From the NCBI RefSeq assembly GCF_014656195.1, contig NZ_BNBY01000004.1, forward strand, positions 62,001 through 126,000: 64,000 nt of DNA. The letters run 5' to 3'. Origin of the DNA: Kitasatospora xanthocidica (GTDB lineage Bacteria; Actinomycetota; Actinomycetes; Streptomycetales; Streptomycetaceae). This document shows, one piece after another, positions 1 to 64,000 of this stretch (the stretch's first letter is position 1; every line of letters begins with the position of its first letter). Both the position numbers and the translations under genes were made by a program. The notes under the pieces are model-generated. The model did not search any database. It saw only the letters and a program-made list of their open reading frames with translations, and was not told where the DNA came from.

Positions 1-259
1 CGCCGTCATCGACTTCGCCCTGATGGGCGTCGGGGACCCGACCGCCGACCTGATCGCCGCCTGGAACCTGCTGCCCGCCGCCGCCCGCCCCACCTACCGC
101 GCCGCCCTCGGCGCCGACGACGCCATGTGGGCCCGCGGCCGCGCCTGGGCCTTCTCCATCGCGCTGGTGACGATCCCGTACTACCGGCACACCGACCAGG
201 CCCTGACCGCCAACGCCCGCCACGTCGTCCGCGAGGTGCTCGCCGACCGCAGCGTCTGA
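1..259 (+). CDS. Aminoglycoside phosphotransferase-family kinase, C-terminal fragment
   Basis: Only the last 85 codons lie in the window, with the frame starting at base 2; the start is off the left edge. The fragment opens with VIDF, the end of the catalytic VIDFG segment that carries the magnesium-binding Asp in the APH/choline kinase fold, and continues with GDPTADLIAAW, the usual segment after it. The residues closely parallel the C-terminus of the complete kinase at 21130-22050 (WARGRxWAxSxAL, then YYR, then a VREVLAD-type ending), so the two are paralogues. The substrate is unknown; such proteins phosphorylate small molecules such as aminoglycosides or macrolides. The last four codons are duplicated just past the stop. 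Confidence 0.85.
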   Translation, partial: AVIDFALMGVGDPTADLIAAWNLLPAAARPTYRAALGADDAMWARGRAWAFSIALVTIPYYRHTDQALTANARHVVREVLADRSV

Positions 260-274
260 CCGACCGCAGCGTCT
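244..274. repeat. 14-bp direct repeat over a stop codon
   Basis: CGACCGCAGCGTCT occurs at 244-257 and again at 261-274, a 17-bp period. The first copy is the end of the kinase coding sequence (DRSV then TGA); the second lies between this gene and the convergent LysR gene. Confidence 0.9.
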
Positions 275-1184
275 AGCCGTTCCACGCCGGGTGTCCGTCG
301 CCGACGGCCTCCAGCAGGCGGTGCACCAGGGGGTCGGGGTCGTCGGCGCGCCAGGCCACGGCGACCCGGGTCCGCGCGGTGCCGGGCTCGATCCGCCGGA
401 AGGCGACGCCGCGCAGGCGGATCCGCCGGATGCTCTCCGGGGCCAGGGAGACGCCCAGACCGGCCCCGACCAGCGCGCACACCGTCTGCCACTCCACCGC
501 GTGCTGGGCGATCGCCGGGGTGAAGCCCGCCCCGGCGCACAGCCCGGTGATCCGGTCGTACAGCTGCGGCCCCTCCTCCCGGGGCAGCAGCACGAAGGGC
601 TCGTCCGCCAGCCGTTCGAGCCGTACGGTCCGCCGGCCCGCCAGCGGGTGGTGCGCCGGCAGCACCGCGACGAACGGCTCGGTGAGGACGGTGCGGAAGC
701 GCAGCCGCGGCTCGTCCGCCGGGGGTTCGCGCAGCAGGCCGACGTCGACGGTCCGCTCCAGCAGCGCGGCGACCTGCGGGGCGCTGGTCATCTCGCGCAC
801 GTCCAGGCGCACGGCGGGGCTGCGCTGCCGGAAGGTGTCCAGCAGGCCGGGCAGCACGGTCAGCGCGAGGGAGGCGGAGAACCCGATCCGCAGCCGGCCG
901 GCCTCGCCGCTGCCGACGGCGCGGGCGGCGGCCAGCGCGTCCGCGAGGTCGGTCAGCGCCCGCCGGGCGGCGGGCAGGAGTTCGCGGCCGGCCGGGGTCA
1001 GCGCGGCGCCGCCCGGGTCGCGGCGGAACAGCGGGTGGCCGACCTTGTCCTCCAGCCGCCGGATCTGCTGGCTCAGCGGCGGCTGGGCGATGCCCAGCCG
1101 GGCGGCGGCGTGGCCGAAGTGCAGCTCCTCGGCGAGCACGACGAAGGCGTGCAGCTGCGGCAGGGGGAGTTCGGGGCGTTCCAT
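273..1184 (-). CDS. LysR-family transcriptional regulator
   Basis: A 303-residue protein of standard LysR length. The N-terminal winged helix-turn-helix occupies about residues 5-65 (LAEELHFGHAAARLGIAQ, then PLSQQIRRLEDKVGHPLF), and an effector-binding periplasmic-binding-protein fold follows from about residue 92. The start is the ATG at 1184, directly before the HTH; longer in-frame extensions would run into the divergent gene's promoter. It is divergent from the Rid-family gene at 1257, the classic arrangement in which a LysR protein regulates its neighbour and itself. An ATATC-N6-GATAT inverted repeat overlaps its start codon. The effector cannot be told from sequence. Confidence 0.93.
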   Translation of the reverse strand: MERPELPLPQLHAFVVLAEELHFGHAAARLGIAQPPLSQQIRRLEDKVGHPLFRRDPGGAALTPAGRELLPAARRALTDLADALAAARAVGSGEAGRLRIGFSASLALTVLPGLLDTFRQRSPAVRLDVREMTSAPQVAALLERTVDVGLLREPPADEPRLRFRTVLTEPFVAVLPAHHPLAGRRTVRLERLADEPFVLLPREEGPQLYDRITGLCAGAGFTPAIAQHAVEWQTVCALVGAGLGVSLAPESIRRIRLRGVAFRRIEPGTARTRVAVAWRADDPDPLVHRLLEAVGDGHPAWNG

Positions 1185-1198
1185 ATCTCCAGGGATAT
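1183..1198. promoter_or_regulatory. Candidate LysR operator overlapping the LysR start
   Basis: ATATC (1183-1187) and GATAT (1194-1198) form a perfect inverted repeat with a 6-nt spacer in the 72-bp divergent intergenic region. It covers the first base of the LysR start codon, so binding there would favour autorepression. The assignment is by position and symmetry only. Confidence 0.45.
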
Positions 1199-1256
1199 CA
1201 GACCGTCGCACGGGAAGTGTTGGACGTATCCCCGCAGGCCACCTAGCGTTCCCGGC

Positions 1257-1661
1257 ATGACAGAACGACGCGCCATCCTCAGCGGTTCGACCTTCGAGGA
1301 GCAGATCGGCTACGCCCGTGCCGTGGTGGACGGCGACTGGGTCCACGTGTCCGGGACGACCGGCTTCGACTACACCGCGATGACCATCTCCGCCGACGTG
1401 GTGGAGCAGGCCGAGCAGTGCCTGCGCAACATCGCGACCGCGCTGGCCGAGGCGGACTGCGGCTTCGCCGACGTGGTGCGGGTGCGCTACCTGCTGCCGG
1501 ACCGCGCGGACTTCGAGCCCTGCTGGCCGGTCCTGCGCCGCTGCTTCGGCGAGGTCCGGCCGGCCGCCACCATGCAGATGTGCGGGCTCGCCGATCCCCG
1601 GATGAGGATCGAGATCGAGGTCACCGCCCGGCGCCGGACCAGCCGCACGAATACCGAGTAA
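1257..1661 (+). CDS. Rid (YjgF/YER057c/UK114) family protein
   Basis: A 134-residue protein of normal Rid length. Family features are the HVSGTTGFDY segment near residue 30, the DVVEQAEQCLRNIATAL helix, and the C-terminal IEIEVTA strand. RidA enzymes hydrolyse reactive enamine/imine intermediates made by PLP enzymes; the active clade carries an Arg in an ARLP-type motif. Here the matching stretch reads MCGLADPRMRIEIE, so that Arg appears to be Gly. The protein probably belongs to one of the Rid subfamilies without demonstrated imine deaminase activity. It is divergent from the LysR gene, its likely regulator. Confidence 0.9.
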   Translation: MTERRAILSGSTFEEQIGYARAVVDGDWVHVSGTTGFDYTAMTISADVVEQAEQCLRNIATALAEADCGFADVVRVRYLLPDRADFEPCWPVLRRCFGEVRPAATMQMCGLADPRMRIEIEVTARRRTSRTNTE

Positions 1662-1663
1662 AA

Positions 1664-1683
1664 AACCTTCCCCGGTCAAGGTT
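1664..1683. promoter_or_regulatory. Candidate TetR operator/promoter region
   Basis: AACCTT (1664-1669) and AAGGTT (1678-1683) form a 6-bp inverted repeat with an 8-nt spacer, 18 bp before the TetR start at 1702. A -10-like TAGCCT lies at 1689-1694, which would place transcription initiation at or beside the ATG, suggesting a leaderless, autoregulated gene. No good -35 hexamer is visible. Confidence 0.45.
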
Positions 1684-1701
1684 CCTGCTAGCCTGGACCC
1701 C

Positions 1702-2343
1702 ATGACTGGACTGCGCGAGCGCAAGAAGGAACAGACCCGGCGGGCCATCTCCGAAGCGGCCATCACCCTCTTCCTGGAGCGCGGCTTCGACCAGGTGTCG
1801 GTGGCGGACGTCGCGGCGGCCGCCGAGGTCTCCAAGCCGACGCTGTTCTCCTACTTCCCCAGCAAGGAGGACCTGGTCGTCCACCGCTTCGCCGACCACC
1901 AGGACCAGGCGGCCGACGTCGTCCGCGGCCGGCTCGCCGGCGAACCGGTGCTGGACGCCCTGCTCCGCGACTTCCTGACCGGCCTCACCCGGCGCGACCC
2001 CGTCACCGGCCTCAACGACCACCCCGCCGTGCTCGCCTTCACCGCCCTCGTCTACGGCACCCCCAGCCTGGCCGCCCGGGTCGGCGAGTACGTGGCCCGC
2101 GCCGAAGCCTCCCTGGCCGACGCCCTGCGCGAAGCCCCCGACCTCCCCGAACCCCGCGAACTCACCGCCCGGCTGCTCGCCGCCCAGGTCACCGCCACCC
2201 AGCGGGTCCTCGCCCTGCACAACTGGCACCGCATCCAGGACGACGGCCGCACCGCGGACGACCTGCACGCCGAGGCCGTCGGCGACGCCACCCGCGCCTT
2301 CGACCTCCTCGCCCACGGCTACGGAGGGCCCGCCGGCGGCTGA
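1702..2343 (+). CDS. TetR-family transcriptional regulator
   Basis: A 213-residue protein with a TetR_N helix-turn-helix at about residues 10-57 (ITLFLERGFDQVSVADVAAA, then KPTLFSYFPSKEDLV) and an all-helical ligand domain. The C-terminal domain resembles the acyl-like (AcrR/MftR-type) group common in actinomycetes. It stands alone in its orientation with no obvious efflux or enzyme partner; the downstream phosphatase starts 71 bp later. The palindrome just upstream suggests autoregulation. The ligand is unknown. Confidence 0.92.
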   Translation: MTGLRERKKEQTRRAISEAAITLFLERGFDQVSVADVAAAAEVSKPTLFSYFPSKEDLVVHRFADHQDQAADVVRGRLAGEPVLDALLRDFLTGLTRRDPVTGLNDHPAVLAFTALVYGTPSLAARVGEYVARAEASLADALREAPDLPEPRELTARLLAAQVTATQRVLALHNWHRIQDDGRTADDLHAEAVGDATRAFDLLAHGYGGPAGG

Positions 2344-2360
2344 GCTGCCGGGCTGGCCCC

Positions 2361-2400
2361 GCAGCTGAGCAGCTGAGCAGCTGAACGGCTGAACGGCTGA
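2361..2400. repeat. Five tandem 8-bp repeats after the TetR gene
   Basis: Three copies of GCAGCTGA (2361-2384) are followed by two of ACGGCTGA (2385-2400). They lie 18 bp past the TetR stop and just before the next gene. Confidence 0.92.
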
Positions 2401-2414
2401 TTAGAGTAAAGATC

Positions 2415-3149
2415 ATGACAACCCGTCACCACAGCTTCGAGGCCTTGCACAACTTCCGCGACCTGGGCGGCTACCCGGCCGCCGGGGGACGTTCCGTACG
2501 GTGGGGCCTGGTCTACCGCTCCGACTCGCTCGGCAAGCTCACCTCGCCCGCCGACCTCGACAAGCTCCGGAGCCTCGGCATCCGGACCGTGATCGACCTG
2601 CGCTACCCCTGGGAGATCGCCGCCAAGGGCCGGGTACCCGAGATCGACGGGCTGGAGTACCACAACCTCTCGATCGAGCACCGCCCGTACGACCAGGCCG
2701 AGATCGACCCGGAGCTCGACCCCTGGCGCCACCTCGCCGACCGCTTCGCCGAGGTCGCCGAGGACGGGGTGAAGGAGATCCGCCAGGTCCTGGACGTGAT
2801 CGCGGCCGCCGAGGCCCCGGTGGTCTTCCACTGCGCCTCCGGCAAGGACCGCACCGGGCTCATCGCCGCCCTGCTGCACACCCTGCTCGGCGTCGCCGAG
2901 GACGACATCGCCGCCGACTTCGCCCTCACCGAACTCGCCACCCCGCACCTCGTCGCCGAGTGGCACGCCGCCCACCCCGGCCGCACCCTGCGCTGGCCCG
3001 GCTACGGCCGCGCCCCGGAGGCCGTCATCCGCCTCACCCTCGCCGACCTCGCCGCCCGCCACGGCTCGGTCGACGGCTACCTCACCGGCACCCTCGGCCT
3101 CGACCGCGACCGGATCGCCGGCCTCCGCGCCCGGCTGTTGACCGGCTGA
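2415..3149 (+). CDS. Tyrosine/dual-specificity protein phosphatase (PtpB-like)
   Basis: A 244-residue protein starting with the NFRDLGGYPA segment that is conserved at the N-terminus of the bacterial tyrosine/lipid phosphatase family to which mycobacterial PtpB belongs. The P-loop reads HCASGKDRTG, with the catalytic Cys at about residue 140 and the phosphate-binding Arg at about 146; the Asp after the Lys is typical of this family. Substrates may be phosphotyrosine proteins or phosphoinositides. It has no signal peptide and is expected to be cytoplasmic. No kinase partner lies nearby. Confidence 0.93.
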   Translation: MTTRHHSFEALHNFRDLGGYPAAGGRSVRWGLVYRSDSLGKLTSPADLDKLRSLGIRTVIDLRYPWEIAAKGRVPEIDGLEYHNLSIEHRPYDQAEIDPELDPWRHLADRFAEVAEDGVKEIRQVLDVIAAAEAPVVFHCASGKDRTGLIAALLHTLLGVAEDDIAADFALTELATPHLVAEWHAAHPGRTLRWPGYGRAPEAVIRLTLADLAARHGSVDGYLTGTLGLDRDRIAGLRARLLTG

Positions 3150-3259
3150 GCCGCCCCGGCCGCTCGCGTGGGGAGTCGGCCCGGCCGACTTCCCACGCGC
3201 CACTCCCCCGGCGACAACCCGGTGGCGGGAAGGGCCGGTCGTCAACGACCATGCGCGGT

Positions 3260-3820
3260 ATGACCGAGCAACCCACGCGATGGACCGAGGCGACCGTCCA
3301 CCCCGACATGTGGGCCGACCCCGACGGCGACCCCCGCAACAACGAAGGGCCGAGCCCGGACGGCGAACTCGGGGCGCTGGAGGACTGCCTGACGAACTTC
3401 CGGCTGACCCTGCGGATGAAGTGCGAGGGCCTGGACGCCGAACAGCTGGCCCGCCGCTCCGTCCCGCCGTCGACGATGTCGCTGCTCGGGCTGGTCCGGC
3501 ACCTCGCCGAGGTCGAACGGGACTGGCGCAACTGGATCACAGAGGGCGAGCCGCTGCCCAAGCTGTACGGCCGACGGGACGCCGACTTCGACGGTGCGGT
3601 GGCCGAACAGTCCGTGGTGGAGGCCTCGTTCCGCGACCTGGCGCGCGAGCAGGCCGCGACCGACGCCACGCTGGCCGGGTTCCCCGACCTGGGCGAACGG
3701 GTCGGCCCGGACCGGATCGCGATCCGGGAGCTGCTGGTGCACCGGGTCGAGGAGTACGCCCGGCACTGCGGCCACGCCGACCTGCTGCGCGAGTGCGTCG
3801 ACGGACGCGTCGGCCAGTGA
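3260..3820 (+). CDS. DinB-family (DUF664) protein
   Basis: A 186-residue protein with the DinB four-helix-bundle pattern: LRMKCEGLDAEQLARRSVPP, then LGLVRHLAEVERDWRNW, then a C-terminal HRVEEYARHCGHADLLRE. The three His residues of the usual metal triad are at HLAE, H(R)VEEY and CGHAD. DUF664/DinB proteins are metal-dependent, often thiol- or mycothiol-dependent, transferases or isomerases; the substrate here is unknown. I chose the ATG at 3260; an in-frame ATG three codons upstream at 3251 is equally possible. Confidence 0.88.
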   Translation: MTEQPTRWTEATVHPDMWADPDGDPRNNEGPSPDGELGALEDCLTNFRLTLRMKCEGLDAEQLARRSVPPSTMSLLGLVRHLAEVERDWRNWITEGEPLPKLYGRRDADFDGAVAEQSVVEASFRDLAREQAATDATLAGFPDLGERVGPDRIAIRELLVHRVEEYARHCGHADLLRECVDGRVGQ

Positions 3821-3845
3821 CCGAGGCCCCGGCCGGCGGCGGACG

Positions 3846-4802
3846 TCAGCGGCGACGCCCCCGGGCCGGGTTGGTGCCCCCCTTGCCGGTCCCGGACCTG
3901 CTCCCGGCCCTGCTCCCGGCCCCGGTGCGCGGCTTGCCCGTCGGGGCGACCGTCGGGGCCGTCGTGGTGGGCCAGTGGGCGGGGCGGGTGAGGCCGGCCG
4001 GGAGGCGGGTGCCGGCGTCGCCGCGGGCGGCGTGCAGCTGGGACTGGGTGAGGTAGAGGGCGGTGCTGAGGTCGGCGCCGGCCAGGTTGGTGTCGCGCAG
4101 GTCGGCGCCGATGAGGTCGGCCAGCCGGAGGTCGGCGCCGGAGAGGTCGGCGGCCACCAGCATCGCCCCGCGCAGGTTGGCGCCCCGCAGGTCGGCGCCG
4201 CGCAGGCGGGCGCCGAAGAAGTCGCCGCCGCGGTGTTCGGGGCGGCCGGGTACGGCGGCCCGGACGAGTTCGCCGGCCCGCAGCAGGAGGTCGCTGACCC
4301 GCTGCCGGTGGGCCGGGACGTCGAGGGCGAGGACTTCCTCGGGGGTGCCGCCGGCCAGCCGGTCGGTCTCCTCCAGGGCCTGCCGCAGCTCGGCGTGGAC
4401 CGGCCGGGCGGGCTCGAAGGTGAGCGCCTCGGTGAGGTAGCGGAGGAGTTCGTGCAGCTGCCGCACGATCGGGAAGATGTCGAACATCGGCCCGGCGGTG
4501 TCCGGCTCCTCGCGCCAGCTGCGGCCGCCGAAGGTCACCTGGGAGATCCGCTGTCCGGCGCCGAAGCACTCGTAGACGGTGCAGCCCTGGAAGCCGCTCT
4601 CGCGCAGTCGCGCGTGGATGCCGCAGGTGAAGTCGGTCCGCAGGTTGTGGCAGGGGTTGCCGGCCCGCTTGTTCTCGGCGAAGTCGGTGCCGGCCGAGAA
4701 GGGCAGGGCCACGCAGCAGAGCCCGAAGCAGTTGCCGCAGTCGGACTCGAGCGAGGTCGGCGCGGCCGCCTTGGGGTCCTGCGGCGACTCGGTCTCGCGC
4801 AC
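3846..4802 (-). CDS. Cys-cluster pentapeptide-repeat protein
   Basis: A 318-residue protein in three parts. Residues about 20-95 hold a Cys-rich segment (CGNCFGLCC, then [20 protein letters not shown]) like the YkgJ-type CxxCxxxCC metal-binding module. A helical middle follows, then about ten pentapeptide repeats of the A(D/N)LxG type ([20 protein letters not shown]) at about 220-275, which form a right-handed beta-helix. The tail is basic and low in complexity. I chose the GTG at 4802 because a GGAAGGA Shine-Dalgarno sits just upstream; the frame stays open upstream without supporting signals. Function unknown; the Cys pattern suggests iron-sulphur or zinc binding. Confidence 0.88.
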
Positions 4803-4933
4803 GTCCGGGGTCCTTCCAGCCGGGCGCCGGGGCGGCGCCGTGAACCCAGGAATCCTACTGGGCAGAGCACCCTCCACGCCTGTAAGGTTCTTATCGCAAG
4901 AGTGACCATTACACACAATGCGGGGTGGACAGC

Positions 4934-5593
4934 ATGCAGGAGCCGGGCACCAGGGAACTCGTCCGGATGTGGATCTCGGGCTGGGCGGTCTCGCGCGGCT
5001 CCGCCGAGCCGGTGGACCAGCCCTGGGGCTGGTCCATCGACGTCGGCGCGCCCGCCGGCGAGGTGGGCCGGCACGTGCTGCCCGAGCCGACCGAGGCCGA
5101 GGTCCGCAAGATCGCCGAGAACACCACCGCGCCGCACACCTGGCTGAAGCTGTTCGCCGAGGACACCGTCGTGCGCCCCTGGCTGGGCCCGCGGTGGCGA
5201 CTGGACGCGCCGGGCTTCCTGATGAGCACCCCGCTCGGCCCCGAGCGGCCCGAGCCGCCGGCGGGCTTCACCGTGACCACCTGGGAGCGGGGCGGGGTGC
5301 TCCGGGCGCTGGTGCGCACCGGGGCCGGGCACCTGGCGGCGCGCGGCCAGGCGGGCCTGGCGGGCCCGGTGGCCGTCCCGGACCAGATCACCACCGTGCC
5401 CGGGTTCCGCCGCCGGGGCCTGGGCGGCCTGGTGATGCGCACGCTGCAGTCCGCCGCGTACGAGCGGGGCGCGCGCACCGGCGTGCTGGTCGGCACGCCG
5501 GACGGACAGGCGCTCTACACGGCGCTCGGCTGGACCACCCACGCCCCGATGGCCAGCCTGGTCCTGGAGCCGGAGCCGCAGCCGCAGCCGTAA
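4934..5593 (+). CDS. GNAT-family N-acetyltransferase
   Basis: A 219-residue protein whose C-terminal half carries the GNAT acetyl-CoA site: [19 protein letters not shown] (the R/Q-x-x-G-x-G loop and following helix), then [18 protein letters not shown], typical of the last strand and helix. The N-terminal half is less conserved and is probably a second lobe for substrate binding. The ATG at 4934 follows a GGGGTGG stretch; a GTG at 4925 is an alternative. It is divergent from the pentapeptide gene. The acceptor substrate is unknown. Confidence 0.88.
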
Positions 5594-5610
5594 CCGGAGC
5601 CGGCCGCCGA

Positions 5611-6396
5611 CTAGGCGTACGGCAGCAGCTCGGCCCGCTTCGGCGGGCGGCCGTCACCGGAGGAGCGGCCGGTCAGGCGCCGGCCGATCCACGGGCCGAG
5701 GTGGGTGCGCAGCCAGCGGGCGTCGGCGCGCAGGCGCTCGGCGCGGCCGGGCGGGGCGGCGACGGGCAGCGGGGCGCGCCAGTCGAAGGAGGCGGGGCGG
5801 CCGAGCGCCTCCAGCACGCCCTCGGCGACCCGCCGGTGGCCCTCCGGCGAGAGGTGCAGCCGGTCCTCGGCCCAGAGCCGGCGGTCGTCGAAGCAGGGGG
5901 CGGAGAAGAGGTCGACCACGGCGATGCCGTCCTGTCGGCCGAGTTCCTGCACGAAGGCCTTCATCCGCAGGATGGTGGGCAGCAGCCGGGCACTGCCGGC
6001 CATCCTGCGGGTGGGGTCGGTGCTGGTGAACAGGACGACGGTGGCGCCGGTGGCGCGCAGGTCCCGGACGCAGTCGCCGAGCAGCCGCTCGACCCGGTCG
6101 ATGTCGCAGCCGGGGCGCAGCACGTCGTTGAGGCCGCCGGCCAGGGTGACGAGCCCGGCGCCCAGCGCGGCGGCGGGGGCGAGCTGCTCGTCGTGGATCT
6201 GGCCGATGAGCTTGCCGCGGACGGCGAGGTTGGCGTACCGGAAGTCGCCGTCCGTGCGCTCCGCCGCCAGCGCCGAGGCGACCCGGTCGGCCCAGCCGCG
6301 GTAGTGGCCGTCGGGCAGCAGGTCGTCGCACATGCCCTCGGTGAAGGAGTCACCGATGGCGACGTAGTCGGCGTAGCTGCGGTAGGTGGTGGGCAC
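5611..6396 (-). CDS. SGNH/GDSL-family hydrolase (lipase/esterase)
   Basis: A 261-residue protein with all SGNH blocks: GDSFTEG near the N-terminus (nucleophile Ser), a Gly in the AVRGKLI region, GGLNDVL (oxyanion Asn), and DRLHLSPEGHRRVA near the C-terminus (catalytic Asp and His). No signal peptide is evident, so it is likely a cytoplasmic esterase of the type common in streptomycetes. The start is the GTG at 6396, preceded by GGAGG at good spacing. It ends 17 bp from the convergent GNAT gene. Confidence 0.92.
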   Translation of the reverse strand: MPTTYRSYADYVAIGDSFTEGMCDDLLPDGHYRGWADRVASALAAERTDGDFRYANLAVRGKLIGQIHDEQLAPAAALGAGLVTLAGGLNDVLRPGCDIDRVERLLGDCVRDLRATGATVVLFTSTDPTRRMAGSARLLPTILRMKAFVQELGRQDGIAVVDLFSAPCFDDRRLWAEDRLHLSPEGHRRVAEGVLEALGRPASFDWRAPLPVAAPPGRAERLRADARWLRTHLGPWIGRRLTGRSSGDGRPPKRAELLPYA

Positions 6397-6473
6397 GGAC
6401 TGGCCTCCGCTCTCCAGGGACGCTTCGCGGTCCGACGATCGTACGCGTGGGCCCGTACGCCCCCGGCACGAGG

Positions 6474-6526
6474 CCCGGACCTGGGCGCGGGCCCCGGACC
6501 TGAGTGCGGGCCCCGGACCTGGGCGC
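6474..6526. repeat. 19-bp tandem repeat (2.8 copies)
   Basis: Copies begin at 6474, 6493 and 6512, each starting CCCGGACCTG and ending around GCGGGC; the last is partial. They lie between the SGNH gene start and the HxlR gene end. Confidence 0.88.
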
Positions 6527-6638
6527 TCAACGCACGCCGAGCGTTCGTTTATCGGCCCGCGCCACCCTGGGGCCACGGGGCGGCGGCCGGCGACGGGGGC
6601 CTTGCCGCCGCCCCACCCGGGCGACCGCCCGTCGGCGT

Positions 6639-7043
6639 TCAGCCCGCGACGACCCCGACCTCCGCCCCGGCCTCCGCCGCCCGGGGCGTGAACCAGTGCT
6701 CGCGCACGGCGTCCGTGGGCCGCTGCTCGCCGAGGGCGGGCAGGCCCCACGCCCCCAGCGCCTCGATGACCGGCCGCAGTTCGCGTCCGCGCCCGGTCAG
6801 CTCGTAGACCGTCGCGCTGGCCGGCCGTTCCAGCCGTCGTCGGGTGGCCAGCCCTTCGCCCTCCAGCTGCTTGAGCCGGGCGGCCAAGATGTCGGTGGAG
6901 ACGCCGGGCAGGTCGGCGTGCAGGTCGGTGTAGCGGCGCGGGCCGCCGAGGAGTTCACGGACGATCAGGAGGCTCCAGCGCTCCCCCACCGCGTCCAGGG
7001 CGCGGGCGACGGCGCAGTACTGGTCGTAGCTTCGGCGTGACAT
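6639..7043 (-). CDS. HxlR-family transcriptional regulator
   Basis: A 134-residue winged-helix protein of the HxlR/MarR-like family: CAVARALDAVGERWSLLIVR, then GPRRYTDL, LPGVSTDILAARLKQLE and a YELTGRGREL wing, all diagnostic. HxlR proteins often sense thiol-reactive electrophiles or aldehydes through Cys residues; only one Cys (about residue 9) is visible. The ATG at 7043 fits a leaderless transcript (TTGGAA-16-TATGCT promoter). It is divergent from the aminotransferase gene, and two overlapping palindromes lie between them. Confidence 0.93.
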   Translation of the reverse strand: MSRRSYDQYCAVARALDAVGERWSLLIVRELLGGPRRYTDLHADLPGVSTDILAARLKQLEGEGLATRRRLERPASATVYELTGRGRELRPVIEALGAWGLPALGEQRPTDAVREHWFTPRAAEAGAEVGVVAG

Positions 7044-7050
7044 GTGGATC

Positions 7051-7078
7051 AGCATAGCCAAAAGGTTGGACTTTCCAA
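7051..7078 (-). promoter_or_regulatory. Probable leaderless promoter of the HxlR gene
   Basis: On the minus strand TTGGAA (bases 7078-7073) and TATGCT (7056-7051) are separated by 16 bp. This puts the start site about 7 nt beyond, at the ATG of 7043. Confidence 0.5.
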
Positions 7079-7090
7079 GTGCCTACTTGG
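7066..7090. promoter_or_regulatory. Candidate HxlR operator: two overlapping palindromes
   Basis: TTGGA-N3-TCCAA (7066-7078) overlaps CCAAGT-N4-ACTTGG (7075-7090). They cover the -35 region of the HxlR promoter and the region upstream of the aminotransferase start, as expected for an autorepressor of a divergent pair. Confidence 0.6.
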
Positions 7091-7140
7091 TAGAACAAAG
7101 CAGAAGCAACGATGCGGTGGTGACGGTCGGGAGGCCTCAG

Positions 7141-8355
7141 GTGGAGTTTCGGCAGTCCAGCAAGCTGAATGACGTGTGCTACGAGATCCGCGGCCCGGTG
7201 GTCGACCAGGCCAACGCCCTGGAGGAGGCCGGGCACACCGTGCTGCGGCTGAACACCGGCAACCCGGCACCGTTCGGCTTCGAGGCGCCCGAGGAGATCA
7301 TCCAGGACATCATCCGCAACCTGCCCAAGGCGCACGGCTACAGCGACTCGCGCGGCATCCTGCCGGCCCGCCGCGCGGTGGTGCAGTACTACCAGCAGCG
7401 CGGGGTCCAGGGCGTCGACGTCAACGACGTCTACCTCGGCAACGGCGTCTCCGAGCTGATCCAGATGGCCGTCACCGCGCTGGTGGACGACGGCGACGAG
7501 GTGCTCGTGCCGATGCCGGACTACCCGCTCTGGACGGCCGTGGTCCGGCTGGCCGGCGGCAAGGCCGTGCACTACCTGTGCGACGAGGAGGCGGAGTGGT
7601 ACCCGGACCTCGACGACATCGCCGCCAAGATCACCGCCCGCACCAAGGCGATCGTGGTCATCAACCCCAACAACCCCACCGGCGCGGTCTACCCGAAGGA
7701 ACTGCTGGAGGGCATCCTCGACCTGGCCCGCCGCCACCAGCTGATGGTCCTGGCCGACGAGATCTACGACAAGATCCTCTACGACGGCACCGAGCACCAC
7801 TGCCTGGCCGCCCTCGCCGAGGACGTGCTCACCCTCACCTTCAACGGCCTCTCCAAGGCCTACCGGGTGGCGGGCTTCCGGAGCGGCTGGCTGGTCGTCT
7901 CCGGTCCCAAGCAGCACGCCTCCGACTACCTGGAGGGCCTCACCATGCTCTCCGGCATGCGGCTGTGCCCCAACGTGCCCGCCCAGTACGCCGTCCAGGC
8001 CGCGCTCGGCGGCCACCAGTCCATCAACGACCTGGTGCTGCCCAACGGCCGGCTCACCGAGCAGCGCGACGTCGCGGTCCGGGCCCTGAACGAGATCCCC
8101 GGCGTCAGCTGCGTCAAGCCCAAGGGCGCCCTGTACGCCTTCGCCAAGCTGGACCCGGCGGTGCACCGGATCGTCGACGACGAGCGGTTCGTGCTGGACC
8201 TGCTGCTGCGCGAGAAGATCCACGTCGTCCAGGGCACCGGCTTCAACTGGCCCCGCCCGGACCACTTCCGCTTCGTCACCCTGCCCCGCACCGACGACCT
8301 GGAGACGGCCGTCAACCGGATCGGCCGCTTCCTGGCGACGTACCGCCAGAGCTGA
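7141..8355 (+). CDS. Class I/II PLP aminotransferase, AlaA-like
   Basis: A 404-residue protein, the same length as the AlaA/YfbQ group of glutamate-pyruvate aminotransferases. It opens with [15 protein letters not shown] and [12 protein letters not shown], near-universal in that group. PLP-site features are [25 protein letters not shown] and the lysine-bearing [23 protein letters not shown] near the end holds the carboxylate-binding Arg. It likely interconverts alanine and 2-oxoglutarate with pyruvate and glutamate. The GTG at 7141 follows GGGAGG at good spacing. Confidence 0.93.
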
Positions 8356-8386
8356 CGGGTAACGCCGGAGCTGACGGGCGCCGCCG
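8349..8386. repeat. 19-bp imperfect duplication over the aminotransferase stop
   Basis: GAGCTGACGGG recurs at 8349 and 8368 in two 19-bp units; the first contains the stop codon TGA. Confidence 0.8.
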
Positions 8387-8414
8387 GAGCCGACAGCACG
8401 TACGCTCACCGGTC

Positions 8415-8747
8415 ATGACCGTCCTGCGCTCGATCGCCCTGTTCGCCCTCGCCGCGCTCGCCGAGATCGGCGGCTGCTGGCTGGTCTGGCAGAGCGTGCG
8501 CGAGCAACGGCCCTGGTGGCTGGCCGGGATCGGGGTGGTGGCGCTCGGCGCGTACGGCTTCGTCGCGGCGCTGCAGCCGGACGCGGACTTCGGCCGGGTG
8601 CTGGCCGCGTACGGCGGGGTGTTCGTGGCCGGCTCGCTGCTCTGGGGCATGGCCGTGGACGGCTTCCGGCCGACCCGCTACGACGTGGCGGGCGCGCTGG
8701 TCTGCCTGGCCGGGGTCGCCGTGATCATGTACGGGCCCCGGCGCTGA
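8415..8747 (+). CDS. YnfA-family (UPF0060) small membrane protein
   Basis: A 110-residue, four-helix membrane protein. Family signatures are [15 protein letters not shown] near the N-terminus, [19 protein letters not shown] in the third segment and [19 protein letters not shown] leading to the fourth helix; it ends MYGPRR. YnfA relatives belong to the small-multidrug-resistance superfamily, and some export quaternary ammonium compounds, but the role in actinomycetes is unknown. The last six codons and stop lie in the first of three exact 28-bp tandem copies. Confidence 0.93.
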
Positions 8748-8810
8748 GGTCCTCATGTACGGGCCCCGGCGCTGAGGTCCTCATGTACGGGCCCCGGCGC
8801 TGAGGTCCTC
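8727..8810. repeat. Three exact 28-bp tandem repeats at the ynfA 3' end
   Basis: Copies occupy 8727-8754, 8755-8782 and 8783-8810. Each begins ATGTACGGGCCCCGG and contains the stop TGA; the first copy is the true end of the coding region. As 28 is not a multiple of 3, the copies fall in different frames. Confidence 0.97.
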
Positions 8811-8845
8811 CCTCGACGCCGGGGCCAGCTACGGGACTTCGGGGA

Positions 8846-10513
8846 CTACCAGCCCCAGCCGCCGCCCTCGCCGTCGTCGTCGCGGTTGGAGTCCCAGCCC
8901 TCGCCGACCTTGCGCAGGATCGAGTAGTTGTCGATCTGCGTGCCGTCCTCGGCCAGCGCGGTGACCTTCATGACCGACTTCTGGCCCAGGTGGGCCGGGG
9001 TGACGTCGACCTTGATGAAGGAGTAGCCGGTGTAGCGCACCCGCGACCACTGGATGGTCTCGGGGGTCTTCACCCGGCCCTTGCTCCAGTAGTAGGTCTT
9101 GACCTCGTCCTGGTGGTTCTCGTGCCCCTCGTAGGTGTCCGGCACGTCGAACTTGTACAGGCTGCGGCCGGCGGCGCCCGCGGTCACGTAGACCACGCCG
9201 TCCTTCTCGGGCTCGATGGTGGCGCCGCTCGGCACCTGCTTCGAGACCTTGTTGCCCAGGATGGCGTCGGTGCGCTCGTAGATGTGGTTGTGGCCGTTGA
9301 TGACCAGGTCCACCCGGTACTTCTCGAACAGCGGCACCCAGGCCTCGCGGACGCCGCCCTCGGAGGCGTGCGCGACGGTGGTGGAGAAGGCGCAGTGGTG
9401 GAAGAAGACCACGACGAAGTCGATGGTCTCGTCGTTGCGCAGGTCCTTGAGGGTGCGCTCCAGCCACTTGGTCTGCTTGCCCGCCGAGAGGCCGAGGTTG
9501 GCCGGGATCTCGTAGGAGACGTCGTTGGCGTCCAGGGAGATGACGCCGACGTTCTTGTAGCGGAAGGTGTAGACGCCGGGGACGTTGCGCGGGTCCGGGC
9601 CGTTGTTCGGCAGGAAGAAGCGGGAGTTCTCGCCGCCGTAGCCGTTGGGCGAGTACCAGGCCTCGATGTCGTGGTTGCCGTAGGCGACCATCCACGGGAT
9701 CTCGGCGGCGACGGTCTCGGTCTGCACCAGGAAGTCGTCCCAGGTCTTCGCGTTGAAGACGGACTTGTCCGGGTCGGTGCCGGAGCCGGCCGGGTCGGCG
9801 TAGCAGATGTCGCCGGCGTGCAGGTGGAAGGCCGGCTTCTGGGCCTTGATGATGTGGTCGTTGCCCGCCGCGTGCGCGCTGACGCCCTGGTCGCCGAAGG
9901 CGGTGAAGGTGAACGGCTCGTACACCTTGCCCCAGCGGTGGTCGCGGGACGGCGCGGTGCGGAAGGTGTGCAGGGTGGAGATCTGCTGCTGCGAGGCGGG
10001 GTCGAAGCCCTCGTGGCCGACACCGTAGTAGTAGGTGGTGTCGGGGTGCAGGTCCTCCAGCGCCACGTGCAGGTAGTACTGGTCCACAGGCTGGCCGGTC
10101 GGGGTCAGCGCGGGGGTGTGCAGGGCGCGGACCTCGGCCTGGACCTTGTGGCTGAGCTCCCACGGGGTCTTGCCGAAGCGCAGGAACGGCTTCCTGACCG
10201 GCGCCGGGACCTGCCAGGAGACGCGGAACTGGGTGTCCGGCTCGGGGCCGAACTGGAGGTGGCGGCCGACCGGCGCGACCAGCGCGCCGTCGATGCCGTC
10301 CGTCGTGCCGCCCGTCAGCAGCTGCGGGCCGGCCGGCGCCGCGAACGCGGTGCCGCTGCCCAGGGCACCGCCGACGGCGACGGCACCGACGGTCACGGCA
10401 CCGGCGCGCAGCATCCGGCGGCGGGAGAAGCGGGCCCGCAGGTACTCGTGCTGCTCGGCCATGCTCATGCGGTCGGCAAGCTTGGCCGGCACGCCCATGT
10501 TGGGGATATCCAT
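8846..10513 (-). CDS. TAT-exported purple-acid-phosphatase-like metallophosphoesterase
   Basis: A 555-residue protein with an N-terminal SRRRMLRAGAV twin-arginine motif, a hydrophobic stretch and an AFA-AP cleavage-like site, so it is exported folded. A fibronectin-like domain follows, then a calcineurin-like metallophosphatase domain: FTAFGDQG, LHAGDICYAD, MVAYGNHDIE, VVFFHHCAFS and NGHNHIYERT, the five metal-ligand blocks of purple acid phosphatases in order. It probably releases phosphate from organic phosphates outside the cell. The tail is Gly/Trp rich. The start is uncertain: ATGs at 10585, 10513 and 10498 are in frame and none has a clear ribosome-binding site. Confidence 0.9.
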   Translation of the reverse strand: MDIPNMGVPAKLADRMSMAEQHEYLRARFSRRRMLRAGAVTVGAVAVGGALGSGTAFAAPAGPQLLTGGTTDGIDGALVAPVGRHLQFGPEPDTQFRVSWQVPAPVRKPFLRFGKTPWELSHKVQAEVRALHTPALTPTGQPVDQYYLHVALEDLHPDTTYYYGVGHEGFDPASQQQISTLHTFRTAPSRDHRWGKVYEPFTFTAFGDQGVSAHAAGNDHIIKAQKPAFHLHAGDICYADPAGSGTDPDKSVFNAKTWDDFLVQTETVAAEIPWMVAYGNHDIEAWYSPNGYGGENSRFFLPNNGPDPRNVPGVYTFRYKNVGVISLDANDVSYEIPANLGLSAGKQTKWLERTLKDLRNDETIDFVVVFFHHCAFSTTVAHASEGGVREAWVPLFEKYRVDLVINGHNHIYERTDAILGNKVSKQVPSGATIEPEKDGVVYVTAGAAGRSLYKFDVPDTYEGHENHQDEVKTYYWSKGRVKTPETIQWSRVRYTGYSFIKVDVTPAHLGQKSVMKVTALAEDGTQIDNYSILRKVGEGWDSNRDDDGEGGGWGW

Positions 10514-10722
10514 GCGCGGGACTCTGTCAGCGGTGTGTGGAGCGGACACGGACGCGCGGTGAACGGGCCGCAGCGTGTCCCCCATTCGAACGCCAATGTT
10601 CGACCATGGTTCGGTAAAGGGGCATGTCCGCGTCGAACCGACCCGGGATCATGGCCCTCACCAGCCACGTCGGTTGAGTGGGTGTCGGCGGATCCTCCCC
10701 GGGAGGGTGACCCGCCGGAGGG

Positions 10723-10974
10723 TCAGGAGGGTTCGTCCCACTGCGTGGGGGCCCGGTTGCCGGTGCCGTCGCAGGTACGGCAGATCTCGTCCCGGTAGGC
10801 GTGCTTGGCGCCGCCCGCGTCCACCCGGTAGCGGACGTACACCCCGGTGCCGTCGCACAGGAAGCAGTTGCCGCCCCCGCCGCCCACCTCGGTGGTGCCG
10901 GTGCCCTGGCAGGTCCGGCAGCTGAGGCCGGCGGTCCGGCCGGTGCCCGCGCAGATGCGGCAGACCGTCGTCAT
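10723..10974 (-). CDS. Stand-alone DnaJ-type cysteine-rich zinc-finger protein
   Basis: An 83-residue protein that is almost entirely a DnaJ central domain: four CxxCxGxG motifs, CRICAGTG (5-12), CRTCQGTG (19-26), CFLCDGTG (37-44) and CRTCDGTG (65-72). In DnaJ, motifs 1 and 4 bind one zinc and motifs 2 and 3 another; the spacing here is compatible. There is no J domain or substrate-binding domain. The start at 10974 is supported by AGGGAGGAAG. It could be a small zinc-dependent thiol-redox or chaperone-like protein. Neighbours give no pathway clue, though a thioredoxin-like ferredoxin gene lies 172 bp upstream on the same strand. Confidence 0.85.
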   Translation of the reverse strand: MTTVCRICAGTGRTAGLSCRTCQGTGTTEVGGGGGNCFLCDGTGVYVRYRVDAGGAKHAYRDEICRTCDGTGNRAPTQWDEPS

Positions 10975-11146
10975 CGTCTTCCTCCCTCGCGCGGAACCGC
11001 TCGGCGCCACCGGTCATGGTAGTGGTGCGGGCCGCCGGACCACCCCGGGACGGCGATCTGACGATCAGTCAGTCATTCCGGTCGGGGACCATTCCGGCCG
11101 GGTCCGTCGGACCGCGACGGGCCGCCCGGACGTCCGGTGGCGGCCG

Positions 11147-11587
11147 CTACTCCGCCAGGCCCTCGCGGACCCGGCGGGAGACCGAGATCAGCTGGAGGTC
11201 GAGCAGGCCGGGCGGATCGGCCAGGCCGGGGCCGCCCGCGCGCACCCAGGCGGCTATGTCGTCGATCATCTCGTCCATCAGCACGAAGCCGAGCCAGACC
11301 GGACGCCCGCCCGCGGCCCGGCCCTCGGCGGAGGGGCCGACCACCACCACGTTGGACTGGCTGCACACGTCCAGGCACTTGACGGCCCGGACCCGCCCCG
11401 CCGGACCCACCGCCGTCCGCAGCCGCTCGTACTGGCCCGCGTGGTCCACCCCGGGGTGCTTCGCCTCGGTGCCGCAGCAGCAGCCGCGGCAGACGGTGAC
11501 GGTCACCGGGGAGGCCGCGCCCCGCTTCCGGTCCTGCTTCCGGTCCTGCTCCCGGGCGCCGTCGCGGTCGCGGTCTCGGCGGCTCAT
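11147..11587 (-). CDS. Thioredoxin-like [2Fe-2S] ferredoxin-domain protein
   Basis: A 146-residue protein. After a charged 30-residue N-terminal tail comes a thioredoxin-like ferredoxin fold: VCRGCCCGTEAKHPG holds the first cluster Cys, and VKCLDVCSQSNVVVVGP holds the later pair, the usual spacing for this group (a NuoE/clostridial Fd-like fold). It probably carries electrons or acts in metal/redox sensing. It ends with a hydrophobic VRRVREGLAE-type helix. The ATG at 11587 has only a weak Shine-Dalgarno. No dedicated oxidoreductase partner is adjacent; an FAD dehydrogenase lies 143 bp upstream on the same strand. Confidence 0.85.
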   Translation of the reverse strand: MSRRDRDRDGAREQDRKQDRKRGAASPVTVTVCRGCCCGTEAKHPGVDHAGQYERLRTAVGPAGRVRAVKCLDVCSQSNVVVVGPSAEGRAAGGRPVWLGFVLMDEMIDDIAAWVRAGGPGLADPPGLLDLQLISVSRRVREGLAE

Positions 11588-11730
11588 CGGTCCTGGTCCC
11601 CCTGGTGGTCGGCGGTGTCAGCGGTGTCGGCGGTGCGCTCCGCAGCCGCTCCGCACCCGCACTGTACCCGCCGGTCAGGGGGCGTCCACCAGGGCCCGGA
11701 CAGGCCCCGGACCCCGGACCCCGGCCCCCG

Positions 11731-13386
11731 CTACCCCACCGCCGAGGCCGCGGCCCGGCCCGCCGTACGGCCGGAGAACAGGCAGCCGCCCAGGAAGGTG
11801 CCCTCCAGCGAGCGGTAGCCGTGCATGCCCCCGCCGCCGAAGCCCGCGGCCTCGCCCGCCGCGTACAGCCCCGGGAGCACCTCACCGTCCGGCCGCAGCA
11901 CCCGGGCGGACAGGTCGGTGTGCAGTCCGCCCAGTGACTTGCGGGTCAGGATGTTGAGCCGGACGGCGATCAGCGGGGCGGCGCCCGGGTCGAGGATCCG
12001 GTGCGGGGCGGCGGTGCGGACGAGCCGGTCGCCGAGGTAGCGGCGGGCGCCGTGGATGGCGGTGACCTGGAGGTCCTTGGCGAAGGGGTTGGCCAGCTGG
12101 CGGTCACGGTCCTCGACGGTGCGGCGCAGCTCGTCCGGGTCGATCAGCGGCTCGCGGGTCCTGGCGTTCATGCCCCGGGCGAGGTCGGCGAGGTTGCCCG
12201 CCGTGACGAAGTCCCGCCCGTGCCGCAGGTGGCCCAGGACCGGGCCGGGGGCGCCGGGCAGGGCGCGGCCGAGCACGCCGCGCACGGACTTCCCGGTCAG
12301 GTCGGGGTTCTGCTCGGAGCCGGAGAGGGTGAACTCCTTCTCGATGATCCGCTGGTTGAGCACGAACCAGGTGTACTCGTGGCCGGTGGACATGATGTGT
12401 TCGAGCGTGCCGAGGGTGTCGAAGCCGGGGAACAGCGGGACGGGCAGCCGCCGGCCGCGCGCGTCCAGCCAGAGCGAGGACGGGCCGGGCAGGATCCGGA
12501 TGCCGTGCCGGGCCCAGATCGGGTCCCAGTTCTCGATGCCCTCGGTGTAGTGCCACATCCGGTCGCCGTTGATCAGACCGGCCCCGGCCGCGCCGGCGAC
12601 GTCCAGCATCAGGCCGTCCACGTGCGCGGGCACGCCGGAGAGCAGCTTGGCGGGCGGGGTGCCGAGCCGGGCCGGCCAGGCCTTGCGGACCAGGTCGTGG
12701 TTGCCGCCGATGCCGCCGGAGGTGACGACCACGGCCTGGGCGCGCAGGTCGAAGCGCCCGGCGACCTCGCGGGAGCTGGCCTCGCCCCGGGCGGCCGGGC
12801 TCGGCTCCAGCACCTCGCCGGTGACGGTGTCGACGGCGCCGGCGGTGGCGGACAGCCCGGTGACCCGGTGCCGGAAGCGCAGGTCGACCAGCCCGCGCGC
12901 GGCGGCCTCCCGGACCCGGCGGACGAAGGGCGCCAGCAGGCCCGGCCCGGTGCCCCAGGTGATGTGGAAGCGCGGCACCGAGTTGCCGGGCCCGTCGGCG
13001 AGGAAGCCGCCGCGCTCGGCCCAGCCGACCACCGGGAAGAGCCGCACGCCCATCCCGTGCAGCCAGGCCCGCTTCTCGCCGGCCGCGAAGTCCACGTACG
13101 CCTCGGCCCAGCGGCGCGGCCAGTCGTCCTCGGGCCGGTCGAAGCCGGCGGTGCCGAGCCAGTCCTGCCAGGCGAGGGCGTGCGAGTCGCGGATCCGCAT
13201 CCGGCGCTGCTCGGGCGAGTCGACCAGGAAGAGGCCGCCGAAGGACCAGTGCGCCTGCCCGCCGAGCGAGGCCGCCGGCTCCTGGTCGAGCAGGATCACC
13301 TTCCGTCCGGCGTCGGCGAGTTCGGCGGTGGCGGCGAGGCCGGCGAGTCCCGCTCCGATGACGATGACGTCGACGTCCAGGGCCAT
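11731..13386 (-). CDS. FAD-binding dehydrogenase (fumarate reductase/KstD-like)
   Basis: A 551-residue flavoprotein. The N-terminal Rossmann motif is DVIVIGAGLAGLAATAELAD, followed by LLDQEPAASLGGQAHWSFGG. The FAD-contacting C-terminus reads GLYAAGEAAGFGGGGMHGYR, then LEGTFLGGCLFSGRTAGRAA, as in the fumarate reductase/3-ketosteroid dehydrogenase superfamily. A TLVVTSGGIGGN-like segment (VVTSGGIGGNHDLV) sits mid-protein. No Tat or Sec signal is seen, so it is cytoplasmic. It resembles the stand-alone FAD-binding dehydrogenases of actinomycetes whose substrate is not established. Confidence 0.9.
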   Translation of the reverse strand: MALDVDVIVIGAGLAGLAATAELADAGRKVILLDQEPAASLGGQAHWSFGGLFLVDSPEQRRMRIRDSHALAWQDWLGTAGFDRPEDDWPRRWAEAYVDFAAGEKRAWLHGMGVRLFPVVGWAERGGFLADGPGNSVPRFHITWGTGPGLLAPFVRRVREAAARGLVDLRFRHRVTGLSATAGAVDTVTGEVLEPSPAARGEASSREVAGRFDLRAQAVVVTSGGIGGNHDLVRKAWPARLGTPPAKLLSGVPAHVDGLMLDVAGAAGAGLINGDRMWHYTEGIENWDPIWARHGIRILPGPSSLWLDARGRRLPVPLFPGFDTLGTLEHIMSTGHEYTWFVLNQRIIEKEFTLSGSEQNPDLTGKSVRGVLGRALPGAPGPVLGHLRHGRDFVTAGNLADLARGMNARTREPLIDPDELRRTVEDRDRQLANPFAKDLQVTAIHGARRYLGDRLVRTAAPHRILDPGAAPLIAVRLNILTRKSLGGLHTDLSARVLRPDGEVLPGLYAAGEAAGFGGGGMHGYRSLEGTFLGGCLFSGRTAGRAAASAVG

Positions 13387-13721
13387 GCGCAGTCCTCCGT
13401 CGCGGCTCGCGGTGGCGGCGGGCCCGCGGACCGGCCGTCGCTGTGCGCCGATAGTGCGGCCTGTGGTGACGCCCGGTCAACCGCCGGTGGACCGGAAGGT
13501 GACGAACAGCGACGCGAATTCCGCTCCACACCGTTTCGGAAATGTCTTCGATACACGGTGGAGCGAAATTCGAAATGTCACCGGACACCATCTGACGGAA
13601 TTTCGGGAATTTCCCCGCGAACCATGGACGGCCACGTAACCTGGCGGTAACTTACCTGCTGGTAGCTGCGGCCCGGCTCGGTACGACCCCCACCCGTCGT
13701 TTCTCTCCCCCAGGAGGAACC
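13387..13721. other. 335-bp intergenic region with palindromes
   Basis: The divergent region between the FAD dehydrogenase and the secreted esterase has no gene. It is locally AT-richer (13500-13620) and holds repeated GAAATTC/GAATTTC words, GAAATGTC twice, a long imperfect inverted repeat at 13516-13571 and a short palindrome GGTAACTTACC at 13646-13656. I expect the esterase promoter here but cannot name a convincing -35/-10 pair. Confidence 0.5.
13516..13571. repeat. Imperfect inverted repeat upstream of the secreted esterase
   Basis: The left arm, GAATTCCGCTCCACACCG at 13516-13533, pairs with the right arm, CGGTGGAGCGAAATTC at 13556-13571, with one mismatch and a two-base bulge around a 22-nt loop. 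It may be an operator or a cruciform. Confidence 0.65.
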
Positions 13722-14660
13722 GTGCTCCGCCCTGCCCGGAATTCCCGGCACCTCCGCAATTCCACCGCGCTCGCCGCGGTCGCCCTCGGCGCCGCCCTGG
13801 CACTCACCTCCACGAGCGCCCAGGCCGCCACGCCCGCCCCGAAGCACTACGTGGCGCTCGGCGACTCCTACGCCGCCGGCGCCGGCGTGCCCGGCCAGTC
13901 GGCCGGCCTCTGCCTGCGCTCCGACCGCAACTACGGCCACCTGGTCGCCGCCGCCCTGAAGGCCGGCGCCTACACCGACGTGACCTGCGCCGCCGCCAAG
14001 GTCAAGCACATGACGCAGTCCCAGTACGACGCCTTCATCAAGGTCAACGACCCGCAGTTCGACGCGCTGACCGGCGACACCGACCTGGTCACCCTCGGGA
14101 TCGGCGGCAACGACCTCGCGGCCAGCGACCTCGGCCTCGGCGAACTGGTCGCCACCTGCGTCGCCGGCGCGGTGGTCAACCCGCTGGGCACGCCCTGCAA
14201 GGACGTCTACCACCACGGCTACTGGGACTGGAGCACCTGGTCCTGGCAGTACGGCACCGACGACCTGGCCGAGCGGATCACCGGCACGATCGCCCCGCAG
14301 ATCGCCGGCACGCTCCGGCAGATCCACGCCAAGGCGCCCAACGCCAAGGTGCTGCTGGTCGGCTACCCGTCCGTCCTGCCCGCCGACGGCTCGACCTGCG
14401 TCCTGCGCCAGCCGGTGACACCGGGCGACGTCGAGTACATGTACGGCGTGCTCAACAAGCTGAACGCCGCCCTGAAGTCCACGGCGGCGGCGAACGGCGC
14501 GACCTACGTGGACACCGCGACGCCGACGGTCGGCCACGACGTCTGCTCGGACGACCGCTGGATCGAGGGCGCGCTGCCCGGCTCGCCCGCGGTGCCGTTC
14601 CACCCGAACGCCACCGGCGAGAAGGTGATGGCGGACGCGGTGCTCGCCGCGCTGCGGTAG
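13722..14660 (+). CDS. Secreted SGNH/GDSL esterase-lipase
   Basis: A 312-residue protein with a Sec signal peptide (hydrophobic ALAAVALGAALALTS, cleavage near AQA-AT at about residue 35). Catalytic blocks are VALGDSYAAGAGV (Ser), LGIGGNDLA (oxyanion Gly and Asn), and PFHPNATGEKVMADAV near the C-terminus (His). Paired Cys residues suit disulphides in a secreted enzyme like the Streptomyces scabies esterase/S. rimosus lipase family. It probably hydrolyses lipids or plant esters outside the cell. The GTG at 13722 follows a perfect AGGAGG. Confidence 0.94.
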   Translation: MLRPARNSRHLRNSTALAAVALGAALALTSTSAQAATPAPKHYVALGDSYAAGAGVPGQSAGLCLRSDRNYGHLVAAALKAGAYTDVTCAAAKVKHMTQSQYDAFIKVNDPQFDALTGDTDLVTLGIGGNDLAASDLGLGELVATCVAGAVVNPLGTPCKDVYHHGYWDWSTWSWQYGTDDLAERITGTIAPQIAGTLRQIHAKAPNAKVLLVGYPSVLPADGSTCVLRQPVTPGDVEYMYGVLNKLNAALKSTAAANGATYVDTATPTVGHDVCSDDRWIEGALPGSPAVPFHPNATGEKVMADAVLAALR

Positions 14661-14721
14661 GCCCGCGCCGAGGGGCCCGCACCGAGGGCGCGCGTCTTGC
14701 GGCGAACGGCCCCGGAGAGCC

Positions 14722-14762
14722 CCGAGGGGCCGGTGACCAGACCCCGGTCACCGGCCCCTCGG
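14722..14762. terminator. Bidirectional terminator-like hairpin
   Basis: A perfect 17-bp stem (14722-14738 with 14746-14762) and a 7-nt loop lie between the convergent esterase and NiCoT genes. There is no T-run, as is common in streptomycetes. Confidence 0.85.
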
Positions 14763-14777
14763 CTCCGCCGTTAGCCG

Positions 14778-15908
14778 CTACTCGGCTTCGGCCGAGGCGG
14801 CGACGGAGGCGGCGGCCGGAGCGGAGGCGGCGGCCAGCCCGGCCGACCACTTCTCCTCGACGTTGCCGAACTTCCAGTACGCGATCGCCGCCGCCCAGGT
14901 GAGCACGAACAGTCCGACGATCGCGTAGCCGACGAAGTTGAGGTCCAGCCCGCCGACCCAGGCGATCGGCCCGCTGGTGATGTCCAGCTTCTCGCCGAGC
15001 AGGCCGATCAGCTCGATCGAGCCGATGACCAGCGCGACCAGCACCGACAGCCCGGTGACGGTCAGGTTGTAGTAGATCTTGCGGACCGGCTTGGAGAACG
15101 CCCACTCGTAGGCGAAGTTCATGAACGAGCCGTCGATGGTGTCCAGCAGGCTCATCCCGGCCGCGAACAGGATCGGCAGCGTGAGCAGCGCGTACCAGGG
15201 CAGCGAGAACGCCGCCGCGCCGCCCGCCAGCACCAGCAGGGACACCTCGGTGGCGGTGTCGAAGCCCAGGCCGAACAGCAGGCCCACCGGGTACATGTGC
15301 CAGGGCTTGGTGACGGCCCTGGTCACCCGGCCGAGGATGCGGTTCATCAGCCCGCGCCGCTCCAGCTGGCGCTCCAGCTCGGCCTCGTCGTACTCGCCCA
15401 CGCGCATCCGGCGGAAGACCTTGAGGATGCCGTTGAAGGCGCCCAGGTTGATCAGGCCGAGCAGCAGCAGGAAGGTGCCGGAGACGGTGACGCCGATCAG
15501 GCCGGTCATCTCGTGCAGCGTCGAGTCGTCGGACTCCACCTGGCCTGCCAGCGAGCGGATGCCGAAGGCCAGCAGCGCGCAGAGGCCGAAGACGATCGAG
15601 GAGTGCCCGAGCGAGAACCAGAAGCCGACCGACAGCGGCCGCTTTCCCTGGCCCATCAGCTTGCGGGTGGTGTTGTCGATGGCGGCGATGTGGTCGGCGT
15701 CGAAGGCATGCCGCATGCCGAGGGTGTAGGCGGTCAGGCCCATGCCGGCGCCGAACACCTGGCCGCCGACGGTGTAGTGCTCGGGCGCGACCAGCGCCAG
15801 CAGGGTGAACCAGCCGATGACGTGCAGCGCGAGGATGAACCCGCCCATTCCGGCCAGGCGGATCCACTCCTCACGGGTGAGCCGGTCGCGCCAGCGAGGG
15901 GCGGTCAT
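14778..15908 (-). CDS. NiCoT-family nickel/cobalt permease
   Basis: A 376-residue polytopic membrane protein. The family signature in the second helix, RHAFDADHIAAIDNTTRKLM, contains the HX4DH metal-recognition motif. Further NiCoT signatures follow: GFWFSLGHSSIVFG and LLFGLGFDTATEV, and about eight membrane segments are visible. It takes up Ni2+ and/or Co2+ with high affinity; nickel would serve urease (encoded at 45-47 kb) and any Ni-superoxide dismutase, cobalt would serve B12. A Nur-like box lies 63 bp upstream of the start. The C-terminus is an Ala-rich tail. Confidence 0.95.
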   Translation of the reverse strand: MTAPRWRDRLTREEWIRLAGMGGFILALHVIGWFTLLALVAPEHYTVGGQVFGAGMGLTAYTLGMRHAFDADHIAAIDNTTRKLMGQGKRPLSVGFWFSLGHSSIVFGLCALLAFGIRSLAGQVESDDSTLHEMTGLIGVTVSGTFLLLLGLINLGAFNGILKVFRRMRVGEYDEAELERQLERRGLMNRILGRVTRAVTKPWHMYPVGLLFGLGFDTATEVSLLVLAGGAAAFSLPWYALLTLPILFAAGMSLLDTIDGSFMNFAYEWAFSKPVRKIYYNLTVTGLSVLVALVIGSIELIGLLGEKLDITSGPIAWVGGLDLNFVGYAIVGLFVLTWAAAIAYWKFGNVEEKWSAGLAAASAPAAASVAASAEAE

Positions 15909-15970
15909 CGTCGTGTTCCTTTCGGTGGGGCGGGCGGAGCTGGGCCATCTTTCCGCCTGGACGCGCGCAG

Positions 15971-15987
15971 TTGCAAGTCATGCGCAA
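15971..15987. promoter_or_regulatory. Nur-like nickel box
   Basis: TTGCAA-N5-GCGCAA (15971-15987) agrees with the Streptomyces Nur consensus that I recall as tTGCaa-N5-ttGCAA, differing at two positions in the second half-site. It lies between the nickel permease and the divergent secreted-protein gene. Nur is a Fur-family repressor that shuts off nickel uptake when Ni is ample. Confidence 0.6.
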
Positions 15988-16144
15988 TTACGGAACGGTT
16001 TCCGCCCACCCCTGGATCACCACGATCCGTACAGGACCTCGTCACCTCCCGAGCCTTTCTCCGGTCGCTCTACGCGCGGATACTCGCGTCTACGCGCGAA
16101 AACCCTGGCGCCGAAACCCTCGACTCCCCACGGAGGAACGGCAC

Positions 16145-17125
16145 ATGACGATCCGTATTCGAGCCGCCGCGGCCCTGTCCGGCGCGGCGCTGCTCGCGGC
16201 CGGCCTCACCACCCTCGCCCCGGCCGCCACCGCCGCCCCCACCTCGAACGCCGCCACCTCGACGGCCACCGCCACGACGGCCACCGCCGCCGCTGCCACG
16301 CCGCACCGGGTGCTGTTCGACAACAGCAAGGCCGAGACCGCCGGCAACGCCGACTGGATCATCAGCACCAGCCAGCCCGACCCGCTCGCCCAGAACCCCG
16401 CCCCCACCACCGATAAGAGCTGGACCGGCGCGCTGTCCGCCTGGGGCGTCGCCCTGCAGAAGACCGGCCAGTACAGCCTCAAGACCCTCCCGGCCGGCTC
16501 CACCATCACCTACGGCACCGGCGGCGCGCTCGACCTCGCCAACTTCGACACCTTCGTGCTCCCGGAGCCCAACATCCGGCTGAGCGCGAGCGAGAAGACC
16601 GCCGTCATGCGGTTCGTCCAGAACGGCGGCGGGCTCTTCCTCGTCTCCGACCACGTCAACAGCGACCGCAACAACGACGGCTGGGACTCGCCGAAGATCA
16701 TCAACGACCTGCTGACCAGCAACGGGGTGAACAACAACGACCCCTTCGGCTTCTCGGTCGACCTGCTCAACATCACCACCGACAACCCGCGCGCGATCAA
16801 CGACGCCACCGACCCGGTGCTGCACGGCCCCTTCGGCACCGTCACCGGCTCGATCCTGCGCAACGGCACCACCTTCACCCTCAAGCCCGCCGACAACCCC
16901 TCGGTCAAGGGCCTGGTCTACCGGACCGGCTCCAGCGGCAACACCGGCGCCTTCTTCGTCACCAGCACCTTCGGCTCCGGCCGGGTCGCCGTCTGGGGCG
17001 ACAGCTCCCCGATCGACGACGGCACCGGCCAGTCCGGCAACACCCTCTTCAACGGCTGGGACGACCCGGCGGGCACCGACGCCGCCCTCGCCCTCAACGC
17101 CACCGCCTGGCTGAGCAAGGCCTGA
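16145..17125 (+). CDS. Secreted protein of unknown function (GATase-like fold suspected)
   Basis: A 326-residue protein with a Sec signal (SGAALLAAGLTTLAPAATAAP) and an Ala/Thr-rich linker to about residue 55. The mature part includes HRVLFDNSKAETAGNADW at its start, NFDTFVLPEPN, MRFVQNGGGLFLVSDHVNSD and GRVAVWGDSSPIDDGTG. These resemble the glutamine-amidotransferase-like domains that begin by asking whether a field is set aside for a hydrolase; streptomycete relatives are usually labelled only as hydrolase or hypothetical. The start at 16145 follows GGAGGAACG. It is divergent from the nickel permease. Confidence 0.82.
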   Translation: MTIRIRAAAALSGAALLAAGLTTLAPAATAAPTSNAATSTATATTATAAAATPHRVLFDNSKAETAGNADWIISTSQPDPLAQNPAPTTDKSWTGALSAWGVALQKTGQYSLKTLPAGSTITYGTGGALDLANFDTFVLPEPNIRLSASEKTAVMRFVQNGGGLFLVSDHVNSDRNNDGWDSPKIINDLLTSNGVNNNDPFGFSVDLLNITTDNPRAINDATDPVLHGPFGTVTGSILRNGTTFTLKPADNPSVKGLVYRTGSSGNTGAFFVTSTFGSGRVAVWGDSSPIDDGTGQSGNTLFNGWDDPAGTDAALALNATAWLSKA

Positions 17126-17141
17126 CCGCCCGGCCGGGCGG
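17126..17141. terminator. Short GC palindrome after the secreted-protein gene
   Basis: CCGCCCGG directly followed by CCGGGCGG (17126-17141) starts right after the stop codon. With no loop it is a weak terminator candidate. Confidence 0.35.
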
Positions 17142-17313
17142 GGACGTGACCGCCCGGCCCCACCGCGCGGCCTTCATCAGGAAAACGGCCGGTTCCTCCC
17201 CTAGGGTCGGAATGCCGACGCCCGCGGCGCGCGGGTACGGGACGACACCCGTACGCACCGCGCGCCGCAGGCCCGCCGGCGCCCACCCGGCCCGGGACCC
17301 GATGGGAGCGGCC

Positions 17314-19173
17314 ATGCCGTCGTACCCCTACCGCACCACCCGCGAGGACGTCCACGTCCCGCTGCCCGACGGCACCCGGCTGGCCGCCCGGCTGTGGCGG
17401 CCGGTCGGCGACGAACCCGTCCCGGTACTGCTGGAGTACTCCGGCGACCGCCTCAGCGACCGCACCGCCGCCGAGGACGCCCGCCGCCACCCCTGGTACG
17501 CCGGCCACGGCTACGCCACCCTGCGGGTCGACACCCGCGGGCACGGCAACTCGGACGGCACTCCCGGCGAGCCCGGCGGCGAACAGGAGCTCGCCGACGG
17601 CGCCGCCGCCGTCGACTGGCTGGCCCGCCGCCCCTGGTCGAGCGGGCGGGTCGGCCTGCTCGGCGCCGGCGCGGCCGGCACCACCGCGCTGCGGCTGGCC
17701 GCCCGGGTGCCGGACACCGTCGGCGCCGTGGTCACCGCCTGCCCCGAGGGCGGCCACCGGCTCGGCGGCGCCCTCCTCGCCGCCGACCTGCACACCCGGC
17801 TCACCGCCCTGGTCGCCGACGCCGCCCTGCCCCCGGACCCGCGCCACGTCGGCGACGCCTGGCGCGAGCGCTGGCTGACCCGCCTGGAGTCCCTGGAGCC
17901 GCCCGTCGACACCTGGATCGCCGCCGGCGAGACCAGCGTCCCGGTCTCCGTCCCCACCCTCGCGATCGCCGGCTGGGGCGACCCGTCCTGCTCCTTCGTG
18001 CTGCGCCTGCTCGCCGAGGACCCCACCGCCCGCGCCCTGATCGGCCCCTGGCCGCACGGCCTGCCCGAGGACGCCCTGCCCGAGACCCTGCGCTGGTGGG
18101 ACCACTGGCTGCGCGGCGTCGACACCGGCGCCGCCGGGGAGCCCGCCCTGCGCAGTTGGATCAGCACCCGCTGGACCGGCGACGAGGCCTGGCCCTCCCC
18201 CGACGTCCGCGAGATCCACTACGGCCTGGACGGACCGCTGCGCACCGCCGGCACCGCCTCCGACGACCGCTACGTCCGGGTCCGCTCCCCGCAGCACACC
18301 GGCCTCAACGCCGGCGCCCACGTCCAGCGGGGCCGCCCCGCCGACCAGCCGCCCGACCAGCGCGAGGAGGACGGCCGCTCGGTCTGCTTCGACTCCCAGC
18401 CGCTGCCCGAGCCGGTCGAAGTGCTCGGCGCCCCGACCGTACGGCTGCGGCTGCGGCTGGGCGAGGGCGGGTCGGCCGCCCTGGTGGCGGTGCGGCTCTG
18501 CGCGGTCGGCCCGGACGGCACCTCGGAGCTGGTCACCCGGGGCGTCCTGGTCGCCGACGGGCCGGACGCCGAGGTGGAGCTGGCCGCCTGCGCCCGGACC
18601 GTACCGACCGGGCACCGGCTGCGGCTGGCGTTCTCCTCCGTCTACTGGCCGTGGGTGTGGCCCCCGGCGGACCCCTCCGGGTACGCCCTCGACCCGTCCC
18701 GCTCCGTGCTGAGCCTGCCCGTCCGCCACCTCGCCGCCGACGTCGGCGCCGCACCGGTCACCCTCGATCCCCCGGAGCTGCCCGAACCTCTGGACGTCCA
18801 CCTCACCGAGCCGCTCACCGCCCGGCCCGAGCACCTCACCGTCCACGACATCGGCCGCCACGAGTGGCGCACCGAGCTCTCCCCCGCCACCGACGGCACC
18901 CGCACCCACCCCGACGGCCTGGTCCGCGACGAGCACACCGTCACCGCCTACCGCGTCCTCACCGACGCCCCGCTCAGCGCCCAGGCCCGCACCGACCACA
19001 CCGTACGGCTGGAGCGCCCCGACATCGGCTGGGACGTCACCCTCCAGACCCGCGCCCAACTGCGCTGCGACGCCGGGCACTTCCTCAGCATCGTGCAGCT
19101 GCGGGCGCTGGAGGCCGGATCGGTGGTGTTCTCCCGCGAGTGGCAGCACCGGGTGCCCCGGAAGAACCCCTAA
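17314..19173 (+). CDS. CocE/NonD-family hydrolase-like protein, nucleophile Ser missing
   Basis: A 619-residue protein with the CocE/Xaa-Pro dipeptidyl-peptidase layout: an N-terminal alpha/beta-hydrolase domain (VHVPLPDGTRLAARLWRP, then TLRVDTRGHGNSDGTPGE), a cap region, and a C-terminal jelly-roll domain from about residue 340. Active family members carry the nucleophile in a GISWGG-like elbow; here that elbow is GAGAAG at residues 117-122, so the Ser is Gly. The Asp position (GWGDPS) and His position (GPWPHG) are still present. It may be an enzymatically dead relative or may use other chemistry. The ATG at 17314 follows GGGAG. Confidence 0.85.
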   Translation: MPSYPYRTTREDVHVPLPDGTRLAARLWRPVGDEPVPVLLEYSGDRLSDRTAAEDARRHPWYAGHGYATLRVDTRGHGNSDGTPGEPGGEQELADGAAAVDWLARRPWSSGRVGLLGAGAAGTTALRLAARVPDTVGAVVTACPEGGHRLGGALLAADLHTRLTALVADAALPPDPRHVGDAWRERWLTRLESLEPPVDTWIAAGETSVPVSVPTLAIAGWGDPSCSFVLRLLAEDPTARALIGPWPHGLPEDALPETLRWWDHWLRGVDTGAAGEPALRSWISTRWTGDEAWPSPDVREIHYGLDGPLRTAGTASDDRYVRVRSPQHTGLNAGAHVQRGRPADQPPDQREEDGRSVCFDSQPLPEPVEVLGAPTVRLRLRLGEGGSAALVAVRLCAVGPDGTSELVTRGVLVADGPDAEVELAACARTVPTGHRLRLAFSSVYWPWVWPPADPSGYALDPSRSVLSLPVRHLAADVGAAPVTLDPPELPEPLDVHLTEPLTARPEHLTVHDIGRHEWRTELSPATDGTRTHPDGLVRDEHTVTAYRVLTDAPLSAQARTDHTVRLERPDIGWDVTLQTRAQLRCDAGHFLSIVQLRALEAGSVVFSREWQHRVPRKNP

Positions 19174-19190
19174 AAGATTCACTTATACAA

Positions 19191-19220
19191 TTGCATTGAT
19201 TGTCGATACTGGCTTATAAA
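19191..19220 (+). promoter_or_regulatory. Probable promoter of the racemase gene, near-leaderless
   Basis: TTGCAT (19191-19196) and TATAAA (19215-19220) are 18 bp apart in an AT-rich patch, and the ATG is only 7 bp beyond. The transcript would begin at or very near the start codon. The stretch also holds the inverted repeat ACAAT-N7-ATTGT (19187-19203), a possible operator. Confidence 0.55.
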
Positions 19221-19227
19221 GGGCGGC

Positions 19228-19923
19228 ATGAAGACCCTGGGCCTGATCGGCGGCATGAGCTGGGAATCCACCGCCGAGTACTACCGCCTCCTCAACGAAC
19301 TCACCCGCGACCGCCTCGGCGGACTGCACTCCGCCCGCCTCGTCCTCCACTCGGTCGACTTCGCCGACATCGAGCGGCTGCAGACGGCCGGGCGGTGGGA
19401 GGAGGCCGGGAAGGTCCTGGCCGGCGCGGCTCGGTCCCTGGAGGCGGCCGGCGCGGAACTCCTGCTGATCTGCACCAACACCATGCACAAGGTCGCCGAC
19501 CAGGTGGCGGCGGCGGTCTCCGTCCCCCTGCTGCACCTCGCCGACGCCACGGCGGACGCCGTACGGGCCGCCGGGCTGCGCCGGGTCGGGCTGCTGGGGA
19601 CGGCGTTCACCATGGAACAGGACTTCTACCGGGGCCGGTTGGCCTCCGGCGGCCTCGACGTCCTCGTCCCGGACACCGACGCGCGCGCCCTGGTCCACCG
19701 GGTGATCTACCAGGAGCTCTGCCTCGGGGTGGTCCGGGAGGAGTCCCGGGCGGCCTACCGTCGGGTGATCGGCGAACTGGTGGCGGCCGGCGCGGAGGGC
19801 ATCGTCCTCGGCTGCACCGAGATCGAGCTGCTGGTCCGTCAGGAGGACAGCCCCGTGCCGCTGTTCCCCACCGCCCGGCTGCACGCCGAGGCTGCCGTGG
19901 CCGCCGCCCTCGACGGCCGCTGA
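19228..19923 (+). CDS. Aspartate/glutamate racemase-family amino-acid racemase
   Basis: A 231-residue protein starting KTLGLIGGMSWESTAEYYR, as in the YgeA-type PLP-independent racemases. The two catalytic Cys are at CTNTMHKVAD (about residue 83) and VLGCTEIELL (about residue 195), the usual mirror-image pair. It likely racemises an amino acid to the D-form for the wall or for catabolism; the specificity cannot be told. It is convergent with the small cupin gene. An AT-rich promoter lies directly upstream. Confidence 0.92.
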   Translation: MKTLGLIGGMSWESTAEYYRLLNELTRDRLGGLHSARLVLHSVDFADIERLQTAGRWEEAGKVLAGAARSLEAAGAELLLICTNTMHKVADQVAAAVSVPLLHLADATADAVRAAGLRRVGLLGTAFTMEQDFYRGRLASGGLDVLVPDTDARALVHRVIYQELCLGVVREESRAAYRRVIGELVAAGAEGIVLGCTEIELLVRQEDSPVPLFPTARLHAEAAVAAALDGR

Positions 19924-19942
19924 CTCCGCCCCCGGTCCTTTG

Positions 19943-20251
19943 TCACTCCTCCTCCGGCACCTCCACGATCAGCAGGGTCCCCCGGCTGCCCGCCCGCACC
20001 GCGTGCCGCGCACCGGCCGGGACGACGTACAGCTCGCCGGTCCGTACGGTCGACTCCTCGCCGTCCACCAGGAGTTCGAGGCTCCCCTCGGCGACGAACA
20101 GCGCCTCGGCCGTCCCGTGCACCTCCGGCTCCAGCTCCCGCCCGTCCATCCGCAGGACCTTCACCGCCGTCGTCCCGACCCGGCCCAGCACCTGGGACCG
20201 CCAGGCCTCGGGCAGCCGTGCCGCCCGCTCGTTCACATCGACCAAGCTCAT
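19943..20251 (-). CDS. Small cupin-domain protein
   Basis: A 102-residue single-domain cupin: EVHGTAEALFVAEGSLELLV matches cupin motif 1 (with His and Glu metal ligands), and GELYVVPAGARHAVRAG matches motif 2 (His). Such proteins bind a metal and either catalyse small-molecule reactions or bind a ligand. The start at 20251 lies 72 bp from the divergent gene at 20324. No partner is evident. Confidence 0.88.
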   Translation of the reverse strand: MSLVDVNERAARLPEAWRSQVLGRVGTTAVKVLRMDGRELEPEVHGTAEALFVAEGSLELLVDGEESTVRTGELYVVPAGARHAVRAGSRGTLLIVEVPEEE

Positions 20252-20288
20252 GGCCCTGGACGCTACCCAACCCGGGCGGGCCGTTGGT

Positions 20289-20317
20289 TGACCGTTCGGT
20301 AAAACCTCACCAGGATC
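20289..20317 (+). promoter_or_regulatory. Probable leaderless promoter before the gene at 20324
   Basis: TTGACC (20289-20294), a 17-bp spacer and CAGGAT (20312-20317) match a streptomycete housekeeping promoter. Initiation about 7 nt later falls on the GTG at 20324. The perfect palindrome ACCGTTCGGT (20291-20300) overlaps the -35 and may be an operator. Confidence 0.6.
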
Positions 20318-20323
20318 GCTCCG

Positions 20324-21163
20324 GTGAAGGCACGCACCCTCTACCACGACCTGCTCGACCACGACGGGCCCCGCCAGGACGAGCCCTGCCAGGACGACAT
20401 CGACCGCTGGCTCGGCCAGGCCGCCGCCCCCGGTTACCGCGAACGCCTGCGGACCGCCGCCGCCCACTCCGGCTGGTGGGCCGACGAGGAGCGCGGCGGG
20501 CCCGCCCTGCTGGAGGAGCTCTACGCCCTCGGCCGGGTCGCCGACCTCCTGCTGCTCGACCCCGTCGGTTCCCTCAGCGCCCGGCTGCGTCTGTTCACCG
20601 CCCTCGGCATGACACCGTTCGACGGGGCCGGGCCCTTCGACCCCTTCCTGCACGAGATCGTCGAGGTCGAGCAGGCCGCGGACCGGCAGACGCCGATCGA
20701 GGTCCTGGAGGTCCGCCACCCCGGGCTGATGCTGGGCGAGCTGCTGTTCGGCCGCGCCGGCGTGCGGGTCCGGGCCGGAGCCGCACACGCCGAACGCGGG
20801 GTGGCCGACCGCTTCCCGCTCTACTGGACGTTCCGCCGCGCCGACCGGCCCACCCGCGACCTGTCCCAGGGCTGGGGCAGCAACTCCCAGTGGAGCACGG
20901 ACTTCCGTCTCGACTACCGCACCCCCGGCGGCGACCACCTCAACGTCGCCGAGAACGGCTCGGTCGACGGCCGCCCCGAGCTCGGCCACTACCAGGACCT
21001 CGGCCCCGAGGAACGCCTGCTGACCCCCGCCGAGCGGCGCGAACTGCTGCGCCACCGCTGCCTGTTGCGCACCCCGCGGGCGGCCGCCGACCTGGCCTCC
21101 TCACCCGGCTGGGAGGACGACCTGTTCCCCTACGAGTGGCGGCTGCCGGCCGGCGAGGCCTGA
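20324..21163 (+). CDS. Protein of unknown function
   Basis: A 279-residue protein that I do not recognise. It has no signal peptide or membrane segment and is rich in charged residues. Visible features are a helical N-terminal half and a C-terminal part with SNSQWSTDFRLDYRTPGG, then NVAENGSVDG. The GTG at 20324 is supported by a promoter that would make the transcript leaderless. Its 3' end overlaps that of the convergent kinase gene by 34 bp. Confidence 0.75.
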   Translation: MKARTLYHDLLDHDGPRQDEPCQDDIDRWLGQAAAPGYRERLRTAAAHSGWWADEERGGPALLEELYALGRVADLLLLDPVGSLSARLRLFTALGMTPFDGAGPFDPFLHEIVEVEQAADRQTPIEVLEVRHPGLMLGELLFGRAGVRVRAGAAHAERGVADRFPLYWTFRRADRPTRDLSQGWGSNSQWSTDFRLDYRTPGGDHLNVAENGSVDGRPELGHYQDLGPEERLLTPAERRELLRHRCLLRTPRAAADLASSPGWEDDLFPYEWRLPAGEA

Positions 21164-22050
21164 TCGGCGAGCAGCTCGCGGATCACGTACCGGGCGATGC
21201 CCGTCATCCGCGGGTTGCTCTCCCGGTAGTAGGCGAGTTCCAGCAGGGCGACGGACAGCGCCCAGCCCCGGCCGCGGGCCCAGGCGGCGTCGTCCGCGGC
21301 CACGGCCGCCCGGAAGCCGGCGCGGGCCGGCGCGGGCAGCACGTACCAGGCGGTGATCAGGTCCACCGCCGGGTCACCGAGGCCCGCGCAGCCGAAGTCG
21401 ATGACGGCGCTCAACCGGCCGCGGTCGTCCACCAGCAGGTTGCCGGGCTGCAGGTCGGCGTGGATCCAGACCGGCGGACCGGGGTGCCCGGGGGCGCGGA
21501 GCGCCTCCTCCCAGACGGCGGCCGCCGCCCCGGCGTCGACGACGTCCGCCAGGGCCGCGAGCGCCGTCCGGACCGCGCCGTCCCGCTCCGACAGCGGCTC
21601 GCTGCGGTAGGAGGCGGGGCCACCGGCCGGGTCGATCCCTCGCATCGCGGTCACGAAGGCCGCCAAGTCGGCTGCCAGCAGGGCCGGTTCGGCCACCCGC
21701 CCGGCCACCGGGTTGGCACCGTCCAGCCAGCGCAGGACCGACCAGGGCCACGGACAGTCGTCCACCGGCCCGGCCTGGGCCAGCGGCACGGGCACCGCGA
21801 CCGGCAGCTGCGGGGCGAGGCGCCGCAGCCAGACGCACTCCTTCGCGATGTCCTCGACGGCCCCCGGGATCCGCGGGATCCGCACCACCAGGTCCGGGCC
21901 CAGCCGGTACATCGCGTTGCTGGTCCCGACAGTGGCCACCGGCTCCACCGACAGGCCCGCCCAGTGCGGGAACCGGGCGGCGACCATCCGGCGGACGAGG
22001 GCCTCGTCGATGTCGAGTTCGTCGGCGTGCATCGTGCGGGAGGAGGACAT
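21130..22050 (-). CDS. Aminoglycoside phosphotransferase-family kinase
   Basis: A 306-residue kinase-like protein. The N-lobe has VATVGTSNAMYRLGPDLVVRIP with the ATP-binding Lys/Arg region; the Brenner motif is WIHADLQPGNLLVD (catalytic Asp, Mg Asn) and the DFG-like Asp is in AVIDFGCAGLGDP. Family members phosphorylate aminoglycosides, macrolides or other hydroxylated metabolites. The C-terminus strongly resembles the partial gene at the left edge of the window. Its start could be the ATG at 22050 or an in-frame ATG at 22032. Not proven to be a resistance gene. Confidence 0.9.
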   Translation of the reverse strand: MSSSRTMHADELDIDEALVRRMVAARFPHWAGLSVEPVATVGTSNAMYRLGPDLVVRIPRIPGAVEDIAKECVWLRRLAPQLPVAVPVPLAQAGPVDDCPWPWSVLRWLDGANPVAGRVAEPALLAADLAAFVTAMRGIDPAGGPASYRSEPLSERDGAVRTALAALADVVDAGAAAAVWEEALRAPGHPGPPVWIHADLQPGNLLVDDRGRLSAVIDFGCAGLGDPAVDLITAWYVLPAPARAGFRAAVAADDAAWARGRGWALSVALLELAYYRESNPRMTGIARYVIRELLADQASPAGSRHS

Positions 22051-22097
22051 GGCGACCCACCCTGCCGCCGAACGGCGCGCCCGGCAACCGAATTCGG

Positions 22098-22146
22098 GCC
22101 CGTCCTCGCCCGCGGGCCGGGTCGCTGCGGGCGGGCGAGGACGGGC
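22098..22146 (-). terminator. Terminator-like hairpin after the SDR gene
   Basis: A perfect 16-bp stem (22098-22113 with 22131-22146) with a 17-nt loop lies between the SDR stop and the start of the kinase gene downstream on the same strand. Confidence 0.75.
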
Positions 22147-22162
22147 GGTGGGGCGGCGCCGT

Positions 22163-22876
22163 CTACCAGGGCACGACCGCGCCCGTGTGGTCCAGGAACC
22201 GCAGTCCGGGCTCGCCGCGATGGCGCTCGATCGTCTCCACCACGCCGGGAACGCTCTCCTCCACGCTCAACTCGGCCTCCATGCCCCCGAGTTCGGTGCG
22301 GACCCAGCCCGGGTCCATCAGCAGCAGGCTGCGCGTGCCACCGGCCTGGCGGACGGCGTAGCAGCGCATCAGCTGGTTCAGCGCGGACTTGCTCGCCCGG
22401 TACAGGTCCTGCCCGCCCTCGGTGTTCAGCGAGACGCTGCCCTGGTCGGAGGACATCACGCCGATCGTCCCGGTCGGCGGGACCAGCGGGCCGAGCGTCT
22501 CCACGACCCGCATCGGGCCGAGCGCGTTGGTGGCCATGACCTCGGTGAACATCTCCGTCGACACCTCGCCGATCGGCAGGTCACCGCGGGTGACGGCGGC
22601 GTTGACGAAGAGCAGGTCGAGGCTGCGCCGGGCCAGCCGGTCGCGCAGGGCCGCGATCTGCGCCGGATCGGTCATCTCCAGCGACTCGACGGTGAGGCGC
22701 CCGCCGGCGGCGTCCGCCAGGTCGTGCAGGGCGGTGCGGTGGCCGCCGCGCACGGTGCCGATGACGTCCCAGCCGCGGCGGAGGTACTCGGCGGCGATGC
22801 CGAGGCCGAGGGTACGGGAGGCGCCGACGACGAGGGCGGTCCCGCGCCCGTCGGCCGTGAGGTGGGTGTCGGTCAT
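22163..22876 (-). CDS. Short-chain dehydrogenase/reductase
   Basis: A 237-residue SDR. The NAD(P) motif is GTALVVGASRTLGLGIAAEY, the structural NAA motif appears as FVNAAVTRG, and the YxxxK active site is LYRASKSALNQLM with MSSDQGS before it (catalytic Ser). The C-terminus reads LMDPGWVRTELGG, typical of SDRs. It lacks the tail of the longest family members. Substrate unknown. The ATG at 22876 starts just before the hydrophobic first strand. The neighbouring frameshifted regulator is upstream on the same strand, and a second SDR is divergent beyond it. Confidence 0.9.
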   Translation of the reverse strand: MTDTHLTADGRGTALVVGASRTLGLGIAAEYLRRGWDVIGTVRGGHRTALHDLADAAGGRLTVESLEMTDPAQIAALRDRLARRSLDLLFVNAAVTRGDLPIGEVSTEMFTEVMATNALGPMRVVETLGPLVPPTGTIGVMSSDQGSVSLNTEGGQDLYRASKSALNQLMRCYAVRQAGGTRSLLLMDPGWVRTELGGMEAELSVEESVPGVVETIERHRGEPGLRFLDHTGAVVPW

Positions 22877-22985
22877 GGGTCGAGTCTCCGAGCCGCCGCG
22901 GCGGGGCGTCCAATGCCCTTCCGCACGCATTGATACCGCCCGGGCATGAATCCGGGCCCACCTCCGCCCCCGCCCCCGCGCCCAC

Positions 22986-23830
22986 TCACTCCCGGACCGC
23001 GAGGTCCTGACTGCCCACCACCTTCAGCAGCCGCAGCGCCGCGTGCGAGGGCGTGCCGGGGGCGGCGGTGTAGAAGATCGTCCACTGGTCGCGGTGCGGG
23101 TCGTGCAGCGCCTCGCAGTCCAGGTCGAGCGGGCCGACCACCGGGTGGAGGAGCCGCTTGCGGGTCGAACGGCGGACCTCGACGTCCTGCCGCGCCCACA
23201 GCGCCCGGAACTCGGCGCTGTGCGCGAGCAGCCGCTCGACCAGGGCCCGCAGGGCGCTGTCGGCGGGGTAGCGGGCCGCGGCGGACCGCAGGTCGGCGAC
23301 CGCGCGGCGGGCGAACCCGGCCTGGCCGGCGGGGTCGTGGCGGGCGCGCGTGTCCGGGTCGGTGAAGAAGCGCCAGATCAGGTTGCGCTCGCCGGGCGGC
23401 AGGGCGGAGAAGTCGCCGAGCAGTGCGGCCGCCATGGCGTTCCAGGCGAGGACGTCCCGGGCCGCGCTGCAGACCATCGCCGGGGTGTCGTCCAGCCGGT
23501 CGAGCAGGTGCAGGACCCCCGGCCGCACGTCACGGGCCGGCCCGGACGGCGGCAGCGGCGGCTCGCCCACCAGGTGGTGCAGGTGGGCGCGTTCGTCGTC
23601 GGAGAGCCGCAGCGCCCGGCTGATCGCCCCGATCATCTGGCGGGACGGCCGCGGCCCCCGGCCCTGTTCGAGGCGGATGTAGTACTCCACCGACATCCCC
23701 GCGAGCTGGCCACCTCCTGGCGGCGCAGGCCCGGGGTGCGGCGCCGCTCGCCGGCCGGCAGGCCGACGTCGGCCGGCTGGACCCGGGCGCGCCAGCGCCG
23801 CAGGAAGGCGGCCAGCTCCGCCCGGTCCAT
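22986..23830 (-). pseudogene. MmyB-type HTH regulator, frameshifted
   Basis: The N-terminal 41 codons (from the ATG at 23830, reading RAELAAFLRRWRARVQPADV, then RRTPGLRRQEVA) and the remaining part (LAGMSVEYYIRLEQGRG onward, ending at 22986) are in different frames. Joined, they give the standard XRE HTH plus the MmyB-like ligand-binding domain. The break is at about 23708-23712, where the plus strand reads CTGGCC and one more base would restore GLRRQEVA-Q-LAGMS. The span of 845 bp is one short of a full reading frame. It is either a recent pseudogene or a sequencing error; if intact, it would probably control the divergent SDR at 23944. Confidence 0.85.
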
Positions 23831-23943
23831 GTGTTCCACGCCCCCAGTCTGGCCCGGCCGGGCCCTCGCCCACCATGGCACCGCCGGTACCACCCTCGAC
23901 AGTGCTCTCCCGGCCCGTGTGCCGCCCGGCCAGGGTGGAGCCC

Positions 23944-24687
23944 ATGACCACCGCACCCCAGCACCGCATCGTCCTGATCACCGGCGCCACCAAGGGCATC
24001 GGCCTCGCCACCGCCGGAGAACTCGCCCGCGCCGGGCACACCGTACTGATCGGCGCCCGCGACCCCGAGCGCGGCACCGCGGCCGCCGCCGGGCTCACCG
24101 CCCGGGGCCTCGACGCCCGCCCCGTCCACCTGGACGTCACCGACCCCGCGACGGCCGCCGCCGCGGCCGCGCTGATCACCGCCGAGTACGGCCGGCTGGA
24201 CATCCTCGTCAACAACGCCGGCGTCGCCCCGGACTGGCGGCGCACACCGGAGGAACTGCCCGTCGAGGCCATGCGCGAGGCGTACGAGACCAACGTCTTC
24301 GGCGTCGTGACCGTCACCAACGCCATGCTGCCCCTGCTGCGCGAATCACCGTCGGGGCTGATCGGCAACGTCTCCAGCGGCCTCGGCAGCCTCGCCCTCC
24401 TGTCCGACCCGGACTCCCCGTTCTGGGAACACGCGACCCTGCTCGCCTACAACTCCTCCAAGGCCGCGCTCAACGCCGTCACCCTGATCTACGCCCGGGC
24501 GCTGCGCGACAGCGGCATCAAGGTCAGCGCGCTGGAGCCGGGGTACTGCGCGACCGACCTCAACGGGCACAGCGGGCACTCCAGCGCGGAGGAGGGCGGC
24601 CGCCGCATCGCCCGGCAGCTCGGGGAGGCGGCGACCGGGCCGACCGGGGTCTTCCTCCACCCGGAGGGCGGCCACCACTCCTGGTAG
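23944..24687 (+). CDS. Short-chain dehydrogenase/reductase
   Basis: A 247-residue classical SDR: IVLITGATKGIGLATAGEL (Rossmann), GARDPERG, HLDVTDPATA, ILVNNAGVAPD, then IGNVSSGLGS (Ser) and LAYNSSKAALNAVT (YxxxK). The GYCATDLNGHSG segment after the active site is like that of carbonyl-reductase-type SDRs. It likely uses NADPH. It is divergent from the frameshifted MmyB-type regulator, a common pairing in which the regulator controls the SDR. Substrate unknown. Confidence 0.93.
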   Translation: MTTAPQHRIVLITGATKGIGLATAGELARAGHTVLIGARDPERGTAAAAGLTARGLDARPVHLDVTDPATAAAAAALITAEYGRLDILVNNAGVAPDWRRTPEELPVEAMREAYETNVFGVVTVTNAMLPLLRESPSGLIGNVSSGLGSLALLSDPDSPFWEHATLLAYNSSKAALNAVTLIYARALRDSGIKVSALEPGYCATDLNGHSGHSSAEEGGRRIARQLGEAATGPTGVFLHPEGGHHSW

Positions 24688-24707
24688 CTCACCTCTGGCC
24701 TGGTGGC

Positions 24708-25373
24708 TCACCCCTGCCGGACCGCCCCCGCCGCGATCAGGCCGGGCAGCTCTCGCATGTCCGTGAAGACCACCGTGCCGGGGCCGGCCAGCCGCTCCGC
24801 CGGGGTGATCCCGCCGGCGTAGCCGAGCGCGCGCATCCCGGCGGCGCGGGCGGCCTGGACGCCGGGCAGGCTGTCCTCGACCACGACGCAGGCGGCCGGG
24901 TCGACGCCCATCGAACGCGCGGCGTGCAGGAACAGGTCGGGCGCGGGCTTGCCGCGGCCGACGTCGGTGGCGCTGAAGATCCGCCCGGCGAAACGGTCGT
25001 GGAGGCCGGTCCGCCCGAGGGTGTGCCGCATCTTCTCGTGCGGCCCGCTGGAGGCCACGCAGGTGGGCAGGGTGATCGCGGCCAGCGCCTCGGGCAGCCC
25101 GTCCACCGGCGTCAGCCCGGCGTCCACGGCCTCGGCGTGCAGCTCGCGGAACCGCTTGTCCCACACCGTCGCCGTCTCCTCCCCCAACCGCTCGGCCACC
25201 GTCGCGTGGTTGGCCGCCTCCGAACGCCCGACGAACCGCTCGATCGCCTCCGCCTCACCCAGCGCCCAGCCGTACTCCTCCCCCAACCGCACCAGCACCC
25301 GCACGGCGATCACCTCGCTGTCCACCAGCACGCCGTCGCAGTCGAATATCACCAGTTCTATCGGCTCGCTCAT
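24708..25373 (-). CDS. HAD-family phosphatase (phosphoglycolate/phosphoglucomutase-like)
   Basis: A 221-residue HAD hydrolase of subfamily IA. Motif I is VIFDCDGVLVDSE (nucleophile and acid Asp), motif II is CVASSGPHEKM (Ser), motif III Lys is in GRGKPAPDLFL, and motif IV is VVVEDSLPGVQAAR. The helical cap lies between motifs I and II. Likely substrates are small sugar or nucleotide phosphates. It is convergent with the SDR gene at 23944-24687 with a 20-bp gap. Confidence 0.92.
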   Translation of the reverse strand: MSEPIELVIFDCDGVLVDSEVIAVRVLVRLGEEYGWALGEAEAIERFVGRSEAANHATVAERLGEETATVWDKRFRELHAEAVDAGLTPVDGLPEALAAITLPTCVASSGPHEKMRHTLGRTGLHDRFAGRIFSATDVGRGKPAPDLFLHAARSMGVDPAACVVVEDSLPGVQAARAAGMRALGYAGGITPAERLAGPGTVVFTDMRELPGLIAAGAVRQG

Positions 25374-25404
25374 CCGCCCAGCTTAGGCGCGGCCCCCACC
25401 CGCT

Positions 25405-25438
25405 CAGGGGCCCGGCGGCGGTGGCCGCCGGGCCCCTG
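25405..25438 (-). terminator. Strong terminator-like hairpin after the protease gene
   Basis: A perfect 15-bp GC-rich stem (25405-25419 with 25424-25438) and a 4-nt GGTG loop lie 17 bp beyond the protease stop. Confidence 0.85.
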
Positions 25439-25454
25439 TGGGCGGGGTGGCGCG

Positions 25455-27002
25455 TCAGGCGGTCTGGACGGCGGTGTCGTCGATCACGAAGCTGGTCTGC
25501 AGCGAGGTGTCCTCGACCGCGTTGAACTTCACGGTGACCGACTGGCCCGCGTAGGCCGACAGGTCGAAGGTGCGCTGCTGGTAGCCGGCCGCGGCGTCCA
25601 CGTTGGAGTAGGTCTTCAGCGCGGTGCCGTTGACCGACACGGTCAGCTTGTCGTACGCCGTGCTGCCCGTCTCCGCGGTGTCGACGTGCAGCCAGAAGCT
25701 CAGCGTGGCCTTGCAGCCCTTCGGGATGGTCACCGTCTGCGACAGCGAGTCGGTGTGGCTGGAGCCGTAGCCGTCCATCCACGCCTTCCACGAACCGCCG
25801 TGCGCGGCCTGGCTGGCGCTGTTGTCCACCACGCCGGAGCTCGACGTCCACGGCGAGGCGGAACCGGTCTCGAAGCCCGCGTTGCCGAGCAGCTGCGCCG
25901 GGATGCAGGAGCCCTCGCTGCCGTAGACGTTCCAGTTGAAGGTCGCGGAAGCGGTCTTGCCGGCCGCGTCCTTGACCGTCACGGTGACGCTGGAGACGCC
26001 CCCGGTGGTCGGGGTGCCGGTGATCAGACCGGTGGAGGCGTTGATCGACACACCGGCCGGCAGACCGGTGGCCGAGTAGGTCAGCGGAGCGGTGCCGCCG
26101 GAGGCGTTGATCTGCAGGTTGACCGCGGCGTTGACGGCGGTGGACACGTCACCGGGGTTGGTCACCGAGACGGCGCCGCTGCCGGCCGGCTTGGTGAGCA
26201 GGCAGCCGGCCACGTTGAGGTCGATGGCCCGGCTGGAGTTCAGGCAGGTGGTGAACCAGTAGGTCTCCTCGCCGTAGCTCTGGCCCTTGACGGCCTTGGT
26301 GGTGCCGTCGGCCGCCACCTCGCACGGGTTGTTGAGGGTGCACATGGCGCCGTCGTCGTTGCCGGTGTTGTTGATGCCGATGATCCGCCCGCTGGCGGAG
26401 GAGACGATCGGCGAACCGGAGGTGCCGTGCGTGGTGTTGCAGCCGGAGCTGTAGCGCAGCGAGTCGTGCCAGGTCCACTCGTCCTCGCGGAGGGTGGGCA
26501 CGAACCCGTTGACGGAGCAGTTCCAGACCTGCTTCCAGTACGAGGAGGGTATGTACATCGCGGCGCCGTCGACCGGGTGCGCGTCGTCGACGGTCAGCGC
26601 GGTGACGCCGTACTTGGAGCTGATCGAGCCGTAGGTGTCGGTGAGTTGGTAGAGCGCGACGTCGGTGCCGGTCATCGTCCCGTAGAGGACCTTGTCGGCC
26701 TGGACGGTGCCGAGGCTGTTGCCCGCGCCGTCGAGCAGGGTGCCGCTGCGGCTGGCGCTGACGTTCTGGATGACCTGACCGGCCGAGGGCATGGTGGGCA
26801 GGCAGTGCCCGTTGGTGAGCATCAGCGCCCGGTCGCCGGCCACCGAGGTGGGGTAACGGACCAGCGAGGCCGAGCAGTTGCTCAGGGCGATGGTGGCCGT
26901 CAGGTCGGCCGCCTGGACGGCGTGTGCGGGGGCGGCGGCGAAGGCCAGCCCGCCCGCGACGACGGCGCTCGTACCGGCCACCGCGACAAGTCTTCTGAAC
27001 AT
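25455..27002 (-). CDS. Secreted trypsin-like serine protease with Ig-like and C-terminal domains
   Basis: A 515-residue exported protein. The signal peptide (FRRLVAVAGTSAVVAGGLAF, AHA cleavage site) is followed by a chymotrypsin-fold domain with His in LTNGHCLP, Asp in GTDVALYQL and Ser in THGTSGSPIVS. From about residue 290 comes a putative Ig domain (SATGLPAGVSINASTGLITG, a He_PIG-type repeat), then a 150-residue galactose-binding-like C-terminal domain (NAGFETGSASPW). Such multi-domain proteases degrade extracellular protein or matrix. The ATG at 27002 follows AAGGAGAG. Confidence 0.92.
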   Translation of the reverse strand: MFRRLVAVAGTSAVVAGGLAFAAAPAHAVQAADLTATIALSNCSASLVRYPTSVAGDRALMLTNGHCLPTMPSAGQVIQNVSASRSGTLLDGAGNSLGTVQADKVLYGTMTGTDVALYQLTDTYGSISSKYGVTALTVDDAHPVDGAAMYIPSSYWKQVWNCSVNGFVPTLREDEWTWHDSLRYSSGCNTTHGTSGSPIVSSASGRIIGINNTGNDDGAMCTLNNPCEVAADGTTKAVKGQSYGEETYWFTTCLNSSRAIDLNVAGCLLTKPAGSGAVSVTNPGDVSTAVNAAVNLQINASGGTAPLTYSATGLPAGVSINASTGLITGTPTTGGVSSVTVTVKDAAGKTASATFNWNVYGSEGSCIPAQLLGNAGFETGSASPWTSSSGVVDNSASQAAHGGSWKAWMDGYGSSHTDSLSQTVTIPKGCKATLSFWLHVDTAETGSTAYDKLTVSVNGTALKTYSNVDAAAGYQQRTFDLSAYAGQSVTVKFNAVEDTSLQTSFVIDDTAVQTA

Positions 27003-27173
27003 GGCTCTCCTTGTGGGGGATCGCGGGGGTGTACGACTGGTCGTCGACGCCCGCGCCGCACGAAAGTGCCATGGCCACTTCAACAGGGTCAACCGTTCTG
27101 GCCGAACTCGCCACTCCTCGTCGCCTGTTGTGCCACCGGCGGCAACCACCCGTCCCGGTATGCCCGTTACGTG

Positions 27174-28094
27174 CTACGGCTGCGGAGCCGAGTAGACGGT
27201 CTGACTCTCGGCCTTGGCATTGCCCTTGCCGTCCTCCGCGCGGAGTTTGACGGTCCAGATCGTCCCGCCTCCGTCCGGTGCGAACTCGTGCTTGTCCCCC
27301 ACCTTGACGAACTGACAGCTCTGCGTGAACTGCTTCGCCTCGGAGTCCCAGTCCACCCCGCTGGTGTAGTAGATGTCGTACGCCCCGGCCTTGACGCCCT
27401 CGATGGTGGCCACCTGTCCCTTGACCGCGTACGCCGAGGCCACCGCCTTGCCGTCGGCCGCGAGCATGAAGACGGCGTCCGTCGAGCCGTTGTTGTTGAA
27501 CTTCAGCGTGCCCTTGCCGCTGTTCCCCCCGTCGCGGACCACCGCGCCGTTCTCCAGGGACCGCGGCTGCGGCTGCGGCTTGGGCAGTTCCGGGACGGTG
27601 AAGGCGGCCTGGTAACCGGCCGTCGCCAGCTTGGCCAGGGCTGCCGGGACCGCCACCAGCCCCTGACCGGCGCCCAGCCGAGCCTGAACGACACCGACGG
27701 TGCACAGCTTCTTGTCCTTGAGTTCGACGCGAATCGACAGCGCCTCGGAGGAGAGCGCGTTCAGGCCGTTCACCAGCTCGGTGCGCGCCGCCTCGGCCCC
27801 GGCGGGCGTTCCGGTGGCGTTCAGGCTGCGCGCGGCGCGGTCGGCGTCGGACTCGACGGTGGCGAGCGCGGAACCGAGCTCGGTCACGGTCTTGGCCGCA
27901 GCCACCTTCCCCAGACCGGCGTTGATCGGTGCGAGGGCCTGGTCGAGGGTCGTACCGTACGGCGTCGGCGCGGCCGTCGCCGACACGCTCGGCGCAGCGC
28001 TCCCGCCCCCGCCCCCGCCGCCCGAGCACGCCGCGAGCAGCAGCACCCCACCGATGACCGAGCCGGACCTGAACACGGACCCCACGGACTTCAC
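27174..28094 (-). CDS. Lipoprotein of unknown function
   Basis: A 306-residue protein with a lipoprotein signal: a short basic start, a hydrophobic stretch and the lipobox LAAC, followed by a Gly/Ser-rich spacer. The mature part is helical (about 55-180), then after a Pro-rich PKPQPQP linker it has a C-terminal beta-rich domain (GTLKFNNNGSTDAVFMLAAD). I recognise no family. The start is the GTG at 28094. It probably sits on the outer face of the membrane. Confidence 0.8.
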   Translation of the reverse strand: MKSVGSVFRSGSVIGGVLLLAACSGGGGGGGSAAPSVSATAAPTPYGTTLDQALAPINAGLGKVAAAKTVTELGSALATVESDADRAARSLNATGTPAGAEAARTELVNGLNALSSEALSIRVELKDKKLCTVGVVQARLGAGQGLVAVPAALAKLATAGYQAAFTVPELPKPQPQPRSLENGAVVRDGGNSGKGTLKFNNNGSTDAVFMLAADGKAVASAYAVKGQVATIEGVKAGAYDIYYTSGVDWDSEAKQFTQSCQFVKVGDKHEFAPDGGGTIWTVKLRAEDGKGNAKAESQTVYSAPQP

Positions 28095-28246
28095 GACCCC
28101 ACCCCTGCCGTCATCCGGCACGCGCTCCCCACGCGTACACGAGCCGACATGCTGCCGAGTACGAACCACCCCCGTCAACCGCGTTCGAACGATCGCCCGA
28201 AGGGCCCGCCCCGGGCCGCCCGTCGGGGTCAACTACGATCGGGCAC

Positions 28247-29368
28247 GTGCTCAGCCTCACCGGACTCCCGCTCCAGATCATCGCCGCGGTCATCGCGATC
28301 GTCGTCTTCGCCGCCACCATGTGGCTCTGGCCGCGGTTCGGCGGGAAGGGCTGGAAGTCCTGGCTGGGCCGGATCGGCGCCTTCCTGGCCACCCAGGTCG
28401 CGGTACTGGTGGCGATGGGCCTGGTCGCCAACAGCTACTTCGGCTTCTACAGCTCCTGGACCGACCTGCTCGGCACCAGCGGCAAGCTCGGCACGGTGGT
28501 CGACCACACGCCGAACGCCGCCGGGGTGGCCGTCACCGGTCAGCAGAGCTTCTACTCCGCCCAGGGCTCGGACCCGCAGCGCTCCGGCCTGATCCAGCAG
28601 GTCGCCGTCAAAGGGGCGGGCAGCGGTCTGAGCACCGAGGCGTACGTCTACCTGCCGCCGCAGTACTTCCAGCCGGACTTCGCCAAGCAGCGCTTCCCGA
28701 TGGCCCTGGTGCTCACCGGCTACCCGGGCACCCCGGAGAAGCTGATCTCGCTGATGCAGTACCCGGCCTCCACCCTGAACGCGATCGAGCAGAAGAAGCT
28801 GCCGCCGACGATCCTGGTGATGACCCGCCCCACCCTGGTCGGCAACCGGGACACCGAGTGCGTGGACGTGCCGAACGGTCCGCAGGTGGAGACCTTCTTC
28901 ACCACCGACCTGCCCAAGGCCCTCGCCGGCACCTACCGGATCGGCACCGACCCGGCCAACCGCGCCGTGATCGGCAACTCCACCGGCGGCTACTGCGCGC
29001 TCAAGTTCGCGCTGCGCAAGCCGGACTCCTACCCGGCGGCGATCGCGCTCTCCGGCTACTACAGCGCCGCCCACGACCCGAGCACCGGCGAGCTGTTCGG
29101 CGGCGACGCCCGGCTGAAGCAGGAGAACGACCTGCTGTGGCGGCTGAAGAACCAGCCGCCCGCCCCGGTCTCGCTGCTGCTGACCACCGCTTACGACGAG
29201 AACAACTACGACGAGACCAAGGCCATGGTCGCGGCCTTCAAGGCCCCGACGAAGATGTCCACCATCACCCTGGACACCGCCGGCCACAACTTCCACACCT
29301 GGACCCGGGAGATCCCCCCGGCGCTGGAGTGGCTGGGCACCCACCTCAGCATGCCGCCGGCCGCCTGA
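28247..29368 (+). CDS. Membrane-anchored alpha/beta-hydrolase (esterase-D/antigen-85-like)
   Basis: A 373-residue protein with two N-terminal membrane segments (about 5-25 and 40-60), then an esterase domain facing out. It contains VYLPPQYFQPDFAKQRFPMA, a nucleophile elbow GNSTGGYCALKFAL, an acidic AYDENNYDET region, and a His in LDTAGHNFHTW. It resembles the esterase-D/mycolyltransferase superfamily; a role in wall or surface lipid metabolism is possible but unproven. The GTG at 28247 is preceded by a GATCGGGCAC stretch with a weak Shine-Dalgarno. Short tandem repeats follow its stop. Confidence 0.88.
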   Translation: MLSLTGLPLQIIAAVIAIVVFAATMWLWPRFGGKGWKSWLGRIGAFLATQVAVLVAMGLVANSYFGFYSSWTDLLGTSGKLGTVVDHTPNAAGVAVTGQQSFYSAQGSDPQRSGLIQQVAVKGAGSGLSTEAYVYLPPQYFQPDFAKQRFPMALVLTGYPGTPEKLISLMQYPASTLNAIEQKKLPPTILVMTRPTLVGNRDTECVDVPNGPQVETFFTTDLPKALAGTYRIGTDPANRAVIGNSTGGYCALKFALRKPDSYPAAIALSGYYSAAHDPSTGELFGGDARLKQENDLLWRLKNQPPAPVSLLLTTAYDENNYDETKAMVAAFKAPTKMSTITLDTAGHNFHTWTREIPPALEWLGTHLSMPPAA

Positions 29369-29370
29369 GG

Positions 29371-29394
29371 CCCTGAAGCCCTGAAGCCCTGAAG
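29371..29394. repeat. Three 8-bp tandem repeats after the esterase stop
   Basis: CCCTGAAG occurs three times in tandem (29371-29394), three bases past the stop codon at 29366-29368. Confidence 0.9.
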
Positions 29395-29465
29395 CCCGGC
29401 AGATCACACCCGGCTCACAGCCCCGTCTCACGGTCCTCTCAGCCGCGCCACCCACCGTATGGCGC

Positions 29466-31901
29466 ATGACCACGAGCAGCTACTCACCTCCGGCCGGCGA
29501 CCCGTGGCCCGAGGCCGCGAACCACCCGCCGCCGGAGGTCCCGCAGCCGGGCCCCGCCCGGCCGGACCCGGCACCGCTCTTCCCCGAGCAGCCCCTGCCG
29601 CCCGCCGGCCCCAAGGGCCCCGCCTCCTGGTCCGGCCGGCTGCGCACCCTCCCGGCCAGGGCCTGGCGAGGGCGCGCGGACGACCCGCGCTGGGTGCGCC
29701 CGGCCCTGCTGGCGCTGCTGGCCGCGACCGCCGTCCTCTACCTGTGGGGCCTGAGTGCCTCCGGCTGGGCCAACGCCTTCTACTCGGCCGCCGTCCAGGC
29801 CGGCTCCCAGAGCTGGAAGGCCCTCTTCTTCGGCTCCTCCGACGCCGGGAACTTCATCACCGTCGACAAGCCCCCGGCCGCGCTGTGGCCGATGGCGCTC
29901 TCGGCGCGGATCTTCGGCCTCTCCTCCTGGTCGGTGCTGGCCCCGCAGGCGCTGATGGGCGCGGCCACCGTCGGCGTGCTCTACGCGACGGTGCGCCGCC
30001 GCTTCTCCCCGCTCGGCGGCCTGCTGGCGGGCGCCGCGCTGGCGCTCACCCCGGTGGCGGCGCTGATGTTCCGCTTCAACAACCCGGACGCGCTGCTGGT
30101 GCTGCTGCTGACGCTCGCCGCGTACGGCATGGTGCGGGCGGTCGAGGCGGCGAGCACCAAGTGGCTGCTGTTCATCGGGGTCATGTTCGGCTTCGCCTTC
30201 CTCACCAAGACCCTGGCGGCGTTCCTGATCCTGCCCGCGTTCGCGGTGATCTACCTGGTCGTGGCGCCCACCGGCTTCTGGCGGCGGGTGCGGCAGACCC
30301 TGCTGGCGGGCGTGGCGCTGCTGGTCTCCGGCGGCTGGTGGGTCGCGATCGTCGAGCTGATGCCCGCCTCGGCCCGCCCGTACGTCGGCGGCTCGCAGGA
30401 CAACAGCTTCCTCTCGCTCACCTTCGGCTACAACGGCCTCGGCCGGGTGGACGGCAACGAGCGCGGCAGCGTCGGCGGCGGCGGACGGATGCCGGCCGGG
30501 CTCGACCTGCCGGGCGGTGCGACGCGCGGCGGCGGCCGCGGCTGGGGCGAGACCGGCCTCACCCGGATGTTCGGCACGGACGTCGGCGGGCAGATCGCCT
30601 GGCTGCTCCCGGCCGCGCTGATCCTGCTGCTGGTCGGCCTCTGGGCGACCCGCCGGTACGCCCGCACCGACACCGCCCGCGCGGCGTTCCTGGTCTGGGG
30701 CGGCTGGCTGCTCTCCACCGCGCTGATCTTCAGCTTCATGTCCGGGATCTTCCACCAGTACTACACGGTGGCCCTGGCCCCGGCCGTGGCGGCGCTGGTC
30801 GGCATGGGCGTGGACGGGCTGTGGCGGGCCCGGCACCGGCTGCCCTGGGCGCTGGTGCTGGCCGGGACGCTCGCGGTGACGGCGGTCTGGGCGTTCGTCC
30901 TGCTCGGCCGCACCTCGGGCTTCGTGCCGTGGCTGCGCTGGGCGGTGCTGGTCGGCGGGCTGGTGGCGGCGGTCGCGCTGGTCGCCGGGCAGTTCGCCGG
31001 GCGGACCGCCGGACGGGCCGGTGCGCGGATCGCCTCGGTGGCGGGCCTGGTCGGTCTGGCGGCGGCGCTCGGCGGTCCGGCCGCGTACGCGGTGGACACC
31101 GTCAACACGGCGCACACCGGCTCGATCGTGACCGCCGGGCCGGGCGTGAAGGGTGCGTTCGGGCCGGGCGGCGGCGGGCGCAAGGGCGGCCAGGGCTTCC
31201 CGGGCCGCCAGGGGTTCCCGGGCGGCGGCCCGGGCGGCCAGCAGGGCTTCCCCGGTGGCGGCCAGGCACCGCGCGGGCAGAACGGCGGGGGCTTCCCCGG
31301 TGGGTTCCCCGGCTTCTCCGGCGGCGGTTCGGGCTCCGGCTCCGACCAGGGGAACGGGCGGCACCAGCGTGGCACGGACGGGACCAACGGCCGTACCGGC
31401 AACGGCACCGTCCCCGGCGTTCCCGGCGGCATGGGCGGTGGCGGCATGGGCGGCCTGCTCGGCGGCACCAAGGTGAGCGACGAGGCGGCGAACCTGCTCA
31501 AGGAGAACGCCGACCACTACACCTGGGCGGCCGCCACGGTCGGCTCGCAGAACGCCGCCAGCTACCAACTCGCCACCGGTGAACCGGTGATGGCCCTCGG
31601 CGGCTTCAACGGCACCGACCCGTCGCTGACCCTGGCCGGCTTCCAGAAGTACGTCCAGGAGGGCAAGGTCCACTGGTTCATCGCCGGCGGCTCCCGCGGC
31701 TTCGGCGGTGGTGCGGGCGGCTTCGGCGGAACGGGCACCACGGGCACCACGGGCACCACGGGCACCACGGGCGGCGACGCGAGCGGCGGCGAGCGGCAGG
31801 AGTCGGAGAGCGCGCAGATCGAGTCCTGGGTGGCCGCCCACTTCACCGCCAGGACGGTCGGCTCGGCCACGTTCTACGACCTGACGGCCCCGGCCTCCTG
31901 A
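29466..31901 (+). CDS. ArnT-like/PMT-family glycosyltransferase
   Basis: An 811-residue polytopic membrane protein. After a Pro-rich cytoplasmic N-terminus (about 60 residues) come some 11-13 hydrophobic segments and the lipid-donor loop FITVDKPPAALWPMAL, typical of ArnT/PMT-family polyprenyl-phosphate-dependent transferases. An extracytoplasmic C-terminal domain follows. A Gly-rich region of about 120 residues (GQGFPGRQGFPGGG, then GGMGGGGMGG) separates the last helix from the domain holding LLKENADHYTWAAATVGSQN; a T-T-G repeat (31731-31766) lies near the end. It likely transfers a sugar from a lipid carrier onto a surface glycan or protein. Confidence 0.9.
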   Translation: MTTSSYSPPAGDPWPEAANHPPPEVPQPGPARPDPAPLFPEQPLPPAGPKGPASWSGRLRTLPARAWRGRADDPRWVRPALLALLAATAVLYLWGLSASGWANAFYSAAVQAGSQSWKALFFGSSDAGNFITVDKPPAALWPMALSARIFGLSSWSVLAPQALMGAATVGVLYATVRRRFSPLGGLLAGAALALTPVAALMFRFNNPDALLVLLLTLAAYGMVRAVEAASTKWLLFIGVMFGFAFLTKTLAAFLILPAFAVIYLVVAPTGFWRRVRQTLLAGVALLVSGGWWVAIVELMPASARPYVGGSQDNSFLSLTFGYNGLGRVDGNERGSVGGGGRMPAGLDLPGGATRGGGRGWGETGLTRMFGTDVGGQIAWLLPAALILLLVGLWATRRYARTDTARAAFLVWGGWLLSTALIFSFMSGIFHQYYTVALAPAVAALVGMGVDGLWRARHRLPWALVLAGTLAVTAVWAFVLLGRTSGFVPWLRWAVLVGGLVAAVALVAGQFAGRTAGRAGARIASVAGLVGLAAALGGPAAYAVDTVNTAHTGSIVTAGPGVKGAFGPGGGGRKGGQGFPGRQGFPGGGPGGQQGFPGGGQAPRGQNGGGFPGGFPGFSGGGSGSGSDQGNGRHQRGTDGTNGRTGNGTVPGVPGGMGGGGMGGLLGGTKVSDEAANLLKENADHYTWAAATVGSQNAASYQLATGEPVMALGGFNGTDPSLTLAGFQKYVQEGKVHWFIAGGSRGFGGGAGGFGGTGTTGTTGTTGTTGGDASGGERQESESAQIESWVAAHFTARTVGSATFYDLTAPAS
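31731..31766. repeat. Four 9-bp in-frame repeats in the glycosyltransferase gene
   Basis: ACGGGCACC is repeated four times (31731-31766), encoding a Gly-Thr-Thr run in the low-complexity C-terminal part. Confidence 0.92.
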
Positions 31902-31910
31902 CCCCGGCCA

Positions 31911-31950
31911 CGACGGTTCCCGACGGCTCCCGACCGTTCCCGACGGTCCC
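31911..31950. repeat. Four 10-bp tandem repeats after the glycosyltransferase
   Basis: CGACGGTTCC, CGACGGCTCC, CGACCGTTCC and CGACGGTCCC lie in tandem just after the stop codon and directly before the terminator hairpin. Confidence 0.88.
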
Positions 31951-31951
31951 C

Positions 31952-31987
31952 GAGGGGGCGTGCCGCGTTCGCGCGGCGCGCCCCCTC
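31952..31987. terminator. Bidirectional terminator-like hairpin
   Basis: A 16-bp stem with one G-T-type mismatch (31952-31967 with 31972-31987) and a TTCG tetraloop lies between the convergent glycosyltransferase and peptidase genes. Confidence 0.85.
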
Positions 31988-31995
31988 CGCCGTGC

Positions 31996-33633
31996 TCAGT
32001 CGGACGCGCAGTGCGTGCCCGCCGCCGGCATCCGGCCGTCCACCAGGAACCCGGCGACGGCCGTCCGCACGCAGGCGCTCTTGTCGTACGCGGTGTGCCC
32101 GTCGCCCTCCCTGGTCAGCAGCACGCCGTGGGCCAGCCCGGCGGCCAGCCGCTGCGCCCACGGGTACGGGGTGACCGGGTCCTCGGTGGAGCCGATCACC
32201 AGGATCGGGGCGCTGCCGGGGGCCCGGACCGGGTGCGGGCGTTCGGGCGTGCGGTACGGCCAGGGGCGGCAGTCCGGGGCGAGCAGGGTGGTCAGGGGGT
32301 TGTGCCGGCCGGTCAGCGGGGCCCGGGCGGCGAGGTCGGCGAGGGCGGGGCGCAGCCGGTCCTCAGTGGGTGCAGGGAGGTCCGCGCAGGAGATGGCCGC
32401 GTAGGCATCCGCGGCGGTGGTGTAACGGCCGTCCTGGCCGCGGCCGTTGGCGCCGTCGGCGAGTTCGAGCAGGGCGTCGCCGGCGCCTTGGCCGAGGGCC
32501 GGTGCGAGGGCGTCGCGCAGCCGGGACCAGGAGCGGTGGCCGTCGTAGAGGACGTTGAGGGTGGCGGTCCAGCCGAGGGCGGCGGTGAGGGTGCGGCCGT
32601 CGTCGGCGCGCAGCGGGTGGGTGCGCAGACCGTCGAGGAAGTCGGCGAGGCGTTGCGGGGCGGCGGCCGGGTCGGTGCCGAGCGGGCAGGTGTCCGCGTC
32701 GTCGGTGGCGCAGCCGGTGGCGAAGGCGCGGAAGGCGTCCTCGGCCGCGGCGGCGGCCTCGACGTCGAGCCGCATCGGGTCGGTGCCGTGCTCGACGGCG
32801 CCGTCGAGCACGAGCCGGCCGGTGCGGTCGGGGAACTCCTCGGCGTAGAGCGCGCCGAGGTGGGTGCCGTAGGAGAGGCCGAGGAAGTCGAGCCTGCGTT
32901 CGCCGAGGGCGCCGCGCAGGACGTCGAGGTCGCGGGCGCTGTCGCGGGTGCCGAGGTGCGGGAGCTGGTCGGCGTGGGCCGCGCGGCAGGCGTCGGCGAG
33001 GATCCGGCCGTGGTCGTAGCCGGGGTCGTCGGTGGCGTTCCACTCGTCGCGGGTGCGGTCGTCCAGGCAGTGGACGGGGGTGGTGTCCCCGGCGCCGCGC
33101 GGGTCGAAGCCGACCAGGTCGAAGCGGTCGTGCAGCGGGCCGAGGTAGCCCTGCCAGTCCCAACGGACCATGCCGACGCCGGAGTTGCCGGGGCCGCCGG
33201 GGTTGACCAGCAGGGCGCCGATCCGTTCGTCCCGGTCGGCGGCGGGTTTGCGGGCGAGGGCGACGCCGATGGTGCGGCCGCCGGGGTCGGCGTAGTCCAG
33301 CGGGACGGTGAGGGTGCCGCACTCGACGGCCGGGCCGTCGGCGTCGGCACCCGCGTCGGGGCAGGGCCGCCAGTCGATCCGCTGGGCGTAGAGGGCGCGC
33401 AGGGCCGGGTCGGCGGTGGCGGCGACCAGGTCGTCGAGCGGGGGCCGGGCGTCCGTGCGGCCCGGGCCTCCGGAGCCGGTGCAGCCGCCGACCAGGGCGA
33501 GCGCGGCGGCGAGGGCGAGCGCGGGCAGGGCGCGTCCGGGCAGGGCGCGTCCGGGGAGCCGCGGCGCGCGGGTGCGCCGGGCGAGCCGGGGCGACCGGGG
33601 AGGGTGCGGGGGGCGGGGAGCTCGGGAGATCAT
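31996..33633 (-). CDS. Lipoprotein-anchored S33 tripeptidyl aminopeptidase-like hydrolase
   Basis: A 545-residue exported protein of the S33 alpha/beta-hydrolase family typical of Streptomyces tripeptidyl aminopeptidases. The signal region ends in a lipobox (LVGGC). Catalytic features are LGLSYGTHLGALYAEEF (Ser in GLSYGT), an acid in STEDPVTPYPWAQRLA and His in REGDGHTAYDKS, with paired Cys. It probably removes N-terminal tripeptides from extracellular peptides. I chose the ATG at 33633; the GTG at 33642 is also possible. The N-terminus has two in-frame copies of a PGRAL repeat. Confidence 0.92.
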   Translation of the reverse strand: MISRAPRPPHPPRSPRLARRTRAPRLPGRALPGRALPALALAAALALVGGCTGSGGPGRTDARPPLDDLVAATADPALRALYAQRIDWRPCPDAGADADGPAVECGTLTVPLDYADPGGRTIGVALARKPAADRDERIGALLVNPGGPGNSGVGMVRWDWQGYLGPLHDRFDLVGFDPRGAGDTTPVHCLDDRTRDEWNATDDPGYDHGRILADACRAAHADQLPHLGTRDSARDLDVLRGALGERRLDFLGLSYGTHLGALYAEEFPDRTGRLVLDGAVEHGTDPMRLDVEAAAAAEDAFRAFATGCATDDADTCPLGTDPAAAPQRLADFLDGLRTHPLRADDGRTLTAALGWTATLNVLYDGHRSWSRLRDALAPALGQGAGDALLELADGANGRGQDGRYTTAADAYAAISCADLPAPTEDRLRPALADLAARAPLTGRHNPLTTLLAPDCRPWPYRTPERPHPVRAPGSAPILVIGSTEDPVTPYPWAQRLAAGLAHGVLLTREGDGHTAYDKSACVRTAVAGFLVDGRMPAAGTHCASD

Positions 33634-33660
33634 CGGGGCCACCGCCCACGAATACCACCT

Positions 33661-33687
33661 GCCCCGGGCCCGGTCCGAGCCCGGGGC
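33661..33687 (-). terminator. Terminator-like hairpin after the HNH gene
   Basis: GCCCCGGGC (33661-33669) pairs with GCCCGGGGC (33679-33687) around a 9-nt loop, 40 bp beyond the HNH stop and before the peptidase start. Confidence 0.7.
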
Positions 33688-33727
33688 ACATCGTGCCCGC
33701 CTTCCACGGCCCGGGCGTATCGTTTCG

Positions 33728-34504
33728 TCAGCCGCCGCACTGCTGCAGCATGGCCTTCTTGTCGGCCTCGGTGACGGGCAGCTGGTACTTCAGCGAGACC
33801 TGGGCGAAGCGGACGGCGTACGAGCAGCGGATCCCGGTGTCGGCGGGCAGCCAGGCGGCAGGGCCGGAGTCGCCCTTGGAGGCGTTCTGCGAGCCGTCGG
33901 CGGGGATCAGGTTGAGCGGGTCGTTGGCGATCCGGACGCGCTTGGCCCTGTCCCACGCGCTCGCCCCCATCTGCCAGTCGTAGGAGAGCGGCATCACGTG
34001 GTCGATCTGGATCCTGCTCGCCTGCTGCTTGGTCCACTGGACGCTCTTGCCGGTGTACGGGTCCCAGATGGTCATCGCGGTGACGGTGCAGTCCGAGCCG
34101 TCCTTGTGCTCGACGGCGGTGCCGTCCCGGGCGAGCAGGTCGTTGCGGGTGTCGCACTTGTTGCCGCCGAGCGGGACGCCGTCGACGTTGTCCGTCCAGG
34201 CGGGGCCGAACTCGTTGCGGTCGTAGCCGTCCTTGGCGCCGACGGCGGCGGTGGCGACCTTGGCGATGACCTCCCGGCCGGCCTTCCGCTCCTCGCCGGT
34301 GGTCAGCGGCGCCAGGCCGGGCTTGGTGCCGTCCGGGTTCTGCAGCGGGCTGGTGCCCCGGCTCCCGGCGGGCGCGGCGACGCCGCCACCGTCCTTGGCG
34401 TCGGGCGCCCCGTGGTCGCGGCCGCCGATCAGCCAGCCGACCAGCGCGAGCGCGCATATCAGGAACACGGTGGCGGCGGACAGGGTGGTGCGGCGGGCGG
34501 GCAC
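33728..34504 (-). CDS. Membrane-anchored or secreted HNH endonuclease (DUF1524)
   Basis: A 258-residue protein with one N-terminal membrane/signal segment (ATVFLICALALVGWLIGG) and a C-terminal DUF1524-type HNH nuclease: IQIDHVMPLSYDWQMGA, then ANDPLNLIPADGSQNASKGD, with the H and the N/H metal positions. Four Cys suit a disulphide-bearing exported nuclease. Related streptomycete proteins are extracellular nucleases of unknown role, for instance nutrient scavenging. It does not belong to an evident phage defence cluster. Confidence 0.9.
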   Translation of the reverse strand: MPARRTTLSAATVFLICALALVGWLIGGRDHGAPDAKDGGGVAAPAGSRGTSPLQNPDGTKPGLAPLTTGEERKAGREVIAKVATAAVGAKDGYDRNEFGPAWTDNVDGVPLGGNKCDTRNDLLARDGTAVEHKDGSDCTVTAMTIWDPYTGKSVQWTKQQASRIQIDHVMPLSYDWQMGASAWDRAKRVRIANDPLNLIPADGSQNASKGDSGPAAWLPADTGIRCSYAVRFAQVSLKYQLPVTEADKKAMLQQCGG

Positions 34505-34623
34505 GGAGAACTCCCGGGGTCGGGGCGGGTTGACGGCGAACCAGCAGATCAGCCGCCCCGGGGAGAATCAAGGTGACGCCACGTGGGGCCCGGAAAGCAT
34601 GTCGAAGCTCACATCGGCCCAGG

Positions 34624-34669
34624 TCAGCCGCCGATGAGTCACACGCTGAGTCCCGCTCAGCCGCCGATG
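34624..34669. repeat. 13-bp direct repeat at the moaA 3' end
   Basis: TCAGCCGCCGATG occurs at 34624-34636 and 34657-34669. The second copy is the stop and last codons of moaA read on the minus strand; the first is a copy of it 33 bp further downstream of the gene. Confidence 0.85.
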
Positions 34670-35652
34670 GCGGACATCGGACGGTCGGGCCGGACGAAGT
34701 CCGCGCTGCCGATCGCGTGCCCCGGGCCCTTGCCCGCCACCGAGGTCCGCCAGGCCTCCTCGATCGCCGCGTCGTCCGCCCCGCCCCGGAGCAGCGCCCG
34801 CAGGTCCGACTCCTCGGTGGCGAACAGGCAGTTGCGCAACTGCCCGTCCGCCGTCAGCCGCACCCGGTCGCACCCCCCGCAGAACGGCCGGGTCACCGAG
34901 GCGATCACCCCGACCACCGCCTCCGTGCCGGCGATCCGCCACTCCTCGGCGGGCGCGGCGCCGCGCCGACCGACCGGCACCAGGTCGAACCGCTCCCCCA
35001 GCGCGGCCAGCACCTCCTCCGCGGTCACCATCGCCGCGCGGTCCCAACTCCCCTGCGCGTCCAGCGGCATGGACTCGATGAACCGCATCAGGTAGCCGTG
35101 CTCCACGGCGAACTCCGCCAGGTCCACGATCTCGTCCTCGTTCACCCCCCGGACCGGCACCGCGTTCACCTTCACCGGGCCGAGCCCCGCCGCCCGCGCC
35201 GCCGCCAGCCCGGCCAGCACGTCCGCCAGCCGGTCCCGCCGGGTGATCGCGGCGAACCGCTCCGGGCGCAGCGTGTCCAGGCTGACGTTCACCCGCCCCA
35301 GGCCGGCCTCCCGCAGCGCCCCCGCCGTCCGCGCCAGTCCGATCCCGTTGGTCGTCAACGACAGCTCGACCCCGAGCGCGGCCAGCCGTCCGACCAGCCC
35401 CGGCAGTCCCCGCCGCAGCAGCGGCTCCCCGCCGGTCAGCCGCACCGAGGCCACCCCGAGGCGCTCGACCGCGATCCGTACCAGCCGCACCACCTCGTCG
35501 TCGTCCAGCACCTCGGCCCGGGCGAGCCAGTCCAGGCCCTCCGCCGGCATGCAGTACGTGCAGCGCAGGTTGCAGCGGTCGGTCAGCGAGACCCGCAGAT
35601 CGGTGTGGACCCGGCCGAAACGGTCCACCAGCGGGCGCGGTGCGGTGTTCAT
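34657..35652 (-). CDS. moaA: GTP 3',8-cyclase MoaA
   Basis: A 331-residue radical-SAM enzyme of molybdenum-cofactor synthesis. The SAM cluster motif is CNLRCTYC in LTDRCNLRCTYCMP, followed by VRLTGGEPLLRRGL. The second [4Fe-4S] cluster is bound by CGGC in RPFCGGCDRV, then the Cys in LRNCLFA. The C-terminus ends in GG, as in authentic MoaA, where it enters the active site. It turns GTP into (8S)-3',8-cyclo-7,8-dihydroguanosine 5'-triphosphate. The divergent gene encodes a MocA/MobA-like protein, so the two may both serve Mo-cofactor. Confidence 0.96.
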   Translation of the reverse strand: MNTAPRPLVDRFGRVHTDLRVSLTDRCNLRCTYCMPAEGLDWLARAEVLDDDEVVRLVRIAVERLGVASVRLTGGEPLLRRGLPGLVGRLAALGVELSLTTNGIGLARTAGALREAGLGRVNVSLDTLRPERFAAITRRDRLADVLAGLAAARAAGLGPVKVNAVPVRGVNEDEIVDLAEFAVEHGYLMRFIESMPLDAQGSWDRAAMVTAEEVLAALGERFDLVPVGRRGAAPAEEWRIAGTEAVVGVIASVTRPFCGGCDRVRLTADGQLRNCLFATEESDLRALLRGGADDAAIEEAWRTSVAGKGPGHAIGSADFVRPDRPMSAIGG

Positions 35653-35781
35653 CGCCCCAGTACAGGCGGCGGGAGCCCGCCAGACCAGCGGCCGAACCGC
35701 CGGGGAGCGGCCGCGACCTGCGGCTTCGCCTTGTGGATTCCCACAATGCGCGCCCCCGGCCGGCCGGGGCAGGCTGGGCCC

Positions 35782-36399
35782 ATGCAGACCACGCCGACAC
35801 CCCCCGGGGGCGCCCCGGTCGCCGCCCTCGTGCTCGCCGCCGGGGGCGGGCGGCGCCTCGGCGGCCGGCCCAAGGCGCTGATCCGGTACGGGGGCCGGCC
35901 GCTGGTGGAGCACGCGGTGGCGGTGGTCCGGGCCGGCGGCTGCCCGGACGTCACGGTGGTGCTGGGCGCGGCGGGCGAGCGGGTCCGGGCGACGGCGCAC
36001 CTGCCGGGCTGCCGCCTGGTGGCCAACCCGGACTGGGCGGACGGCATGGGCTCCTCACTGCGGGCGGGCCTGGCCGCGCTGCCGCCGCGGGCCCCCGCGG
36101 TGCTCGTCATGCTGGTGGACACCCCGGGCGTCACCCCGGCCGCGGTGGCCCGGCTGCTGGCCGCGCACCGGGCGGGCGCCGACCTGGCCGCGGCGGCGTA
36201 CCACGGGCGGCGGGGCCATCCGGTGCTGATCGGCGCGCGGCACTTCGCCGAGGCCGCCGCGGGTGCCTCCGGCGACGCCGGAGCCCGCGCCCTGCTGGCG
36301 GCGCACGCGGCGGACATCGTCCTGGTCGAGTGCGCCGACGTCGCCGTCCCGGACGACCTGGACACCCCCGCCGACCTGGCCCGCTGGTCCGCCGGCTGA
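35782..36399 (+). CDS. MobA/MocA-like nucleotidyltransferase
   Basis: A 205-residue NTP-transferase (NTP_transf_3). The signature is LVLAAGGGRRLGGRPKALI, then ANPDWADGMGSSLRAG and VMLVDTPGVTPAAV. The length and layout fit the molybdenum-cofactor cytidylyl- or guanylyltransferase group (MocA/MobA), and a moaA gene lies divergently at 129 bp. It may instead serve another nucleotidyl transfer. No nucleotide specificity can be read from the sequence. Confidence 0.85.
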   Translation: MQTTPTPPGGAPVAALVLAAGGGRRLGGRPKALIRYGGRPLVEHAVAVVRAGGCPDVTVVLGAAGERVRATAHLPGCRLVANPDWADGMGSSLRAGLAALPPRAPAVLVMLVDTPGVTPAAVARLLAAHRAGADLAAAAYHGRRGHPVLIGARHFAEAAAGASGDAGARALLAAHAADIVLVECADVAVPDDLDTPADLARWSAG

Positions 36400-36551
36400 C
36401 CGTCCCCCTCAGGAGGGAGGCCGCCTCGTCCCGGACGGTCGGGGGCCCCTGATCCGTCCCTGAGGATTGCCCCATTCCGCGCCCAGCGCCGGACATTTCG
36501 GGGAGCATGGGAATCGTCCCACCCACCCGACACCGACGGACGGAGCCCGCG

Positions 36552-37409
36552 ATGGCCGGACTGCCCGACGACTTCACCGGACACGACCCCACGCGGCCGG
36601 GGGCGGGCGGTGCCGCCGCCCGGGCGATCCGCTGCCCCGCCTGCCGCCGCGAGCACCTGTACGAGCCGCCGTCGCTGCCCTGCCCGTGCGGGGCCTCGCT
36701 CAAGGTGCCGCTGCTGCGCGGCGGCGTGCCGGTGCAGGTGCGCTTCCGCTCCTGGGAAGACTCCTGGCTGAGCATGCGCTGCCCGCACTGCGGCCGCTCC
36801 GACCAGTGGCCGCAGCCCGAGTTCACCTGCAACTGCGGTGCCACCGTCCGGCTGCCGGTGGACCGCACCACCCGCCTGGGCAGCGGCACCGCCGGTCCGC
36901 TCGCCGCCCCCGGCCCGCAGGCCGCCCGCCCCCACCCGGCCCACCCGATGGGCGCGCCGGTGCCGGCCCCGCCCGCGGTGCCCGGCGGCTCCACCGGCCG
37001 CGCCCGCCCGTTCCGCCACCGCGCGCCCTTCCGCCCGCACCCGGTGCGCACCTCGCAGGACGCGGTGTTCACCGCCGCCCGCTACCTGGAGTGGCTCGGC
37101 TTCGACGACCTGGAGCTGACCGAGGCGCAGGAACGCGACGGGGTCACCCTGCTGGGCAGCCGGATGGTCGCCCAGGTCGACACCTGGACCGAGCCCGCCG
37201 ACGTGAAGTCGGTCGAGTGCCTGTGGCTGCAGACCCTGCACGCCGAGGAGATGGCCGCCGCGATGTTCACCCTCGCGGGTTATTCGCACCAGGCCACCGT
37301 GCGCGGTGAACAGCTGCTGGTCGCCCTGTTCAGCCTGGACCTGGCCGGCGTGCCGCAGCCCGCGAACGGCGCCGCCGAGGCCCTGATGGAGACCGGCTGG
37401 ACCTCCTGA
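36552..37409 (+). CDS. Protein with two zinc-ribbon segments and a Mrr-like C-terminus
   Basis: A 285-residue protein. The N-terminal half contains two zinc-ribbon-like pairs: CPACRREHLY, then CPCGASL, and CPHCGRSDQW, then CNCGATV. A Pro/Ala-rich linker follows to about residue 160. The C-terminal domain (SQDAVFTAARYLEWLGFDDL onward) resembles the restriction-endonuclease-like (Mrr) fold, but the catalytic D-ExK is not clear. It may bind nucleic acid. I do not know its function. The ATG at 36552 is chosen over an in-frame ATG at 36507. Confidence 0.75.
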   Translation: MAGLPDDFTGHDPTRPGAGGAAARAIRCPACRREHLYEPPSLPCPCGASLKVPLLRGGVPVQVRFRSWEDSWLSMRCPHCGRSDQWPQPEFTCNCGATVRLPVDRTTRLGSGTAGPLAAPGPQAARPHPAHPMGAPVPAPPAVPGGSTGRARPFRHRAPFRPHPVRTSQDAVFTAARYLEWLGFDDLELTEAQERDGVTLLGSRMVAQVDTWTEPADVKSVECLWLQTLHAEEMAAAMFTLAGYSHQATVRGEQLLVALFSLDLAGVPQPANGAAEALMETGWTS

Positions 37410-37612
37410 CCGCCGGGACGCCCCACTAGATCATTTCTCCGCCGAAAGCAACAACCTCCGCTCGTGATCTGGTGCACAAGCTCACCCCCGTGTTGAATTG
37501 CCGCCACAGCGCGGGCCTTTCGCCCTGCCGTCGCCATGCGCACGGGTCGTGGCGGCAGGATCCCAGGGGCAGGTCCGTGCCCATGCTGGATGGCGCACAC
37601 AAGGAGGTGGCG

Positions 37613-38476
37613 TTGTCGGAGCACGGATGGGACCCGAGCGGCCCGGACGGGCGGGGGCGGGCGGCAGCGGAGGAGCCGGGTGACACCGTGTGGCGACTGA
37701 GGTCGCGGGGGTGCTGGCAGGAGGCCGCCGAACTGTTGCGCCCGGCTGCCGAGCAGGACCCGGCGGCGGCCCTCGGGCGGGCCGAACTCCTCATCGAGCA
37801 GTGCCTGTTCACCGCCGCCAACTGGCCCCAGGCGGAGCAGGCGCTGCGCCTGGCGGAGGCACTGGCGGCCGGCACCGAACAGCGCGCGGGCGCCGCCTGC
37901 GCCCGCGGCTTCCTCGCGTACGTGGCGAGCGTGCTCGGCCCGCGGGACCGGCTGGACGAGGCCCAGGCCGCGCTCGGCCGCACCTCGGCGCTGCTGCCGC
38001 CGGACGCACCGGGCCGGCCGCTGCTGGACTTCCGGCGCGGACTGGTCGCGGAGAACCTGCTGCGCGACCGCGGCGCCGCCTGGATCGCCTACCGGCGGGC
38101 GCACGAGGGGGCCGGCGAGCGCGGCGACGAACTGCTGCGCTCGTACACCTGGCGCCACCTGGCCGCACTGGCGCTCGCCCGGGGGGACCACGGGCACGCC
38201 CGGGAGGGCTTCGACGCCTCGTTGCGGCTGCGGGAGCAACTCGGCTTCACGGTGGGGGTGGCTCCGGCGCTCGCGGCGCTCGCCGAGGTGTCCGAGCCGG
38301 CCGAGGCCGCGCGGCTGCGCGCCGAGGCGACCCGGCTGGTGCAGGCCCTGGGCGGGGTGCCGGTCTGGCTCGCGCGCCAGCTGGGCGCGCCCCATACGCC
38401 CCGTGGTGCCGTCCGCGCGCCGGGGCCTCCCCCGGACGGACGCATCGCCAGCGAGACCGGGGGAACAATCAGCTAA
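37613..38476 (+). CDS. Helical-repeat protein of unknown function
   Basis: A 287-residue, Ala/Arg/Leu-rich, all-helical protein with TPR-like helix pairs (LGRAELLIEQCLFTAANWPQ, then AEQALRLAEALAAGTE; ALARGDHGHAREGFDASLRL) between about residues 40 and 250. It has no signal peptide. I chose the TTG at 37613 because an AAGGAGG Shine-Dalgarno sits 5 nt before it; the ATG at 37583 is in frame without one. It ends 14 bp from the iron box of the next gene. Confidence 0.68.
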   Translation: MSEHGWDPSGPDGRGRAAAEEPGDTVWRLRSRGCWQEAAELLRPAAEQDPAAALGRAELLIEQCLFTAANWPQAEQALRLAEALAAGTEQRAGAACARGFLAYVASVLGPRDRLDEAQAALGRTSALLPPDAPGRPLLDFRRGLVAENLLRDRGAAWIAYRRAHEGAGERGDELLRSYTWRHLAALALARGDHGHAREGFDASLRLREQLGFTVGVAPALAALAEVSEPAEAARLRAEATRLVQALGGVPVWLARQLGAPHTPRGAVRAPGPPPDGRIASETGGTIS

Positions 38477-38492
38477 GGTGAGCCTAACCTGG
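38474..38492. promoter_or_regulatory. Iron box (DmdR/IdeR-type)
   Basis: AGGTGAGCCTAACCT (38476-38490) matches 13 of 15 positions in the core of the actinobacterial IdeR/DmdR iron box, TTAGGTTAGSCTAACCTAA. It lies about 150 bp before the FhuF-like gene, which would be repressed when iron is sufficient. Confidence 0.8.
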
Positions 38493-38641
38493 CCGGGGAT
38501 GAGCAGTGCCCCGGCCGGGTCGCCTTGCCGATCCCCGGGCACCGCCATGCCCCGGTCCGGCCACGCCCGGGGGCCACCACCGCCGGGCGGCGCCGGGCGG
38601 TCCCATCGGCGGCCCCGGTCGACCCGATGTGGGGCCCGCCC

Positions 38642-39682
38642 ATGACCGCGAGCAGCACCAGGCCCGGCCCCGCGCCGTGCGCCCCCCGCAGCACCGGGGC
38701 GCACGCCCCCACCACCGGACCGGCCCGCACCGCCCCGGGCGCTGCCTCGTACCACCGGCTGACCGGGCTCACCCCCGTACTCGCCGTACGCTGCGCCGCG
38801 CCCCGGCGGGGCAACGGCTGGCTGCCCGCCGCCGACCTCACCACCCGCCCCGAGGCGGTGCGCGAGCTGATCGCCCACGACGCCCGGCGGGGCCTCGCCC
38901 GCTACGGGCAGCCACTGCGCCCGGACGTCGCGGCCGGCTTCGGGCTGCACCGCTTCGTCTGGCCGGTCTCCCTGCTGTTCACGCTGCCCTGGTTCCTGGA
39001 GCGGCGCGTGCCGCTGCTCGCGCCCGGGGACGTCTCGCTGCGCCGACGGCCCGAGGCGGTGGAGCTGACCGTCCGCCCGACGGGGTTCGTCTGCCTGCCG
39101 GACGACCCGGCGGCCGGCCGGGGTGGTCCGGGCGGGGGCGATCAGGCCGGGGGCCGGGGAGGCCTGGGCGGCAGCCGGGGTGATCAGGCCGGCGGCTCGC
39201 CGCAGGCCCGTACGGTGCCGGACGAGTCCGCGCTGGCCGCCGAACTCCGCTGCACCCTGGGCGAGTTCCTGACCCCGGTGCTGGCCGCCTTCCGCCCGGA
39301 GACGCGGCGCGGGCCCCGGGTGCTGTGGGCGATGGCCACGGACGCGGTGGTGGAGGGGCTCTGGTACGCGGGCGGGCTGCTCGGGGAGCCGGAACGGGCG
39401 CGCGCCGAACTGTCCGCGCTGCTGGCGCCCGGGGAGTCCGGCGGGCGCGCCGGGTCCGCGCACGCGCCCGGCGCGGACGGGCACCCCGCTCCCGCTCCGG
39501 CCCCCTTCACCCCGGGCGCCGGCTTCGCACCCCCGGCGCCCGGCCGCGACGACGCTTCGGCCGCCCCGGGGGCGGCCCCCGACGCTTCGGACACGGACCG
39601 GGCCCGGGCCAGTTGCTGCCTCGTCTACACCGTGGAACCGGGAGAGATGTGCGGCGGCTGCCCGCGCGTCACGCGAGGTTGA
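38642..39682 (+). CDS. FhuF-like ferric-siderophore reductase ([2Fe-2S])
   Basis: A 346-residue protein. The C-terminal motif is CCLVYTVEPGEMCGGC, the C-C-x10-C-x2-C pattern that binds the [2Fe-2S] cluster in FhuF. The central part (EAVRELIAHDARRGLARYG, then FVWPVSLLFTLPWFLERRVP) agrees with the actinomycete FhuF/siderophore-iron reductase family. It reduces ferric siderophore in the cytoplasm so that iron is released. Long Gly/Ala/Pro-rich stretches (about 150-200 and 260-315) are unusual. An iron box precedes it. The ATG at 38642 is a choice among several in frame. Confidence 0.88.
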   Translation: MTASSTRPGPAPCAPRSTGAHAPTTGPARTAPGAASYHRLTGLTPVLAVRCAAPRRGNGWLPAADLTTRPEAVRELIAHDARRGLARYGQPLRPDVAAGFGLHRFVWPVSLLFTLPWFLERRVPLLAPGDVSLRRRPEAVELTVRPTGFVCLPDDPAAGRGGPGGGDQAGGRGGLGGSRGDQAGGSPQARTVPDESALAAELRCTLGEFLTPVLAAFRPETRRGPRVLWAMATDAVVEGLWYAGGLLGEPERARAELSALLAPGESGGRAGSAHAPGADGHPAPAPAPFTPGAGFAPPAPGRDDASAAPGAAPDASDTDRARASCCLVYTVEPGEMCGGCPRVTRG

Positions 39683-39896
39683 CGAAAACCTGTCCGACAC
39701 CAGATCCGGAAAGCCCGGAATTTCAGGAAGAATCCGCTTCAGATTCATCAGACAATATTTTTGTCGCTGAGTCAGAAATCCCTCTCCCCAGCGCATTGAC
39801 AGCGAATCCGCCATTCGCCCGCCGAGCATCCGTCATGATGGTCCCCGCCATCACGGCACAGGAAAGCGACGCAGGAAAGCGAGGCTGGTTCCGGCG

Positions 39897-41030
39897 ATGA
39901 AATTGTCCGACATACCGCTCGGGTGGGCCGTCACCGGAGTCGCGGGGCTGCTGGTCAGCGCACTCCTGGTGGCCCTGCTCCGCAGCCGGGGATCCGCAGG
40001 CACCGCCGGCGGCGATTCCTGGGAGCGCTCCGAGGAACGGCGCCGACGCAAGGAATCCCTGTACGGCGCCGCCTCCTACACGCTGCTGTTCTGCTGCGCC
40101 GCCGTCGCCGCCGCCCTCTCCTTCCACGGACTGGTCGGCTTCGGCGTCCAGAACCTGGGGCTGTCCGACGGCTGGGAGTACCTCGTCCCGTTCGGGCTCG
40201 ACGGCGCCGCGATGTTCTGCTCGGTGCTCGCCGTCCGCGAGGCCAGCCACGGCGACGCCGCCTTCGGCTCCCGCCTGCTGGTCTGGGTCTTCGCCGGCGC
40301 CTCGGCCTGGTTCAACTGGGTGCACGCCCCGCGCGGCTTCGGCCACGCCGGCGCCCCCCAGTTCTTCTCCGGCATGTCCCTCTCGGCGGCGGTCCTGTTC
40401 GACCGGGCGCTGAAGCAGACCCGCCGGGCCGCGCTGCGCGAGCAGGGGCTGGTCCCCCGCCCGCTGCCGCAGATCCGCATCGTCCGCTGGCTGCGCGCCC
40501 CGCGCGAGACCTACGCGGCCTGGTCGCTGATGCTCCTGGAGGGCGTGCGCAGCCTGGACGAGGCGGTGGACGAGGTCCGCGAGGACAAGCGGGAGCGCGC
40601 CCTGGACAAGGAGCGCCGCAGGCTGGCCGGGCGGCGCGAACGGGCCGAGATCCGGGCGATCAACCGCTCCCACAGCACCTGGCGCCGCGGCACCGCCGCG
40701 CGGCAGCTGGAGTCCGGCTCGGAGCCCGCCATAGCCGGCGGGCCCGGGGCCGAACGGCCCGCCGTCACCGAACGGCTCGGGGTCGAGCGGTCGGCCGTGA
40801 CCGAACGGCGCGGGGTCGAGCGGCCCGCCGCGGCCGAGCGCCCCGAGGTGGAGCCAGCCCCCGCGCCGCGCGAGGTCGAACCCGCCGAAGGCACGGTCGT
40901 CCAGCCCGGTCTGCCGGCCCGCCCGGAGCGGCGCACCATCGACCTCACGCTGGAGGAGGACACCGTCACGCTGCCCCGGCTGGACTCGCTGGAGCGCAAA
41001 CTGAAGGACCTGGAGCAGCAGTTCGGCTGA
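39897..41030 (+). CDS. DUF2637-family membrane protein
   Basis: A 377-residue protein with four or five membrane segments (about 8-30, 58-85, 100-120, 125-145 and 155-170) and the DUF2637 pattern ASYTLLFCCAAVAAALSFHG, then LVWVFAGASAWFNWVHAP. DUF2637 proteins resemble the SpdB plasmid-spread proteins of actinomycete conjugative elements, but no other element gene lies here, so a chromosomal role is unknown. The C-terminal 130 residues are charged and repetitive (ERPAVTERLGVERSAVTERR), ending in a coiled-coil-like LDSLERKLKDLEQQF. Confidence 0.85.
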   Translation: MKLSDIPLGWAVTGVAGLLVSALLVALLRSRGSAGTAGGDSWERSEERRRRKESLYGAASYTLLFCCAAVAAALSFHGLVGFGVQNLGLSDGWEYLVPFGLDGAAMFCSVLAVREASHGDAAFGSRLLVWVFAGASAWFNWVHAPRGFGHAGAPQFFSGMSLSAAVLFDRALKQTRRAALREQGLVPRPLPQIRIVRWLRAPRETYAAWSLMLLEGVRSLDEAVDEVREDKRERALDKERRRLAGRRERAEIRAINRSHSTWRRGTAARQLESGSEPAIAGGPGAERPAVTERLGVERSAVTERRGVERPAAAERPEVEPAPAPREVEPAEGTVVQPGLPARPERRTIDLTLEEDTVTLPRLDSLERKLKDLEQQFG

Positions 41031-41115
41031 CACCCGGTCCTGATACCCGGGGCTGACGTTCGATCCTGAGGTTCGGGCCTCGGGTTCGGGCCCGACGCCC
41101 GGTCCTGACGCTCCG

Positions 41116-41161
41116 CCGGGGGCGCCGCCACCGCCGTGGAAGGGCGGGGCGGCGCCTCCGG
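41116..41161. terminator. Bidirectional terminator-like hairpin
   Basis: A 14-bp stem with one mismatch (41116-41129 with 41148-41161) and an 18-nt loop lies between the convergent DUF2637 and SpoIIE-type genes. Confidence 0.75.
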
Positions 41162-41164
41162 GGT

Positions 41165-43582
41165 TCAGGCTGCGGCCGCCCCGCTGAGCTCGAACCACAT
41201 CCGCTTGCCGGACCCGCGCGGCTCCACGCCCCAGGAGTCCGCCAAGGCCTCCACCAGCATCAGCCCGCGCCCCGAGGAGGCCTGCTCCCCCGGGGTCCGG
41301 CGGGTCGGCCACAGGTCCGACTCGTCCTCCACCTCGACCCGGAGCCGGGCCCGGCCGCCGTCCTGCTCCGGCTCCCGGTAGAGCCGGGCGGTGAACATGG
41401 CGTCCCGGTCGGTGTGCCGGATGGCGTTGGTGACCAGCTCCGAGGAGAGCAGCTCGGCGGTGTCGATGAACTCCGCGACGCCCCAGCGGCGCAGCGCGTC
41501 GCGCAGCTCGGCCCGCACCTCGGCCACCCGTGCCAGGTCGGCCTGGCCGATCCGGCGGCGCAGCTGCTGGGCGGCGAGACCGCCCGCCGGGCCGTCCCAG
41601 CGCAGGAGCAGCAGCGCTATGTCGTCCTCGCGCTCGTTGGAGTCGGCGGCCTGGGAGGCGATCCGGTCGGCCAGCTCCTCCAGCGGGTCGCGGGCCGCCT
41701 CCGCGGCGGACGGCAGCGGACGGGCGAGCGCCCGGGTGAGCCGGGCGATGCCCTCGTCCAGGTCCATGCCGCGCGCCTCGACCAGGCCGTCGGTGCAGAG
41801 CAGCACGGTCTCGCCCGGGTCCAGGCTGAACCGGGTGACCCGGTACTCCTGGTCCGGGTCGATGCCCAGCGGCAGCCCGCCGGCCACCGGCACCACGGCG
41901 GCGGTGCCGTCCGCGCGGCGCACCACCGGGTCGAGGTGGCCGGCCCGGACGGCGTAGACCACGCCGTAGTCCACGTTGACCTCGGCGTAGGTGCAGGTCG
42001 CGAAGTGGTCGGTGTCCAGGTCGGCGAGGAAGCGGGAGGCGCGGGCCATCACGGCGGCCGGCGGGTGGCCCTCGGCGGCGTAGGCGCGCAGCGCGATCCG
42101 CAGCTGGCCCATGATGCCGGCGGCGTGCACGTCGTGGCCCTGGACGTCGCCGATCACCAGGCCGACGTGCCCGCCGGGCAGCGGCACCACGTCGTACCAG
42201 TCGCCGCCGATCTGCAGGCCGGAACCGGCAGCGAGGTAGCGCACGGCGGTGGTCACACCCGGCACCGAGGGGACGGTGCGCGGCAGCATCACCCGCTGCA
42301 GGCCGGCCGCCAGCTCGTGCTCGGCGTCGTGCAGCCGGGCCCGCGCCAGCGACTGGGCGACCAGCCCGCCCAGGGTGGTCAGCAGGGTGCGCTCGTCCGC
42401 GTCCAGTTCGCGCTCGTCGTCGAAGCTGACCACGCAGACGCCGATCGCCCGGCCGCTGGCCACCAGTGGCAGGTACGCCCAGGAGCCGCGGCCGGTGCGG
42501 CTGGTCGGCTCCCACACCTCGGGGTAGCCGTCGCGGAAGTCCTCGCGGGTCGAGACGAACACCGGCGCGCGGTGCCGCAGCGCCTCGGCGGCCGGGTGGC
42601 CGGCGGGCAGTACGGTGCGGTCCCAGACCGCCAGCGCCTCGGCGCGGTAGCCGGAGGCGCCGAGGATCCGGGCCCGTCCGGCCTCGAAGGAGGCCAGCAC
42701 CAGGCCGTCCGGCGGCAGCCCGGGCAGCGGCAGCTCGGTGAACACCCGGGCCACGTCACGGACGGTGACGGCCTCGGACAGGGCGCGGGCCGCCTCCTTG
42801 ATGAACCGGGAGCGCTCCTCGCGCAGCAGGGCCATCCGGTCGGCGTGGACGCGCTTGTGCAGCTCGACGGTGGCGTCCCAGACGAAGCCGACCATCCGGG
42901 AGGCCCGGCCGAAGGCGTCGGCCAGCACCCGGCCGCGGAAGCGCACCGCGCGCATGGCCCCGGTCGGCCCGACGGTGCGGTAGTAGGCGCCGCACTGGCC
43001 GAGCTCGGCCACCGCGCGCTCGACCCGGCGGCGCACCACGGGCGCGTCCTCGGGGTGCAGCAGGGCCAGGAAGGAGGCGGCGGTGCGGTCGAAGCGGGCC
43101 TGATCGGCGGCGTCCAGACCGATGATCGCGCAGGCCCGCTGGTCGCCCTCCAGGACGTCGCGGCGGATGTCCCAGTCGAAGGAGCCGATGCCGTTGGCGG
43201 CCATCGCCGGCTCCAGCCAGTCCGGCATGGTGTCGGCGGAGGAGGGCGGCAGTCCGCCGGACAGCACCGGCGCCAGCCGGGCGGCGGCGAGGCTGGGGGA
43301 CGGGCGCGCCGCGGGGGTCCTCCGGGTCGCCTGCGCGGGCGGCCGGGCCCGGCCCGTCCCGGCGGTGGTCCGTCCGGCGGTGGCCTGACCGGCGATGGGC
43401 TGACCGGCGGTGGCCCGGCCGGCGGCAGGCTTCTCGGCGGCGGGTGGGCCGGCGGTGGGCTGCTCGGCGATGCGCGGTTCCACGGTTCCGGTCTCCACGG
43501 CACGCCGTTCCACGGCTCGCGGTTCTACGGCGGACGCGCCGGGAGGAAGCGCCGGCCCCGGCGACTCGGGCTCAGTGGGCAT
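41165..43582 (-). CDS. PAS-GAF-SpoIIE phosphatase with C-terminal HATPase domain
   Basis: An 805-residue signalling protein. After a repetitive Ala/Thr/Gly-rich N-terminus (about 1-110) come a PAS-like domain (about 120-235), a GAF domain (about 260-420), a PP2C/SpoIIE phosphatase (about 440-655: GGDWYDVVPLPGG, GDVQGHDVHAAG, LCTDGLVEARG, EREDDIALLLL) and a HATPase_c_2 domain (about 670-800: LLSSELVTNAIRHT, then GRGLMLVEALADSWG). This combination controls sigma-factor/anti-sigma partner switches. A small HATPase protein is encoded 286 bp upstream. The start at 43582 has an AGGAG. Confidence 0.95.
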   Translation of the reverse strand: MPTEPESPGPALPPGASAVEPRAVERRAVETGTVEPRIAEQPTAGPPAAEKPAAGRATAGQPIAGQATAGRTTAGTGRARPPAQATRRTPAARPSPSLAAARLAPVLSGGLPPSSADTMPDWLEPAMAANGIGSFDWDIRRDVLEGDQRACAIIGLDAADQARFDRTAASFLALLHPEDAPVVRRRVERAVAELGQCGAYYRTVGPTGAMRAVRFRGRVLADAFGRASRMVGFVWDATVELHKRVHADRMALLREERSRFIKEAARALSEAVTVRDVARVFTELPLPGLPPDGLVLASFEAGRARILGASGYRAEALAVWDRTVLPAGHPAAEALRHRAPVFVSTREDFRDGYPEVWEPTSRTGRGSWAYLPLVASGRAIGVCVVSFDDERELDADERTLLTTLGGLVAQSLARARLHDAEHELAAGLQRVMLPRTVPSVPGVTTAVRYLAAGSGLQIGGDWYDVVPLPGGHVGLVIGDVQGHDVHAAGIMGQLRIALRAYAAEGHPPAAVMARASRFLADLDTDHFATCTYAEVNVDYGVVYAVRAGHLDPVVRRADGTAAVVPVAGGLPLGIDPDQEYRVTRFSLDPGETVLLCTDGLVEARGMDLDEGIARLTRALARPLPSAAEAARDPLEELADRIASQAADSNEREDDIALLLLRWDGPAGGLAAQQLRRRIGQADLARVAEVRAELRDALRRWGVAEFIDTAELLSSELVTNAIRHTDRDAMFTARLYREPEQDGGRARLRVEVEDESDLWPTRRTPGEQASSGRGLMLVEALADSWGVEPRGSGKRMWFELSGAAAA

Positions 43583-43868
43583 GCTGCTCCTGCCGCTGCC
43601 GTGGCGGACCGCGCCGACCGTCCGGCCGGGCCGCGTGGCGGTGAGATGGGTCGTGCTGGATAGGACGGTGCCGACGGACGGTGGTCAGTCGAGGTTCGGT
43701 CTCCCCGCTGCTTCCCGCACGTGGACACACATTCCCACCATCCTGGCCAAAGTTCCGCCGAGCGGCAATGCCAACGGGCCGGAAATCTTCCGTTCCGCCT
43801 TCTGTTCAGGGCTTCCTTCGACAGCGAATCAATCGGCTGCGAACAATCGTACGACCATACGACCGGAC

Positions 43869-44426
43869 TCAGGGCAACGCGAGTTCGAACCAGGTGACCT
43901 TTCCGTCGCCTCTCAACTGGACGCCCCAGGAGTCCGCGAGCGCCTCCACCAGCAGCAGGCCCCGCCCCGAGGTCGCGTACTCGGCCCCCGGATCGCGCCG
44001 GCGCCCGGGCAGCCGGCTCGTGCCGTCCTGCACCTCGATGCGCAGCCGGTGGTCCGAGCCGAGCACCGCGTCGAAGACCGCGCCCTTGCCGGTGTGCAGC
44101 AGCGCGTTGGTGACCAGCTCGGAGGAGAGCAGCTCGGCGGTGTCGGACAGCTCCGGCACCCCCCAGTGGCTCAGCGCCGAACGCAGCCGCCGCCGCACCG
44201 ACCCGACCGCGACCAGGTCGGCCGGGTCGAGCGTCAGGTGCAGCCGCCGGTGCAGCGCGCAGCCGGGGGCCGGCGCGCCCGGCAGGGCCGTCCCGGTCGC
44301 CCCGGTCGTGCCGGTCGCTCCGGCCTTCCCGGTCTTGCCGCCGCCGACCGGGCCCTGGACCGGACCGGACCGGTAGGCGTCGCCCGAACTCGTCCGCTGC
44401 CGCGGGAATCGCGACTGACCGTCCAT
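43869..44426 (-). CDS. Stand-alone HATPase_c_2 (anti-sigma-like) regulator
   Basis: A 185-residue protein. After a Gly/Thr/Ala-rich 55-residue start, it is a single HATPase_c_2 domain: LLSSELVTNALLHTGKGA (N box with Asn and His), then EVQDGTSRLPG, ATSGRGLLLVEALADSWGV (G box) and KVTWFEL. It is clearly related to the HATPase domain of the neighbouring SpoIIE-type phosphatase (both end GV-x-G-K-x-WFEL), so one may derive from the other. It probably acts as a kinase on an anti-anti-sigma protein. ATG 44426 or GTG 44432. Confidence 0.9.
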   Translation of the reverse strand: MDGQSRFPRQRTSSGDAYRSGPVQGPVGGGKTGKAGATGTTGATGTALPGAPAPGCALHRRLHLTLDPADLVAVGSVRRRLRSALSHWGVPELSDTAELLSSELVTNALLHTGKGAVFDAVLGSDHRLRIEVQDGTSRLPGRRRDPGAEYATSGRGLLLVEALADSWGVQLRGDGKVTWFELALP

Positions 44427-44876
44427 CACCACATGCCCCCGCCCTGAAAATCCGGGCCCCCGCCTCCGGAATCCCCCGCCGGCCGGGTGGCCCCCTCGAT
44501 CTGACCACCATCCTCATGCCCAGTTGACGGCGTTTGCAACAGTGTGCGTCCGATCACGTGGGGTGAAAGGGGCACGGGGAGGTTCGCGTGATCCAACCGC
44601 CCGCGCCGGACAGGTTTGCGAAGCGCAGAGGCCGTTTTCGAACCCGCCGCCACCCGATCCCGCGCACACCCGGCGCCCGTACGAGCCGTGCGCCCGACCA
44701 CGCGCCCCCTGCTCCGCTCCCGCCGCGCGCCGGGGCCGGGGCGGGCCGGGGGCGGGCGGGGTCGGGGTGGATCGGGGGCCGGGGCTCCTCACCCCCATCC
44801 CCCGCCCAGGGCGCCGAACCCGCGCGGACCGGCAACGCTGGACAGGGCGGCCCGGCGCGGGTTCAATGACCCGAGA

Positions 44877-44897
44877 TGTTTGAACGACGTTCTAACA
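44877..44897. promoter_or_regulatory. TetR-type palindromic operator before the urease genes
   Basis: TGTTTGAAC (44877-44885) and GTTCTAACA (44889-44897) form an inverted repeat, 8 of 9 paired, with a 3-bp GAC centre, about 90 bp before the urease gene. It is the size and form of a TetR operator; the TetR gene ending the operon (48591) is the obvious candidate. Confidence 0.6.
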
Positions 44898-44910
44898 TCA
44901 CCCCGGAAGC

Positions 44911-44942
44911 CCCGAGACCCCGAGACCCCGAGCCCCCGAGAC
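44911..44942. repeat. Four 8-bp tandem repeats in the urease leader
   Basis: CCCGAGAC, CCCGAGAC, CCCGAGCC and CCCGAGAC lie in tandem between the palindrome and the GTG of the urease gene. Confidence 0.88.
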
Positions 44943-44984
44943 CCGAGCCGACCCCCTCCCCCCGGCGACCGCGAGCGAGGTACC

Positions 44985-45695
44985 GTGCGACTGACCCCCA
45001 CCGAGCGGGACCGGCTGCTGATCTTCACGGCAGCCGAGCTGGCCCGCGCCCGCCGAGCCCGGGGCGTACGCCTCAACATCCCCGAGGCCACCGCCCTGAT
45101 CGCGGACACCGTCTGCGAGGCCGCCCGCGACGGCCGGCGCCTGGCCGAGGCCATCGAGGCCGGCCGCTCCGTGCTGACCGCCGACGACGTGCTGCCCGGC
45201 GTGCCGGACGTGGTCACCGTCGTCCAGGTCGAGGCCGTCTTCGACGACGGCACCCGCCTCGCCGTCGTCAACGACCCGTTCAAGGGCGCCGGCTCGCTCG
45301 GCGACGAGGCCCCCGGCGGTGCGCTGATCGGCGACGGCGCCGGCTACGACCCGGTCGAGGAGACGCTGCTCATCCCCGTCCACAACACCTCCGAGGTGCC
45401 GATCTCGGTCACCTCGCACTTCCACTTCTTCGAGGCCAACCCGCGCCTGGCCTTCGACCGCGCCGCCGCGTACGGCACCCACCTCGCCGTCCCGGCCGGC
45501 TCCTCGGTGCGCTTCGACCCCGGCGCCACCGTCGAGGTCGGCCTGGTGCCGATCGGCGGCGCACGGGTCGCGATCGGGTTCGCGGGGCTCGTGGACGGCC
45601 CCCTGGACGCGCCCGGCGCGAAGGAGGCCGCCCTGGCCAAGGCCCGCGCGACCGGCTACCTGACCGGCTTCGACGACGCGGAGGTGCCGTCATGA
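44985..45695 (+). CDS. ureAB: Urease gamma-beta fusion subunit
   Basis: A 236-residue protein in which the gamma subunit (1-about 100: VRLTPTERDRLLIFTAAELA, RARGVRLNIPEA, LIADTVCEAARDGR, DVLPGVPDVV) continues into the beta subunit (about 120-236: IPVHNTSEVPISVTSHFHFF, LAVPAGSSVRFDPG, GFAGLVDGPLDAPG). Such fusions are known in some bacteria, including Helicobacter and some actinomycetes. The gamma and beta subunits assemble with UreC into the nickel enzyme that splits urea into ammonia and carbamate. The GTG at 44985 has only a weak ribosome-binding site. Its stop overlaps the ureC start by 4 bp (ATGA), so the two are translationally coupled. Confidence 0.95.
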   Translation: MRLTPTERDRLLIFTAAELARARRARGVRLNIPEATALIADTVCEAARDGRRLAEAIEAGRSVLTADDVLPGVPDVVTVVQVEAVFDDGTRLAVVNDPFKGAGSLGDEAPGGALIGDGAGYDPVEETLLIPVHNTSEVPISVTSHFHFFEANPRLAFDRAAAYGTHLAVPAGSSVRFDPGATVEVGLVPIGGARVAIGFAGLVDGPLDAPGAKEAALAKARATGYLTGFDDAEVPS

Positions 45696-47413
45696 CCTCG
45701 ATCACCCCCCACGACTACATCTCCGTGCACGGCCCGCGCGCCGGGGACCGGGTCCGGCTCGGCGACAGCGGCCTGATCGTCCGCGTCGAGTCCGACTCCC
45801 AGGCGCCCGGCGACGAGTTCCTGGCCGGCTTCGGCAAGACCGCCCGCGACGGCCTCCACCTCAAGCCCGCCGCCGTCCGCGACACCTGCGACGTGGTGAT
45901 CAGCAACGTCCTGGTCATCGACGCGGTCCAGGGCATCCGCAAGACCTCGATCGGCCTGATCGGCGGCCGGATCGCCTCCATCGGCCGGGCCGGCAACCCG
46001 GACACCCTGGACGGCGTGGACGTGGTCGTCGGCACCGGCACGACCATCGTCTCCGGCGAGGGCCTGATCGCCACCGCCGGCGCCATCGACACCCACGTCC
46101 ACCTGCTCTCGCCGCGGATCATGGAGGCCTCGCTCGCCTCCGGCGTCACCACGATCATCGGCCAGGAGTTCGGCCCGGTCTGGGGCGTCGGCGTCAACTC
46201 GCCCTGGGCGCTGCGCCACGCGTTCAGCGCCTTCGACGCCTGGCCGGTCAACATCGGCTTCCTGGGCCGCGGTTCGTCCTCCGACCCGGCCCCGCTGGTC
46301 GAGGCGCTGGCCGAGGGCGGCGCCTCCGGCTTCAAGGTGCACGAGGACATGGGCGCGCACACCCGCGCGCTGGACACCGCCCTGCGGGTCGCCGAGGAGT
46401 ACGACGTCCAAGTCGCCCTGCACACCGACGGGTTGAACGAGTGCCTGTCGGTCGAGGACACCCTGAGGGTGCTGGAGGGCCGGACCATCCACGCCTTCCA
46501 CATCGAGGGCTGCGGCGGCGGCCACGTCCCCAACGTGCTCAAGATGGCAGGCGTGCCGAACGTCATCGGCTCCTCCACCAACCCCACCCTGCCGTTCGGC
46601 CGCGACGCCCTCGGCGAGCACTTCGGCATGATCGTCTCCGCGCACGACCTCAAGGTCGACCTGCCCGGCGACGCCGCCATGGCCCGCGACCGCATCCGGG
46701 CCGGCACCATGGGCGCCGAGGACGTGCTGCACGACCTCGGCGTCATCGGCATCACCTCCTCCGACGCCCAGGGCATGGGCCGGGCCGGCGAGACCGTCCG
46801 CCGCACCTTCGCCATGGCCGGCAAGATGAAGGCCGAACTCGGCCCGCTCGACGGCAGCGGCTCGTACGGGACGACCGAGAGCGGCGACGACAACGAGCGC
46901 GTGCTCCGCTACATCGCCAAGCTCACCGTCAACCCGGCCATCGCGCACGGCCTCTCGCACGAGGTCGGCTCGATCGAGATCGGCAAGCTCGCCGACATCG
47001 TGCTCTGGCGCCCGGACCACTTCGGGGCCAAGCCGCAGCTCGTCCTCAAGTCCGGCTTCCCCGCGTACGGCGTGGTCGGCGACCCCAACGCCTCCACCGA
47101 CCGCTGCGAACCCCTCGTCCTGGGACCGCAGTTCGGCGCCCACGGAGCGACCGCCGCCGACATCTCGGTGGCCTTCGTCGCCCAGGCCGCCGCCGACGGC
47201 GCCTACCTCGACCGGCCCGCCGACGGGCTGCCCACCCGCCGCCGCCGCGTCGGCGTCCGGGGCACCCGCGGCATCGGGCCGCGCGACATGGTGCGCAACG
47301 CCCGCGTCGGCCACGTCGAGGTCACCGAGACCGGACTGGTCTCACTGGACGGCGCACCGCTGCGCTCCGAACCGGCCGACAGCGTCTCGCTCAGCCGCCT
47401 CTACTTCCTCTGA
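45692..47413 (+). CDS. ureC: Urease alpha subunit, divergent
   Basis: A 573-residue urease alpha subunit. Nickel ligands are in place: HxH (DTHVHLL, residues 135 and 137), the carbamylated Lys in GFKVHEDMG (about 215), the His of ALHTDGLNE, the His of HIEGCGGGH, and the Asp in SSDAQGMG (358). The mobile-flap His is kept (H318), but the flap Cys before it is Ala (IVSAHDLK, A317). Standard UreC has W after HED; here it is M. The gene lacks nearby ureD, ureE, ureF or ureG, so nickel-insertion proteins must come from elsewhere. It likely forms a distinct clade of actinomycete urease. Confidence 0.95.
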   Translation: MTSITPHDYISVHGPRAGDRVRLGDSGLIVRVESDSQAPGDEFLAGFGKTARDGLHLKPAAVRDTCDVVISNVLVIDAVQGIRKTSIGLIGGRIASIGRAGNPDTLDGVDVVVGTGTTIVSGEGLIATAGAIDTHVHLLSPRIMEASLASGVTTIIGQEFGPVWGVGVNSPWALRHAFSAFDAWPVNIGFLGRGSSSDPAPLVEALAEGGASGFKVHEDMGAHTRALDTALRVAEEYDVQVALHTDGLNECLSVEDTLRVLEGRTIHAFHIEGCGGGHVPNVLKMAGVPNVIGSSTNPTLPFGRDALGEHFGMIVSAHDLKVDLPGDAAMARDRIRAGTMGAEDVLHDLGVIGITSSDAQGMGRAGETVRRTFAMAGKMKAELGPLDGSGSYGTTESGDDNERVLRYIAKLTVNPAIAHGLSHEVGSIEIGKLADIVLWRPDHFGAKPQLVLKSGFPAYGVVGDPNASTDRCEPLVLGPQFGAHGATAADISVAFVAQAAADGAYLDRPADGLPTRRRRVGVRGTRGIGPRDMVRNARVGHVEVTETGLVSLDGAPLRSEPADSVSLSRLYFL

Positions 47414-47436
47414 TCCCCCCACTTGATCCCCCCACT
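47411..47436. repeat. 13-bp tandem duplication at the ureC stop
   Basis: TGATCCCCCCACT occurs twice in tandem (47411-47423, 47424-47436); the first copy begins with the ureC stop codon. Confidence 0.95.
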
Positions 47437-47451
47437 GTTGAGGACTCCACG

Positions 47452-48498
47452 ATGACCACCCCCACGCCCGCCTCCCTCGGCTACCGGATGCCCGCCGAAT
47501 GGCACCCGCACGACCGCACCTGGATGGCCTTCCCGACCTCCAACCCCACCTTCGACACCCCCGAGGCGCTGCACGCCGGCCGCGAGGCCTGGGCCGCCGT
47601 CGCCGACACCATCGTCCGGTACGAGCCGGTGACGCTGATCGTCAACACCGGTGAGACGGCGGAGGCCCGCAAGTACGTCTCCGAGCAGGTCGAGATCGTC
47701 GAGCGCCCGCTCAACGACGCGTGGATGCGCGACATCGGCCCGTCCTTCCTGATCGACGGCAAGGGCTCGGTGGCCGCCGCCGACTGGATCTTCAACGGCT
47801 GGGGCGCGCAGTCCTGGGCCCGCTGGGACAAGGACCAGCACGTCGCCGAGCACATCGGCGAACTGACGGGCGTCCAGCGCTTCGCCTCCCGGCTGATCAA
47901 CGAGGGCGGCGGCATCCACGTCGACGGCGAGGGCACGGTGCTCGTCACCGAGACCGTCCAGCTCGGCGAGGGCCGCAACGCGGACTGGACCAAGGAGGAG
48001 GTCGAGGCCGAGCTGCACGCCTTCCTCGGCACCACCAAGGCCATCTGGCTGCCGCGCGGACTCACCCGCGACTACGACGAGTTCGGCACCCGCGGACACA
48101 TCGACATCGTCGCCTCCTTCGTGCGCCCGGGCGTCGTCGTCGCCCACGTCCAGCCCGACCCGGCCCACCCCGACCACCAGGTCTGCCAGGAACTCGTCGC
48201 CGTCCTGCGCGCCTCCACCGACGCCCGGGGCCGAGCCCTGGAGGTCATCGAACTGCCCGCCCCCACCGTCCTGCTGGACGAGGACGGCGAGCCGGTCGAC
48301 TACTCCTACATCAACCACTACGTGGCCAACGGCGCCGTGATCCTGTGCGCCTTCGCCGACCCGCGCGACCAGGAAGCCGCCGCCGTCCTCGGCCGCGCCT
48401 ACCCGGGCCGCACCGTCGAACTCGTCGACGCCCGCGAGATCTTCGCCAACGGGGGCGGCATCCACTGCATCACCCAGCAGCAGCCCAAGGCGCTCTGA
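47452..48498 (+). CDS. aguA: Agmatine deiminase
   Basis: A 348-residue peptidylarginine-deiminase-fold enzyme. Family features are GYRMPAEWHPHDRTWMAFP, NDAWMRDIGPSFL, EGGGIHVDGEGTVL and the catalytic-Cys block FANGGGIHCITQQQP near the C-terminus. It converts agmatine into N-carbamoylputrescine plus ammonia. It lies 38 bp after ureC on the same strand and so is probably cotranscribed, tying agmatine use to urea use; no N-carbamoylputrescine amidase gene is nearby. Confidence 0.95.
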   Translation: MTTPTPASLGYRMPAEWHPHDRTWMAFPTSNPTFDTPEALHAGREAWAAVADTIVRYEPVTLIVNTGETAEARKYVSEQVEIVERPLNDAWMRDIGPSFLIDGKGSVAAADWIFNGWGAQSWARWDKDQHVAEHIGELTGVQRFASRLINEGGGIHVDGEGTVLVTETVQLGEGRNADWTKEEVEAELHAFLGTTKAIWLPRGLTRDYDEFGTRGHIDIVASFVRPGVVVAHVQPDPAHPDHQVCQELVAVLRASTDARGRALEVIELPAPTVLLDEDGEPVDYSYINHYVANGAVILCAFADPRDQEAAAVLGRAYPGRTVELVDAREIFANGGGIHCITQQQPKAL

Positions 48499-48519
48499 CA
48501 CCCGCCGCGAGACCCGTCG

Positions 48520-48552
48520 CTACCGGAGTGGGGCCCCGCTCCACTCCGGTAG
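48520..48552. terminator. Hairpin between aguA and the TetR gene
   Basis: CTACCGGAGTGG (48520-48531) pairs perfectly with CCACTCCGGTAG (48541-48552) around a 9-nt loop. It may terminate the urease operon, or it may be an operator for the TetR gene. Confidence 0.65.
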
Positions 48553-48590
48553 CCTTCGAACCTCCGTTCCACCGAGGGAGAGCAACCCAC

Positions 48591-49190
48591 ATGGCGGACC
48601 CCCGCCCGCGCAGGCCGGCGCGCCCCCGCGAGGAGGTCTTCGCCACCGCCCGGGCCGCGATCGCCGAACACGGGCTCGCCAAACTCACCATGGCCGGACT
48701 CGGCAAACAGCTCCAGATGAGCGCGGGACACCTGCTCTACTACTTCGGCAGCAAGGACCAGCTGCTGCTGGAGACCCTCCGCTGGAGCGAGGACCAGCTC
48801 GGCGCCCGCCGCCGCGACGCCCTCACCGACCACGCCCTCGACCCCTGGCAACGCCTCGACGCCTACCTGCGCCTCTACCTGCCCGAGGGAGCGGGGGACC
48901 CGCGCTGGATCCTCTGGGTCGAGGTGTGGGGCCGCTCCCCCGCGAGCGCCGAGATCCGCCAGGGACAGCAGGAGATCGAGGCCCCCTGGCAGACCGACCT
49001 GGTCTCCCTCATCGAGGAGGGCACCGCCACCGGCCATTTCACCCCGGGCCCCGCCGCCGACCGCGCCCTCCAGATCCGCGCCCTCCTCGACGGCCTCGCC
49101 GTCCCCATCGCCATCGGCCTCCCCGGCGCCCACCCCCCTACCGCCCTCACCCAAGCCACCACGGTGACGGGCATCCTCCTCCGCACCTGA
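48591..49190 (+). CDS. TetR-family regulator, BetI-like
   Basis: A 199-residue protein. The TetR_N HTH spans about residues 14-60 (EVFATARAAIAEHGLAKLTM, then GKQLQMSAGHLLYYFGSKDQ). The C-terminal domain (WILWVEVWGRSPASAEIRQG, then LLDGLAVPIAIGLPG) resembles the BetI/TetR_C_6 type. The start at 48591 follows GAGGGAG. It sits after aguA and is the probable regulator of the urease/agmatine operon. A palindrome-hairpin array starts right after its stop. Confidence 0.92.
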   Translation: MADPRPRRPARPREEVFATARAAIAEHGLAKLTMAGLGKQLQMSAGHLLYYFGSKDQLLLETLRWSEDQLGARRRDALTDHALDPWQRLDAYLRLYLPEGAGDPRWILWVEVWGRSPASAEIRQGQQEIEAPWQTDLVSLIEEGTATGHFTPGPAADRALQIRALLDGLAVPIAIGLPGAHPPTALTQATTVTGILLRT

Positions 49191-49210
49191 AGCCGACCCT
49201 GAAGCCGACC
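49187..49210. repeat. 12-bp tandem duplication at the TetR stop
   Basis: CTGAAGCCGACC occurs twice in tandem (49187-49198, 49199-49210); the first copy contains the TGA stop codon. Confidence 0.93.
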
Positions 49211-49723
49211 CTGTGCGGCGCGGGGGAATATGCAGACCGGTCTAGTGATTCTGCTGCCCGGCCCTGCCCAGCTGCCTGCACCAGAAGTCGACCAGCCCGA
49301 CTTCCTGTACGGCTCGTCGACCCGGCGTGCGCGAGGAGCCCGAGAAATATGCAGACCGGTCTACAGATCAGGCTCGCCCCAGCGGCCCCGTACGCGCGAA
49401 AAGTCGGCGGAACCGACTTCCTGCGATGCGGCTCGCCGGCGCGGGGGAAATATGACGACCGGTCTACAGATTTTCCCACGGAGCCCCTCGCCCCGCGCGC
49501 CAAAAGTCGGCCCCGCCGACTTCCTGTGCCACCCACCGCCGCCCCACCCCCGGTGAATCTGCAGACCGGTCTAGTGATTCCGTTTCCCGGCCCTGCCCAG
49601 CTGCCCGCACCAGAAGTCGACCAGCCCGACTTCCTGTACGGCTCGTCGACCCGGCGCGCGGGAGGAGCCCGAGAAATATGCAGACCGGTCTACTGATTGA
49701 TGGGCGCCAGGAGACCGCGCGCG

Positions 49724-49746
49724 AAAAGTCGGCTGGGCCGACTTTT
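49724..49746. repeat. Fifth hairpin of the array, perfect 10-bp stem
   Basis: AAAAGTCGGC (49724-49733) pairs with GCCGACTTTT (49737-49746) around a 3-nt loop; the T-run at its end makes it the most terminator-like of the six on the plus strand. Confidence 0.85.
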
Positions 49747-49824
49747 GGTGCGGCTTGCCGGCGCAGGGCTTCGCCTCGAATATGACGACCGGTCTACAGA
49801 TTTCACTGGGATAAGCAGGTGGGT

Positions 49825-49857
49825 GCGCCAGAAGTCGGGTGGGGCGACTTCTGGCGC
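49825..49857. repeat. Sixth hairpin of the array, perfect 13-bp stem
   Basis: GCGCCAGAAGTCG (49825-49837) pairs with CGACTTCTGGCGC (49845-49857) around a 7-nt loop. It lies 14 bp before the end of the gene on the minus strand and could serve as that gene's terminator. Confidence 0.85.
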
Positions 49858-49870
49858 GGGGGTGCTGTGG

Positions 49871-51529
49871 TCAGTCGGTCCAGATGGCGGCGGCGGTGCG
49901 GTCGTCGGCGTACCCCTTGGCGCGGACTTGGACCTGGCGCAGGAAGTCGACGGTGCCAGGGGGGTGGGGGTGGGCCCAGTGGGTGGAGAGGAAGTGGGCG
50001 ACGGCGGGTTCGTCGGCGATCGGGCGGGCCAGGCCGGGGGTGCAGAGCAGCAGGATGTCGCCCGGGGTCGCGGGGACGAGCCGGAAGCGGAACGGGCGCG
50101 GGTCCGGGACGGGAGCCTCGGGCACCGGCGGCTGGCCGTCCGGGTGGTGCAGCAGGCGGGCCGCGTACGCGTCGATCCAGTGGCCGGAGCGCAGCAGGTA
50201 GAGGCCGCCCGGGCCGACGCCGAAGGCCGCTCGGTAGCCGGCCTCCGGGTCGAGCGACACCATCAGGCAGTGCAGCGAGGCCGGGGAGGGCGTGTCGTCC
50301 CCCTCCGTCCGGGGCGCCAGCGCGCGCAGCGGGGCGACGGCGCTGGTGGCCAGTCGCTGGAGCCCGTAGCGGAGCCGGTCCCGGGCGCCGTCGCGCAGGT
50401 CGGCGGCCAGGCCGGCCCGGCTGCGTCCGATCGCGGCGGCGAGCTGGCGGCAGGCCTCACCGGTGGCGGTGGCGACGGCCTCGGCGGTGACCGTGTCGAC
50501 CTCGGCGCCGTCCGCCCGGTCGAAGCCGCCGAGGACGGCGAGCAGCAGTCCGTCAGGTCCTTCGCCGAACCGGGTGACCAGTAGGGAGTCCCGGCGCGGC
50601 TCGCCCCGGTAGCGGGCGGAGTCGCCCCGGACGGAAACGGCGCGCAGGACGGACGGCCCGTACTGCGCGCCCTCCAGCACGGTGTCCGGGACAAGCGAGC
50701 GGAGCGCGCCCGGGTCGGCCTCCGGTACGGCCGTCGGCTCGGGCCCGTACGTCGGGGGGCGCTCGCCGACGTGCGGGACGGCGGCCCCGCCGTCGGCGAG
50801 CGGTGCGCGGACGGCCAGCCGGGGGTCGGGGACGATGGCGGGCGCCGGTTCCGGGTCGGGCTCGGGCACCGCCGCGTGGTCGGGTTCGGGTTCGGGCACG
50901 GGGACCGGGTCGGGGACGGGGGCCTCGTCCACCGCGGGGACCTCAGGGGTCACGGGGACCTCAGGGGCCTCAGGGGCGGAGACGACCTCGGGAGCTGAGG
51001 GGGTCTCGGCGACGACCGGCTGGGGCTCGACCTCGGCAACCGGCTCGGGCTCGGGCTCGGGCTCGGAGTCGGAGTCGGCGGACGGGGCGGCCTTCTCCAG
51101 CGAGACGGGCTCAGCCTCCGGCTCCGGCGCAGGCGCCGCCTCCGGCTCCACCGCCGCCTTCGGTGCGTCGTCGGCGAAGGAGGGCGCACGGAACTGGTGG
51201 GTCTCCGTGGACGATGTCCGCTGGCGGCCGATCCCCTCCGACCCGCTGATCACGCCGACCGCGGTGTCGAACCAGTCGTCGATGCTGTCCCGGTTCTCCT
51301 GTACGAGCGCGGGTTCCGGCTCCGGCTCCGGCTCCACCAGCGGCTCCGGCTCCGCCGATCGCTGCTGCCCGATGAGTCCCGCCGCCGTGTCGAACCAGTC
51401 GTCGACGCTGCCGTCCCCCGGGTCGGCGTGCGGGGTGTCGGGGAGGGTGCCCGCCGGGCCGTCGTAGACGGTGTCCCACCAGCCGTCGTCGGGCCGGGGC
51501 GGCTGTGCGGGTGCACCCTGCTTGCTCAT
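49871..51529 (-). CDS. PP2C-like protein with N-terminal WFDTA repeats and Glu/Pro linker
   Basis: A 552-residue protein. The N-terminal part holds a short repeated unit (SVDDWFDTAAGLIG and SIDDWFDTAVGVIS, with an earlier relative DDGWWDTVYDG). A linker of about 170 residues, strongly rich in Glu and Pro (EPEPEPEP-type), leads to a C-terminal PP2C-like domain (about 330-552: LLLAVLGGFDRADGAEVDTV, DILLLCTPGLARPIADEPAV, GYADDRTAAAIWTD). The PP2C metal Asp residues are only partly recognisable, so phosphatase activity is uncertain. Start ATG 51529 has an AGGAG. Confidence 0.85.
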   Translation of the reverse strand: MSKQGAPAQPPRPDDGWWDTVYDGPAGTLPDTPHADPGDGSVDDWFDTAAGLIGQQRSAEPEPLVEPEPEPEPALVQENRDSIDDWFDTAVGVISGSEGIGRQRTSSTETHQFRAPSFADDAPKAAVEPEAAPAPEPEAEPVSLEKAAPSADSDSEPEPEPEPVAEVEPQPVVAETPSAPEVVSAPEAPEVPVTPEVPAVDEAPVPDPVPVPEPEPDHAAVPEPDPEPAPAIVPDPRLAVRAPLADGGAAVPHVGERPPTYGPEPTAVPEADPGALRSLVPDTVLEGAQYGPSVLRAVSVRGDSARYRGEPRRDSLLVTRFGEGPDGLLLAVLGGFDRADGAEVDTVTAEAVATATGEACRQLAAAIGRSRAGLAADLRDGARDRLRYGLQRLATSAVAPLRALAPRTEGDDTPSPASLHCLMVSLDPEAGYRAAFGVGPGGLYLLRSGHWIDAYAARLLHHPDGQPPVPEAPVPDPRPFRFRLVPATPGDILLLCTPGLARPIADEPAVAHFLSTHWAHPHPPGTVDFLRQVQVRAKGYADDRTAAAIWTD

Positions 51530-51894
51530 CTGGCGGCTCCTGCTCGGTCCGTGGGTCGCGCGCCGCCCCCGGCGGGCCGGGCTCGACGTCATTGTTCTCC
51601 AAGTGCAACGACCCTGTCCGGGTTTCGGCGACAACCGGTCACCCATCGGAACATCCCGGCCACCGCGCCGACCAGCCGGTTCGTCGTCCGCGCCGCGGGT
51701 GCGGCGGCGTGGGCGTCACCGCCCGGTCGGCTTCCGGTTCGCCTCCGGTCGGCTCCTGGTCCGCTTCCGTTCCGTCCAGGCTTGCCGGATGTGCCCGGAG
51801 CAGGGTGTTTCCTGGAGATCCGGGCGTGTCGGCCCCCGAAAATGAGGGCCGATGGGGGGCATCGCTTCACACGTTCGGCTGATTAAATGTCCGC
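51530..51894. other. 365-bp divergent intergenic region
   Basis: This region between the PP2C-like gene and the gene at 51895 holds no gene that I can support. It has imperfect about 11-bp repeats of CCGGTCGGCT type around 51721-51780 and a small hairpin at 51829-51852. Confidence 0.45.
51829..51852. repeat. Small hairpin upstream of the gene at 51895
   Basis: TCGGCCC (51829-51835) pairs with GGGCCGA (51846-51852) around a 10-nt A-rich loop. It lies 42 bp before the start codon, within a possible 5' leader. Confidence 0.55.
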
Positions 51895-52557
51895 ATGACC
51901 GCGTCGGCCCCCAGCTCGCCCCGACCGGGGTGGGCCGCACCGGCGGGCCGCCCGGTGGGTGCGCTGTTGGTCCTTCTGCTCGTCGCCCTGCTGACGATGC
52001 TGCCCTGCGCGGGCCAGGCGAAGGCCTTGGACGGGTCCAACCCTCCGGTGCCGGCCGCGGCCCCGGTCAGTGCCGTCAGCGTGGTCAGCGTCGAGGTCGC
52101 GACCGGACAGGCGCCCCACCCCGGCCACGGAGGCCGGGCCACCAGGCCCGCCAAGGCCGCGAAGCTCGTCGGCTCCGCCGGGACCGCCCAGGCTTCCCCC
52201 GGCGATCGAGGTGACCGAGGCGACCGGGCCTCCCCTGGCGACCCGGGCGACCGGAGCGACCCGGGCGGCAAGGCCGCGAAGGCCTCCGACCACCGCCGGA
52301 TCGCCGAGGGCCAGAGCCAGGGGCACTGGATCCTCTGCACCGCCGACGGCGAGCCCCCGCGCAACAACGGCTGCTCCAGCCATCCGTACTGCCCGCAGGA
52401 CGCCCAGCTGCCGAATCCCCCGCCGCAGCCGCTGCCCGTCGTGCCACCCGTCGCCCCGGCCGCGGCCGAGGCGCTGCCCCGGGTGGTGCCCGCCGGCCTG
52501 CTGGACGGTTCGCACTCGGCGCCCGACCTGCACGAGCTCCAGGTCCACCGGTCCTGA
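51895..52557 (+). CDS. Secreted or anchored Pro/Ala-rich protein of unknown function
   Basis: A 220-residue protein with an N-terminal hydrophobic segment (GALLVLLLVALLTMLPCAG) that could be a signal peptide or anchor. A collagen-like SPGDRGDRGDRASPGDPGDR stretch and a Cys-containing C-terminal part (HWILCTADGEPPRNNGCSSH, then PYCPQDAQLPNPPPQPLP) follow. I recognise no family. It is divergent from the PP2C-like gene and is followed by a hairpin. Confidence 0.7.
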   Translation: MTASAPSSPRPGWAAPAGRPVGALLVLLLVALLTMLPCAGQAKALDGSNPPVPAAAPVSAVSVVSVEVATGQAPHPGHGGRATRPAKAAKLVGSAGTAQASPGDRGDRGDRASPGDPGDRSDPGGKAAKASDHRRIAEGQSQGHWILCTADGEPPRNNGCSSHPYCPQDAQLPNPPPQPLPVVPPVAPAAAEALPRVVPAGLLDGSHSAPDLHELQVHRS

Positions 52558-52567
52558 GCGGAACCCA

Positions 52568-52589
52568 CCGCCGGCGCTGCCGCCGGCGG
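52568..52589 (+). terminator. Small hairpin after the gene at 51895
   Basis: CCGCCGGC (52568-52575) pairs perfectly with GCCGGCGG (52582-52589) around a 6-nt loop, 10 bp past the stop codon. Confidence 0.6.
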
Positions 52590-52659
52590 ATCCGCCCCGC
52601 CTCACCTTCCAGCTGACCGTCGCCACCGACCGGTGCGCGGCGGAGACAAGGACACCGCC

Positions 52660-53325
52660 ATGGGTTCCGCCTCCAAGCAGTCCAACAAGTCCGGCGGCAA
52701 GCAGGCCGGTCTCGACCGCCGCGCCCGGATAGCCGAGCTGCGCGCCGCCGAGCAGCGCCGCGACCGCCGCAACAAGATCGTCGCCTCGGTGGCGGCCGGT
52801 GTGCTGGTGATCGGCGCGATCGCCACCGGCACCTGGGTCGTCATGGACCAGAACCAGAAGAAGAAGGACAAGGAAGCCGCCGCCAACGCGGACATCCCGG
52901 GCGTGAAGACCTTCGGCGACCTGACCCGCAACCACGTCAAGGAGAAGGTCACCTACCCGATGACCCCGCCGGTCGGCGGCGACCACAACGCGATCTGGCT
53001 GGACTGCATGGGCCACGTCTACGACCAGCCGGTCGAGAACGAGCGCGCCGTCCACTCGCTGGAGCACGGCGCGGTCTGGGTGACCTACAACGGCAAGGCC
53101 ACGCCGGACGACATCAAGACCCTGTCCGACAAGGTCAAGACCACCCCGTACTCGCTGATGAGCCCGTACCCGGACGAGCAGGGCACCATCACCCTGAACG
53201 CCTGGAGCACCCAGCTCGTCGTGGACAGCGCCAGCGACCCCCGGGTGAACCAGTTCTTCACCAAGTACGTCCAGGGCAAGCAGACCCAGGAGCCGGGCGC
53301 CTCCTGCACCATGGGGCAGATGTGA
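52660..53325 (+). CDS. DUF3105-family membrane-anchored protein
   Basis: A 221-residue protein with a basic cytoplasmic N-terminus, one membrane helix (ASVAAGVLVIGAIATGTWVV) and an extracytoplasmic DUF3105 domain (YPMTPPVGGDHNAIWLDCMG, then SLEHGAVWVTYNGKATPDD, MSPYPDEQGTITLNAWSTQL). The conserved H, C and Tyr residues suggest metal or redox chemistry, but the function is unknown. Its stop overlaps the DUF305 start by 4 bp (GTGA), so the two are translationally coupled. This gene pair is common in actinomycetes. Confidence 0.92.
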   Translation: MGSASKQSNKSGGKQAGLDRRARIAELRAAEQRRDRRNKIVASVAAGVLVIGAIATGTWVVMDQNQKKKDKEAAANADIPGVKTFGDLTRNHVKEKVTYPMTPPVGGDHNAIWLDCMGHVYDQPVENERAVHSLEHGAVWVTYNGKATPDDIKTLSDKVKTTPYSLMSPYPDEQGTITLNAWSTQLVVDSASDPRVNQFFTKYVQGKQTQEPGASCTMGQM

Positions 53326-54107
53326 CCGCCGACCCGGGCCGTCCCGAGGGGTCCGCTGCCAAGGGGTCCGCTGCCGAGGGAGGCGCGTCCGAGGCCGCTG
53401 TCGGGACGGCCGCCCAAGCCGTCACCGGAGCCGTCACCGCCGAGGACGGCGGGGCCGCCGCGCCGCGCCGCCGGCGGATGTGGTGGCCGGCCGCGCTGGC
53501 GGCCACCGTGGCGCTGGCGCTCGGGGTGCCGGCCCTGGTGGCGAGCGGGACCTCGGCCTCCGGCAGCTCGCTCTCCGTCCCGGCGGACGACTCGCCCGAG
53601 GCCGGGTTCGCCCGCGACATGGCGACCCACCACCAGCAGGCGGTGGACCTGTCGTTCGCCGTCCGGGACCGCACCGGTGACGAGCCGACCCGCACCCTCG
53701 CCTTCGACATCATCAACACCCAGGCCAACCAGCGCGGGATGATGATGGGCTGGCTGGACCAGTGGGGGCTGACGCAGCACGTGAACGCCAAGCCGATGGC
53801 GTGGATGAAGATGGGCCACGAGTACCAGGCGCACGACGGTTCGCTGATGCCCGGCATGGCCACCAACACCCAGATCGCGAAGCTGCGTTCGCTCAGCGGG
53901 CGGGACGCCGAGGTGTTCTACCTGCAGCTGATGATCGAGCACCACAAGGGCGGCGTCGAGATGGCCCAGGGCTACGTGGACCTGGCCAAGAACGACACCG
54001 AGAAGCGGCTCGCGCAGTCGATGGTGATCGCCCAGACCTCGGAGCTGCAGCTGATGACCGACATGCTCCAGGAACGCGGCGCCGCCCCCGGCGTGCCCGC
54101 CTCCTGA
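53322..54107 (+). CDS. DUF305-family membrane-anchored protein
   Basis: A 261-residue protein with an N-terminal basic segment, one membrane helix (about 50-72), then a His/Met-rich DUF305 domain: ARDMATHHQQAVDLS, GMMMGWLDQWG, and LMIEHHKGGVEMAQGY. These HH and MxM patterns may bind copper or iron outside the membrane; the function of DUF305 proteins is not settled. It is coupled to the preceding DUF3105 gene. A 12-bp duplication and a strong hairpin follow. Confidence 0.92.
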   Translation: MTADPGRPEGSAAKGSAAEGGASEAAVGTAAQAVTGAVTAEDGGAAAPRRRRMWWPAALAATVALALGVPALVASGTSASGSSLSVPADDSPEAGFARDMATHHQQAVDLSFAVRDRTGDEPTRTLAFDIINTQANQRGMMMGWLDQWGLTQHVNAKPMAWMKMGHEYQAHDGSLMPGMATNTQIAKLRSLSGRDAEVFYLQLMIEHHKGGVEMAQGYVDLAKNDTEKRLAQSMVIAQTSELQLMTDMLQERGAAPGVPAS

Positions 54108-54108
54108 G

Positions 54109-54132
54109 CCGGCTCCCGAACCGGCTCCCGAA
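54109..54132. repeat. 12-bp tandem duplication after the DUF305 stop
   Basis: CCGGCTCCCGAA occurs twice in tandem (54109-54120, 54121-54132), one base past the stop codon. Confidence 0.93.
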
Positions 54133-54155
54133 CCGGCCCAGCGTTCTCGTTCCCC

Positions 54156-54212
54156 GGACGGCCGGGGCACGGCCGACGGTCCCGTACCGTCCGCGCCGCG
54201 CCCCGGCCGTCC
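54156..54212 (+). terminator. Hairpin after the DUF3105-DUF305 operon
   Basis: GGACGGCCGGGGC (54156-54168) pairs perfectly with GCCCCGGCCGTCC (54200-54212) around a 31-nt loop. Confidence 0.6.
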
Positions 54213-54240
54213 GCCGTACCACCTCCCGGAGACCCCTCAC

Positions 54241-54951
54241 ATGACCCCCGACCCCGCCGGTGCCCCCACCGGTGCCGCCGACCCCGCCGGCGCCCCGGAC
54301 CGCCGCTGGCTGATCGCCGGGCTGGGCAATCCCGGCCCCTGGTTCCGGCAGACCCGGCACAACGCGGGCTTCCTGGCCGTCGACCGGCTGGCCGAGCGGC
54401 ACGGCGCCCGGTTCCGGCGGCGCGGGATCGCCACCCTGGTCGCGGAGATCGAGGTCGACGGCCGGCCGGTGCTGCTCGCCAAGCCGCTGTGGTTCATCAA
54501 CCTGTCCGGCCGCCCGGTGGCCGCGCTGCTGCGCCGGTACGGCGTGCCGGTGGAGCGGCTGGTGGTCGTGCAGGACGACCTGGACTTCGCGTTCGGTTCC
54601 GCCCGGCTCAAGCGCGGCAGCGGGCCCGGCGGCCACAACGGGGTGCGCTCGGTGGGCGAGGTGCTCGGCACCCGCGACTTCGTCCGGCTGCGGTTCGGCA
54701 TCGGGCGTCCGCCGAAGGGGCAGAGCGTCGGCGACTTCGTGCTGAAGAAGTTCTCGGACGACGAACTGGCCGTGATGCCCAGCGAGTTGGACCGTTGCGC
54801 GGACGCCCTGGAGACCCTGGTGCGGCTCGGCCTGAACCGCGCCCAGGACACCCTGAACGCCCGCCCCGCACCTGACGCCGGTCACGGTACGGAGGCCGGT
54901 CACGGCGCGAAGACCGGTCACGGCGCGGAGGCTGACCATGGCGGGCGCTGA
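54241..54951 (+). CDS. Peptidyl-tRNA hydrolase paralogue
   Basis: A 236-residue Pth. The catalytic and tRNA-binding residues are present: LIAGLGNPGPWFRQTRHNAG (Asn and His), NLSGRPVA (Asn), VVQDDLDFAFG (Asp) and GGHNGVRSV (Asn). It is less like the usual pth (LAKPLWFINLSG instead of KPxTYMNxSG), and it is not next to the L25/ctc gene where streptomycetes usually keep their main copy, so it is probably a second Pth. The tail has three 18-bp repeats giving a Gly-His-Gly-Ala/Thr pattern. Confidence 0.9.
   Translation: MTPDPAGAPTGAADPAGAPDRRWLIAGLGNPGPWFRQTRHNAGFLAVDRLAERHGARFRRRGIATLVAEIEVDGRPVLLAKPLWFINLSGRPVAALLRRYGVPVERLVVVQDDLDFAFGSARLKRGSGPGGHNGVRSVGEVLGTRDFVRLRFGIGRPPKGQSVGDFVLKKFSDDELAVMPSELDRCADALETLVRLGLNRAQDTLNARPAPDAGHGTEAGHGAKTGHGAEADHGGR
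54880..54933. repeat. Three 18-bp repeats in the peptidyl-tRNA hydrolase tail
   Basis: Copies start at 54880, 54898 and 54916, each beginning GGTCACGG. They encode a repeated His-Gly-containing hexapeptide and end just before the start of the next gene at 54938. Confidence 0.92.
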
Positions 54952-55453
54952 GGACCTCCGGCGTTCCCTGTGGAGCGCCGGACCCGGCGACGACGCGCGG
55001 CAGGACGACGGGCGGTCGGCGCTGACCGCCGAGGCGGTCGCCGAGGCCGAGCACCTGCTCGGCGTCACCCTCCCCGCCGCCCTCCTGGAACTGCTGCACC
55101 ACCGCGACGGCGGCGAGGTCGCGGACGACCGGAACGCCTTCCCCACCAGCCGGCCGACCTCGTGGAGCGGCGACCACGTGCCGTTCGACTGGCTGCTGGG
55201 CATCGGCCGCCGCGAAGGGGCGCTGTCCCTGCTCGACAGCCCGTACCTGGTCGCGGAGTGGGGTCTGCCCGCGCCGGTGGTCCTGTTCTCGGGCGAGGGA
55301 CCGTGCTGGCTCGGGCTGGACTACCGGGACGGCGGCCGGGACGGGGAACCGTCCGTCACCTGGTTCGAGGCGGACCTCGGCCGGGAGTTCCCGCTCGCCC
55401 CGGACTTCCGGTCGTTCCTCGAAGGCCTCACCGCGGCCGACGACTTCGAGTGA
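54938..55453 (+). CDS. SMI1/KNR4 (SUKH)-family protein
   Basis: A 171-residue SMI1/KNR4 (SUKH) protein: LTAEAVAEAEHLLGVTLPAA, then LLELLHHRDGGEVADDRNAF, WLLGIGRREGALSLLDSPYL, and SFLEGLTAADDFE. SUKH proteins are often immunity proteins against contact-dependent or polymorphic toxins, but no toxin is adjacent. It overlaps the peptidyl-tRNA hydrolase gene by 14 bp in another frame. The 3' end overlaps the convergent MFS gene by up to 133 bp. Confidence 0.85.
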   Translation: MAGAEDLRRSLWSAGPGDDARQDDGRSALTAEAVAEAEHLLGVTLPAALLELLHHRDGGEVADDRNAFPTSRPTSWSGDHVPFDWLLGIGRREGALSLLDSPYLVAEWGLPAPVVLFSGEGPCWLGLDYRDGGRDGEPSVTWFEADLGREFPLAPDFRSFLEGLTAADDFE

Positions 55454-56979
55454 GAATCCCCGGGCGCCCCTGGAGCGTGCCCGGTCCACAGGCTGCGGAA
55501 CGGGCTGCGGAGCGGGTGGTGGGCCGGGCGGGTGAGGAGCGCGGCCGCCGCCGCGACCGCCGCGAGGGCGAACAGCACCGTCCGCCCACCGGACGCCGCG
55601 CCCGCCAGGTGGACACCGAGGACGGACAGCGCCATGCCGAGCGCCGTACCGAGGCTGCGCGCCATGTTCACCATGCCGCCGCCGACCGCCGAGCACTCCG
55701 CCGGGACGGCCCGCATCACCAGCGCGTTGTTGGCCGGCAGCAGCAGGCCCAGCCCGTACCCGGCGACCAGCAGCGGAGCGGCCGACGCGATCGAGGCCGG
55801 CAGCAGGGCGAACAGCAGCAGCCCGCCCGCCGCGACGGCCGCGCCGAGGCGGCACCTGGCCACGTCCGACCAGCCCGCGGGCAGCAGCCCGCCACCGACC
55901 GTCGCGGCGACGGCGAACGCGGCGGGCAGCAGAGTGACGAGCAGTCCGGCACCGGCCGTCGACACGCCCGCGCCGGTCAGCAGGACGGGGCCCAGCACCA
56001 ACGGGCAGAACAGCAGCAGGTACCCGATCAGCGCGAGCACCAGGCCGGACCGCACACCCGGGGTGTTGACCAGCCCCGGCGCAAGGATCGGCCGCGCCGC
56101 CCGCCGCTCCTGGCGCACCAGCGCCACGGTGAGCACGGCGGCGGCAAGCAGCAGGACGGTGACGGCCCAGCCGGGCAGCGGCAGGCCGGAGGCGGTGGAG
56201 AGGGCGAGCAGCAGCGCTGTGGTCGCGCCGGTGAGCAGCAGCATGCCGGGCAGGTCGAAGCGGGCGTCGTCCCGCGCAGGACCGGCCAAGGGACCAGCCG
56301 AGGGACCCGCCGGTCGCCGCGTCCGGGGGCTGGGAACGAGGCCCCCGCCGCCCGTCCGGGTGCGCGGCAGCAGGTACCAGCCGGCCAGGATGCCGAACAC
56401 CGCGATCGGCACATTGACCCAGAACACCCAGCGCCACGAGGCGTGTTCGACCAGCAGCCCGCCGAGGCTGGGCCCGAGCGCCAGCCCGAGGCCCTGAGCG
56501 GAGGCCTGGATGCCGAGCGCGCGCCGCATCGCGCGTTCGGGCACACCGCGTGCGACCAGGGCGACACTGTTGGCCTGCATCATCGCGGCGCCGACGGCCT
56601 GGACGGCGCGGCAGCCCACCAGGATCCAGAGGCTGCCGGCGAATCCGGCGCCGAGCGAGGAGAGGCCGAAGACGGCGAAGCCGCCGATGTACATCGTCTT
56701 GCGGCCGGCCAGGTCGGACAGCCAGCCGATCGGGGCCAGCAGGGCGACCAGGACGAGCAGGTAGGCCAGGGCGACCCATTCGACGGCGGCGAAGCCCGCG
56801 TCGAAGTGGTGGCCGATCGCGGGAAAGACCAGGGCGATGACGCTGGCGTCGAGCTGGCCGAGGAAAGCGCCGAGGCAGACCGTGCCGACGGCCAGCCAGT
56901 GGGCGTGGCGCCAGCCGGCGATGCCGCGGGGGCGGGGCCGCTCGGTGAGCAGCCGGGCGGCGAGGGCGGTGGCGTTCAT
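55321..56979 (-). CDS. MFS multidrug exporter, DHA2 (EmrB/QacA-like)
   Basis: A 552-residue polytopic membrane protein of the 14-helix DHA2 drug-proton antiporter family. GAFLGQLDASVIALVFPAIG carries motif D1, LLAPIGWLSDLAGRKTMYIG carries motif A, and LGIQASAQGLGLALGPSLGG is the antiporter motif C. It probably exports a toxic compound. It is divergent from a MarR gene, its likely repressor. The last 50 or so residues, from about 500, run antisense through the 3' end of the SMI1/KNR4 gene and look unlike a natural protein. Confidence 0.9.
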   Translation of the reverse strand: MNATALAARLLTERPRPRGIAGWRHAHWLAVGTVCLGAFLGQLDASVIALVFPAIGHHFDAGFAAVEWVALAYLLVLVALLAPIGWLSDLAGRKTMYIGGFAVFGLSSLGAGFAGSLWILVGCRAVQAVGAAMMQANSVALVARGVPERAMRRALGIQASAQGLGLALGPSLGGLLVEHASWRWVFWVNVPIAVFGILAGWYLLPRTRTGGGGLVPSPRTRRPAGPSAGPLAGPARDDARFDLPGMLLLTGATTALLLALSTASGLPLPGWAVTVLLLAAAVLTVALVRQERRAARPILAPGLVNTPGVRSGLVLALIGYLLLFCPLVLGPVLLTGAGVSTAGAGLLVTLLPAAFAVAATVGGGLLPAGWSDVARCRLGAAVAAGGLLLFALLPASIASAAPLLVAGYGLGLLLPANNALVMRAVPAECSAVGGGMVNMARSLGTALGMALSVLGVHLAGAASGGRTVLFALAAVAAAAALLTRPAHHPLRSPFRSLWTGHAPGAPGDSHSKSSAAVRPSRNDRKSGASGNSRPRSASNQVTDGSPSRPPSR

Positions 56980-56986
56980 GCCACAA

Positions 56987-57007
56987 ATATATCGGATACA
57001 GATATGT
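56987..57007. promoter_or_regulatory. Candidate MarR operator
   Basis: ATATATC (56987-56993) and GATATGT (57001-57007) form an inverted repeat with one mismatch and a 7-nt centre, in the AT-rich start of the divergent MFS-MarR region, 8 bp from the MFS start codon. Confidence 0.55.
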
Positions 57008-57146
57008 TCTTTCTACGAGCAGCTCGCCCTGCGATACGAAGCGCCCCACAGGGCGTCCGTACCGCGTCCACATCGCGTCCGCACCCGCGTCCGCTAAGCG
57101 GACCGCGCCCCCGAAACGCCCTGTACCAGGAGATACGCTGTCCGCC

Positions 57147-57659
57147 ATGCCGTCGTCACCGCACGTTCCCGATTCCGCCACCGAAGGCCCGGACCCGGCG
57201 GTCGAGCACGCCCGGCAGCTGACCGACACCGTCACCCGGCTGCGCCGCGCCCTGCGCAGCAGCATCCGCACCGACTACCCGTGGGAGTCCCTGCCGATGG
57301 CGCAGGTCGAACTCCTCCAGACCCTCGCCGCCGCACCGCTGCGGGTCGGCGAACTCGCCGCCCGGCAGCGACTCGCCCCCAACACCGTCAGCGGACTGGT
57401 CGGCAAGCTGCTCGACGCCGGCTTCGTCGACCGCCAGGCCGACCCCGGCGACCGCCGCACCGCCCGGATCGCCCTCACCCCGGCCGGCCGGCGCCAGCTG
57501 GACGACTGGCAGCACGCCCACGAACGCCGCATCGCCACCGCGCTCGGCACCCTCGACCCCGCCGACCGCGAGGCGGTCGTCCACGCCCTGCCCGCGCTGG
57601 AACAGCTCGCCCGTGCCCTCGCCCAGCCGGGCAGCGGTACCGGCACCGGCACCGACTGA
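57147..57659 (+). CDS. MarR-family transcriptional regulator
   Basis: A 170-residue MarR protein. The winged helix is clear: LLQTLAAAPLRVGELAARQR, then LAPNTVSGLVGKLLDAGFVD, RQADPGDRRTARIALTPAGR, with the wing DPGDRR. N- and C-terminal helices for the dimer are present. It is divergent from the DHA2 exporter, which it probably represses; a substrate of the pump would be its ligand. The end of the gene is duplicated just past the stop. Confidence 0.93.
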   Translation: MPSSPHVPDSATEGPDPAVEHARQLTDTVTRLRRALRSSIRTDYPWESLPMAQVELLQTLAAAPLRVGELAARQRLAPNTVSGLVGKLLDAGFVDRQADPGDRRTARIALTPAGRRQLDDWQHAHERRIATALGTLDPADREAVVHALPALEQLARALAQPGSGTGTGTD

Positions 57660-57679
57660 CACCGGCACGGACTGACACC
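57648..57679. repeat. 16-bp duplication over the MarR stop
   Basis: Two 16-bp units (57648-57663, 57664-57679) differ at one base. Each contains GACTGACACC, with the stop TGA of the MarR gene in the first. Confidence 0.88.
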
Positions 57680-57743
57680 GAGGGCCCACCCCGCGGACAA
57701 AACCACTGGTCACCGCCCCGGGCCGAGCACTACCCTCCCCGGC

Positions 57744-58319
57744 ATGACCACCGCACGGGTACGGATCGAGCCCTGGACGGACGCCGACCTGGCGCTGCTG
57801 CGCCGGGTCAACACGCCGGAGATGAAGAAGCACGTCGGCGGACCGGAGACCGAGGAGCAGCTGCTCGTCCGGCACGGCCGCTACCTGGACTTCGTCCCGT
57901 CCGGCCTCGGCTGCATGTACCGGATCGTGCTGCTGCCCGACGACGGTGCCGCGGACGGCGAGGCCTCGGACGGCGCGGCTGCGTACGGCGGGACCGCCGC
58001 GGGCGAGGCCGTCGGCACGGTCGGCTACGGCACCCGGACCTGGGAGGGCGAGACCGTCCACGAGATGGGGTGGAACGTCCTGCCCGGTCACCAGGGCCGG
58101 GGCATCGCCGTCACCGCCACCCGCGCCGCCGTCGCGGCCGCCCGCCGCGAGGCCGCCCACCGGTACCTGCACGCCTTCCCCTCGGTGGACAACCCCGCCT
58201 CCAACGCGGTGTGCGCCAAGGCCGGGTTCACGCTGCTCGGCGAGACCGAGTTCGAGTTCCCTCCCGGCCGGTTCATGCGCAGCCACAACTGGCGGGTGGA
58301 CCTGCGCGCCTCGGAGTGA
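57744..58319 (+). CDS. GNAT-family N-acetyltransferase
   Basis: A 191-residue GNAT related to RimJ/RimL-like acetyltransferases. It has RIEPWTDADLALLRRVN, MKKHVGG, then the acetyl-CoA loop VLPGHQGRGIAVTATRAAV and FPSVDNPASNAVCAKAGFTL. A 25-residue Ala/Gly/Asp-rich insert (DGEASDGAAAYGGTAAGEA) breaks the central beta-sheet. Substrate unknown. It starts 85 bp after the MarR stop and is probably separate from it. Confidence 0.9.
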   Translation: MTTARVRIEPWTDADLALLRRVNTPEMKKHVGGPETEEQLLVRHGRYLDFVPSGLGCMYRIVLLPDDGAADGEASDGAAAYGGTAAGEAVGTVGYGTRTWEGETVHEMGWNVLPGHQGRGIAVTATRAAVAAARREAAHRYLHAFPSVDNPASNAVCAKAGFTLLGETEFEFPPGRFMRSHNWRVDLRASE

Positions 58320-58375
58320 CCCGCCGGCTGGGAACGGGGCCCTGAACCGGGCTCGGAGCGGCGCCCGGAAGGGGT

Positions 58376-58957
58376 TCAGAAGAGGGTGCCGCTCTCCAGC
58401 TCCAGCAGTCGGCGCTTGCGGTCCACGCCCGCCGCGAAGCCGGTGAGCGAACCGTTGGCGCCGAGCACCCGGTGGCAGGGGCGCACGATCAGCAAGGGGT
58501 TGGCGCCCACCGCGCCGCCGACCGCCCGGACCATCCGCGGCTCCTGCCCGGCCAGTTCGGCGAGTTCGCCGTAGGTGACGGTCCTGCCGTACGGGATCTC
58601 GTCCAGCGCGGCCCAGATCCTGCGGCGGAACTCGGTGCCCACGGGTGCGAGCGGCAGGTCGAACTCGGTGCGCTCGCCCGCGAAGTAGGCGGTCAGCTGG
58701 GCGACCGGCTCGGCGAGCGCCTCCGGGTCGAGGACCCAGTCGTCGGCGGGCTCGGCCAGCGCGTACTTCTGGCCCGGCGCGGTGACGGTCGCCAGCGCGG
58801 CCGGCCCGCCGTCCTCGGGCAGGACGCCGCTGAGCAGCAGCCGGCCGAAGGGGCTCTCCATGGTCGTGTAGACGGTGGTGGTGGCGGCGGCGCTGTCCGT
58901 GGTGGCAGCGCTGTCGCTGCCGGTGGTCGGGTCGGTGATCGGGTCGGTGGTGCTCAT
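58376..58957 (-). CDS. ogt: Methylated-DNA-protein-cysteine methyltransferase (O6-alkylguanine repair)
   Basis: A 193-residue Ogt/MGMT. The active site is the invariant PCHRV, in NPLLIVRPCHRVLGANGSL. The preceding RRIWAALDEIPYGRTVTYGE helix-turn-helix and the GQEPRMVRAVGGA arginine-finger region are also present. The Thr/Ala-rich first 25 residues are extra. It removes alkyl groups from O6-guanine by transferring them to its Cys, once per molecule. The start overlaps the stop of the Ada-AlkA gene (ATGA), so the two are coupled. Confidence 0.95.
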   Translation of the reverse strand: MSTTDPITDPTTGSDSAATTDSAAATTTVYTTMESPFGRLLLSGVLPEDGGPAALATVTAPGQKYALAEPADDWVLDPEALAEPVAQLTAYFAGERTEFDLPLAPVGTEFRRRIWAALDEIPYGRTVTYGELAELAGQEPRMVRAVGGAVGANPLLIVRPCHRVLGANGSLTGFAAGVDRKRRLLELESGTLF

Positions 58958-60522
58958 GCTGGTGCGTTCTCCGTTCCGGTGCTGGTGGTCGCGGGGCCGG
59001 CCCACAGCCGGTGGACCGCGTAGGAGCGCCACGGCGCCCAGGTCTCGGCCGCGTGGGCGGCGGACTTCGGGTCGCCGGGGGCGCCGAGCCGGACGAGGCC
59101 GTGCTTGACGCCCACGTCGCTCGGGAGGAAGACGTCGGGGTCGGCGAGCGCCCGCATCCGCAGGTAGCCGACCGTCCAGGGGCCGATGCCCGGCAGGGCC
59201 AGCAGCCCGGCCGCGGCCTCCTCCCGGTCGACCCCGCTGTCGAGGCTCACCGTGCCCTCGGCCAGGGCCGCGCACAGTCCGGTGAGCGCGCGGCGGCGGG
59301 CGGCGGGCATCGCGAAGTCCTCCGGGTCGGCGGTGGCCAGCGCCGCCGCGGTCGGGAAGAGCAGTCGCAGGCCGCCGCTGGGCTCGGGCAGCTCGGTCCC
59401 GTACTTCTCGGCGAGCCGCCCTGCCAGGGTACGGGCCGCGCCGACGCTGATCTGCTGGCCGAGGACGGCGCGGACGGCGAGCTCGTGCGGGTCCACGTGG
59501 CCGGGCGAGCGCAGCCCGGGACGCTCCCGGACCAGCGGACCGAGCACCGGGTCGGCGCCGAGCTGCTCGTCGACCGCGAGCGGGTCGGCGTCCAGGTCGA
59601 AGAGGACGCGCAGGCGCTGGACGGCGGTCGGCAGGTCGCGCAGGTCGGCGAGGAACAGGCGGCAGTCCAGCCAGCCGCGGGTGCGCGGGTCGTCCGGCGC
59701 CAGGCCGTCGACCTCGGCGATGCCGTGGCCGTACGGCAGCGCGAGGGTGCGCCGGTACGTACGGACGCCGGGGAACGCACCGGGGACCACCTCCTCCACG
59801 CCGGGAACGGCCCGGAGGGCGAGGAAGTCGATCAGGTGCTCGCTGTCCAGCGGGCCGCGGTAGGCGAGGCGCAGGGTCAGGCCACCGGCCGGGGTGGCGG
59901 TGCGGCGGCCGGCGGCGACCTCGGCGCGCAGACCGCTGGGGGTGCGGTCGTAGACCTCGCGGACGGTGTCGTTGAACTGGCGGACGGAGGCGAAGCCGGC
60001 CGCGAACGCGACGTCGGTCACGGGCAGTTCGGTGGTCTGCAGGAGGAGCCGGGCGGTCTGGGCGCGCCGGGCGCGGGCCAGCGCGATCGGGCCGGCGCCG
60101 AGCTCGGCGGTGAGCTGGCGCTGCAGCTGGCGGGAGCTGTAGCCGAGCCGGCCGGCCAGGCCCGCCACGCCCTCGCGGTCCACCACGCCGTCGCCGATCA
60201 GGCGCATCGCGCGGCCGACCAGGTCGGCGCGGTGGTTCCACTCCGGCGAACCCGGCACCGAGTCGGGGCGGCAGCGCCGGCAGGCCCGGAAACCGGCGCC
60301 CTGGGCGGCCGCGGCGCTGGGGTAGAAGACGCAGTTGACGCGCTTGGGGGTCACGGCCGGGCAGCTCGGTCGGCAGTAGATGCCGGTGGAGGTGACGGCC
60401 GTGAAGAAGACGCCGTCGAAGCGGGCGTCTCGGCTGTCCACGGCTCGGTACCGGATGTCGTCGTCGATCACGTTGTCCAGTCTGCGGGATCGGGTGGGGG
60501 GTGACTGGCGGGAATCGGACAT
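58954..60522 (-). CDS. Ada-like regulator fused to AlkA DNA-3-methyladenine glycosylase
   Basis: A 522-residue fusion. Residues about 25-100 are the Ada zinc domain (FTAVTSTGIYCRPSCPAVTP, then FRACRRCRPD; its first Cys is the one methylated by phosphotriesters in Ada). An AraC-type HTH follows (about 115-200), then an AlkA N-domain and the HhH-GPD glycosylase (about 300-510: VLGQQISVGAARTLAGRLAE, then LPGIGPWTVGYLRMRALADP, DVFLPSDVGV with the catalytic Asp). It both senses alkyl damage and removes 3-methyladenine. The ATG at 60522 is uncertain; 60528 and GTG 60471 are alternatives. Confidence 0.92.
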   Translation of the reverse strand: MSDSRQSPPTRSRRLDNVIDDDIRYRAVDSRDARFDGVFFTAVTSTGIYCRPSCPAVTPKRVNCVFYPSAAAAQGAGFRACRRCRPDSVPGSPEWNHRADLVGRAMRLIGDGVVDREGVAGLAGRLGYSSRQLQRQLTAELGAGPIALARARRAQTARLLLQTTELPVTDVAFAAGFASVRQFNDTVREVYDRTPSGLRAEVAAGRRTATPAGGLTLRLAYRGPLDSEHLIDFLALRAVPGVEEVVPGAFPGVRTYRRTLALPYGHGIAEVDGLAPDDPRTRGWLDCRLFLADLRDLPTAVQRLRVLFDLDADPLAVDEQLGADPVLGPLVRERPGLRSPGHVDPHELAVRAVLGQQISVGAARTLAGRLAEKYGTELPEPSGGLRLLFPTAAALATADPEDFAMPAARRRALTGLCAALAEGTVSLDSGVDREEAAAGLLALPGIGPWTVGYLRMRALADPDVFLPSDVGVKHGLVRLGAPGDPKSAAHAAETWAPWRSYAVHRLWAGPATTSTGTENAPA

Positions 60523-60566
60523 CGCCATTCGGGCACCGCCGGTGGGGGCTTCCCCCCTTCCCCCTC

Positions 60567-60617
60567 CCCACCCAGCGCCCAGCGCCCGCAGCCCAGCGCC
60601 CCCCCGCCCAGCGCCCG
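60567..60617. repeat. CCCAGCGCCC-type repeats between two start regions
   Basis: CCCAGCGCC occurs four times with irregular spacing (starts near 60570, 60577, 60591 and 60607) in the divergent region between the Ada-AlkA and ASCH genes. Confidence 0.7.
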
Positions 60618-60665
60618 CCGGAAAATGCGCGGCCGTCCGGCCGGCCCGGGGCTACGCTCGCCCGC

Positions 60666-61145
60666 ATGAGCGAGCAGCCCGGCGGCCAGCCTGCCGACCA
60701 CCCCTACAGCGGCCCGGACGACCCGCGGGTCACCGCCCTGCCACCGGAGGAGTTCGCCTTCCCCGGTCCGTTGCGCGACCAGCTGGTCGCGGCCGTCCTC
60801 AGCGGCGCCAAGACCAGCACCACCGGACTGGTCGCCGACTACGAGCACGAGGGCGACCCCCTGCCGCAGGTCGGCGAGCTGGCCGCCGTCCTGGACTCGG
60901 ACGGCCGCCGGGTCGCGGTGATCGAGACCACGGACGTCCGTGTGGTCCCGCTGGCCGAGGTCGATCTTCGGCACGCCCTGGACGAGGGCGAGGGGTACGA
61001 GAGCGTGGCCGAGTGGCGTACGACCCACGAGGGCTTCTGGCGCAGTCCGGAGATGCTCGCCGCCCTCGACGACCCGGACTTCACCGTGGACGACGCCACC
61101 CCGCTGGTCCTGCAGCGCTTCCGCCTGGTGGCCGACCTCCGCTGA
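60666..61145 (+). CDS. ASCH-domain protein
   Basis: A 159-residue ASCH-domain protein (DUF984 type): LVAAVLSGAKTSTTGLVADY matches the GxKxxTxR-like signature region, then LPQVGELAAVLDSDGRRVAV, VIETTDVRVVPLAEV, and a C-terminal LVLQRFRLVA strand. ASCH folds resemble PUA domains and may bind RNA or act on modified nucleosides. No partner is evident. It is convergent with rsgA across a strong hairpin. Confidence 0.88.
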   Translation: MSEQPGGQPADHPYSGPDDPRVTALPPEEFAFPGPLRDQLVAAVLSGAKTSTTGLVADYEHEGDPLPQVGELAAVLDSDGRRVAVIETTDVRVVPLAEVDLRHALDEGEGYESVAEWRTTHEGFWRSPEMLAALDDPDFTVDDATPLVLQRFRLVADLR

Positions 61146-61157
61146 GCCGGGTGGGCC

Positions 61158-61210
61158 CCCGCGGGGGTCGGCCGGTGACCGCCGGACGGCGGTCGGCCGG
61201 CCCCCGCGGG
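61158..61210. terminator. Strong bidirectional terminator-like structure
   Basis: A 17-bp outer stem with one G-T-type mismatch (61158-61174 with 61194-61210) encloses a second 7-bp stem, GACCGCC with GGCGGTC (61077 offset excluded; bases 61177-61183 with 61188-61194, sharing base 61194). It lies between the convergent ASCH and rsgA genes. Confidence 0.8.
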
Positions 61211-61230
61211 TGGAGGGCGACGATCCGTGG

Positions 61231-62379
61231 TCAACGCTTCATCGTGCCTCCGGCGGCCCGCATCGACTTGTGGATCGTCTTCCACCTCTGCAGTCGGGCC
61301 TTGGCCACCCGGGCGTCCGTGCGCGAGGCGATCCATTCGTTCTCGCGCTGGAGCTTGAGGTAGCTGTCCATCCGGCGCTGCGGCAGGGTGCCGTCGGCCA
61401 GCGCCGCCTGCACCGCGCAGCCTGGCTCGGTGTGGTGCCCGCAGTCCTGGAAGCGGCACTCCTCGGCCAGCTCCGCGATGTCGGCGAAGGCCAGGTCCAC
61501 GCCCCCGCCACCGTAGAGGCCGACCTCGCGCAGCCCGGGGGTGTCGATCAGCACGCCCCCGCCGGGCAGCGGGATCAGCTCGCGGGTGGTCGTGGTGTGG
61601 CGGCCCTTCTGGTCGACCTCGCGGGCCTCCTGGACCGTCATCACCGCCGCGCCGGCCAGCGCGTTGGTGAGCGTGGACTTGCCGACGCCGGACTGGCCGA
61701 TCAGCGCCGTCGTCCCGGGGGTGCACGCGCGCAGCACGTCCATGCCCTCACCGGTCTCGGCGCTCACGACGAGCACCGTGACCCCGGGCGCGATGCCCTC
61801 GACGTCGGCCCGGATGAAGTCGGCGTCGTCCACCAGGTCGGCCTTGGTGAGGACGACCAGCGGGTCGGCGCCGGACTCCCAGGCCAGGGCCAGGAAGCGC
61901 TCGATCCGCCCGAGGTCGGGGTCGGTCGCGAGCGAGGAGGCGATCAGGACGGTGTCCACGTTGGCCGCCAGCACCTGGCCGTCGGAGCGCTTGCCGGCCA
62001 CCTTGCGGATGATCGCGGTGGAGCGCGGCAGCAGCGCGACGACGGCCGCCATCGGCTGGGCGTGGAGGTCCACGGCCGCCCAGTCGCCCGTGCACGGGCA
62101 GTTGATCATGTCGGCGTCGCCCACCGGCCGGGTGTCGAACCGGACGGTGCGCGGCTCGCCCGTCTCCGGGTCGGCGATCACGGCGTCGCACTGGCCGCGG
62201 TCGACCCGGACGATCCGGGCCGGAACCAGCCCGGCCTCGCCGAGCGGGGCGAACGACTCCTCGAGCTCGGACGTCCAGCCGTAGCCGGCGAGCACGGAGC
62301 CCTCGGCGGACTCCGGGGAAGAGGAGAGGAAAGAAGAAGAGGAAGAGGAGAAAGACGGAACGGAGGCAGCGTTGATCAA
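61231..62379 (-). CDS. rsgA: Ribosome small-subunit-dependent GTPase RsgA
   Basis: A 382-residue circularly permuted GTPase. The order G4 (VVLTKADLV), G5-like (VVSAETGEG), G1 (LIGQSGVGKSTLTNAL) and G3 (LIDTPGLREVG) is typical, with an N-terminal OB fold (VRVDRGQCDAVIADPETG) and a C-terminal zinc finger (CRFQDCGHHTEPGCAV). It checks late steps of 30S assembly at the decoding site. A TTG at 62379 is the apparent start with AAGGG before it. The N-terminus has a poly-Ser stretch. The leader contains the SD-like inverted repeat at 62455-62520. Confidence 0.93.
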   Translation of the reverse strand: MINAASVPSFSSSSSSFLSSSPESAEGSVLAGYGWTSELEESFAPLGEAGLVPARIVRVDRGQCDAVIADPETGEPRTVRFDTRPVGDADMINCPCTGDWAAVDLHAQPMAAVVALLPRSTAIIRKVAGKRSDGQVLAANVDTVLIASSLATDPDLGRIERFLALAWESGADPLVVLTKADLVDDADFIRADVEGIAPGVTVLVVSAETGEGMDVLRACTPGTTALIGQSGVGKSTLTNALAGAAVMTVQEAREVDQKGRHTTTTRELIPLPGGGVLIDTPGLREVGLYGGGGVDLAFADIAELAEECRFQDCGHHTEPGCAVQAALADGTLPQRRMDSYLKLQRENEWIASRTDARVAKARLQRWKTIHKSMRAAGGTMKR

Positions 62380-62683
62380 CGCAGTGGCCCTTCGGGGGAG
62401 ATGGTCCCGGCGGGCTACGACTGGCGCGAAGGGCTCAGCCGGCGGCCGGGAAGAGGAGGTGAACGCGAGTACTGCCCTGGGCAGCTATCGGGGCGACAAC
62501 GACCACGGGGGTTCACCTCCTGCTCTCTACTCCTCGGGCGGCCCAATGGCCCCCGAACCGAACACGTCACACGCTAGCGGAGCGTCCCGAGCCCGCCAAC
62601 CTATTTTTGACCTGCGAAAACGCGCTGGGCAGGGGCCAGGAACCCATCGAGGGGCCAAAGTTGGCCCATCGAACACGAGGGCC
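62380..62683. other. 304-bp intergenic region, rsgA leader
   Basis: The region between rsgA and the CtaG-like gene has no gene that I can support. It holds the GGAGGTGAAC/GTTCACCTCC inverted repeat (62455-62520) and an AT-richer patch near 62600. Confidence 0.5.
62455..62520. promoter_or_regulatory. Shine-Dalgarno-like inverted repeat upstream of rsgA
   Basis: GGAGGTGAAC (62455-62464) pairs perfectly with GTTCACCTCC (62511-62520) around a 46-nt loop. One arm reads as a strong Shine-Dalgarno, the other resembles the 16S rRNA 3' tail (GATCACCTCC). If transcribed in the rsgA leader it could fold or bind 30S subunits. Confidence 0.5.
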
Positions 62684-63694
62684 CTACCCGCCGCCGTACC
62701 GGTGCTTCAGGTTCGGGTCGTCCAGCCACCACGGCCGCATCCCCGTCTCCTCCTCCTCGGGCCGCCCGGCCGCCCGCGCCTCCTCGGCCGCCGCCTCGAA
62801 GCGGGCGTCCAGCTCGGCGTCCACGACCCGGATCTCCTCCCGGCCCCGCACCACCATCCGCCGCACCAGCGCGGCCAGGAACGGCAGCCCGACCAGGTCC
62901 CCCAGCACCCAGAACGCGTTGCCGCCCCAGGTCTGGTCCTGCGCCAGGCTCGGCCCCCACGGCCGCCCGAGCGCCGCGTAGTGGTGCTCGGCGACCAGGT
63001 GGCCGCCGTAGATCAGCACGATCCCGAGCCCCGCGTCGAAGATCACCTCGGCGAAGGTGATGAACAGCCCGACCAGGTCCGGGTACTCGTGCCCGACCGG
63101 GTCGATCTGCAGTCGCGGCCAGAAGTAGGCGAGGCCGAGCAGCACCAGCGTCACGTGCAGCAGCACGTTCCCGAACCCGCTGGACACCGACTCCTCGTAC
63201 CAGGGCGTGAAGTAGAGCAGCCACGGCGGCGCCATCAGCAGCGCGGTGGAGACCGCCGGGAACATCAGCACCTTGGACGGGCGGCTGCGCAGCGCCCGCA
63301 GGATCCGCTCCCGCCGGGCCGGCGGCGCGGCGCCGAGCAGCAGCGAGACCGGCGCGCCCAGCGCCAGCAGCAGCGGGACGACCATCAGCAGCAGCACGAC
63401 CTGCACGGCCCGGTCGGTGAAGAGGATCCGGTCGTAGACGCCGAGTCCGGAGCAGGTGCACCAGATCCACAGCAGCAGTCCGCCGAGGAACGCGGTGGTG
63501 CGGCTGGGCTGCCAGCGCTCGCCGCCGGACCGGTGGACGGTGCGCACCGCCGTCAGGTACCAGGCGCCGAGCAGCACCGAGAGGGTGAGCACCAGCGGTT
63601 CGGCGGTCCAGGAGGTGGCCAGGTCCGACCACTGCCACGGGGGCGGCCCGCTGTACGCGAGTGCGACGGCTCCGCCGCCGGCCGTGCCGTCCAT
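62684..63694 (-). CDS. Cytochrome c oxidase assembly protein, CtaG/Caa3_CtaG-type
   Basis: A 336-residue polytopic membrane protein of the Caa3_CtaG family. It has about seven hydrophobic segments, including LVLTLSVLLGAWYLTAVRTV, LLLWIWCTCSGLGVYDRILF, VVLLLMVVPLLLALGAPVSL and VNVLLHVTLVLLGLAYFWP-like GNVLLHVTLVLLGLAYFWP, then LVGLFITFAEVIFDAGLGIV, with conserved acidic and His residues. The family helps insert copper into cytochrome oxidase in some bacteria. I chose the ATG at 63694, preceded by AGGTGG; the frame stays open to a GTG at 63880, but that stretch is low-complexity repeats. Confidence 0.88.
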   Translation of the reverse strand: MDGTAGGGAVALAYSGPPPWQWSDLATSWTAEPLVLTLSVLLGAWYLTAVRTVHRSGGERWQPSRTTAFLGGLLLWIWCTCSGLGVYDRILFTDRAVQVVLLLMVVPLLLALGAPVSLLLGAAPPARRERILRALRSRPSKVLMFPAVSTALLMAPPWLLYFTPWYEESVSSGFGNVLLHVTLVLLGLAYFWPRLQIDPVGHEYPDLVGLFITFAEVIFDAGLGIVLIYGGHLVAEHHYAALGRPWGPSLAQDQTWGGNAFWVLGDLVGLPFLAALVRRMVVRGREEIRVVDAELDARFEAAAEEARAAGRPEEEETGMRPWWLDDPNLKHRYGGG

Positions 63695-63744
63695 CCGTCC
63701 GTCCACCTCACTCGTGCCGCGAGTCCCGCTCGCCCTGCTCGTCC

Positions 63745-63771
63745 CGCGAGTCCCGCGAGTCCCGCGAGTCC
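63745..63771. repeat. Three 9-bp tandem repeats
   Basis: CGCGAGTCC occurs three times in tandem (63745-63771), with partial copies on both sides, upstream of the CtaG-like gene. Confidence 0.92.
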
Positions 63772-63821
63772 CGCTCGCCATGCTCGTCCCGCCCGCCGAT
63801 GACGCGCCTCCCTGCGGCTCC

Positions 63822-63869
63822 TGACGCGCCTCTCCGGCCGGCTCGTGACGCGCCTCTCCGGCCGGCTCG
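63822..63869. repeat. Two 24-bp tandem repeats plus a partial copy
   Basis: Exact 24-bp units at 63822-63845 and 63846-63869, each starting TGACGCGCC, are followed by a partial third copy to 63878. Confidence 0.93.
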
Positions 63870-63951
63870 TGACGCGCCACCCCGACCGGCTCATGATGTG
63901 CCTCCCCCGTCGGCCCGCCGCACCCGGGGCCCGCCTCTATACCCGCCCCTG

Positions 63952-63995
63952 AACAAGGCTTTACCCAGCCCCAACAATGCTTTGCCCAGGCAAAG
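63952..63995. promoter_or_regulatory. 17-bp direct repeat and palindrome at the window end
   Basis: AACAAGGCTTTACCCAG (63952-63968) and AACAATGCTTTGCCCAG (63973-63989) repeat with a 21-bp period. The perfect palindrome CTTTGCC-CA-GGCAAAG (63980-63995) overlaps the second copy. Together they look like regulator-binding sites in a promoter region cut by the window edge. Confidence 0.55.
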
Positions 63996-64000
63996 TTCTG

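Follow-up and report, generated by a model that had tools for sequence, protein, structure and literature searches.

A promoterless array of putative LmrA/YxaF-type operators on a clade-specific hairpin repeat in Kitasatospora xanthocidica

Results

A six-unit array between the TetR and PP2C-like genes

The window analysed here is a 64,000-nt stretch of the K. xanthocidica genome. Within it a 680-bp gap runs from the stop codon of a BetI-like TetR gene (49190) to a PP2C-like gene on the minus strand (49871), and holds six copies of a palindrome, P, and six of a hairpin, H (Table 1). Each P core (GACCGGTCTA) is followed by one H, an AAGTCG-N7-CGACTT inverted repeat, and both sequence inspection and repeat finding recover this alternation across positions 49227–49850 with core spacings of 119, 103, 107, 119 and 104 bp. 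The first-pass annotation had described six such palindromes, each followed by the inverted repeat, in a gene-free 680 bp, and these features and the spacings it gave are reproduced. Its cores also stand as described, but the symmetric elements are longer than it had them: P extends over 24 bp as an imperfect palindrome close to AATATGNAGACCGGTCTACANATT (for example box 1 in Table 1), and the inner arms of H are flanked by an outer stem of about 7 positions. Both motifs are enriched in the window. GACCGGTCTA, at one mismatch or fewer on both strands, has 11 matches against 3.65 expected, and H at the same tolerance has 7 against 0.06 expected; neither count was reached in any of 100 shuffles. 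A 146-nt stretch recurs within the array at 94% identity (Table 1) and therefore P-H units multiply locally.

An Rfam search of the 64,000-nt window gave no family at its cut-off, and the only match of the array at E≤1 (14 bits where 270 are required, E 0.73) was set aside. The 680-bp array had no match in plasmid and phage records. One viral contig in the collection carries an H-type hairpin. No promoter-like site was found in the array region, nor any U-tract terminator-like site on either strand.

Table 1. Positions within the window of the array elements, the flanking genes and the further H-like hairpin
Feature	Position	Strand	Evidence
Flanking BetI-like TetR gene, neighbour	48591..49190	+	PF13977
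P box 1, LmrA/YxaF-type operator-like palindrome	49227..49250	+	sequence, pattern
H hairpin 1, 19-bp inverted repeat; outer stem extends the hairpin	49285..49303	.	pattern
P box 2	49346..49369	+	sequence, pattern
H hairpin 2	49401..49419	.	pattern
P box 3, left half variant ACGACC	49449..49472	+	sequence, pattern
H hairpin 3	49504..49522	.	pattern
P box 4	49556..49579	+	sequence, pattern
H hairpin 4	49614..49632	.	pattern
P box 5	49675..49698	+	sequence, pattern
H hairpin 5	49726..49744	.	pattern
P box 6, left half variant ACGACC	49779..49802	+	sequence, pattern
H hairpin 6	49832..49850	.	pattern
Internal duplication in array, 146 nt, again at 49552-49697 (94%)	49223..49368	+	repeat finding
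Flanking convergent PP2C-like gene, start uncertain	49871..51646	-	Pfam match 22 bits, cut-off 24
Lone H-like hairpin outside the array, H family, 1 mismatch, 23 nt past a called stop	3173..3191	.	

H is a clade-specific hairpin family

The K. xanthocidica genome (G000 in our numbering) contains 90 exact copies of H, against none of the reversed control. With two mismatches allowed in the neighbour, 47 copies have another H no more than 400 bp away and 43 are single. As judged with a simple purpose-made gene caller, 46 of the 90 are flanked by convergent genes and 2 fall within a called gene. Of the 43 single copies, 30 start within 40 nt past a stop codon, and the 40 nt that precede a start contain none. 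With the outer stem counted, H is about 33 nt long. Across the 88 of 90 copies used, Watson-Crick pairing in the outer stem exceeds the independent-column expectation at positions 2 to 6, as at position 4 (0.86 against 0.59 expected; C-G 57, T-A 19) and position 6 (0.89 against 0.67; C-G 65, A-T 13). Positions 1 and 7 scarcely vary and have hardly any excess pairing. Single copies form on average 6.26 of the 7 outer pairs and arrayed copies 4.81. A run of four or more T lies within 25 nt, on the one side checked, of just 1 of the 90 copies, so H is no textbook intrinsic terminator. The single H is a REP-like 3'-end hairpin that is clade-specific.

Exact H was found in 41 of the 90 genomes searched. 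Within the genus of the window 32 of 55 genomes carry 13 to 120 copies each and the other 23 none, and 9 of 35 more distant genomes carry 1–2, about the level of the reversed control. This distribution was set against two single-gene trees, an earlier tree having mixed in non-homologous upstream proteins in some rows and shown two very long branches. In the tree of a protein that we take to be cysG-like, a label given by reading it without a family search, the 30 genomes divide at a single branch into the 13 with H and the 17 without in 200 of 200 bootstrap trees. In the tree of the window TetR protein the H-bearing genomes, 19 of 30, fall into groups of 15 (support 88/81) and 4 (100/99). On these trees H is inherited within clades. 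When the 3' end of the cysG-like gene is compared (30 loci, from 55 genomes with a match), 12 of 13 H-bearing genomes and 0 of 17 H-less ones have H there with at most one mismatch, loop and distance to the stop codon varying among genomes. By eye, some H-less genomes (L328 and others of L300–L329) have a different GC-rich inverted repeat 3' of this gene, as if gene ends carried clade-specific hairpin 'dialects'.

A RAYT/IS200 driver of H was considered and rejected: within the genus, 16 of the 32 genomes with H and 10 of the 23 without it have PF01797, which represents the Y1/IS200 type of transposase that this comparison covered, and K. xanthocidica itself has one partial match.

Other H arrays in the K. 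xanthocidica genome differ in what lies between the hairpins. One on contig C30 (40.2–40.9 kb; L076:4200-4900) has an inter-hairpin palindrome, TCTACNCGCGTAGA, in place of P; its three exact copies in the genome all lie within this array, and it is possibly the operator of another regulator. Another, on C17 (L073:3030-3790), has about eight H with two mismatches allowed and neither P nor any other recognised palindrome between them. An array at 86–87 kb of contig C6 (L010:2059-7004) stands between a WXG100/Gln-amidase polymorphic toxin-like gene and a SUKH-4 immunity-type gene.

P is a putative operator of a TetR encoded elsewhere

A pattern search found 29 P sites in the K. xanthocidica genome, 28 of them in eight clusters with H and one at a TetR locus on contig C33; the site in the C33 TetR promoter itself exceeds the mismatch limit and lies outside the 29. 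Seven of the eight P-H clusters lie away from the window array. The pairing of P and H is a small repeated system rather than a local oddity, recurring in these seven further places and in related species. When units from different loci are compared (24 units, 239 pairs), identity is 0.81 for P, 0.98 for the H arms and 0.47 for the spacers against 0.45 when shuffled; as P and H were picked by pattern, their identity is inflated relative to the spacers, and the spacer randomness alone escapes this ascertainment. P and H centres lie 50–57 bp apart in 35 of 47 cases, on both sides. No helical period stands out, the signal being a single spacing peak.

On C33 the P core stops 11 nt short of the ATG of a TetR gene. 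A second P, with no H there, precedes the next gene (SDR-type). The C-terminal domain of this TetR is LmrA/YxaF-like (PF21993, E 6.5e-29), and its best solved relative, with a closely matching helix-turn-helix, is B. subtilis YxaF (1sgm, E 2.2e-30). Orthologues of at least 72% identity are present in 12 of 90 genomes, K. xanthocidica included, and P sits in the TetR promoter in all 12. Each of these promoters has a -10 TAYTRT 6–7 nt before the ATG, and 10 of 12 have a -35 TCGACA; because the -10 is so close to the ATG, the transcript is apparently leaderless. P is also a close fit to what we take to be the LmrA/QdoR box, AWTATAtagaNYGgTCTA. Comparison marks P as a putative promoter operator of the C33 LmrA/YxaF-like TetR, which bears out the first-pass impression that the palindrome resembles LmrA/YxaF-type operators. 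In a survey that scored at most 36 candidates per genome, 27 of 55 genomes of the genus had no homologue of this TetR at E≤1e-30.

Of the 28 array P, 0 have a TANNNT -10 placed as in the TetR promoter, and 0 have a -35 agreeing at 4 of 6 positions in the same register. The second P on C33 likewise has no -10 or -35 in this register, so this feature alone does not mark a site as non-regulatory. The array copies are operator-like sequences, putative operators in which the promoter elements of the TetR site were not found.

P tracks with the C33-type TetR. The census used a 24-mer probe in which two positions were free (the reversed control gave 0 in each of the 25 genomes) and, at three mismatches or fewer, found P in 12 of 12 chosen genomes with an orthologue and in 1 of 13 without; the lone P in the latter adjoins that genome's own 61% homologue. 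P was absent from 7 of 7 genomes that have 30–98 H and no orthologue of at least 72% identity. A stricter search of the genus for P followed by H matched in 6 of 9 genomes with an orthologue and 0 of 28 without. G002 and G006 carry the orthologue and have P nowhere but at the TetR locus. The genomes compared are related, so these counts overstate independence. Among the 25 genomes examined, comparison indicates that P has multiplied only where a C33-type TetR is present. In G020, four P-like boxes just beyond an LmrA/YxaF-like TetR gene (L124:2192-2412) form a P array at the locus of the regulator.

The array in other species

Homologues of the BetI-like TetR flanking the array (E≤1e-30) occur in 37 of 61 genomes, and 30 loci from these 37 were read. 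H with at most one mismatch lies downstream of the gene in 7 of the 30, with six copies in K. xanthocidica, six in G019, four in G022, two in G004 and one each in G011, G031 and G001. P is present in 2 of the 30, K. xanthocidica and G022. Reached by other routes, the same locus has four P in S. novaecaesareae and two in G065. With both P and H here in G022 and S. novaecaesareae as well, the array is not a recent duplication unique to this strain, the outcome that the first-pass annotation named as evidence against its proposal. The six-H array of G019, a genome with no homologue of the C33 TetR at E≤1e-30, contains no P relic better than shuffled sequence, and the best P-like segment of the G004 H array has 10 mismatches, equalled in 17 of 200 shuffles.

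Further afield, a scan of named genomes (257 Gb) gave five loci with P and H among the 114 stretches listed, three in S. novaecaesareae and one each in Streptomyces sp. MJM8645 and Kitasatospora aureofaciens CPD02; the remaining stretches look like chance matches in a scan of this size. In 40 stretches from nine relatives, chosen mostly among the P matches listed for 25 genomes, 84 of 112 P (at most four mismatches) have an H (at most two) within 150 bp. The other 28 have none and some lie upstream of genes; P clusters can therefore exist alone, and part of the P sites may be ordinary regulatory operators. P-H distances in relatives (n=120) are below 48 bp in 7 cases, 48–57 bp in 41, 57–66 bp in 25 and above 66 bp in 47. 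In a syntenic gap of three species (L336, L353 and L354) two or three P-like boxes each, with no H within 250 bp, are perhaps a promoter target of the TetR.

Several K. xanthocidica clusters fall in regions syntenic with clusters of other species. In the divergent gap between ribokinase and Nudix genes one P block is in place in six species, with four mismatches or fewer in five and degenerate in G022; H was not found at this gap in G010 and G017. One aligned block read by eye suggests that P is retained here. Identities pooled over the ribokinase/Nudix alignment (P 0.60, H 0.47, rest 0.78) do not place P or H clearly above background, nor do those of a second alignment set for P (0.87 against 0.84 for the rest). 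Both alignments pool lineage-specific copies, which in part explains the low P averages, and their background includes conserved leader sequence.

Discussion

Our results favour a model, which we consider probable, in which the array is a promoterless operator cluster for a trans-encoded LmrA/YxaF-type repressor, built on a clade-specific hairpin repeat; its main consequence may be titration. The array would be one of eight clusters in the genome in which putative operators of the C33 repressor alternate with H, and the repressor is predicted to bind its P sites. Titration would then be the likeliest consequence of the array. Less confidently, the 28 promoterless sites may compete with about two at the repressor's own locus and may set both how much repressor silencing requires and how sharply induction occurs. 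With similar caution, the H hairpins might end or protect transcripts entering from both convergent genes. The clusters presumably grow and shrink through local duplication of P-H units. The lead given in the first-pass annotation, of a multi-operator or decoy array or else a new repeat family, is supported, and P and H recur genome-wide.

The main rival is a neutral, self-maintaining history in which H is a multiplying REP/BIME-like repeat, P is carried along with it and the copies have no selected role. The fast turnover at the window locus, from 0 to 6 H among related species, and the duplication inside the array both fit such a history, as do the weaker outer stems of arrayed H (4.81 pairs of 7 against 6.26 in single H) and the failure of P to rise above background in pooled alignments. 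However, P and H are kept while the spacers are random, P is kept at one locus in several species, and the six-H array of G019, which appears to be without the repressor, has no P or recognisable relic of one. Transposases of the Y1/IS200 type, the driver of known REPs, also do not track with H, and we regard neutrality as a minority possibility. The boldest reading retains a role for both elements and makes the array a ligand-gated, bidirectional terminator. A repressor bound at P would be a roadblock stalling RNA polymerase just past H and replacing the missing U-tract, so that promoterless operators some 52 bp from U-tract-less hairpins would let a ligand control both free repressor and read-through at many places. 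It would suit the position of H 3' of genes (30 of 43 single copies within 40 nt of a stop), the near absence of T-runs (1 of 90, on the side checked) and the spacing of 50–57 bp in 35 of 47 cases on both sides, which with polymerase dimensions as we presume them would put the stalled active centre several nucleotides past the hairpin base. Yet the spacing is looser in other genomes (41 of 120 at 48–57 bp, 47 of 120 over 66 bp), some P clusters elsewhere have no H, the units are related by duplication so that their distances are not independent, and the geometry itself relies on presumed footprints. We consider such operator-gated termination rather improbable, and roadblock-assisted termination in general equally so.

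The remaining explanations assign P a different protein or product. Many promoterless, clustered sites for a TetR-family protein, at similar places across species, recall SlmA or Noc and a function in chromosome organisation, in which clustered sites load a protein acting on the nucleoid or on division. This is very unlikely: P is also the putative operator in the repressor's own promoter and precedes the SDR-type gene, as for a classical repressor, about 30 sites are few for a 9.3-Mb genome, and no C33 TetR homologue at E≤1e-30 was scored in 27 of the 55 genomes of the genus. The first-pass annotation also raised a set of small RNAs with terminators; P would then be the promoter and H the terminator of each, and the regular units ending in a hairpin fit this. 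We give this hardly any weight, given that none of the 28 array P has a TANNNT -10 or a 4-of-6 -35 in the register of the TetR promoter, that no promoter-like or U-tract terminator-like site was found in the region, and that no Rfam family matched at its cut-off. The adjacent BetI-like TetR (48591; PF13977), for which the same annotation suggested a binding assay, has in its favour its position and the presence of P downstream of this gene in four species. Against it, the pattern finds no P downstream at 28 of 30 homologue loci, P goes with another TetR, and seven of the eight clusters are at other places in the genome. The adjacent gene is probably irrelevant to the P array, and it is very hard to credit that P sites are its operators.

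The closest known counterparts of P, under the preferred model of a promoterless operator cluster, are the LmrA/QdoR (YxaF) boxes of B. subtilis, whose repressors belong to the same TetR subfamily as the C33 protein and, like it, have a site at their own promoter and another before the neighbouring gene. One account places one QdoR operator at qdoR and two at qdoI (PMC8481877). The difference is one of number and place, with one or two operators at promoters in that system and 28 further promoterless sites in hairpin clusters for P. For H the counterpart is the REP/BIME class of Enterobacteria and Pseudomonas, palindromic extragenic repeats of 21–65 nt that are often found between convergent genes, isolated or clustered (PMC1525189). 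H resembles these in being a short palindrome of about 33 nt with many extragenic copies (90, with 2 in genes) and in its preference for 3' ends and convergent intergenic positions (30 of 43 single copies near a stop; 46 of 90 convergent). It differs in that it does not track with RAYT (Y1/IS200-type) transposases, that it keeps an invariant inner arm pair with a covarying outer stem, that several species have it at the same 3' end at the one locus compared, and that it alternates with a putative transcription-factor operator.

As we read the field, operator decoys are known as synthetic constructs, and the case for natural titration has been made mainly for DnaA. In E. coli, datA and other DnaA-box clusters are chromosomal site clusters that lower the amount of free regulator (PMC12371093). 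Titration is measured in that system and would only be predicted for the P array, and the DnaA system has no hairpins. SlmA is a TetR-like DNA-associated protein and Noc binds sites scattered around the chromosome (PMC3573117, PMC4331003). P is set apart from such sites by being also a putative promoter operator. In mouse rDNA the Sal-box elements bound by TTF-I are repeated, protein-bound terminators downstream of a gene, and are what roadblock-assisted termination would resemble, although the polymerase there is the eukaryotic polymerase I. The literature covered in part on repeats of Streptomyces and Kitasatospora, on LmrA/QdoR/YxaF, on decoys and on SlmA yielded no description of P-H, and one may have been published elsewhere.

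If the proposed model is true, 28 promoterless operators for one TetR, with which they come and go in the genomes examined, would offer a ready test of natural repressor titration and, more generally, of operator arrays as a genome feature. The C30 array, in which H alternates with TCTACNCGCGTAGA, suggests that the principle may be wider than P. With H, streptomycetes also have a family of REP-like hairpins whose core is conserved in sequence.
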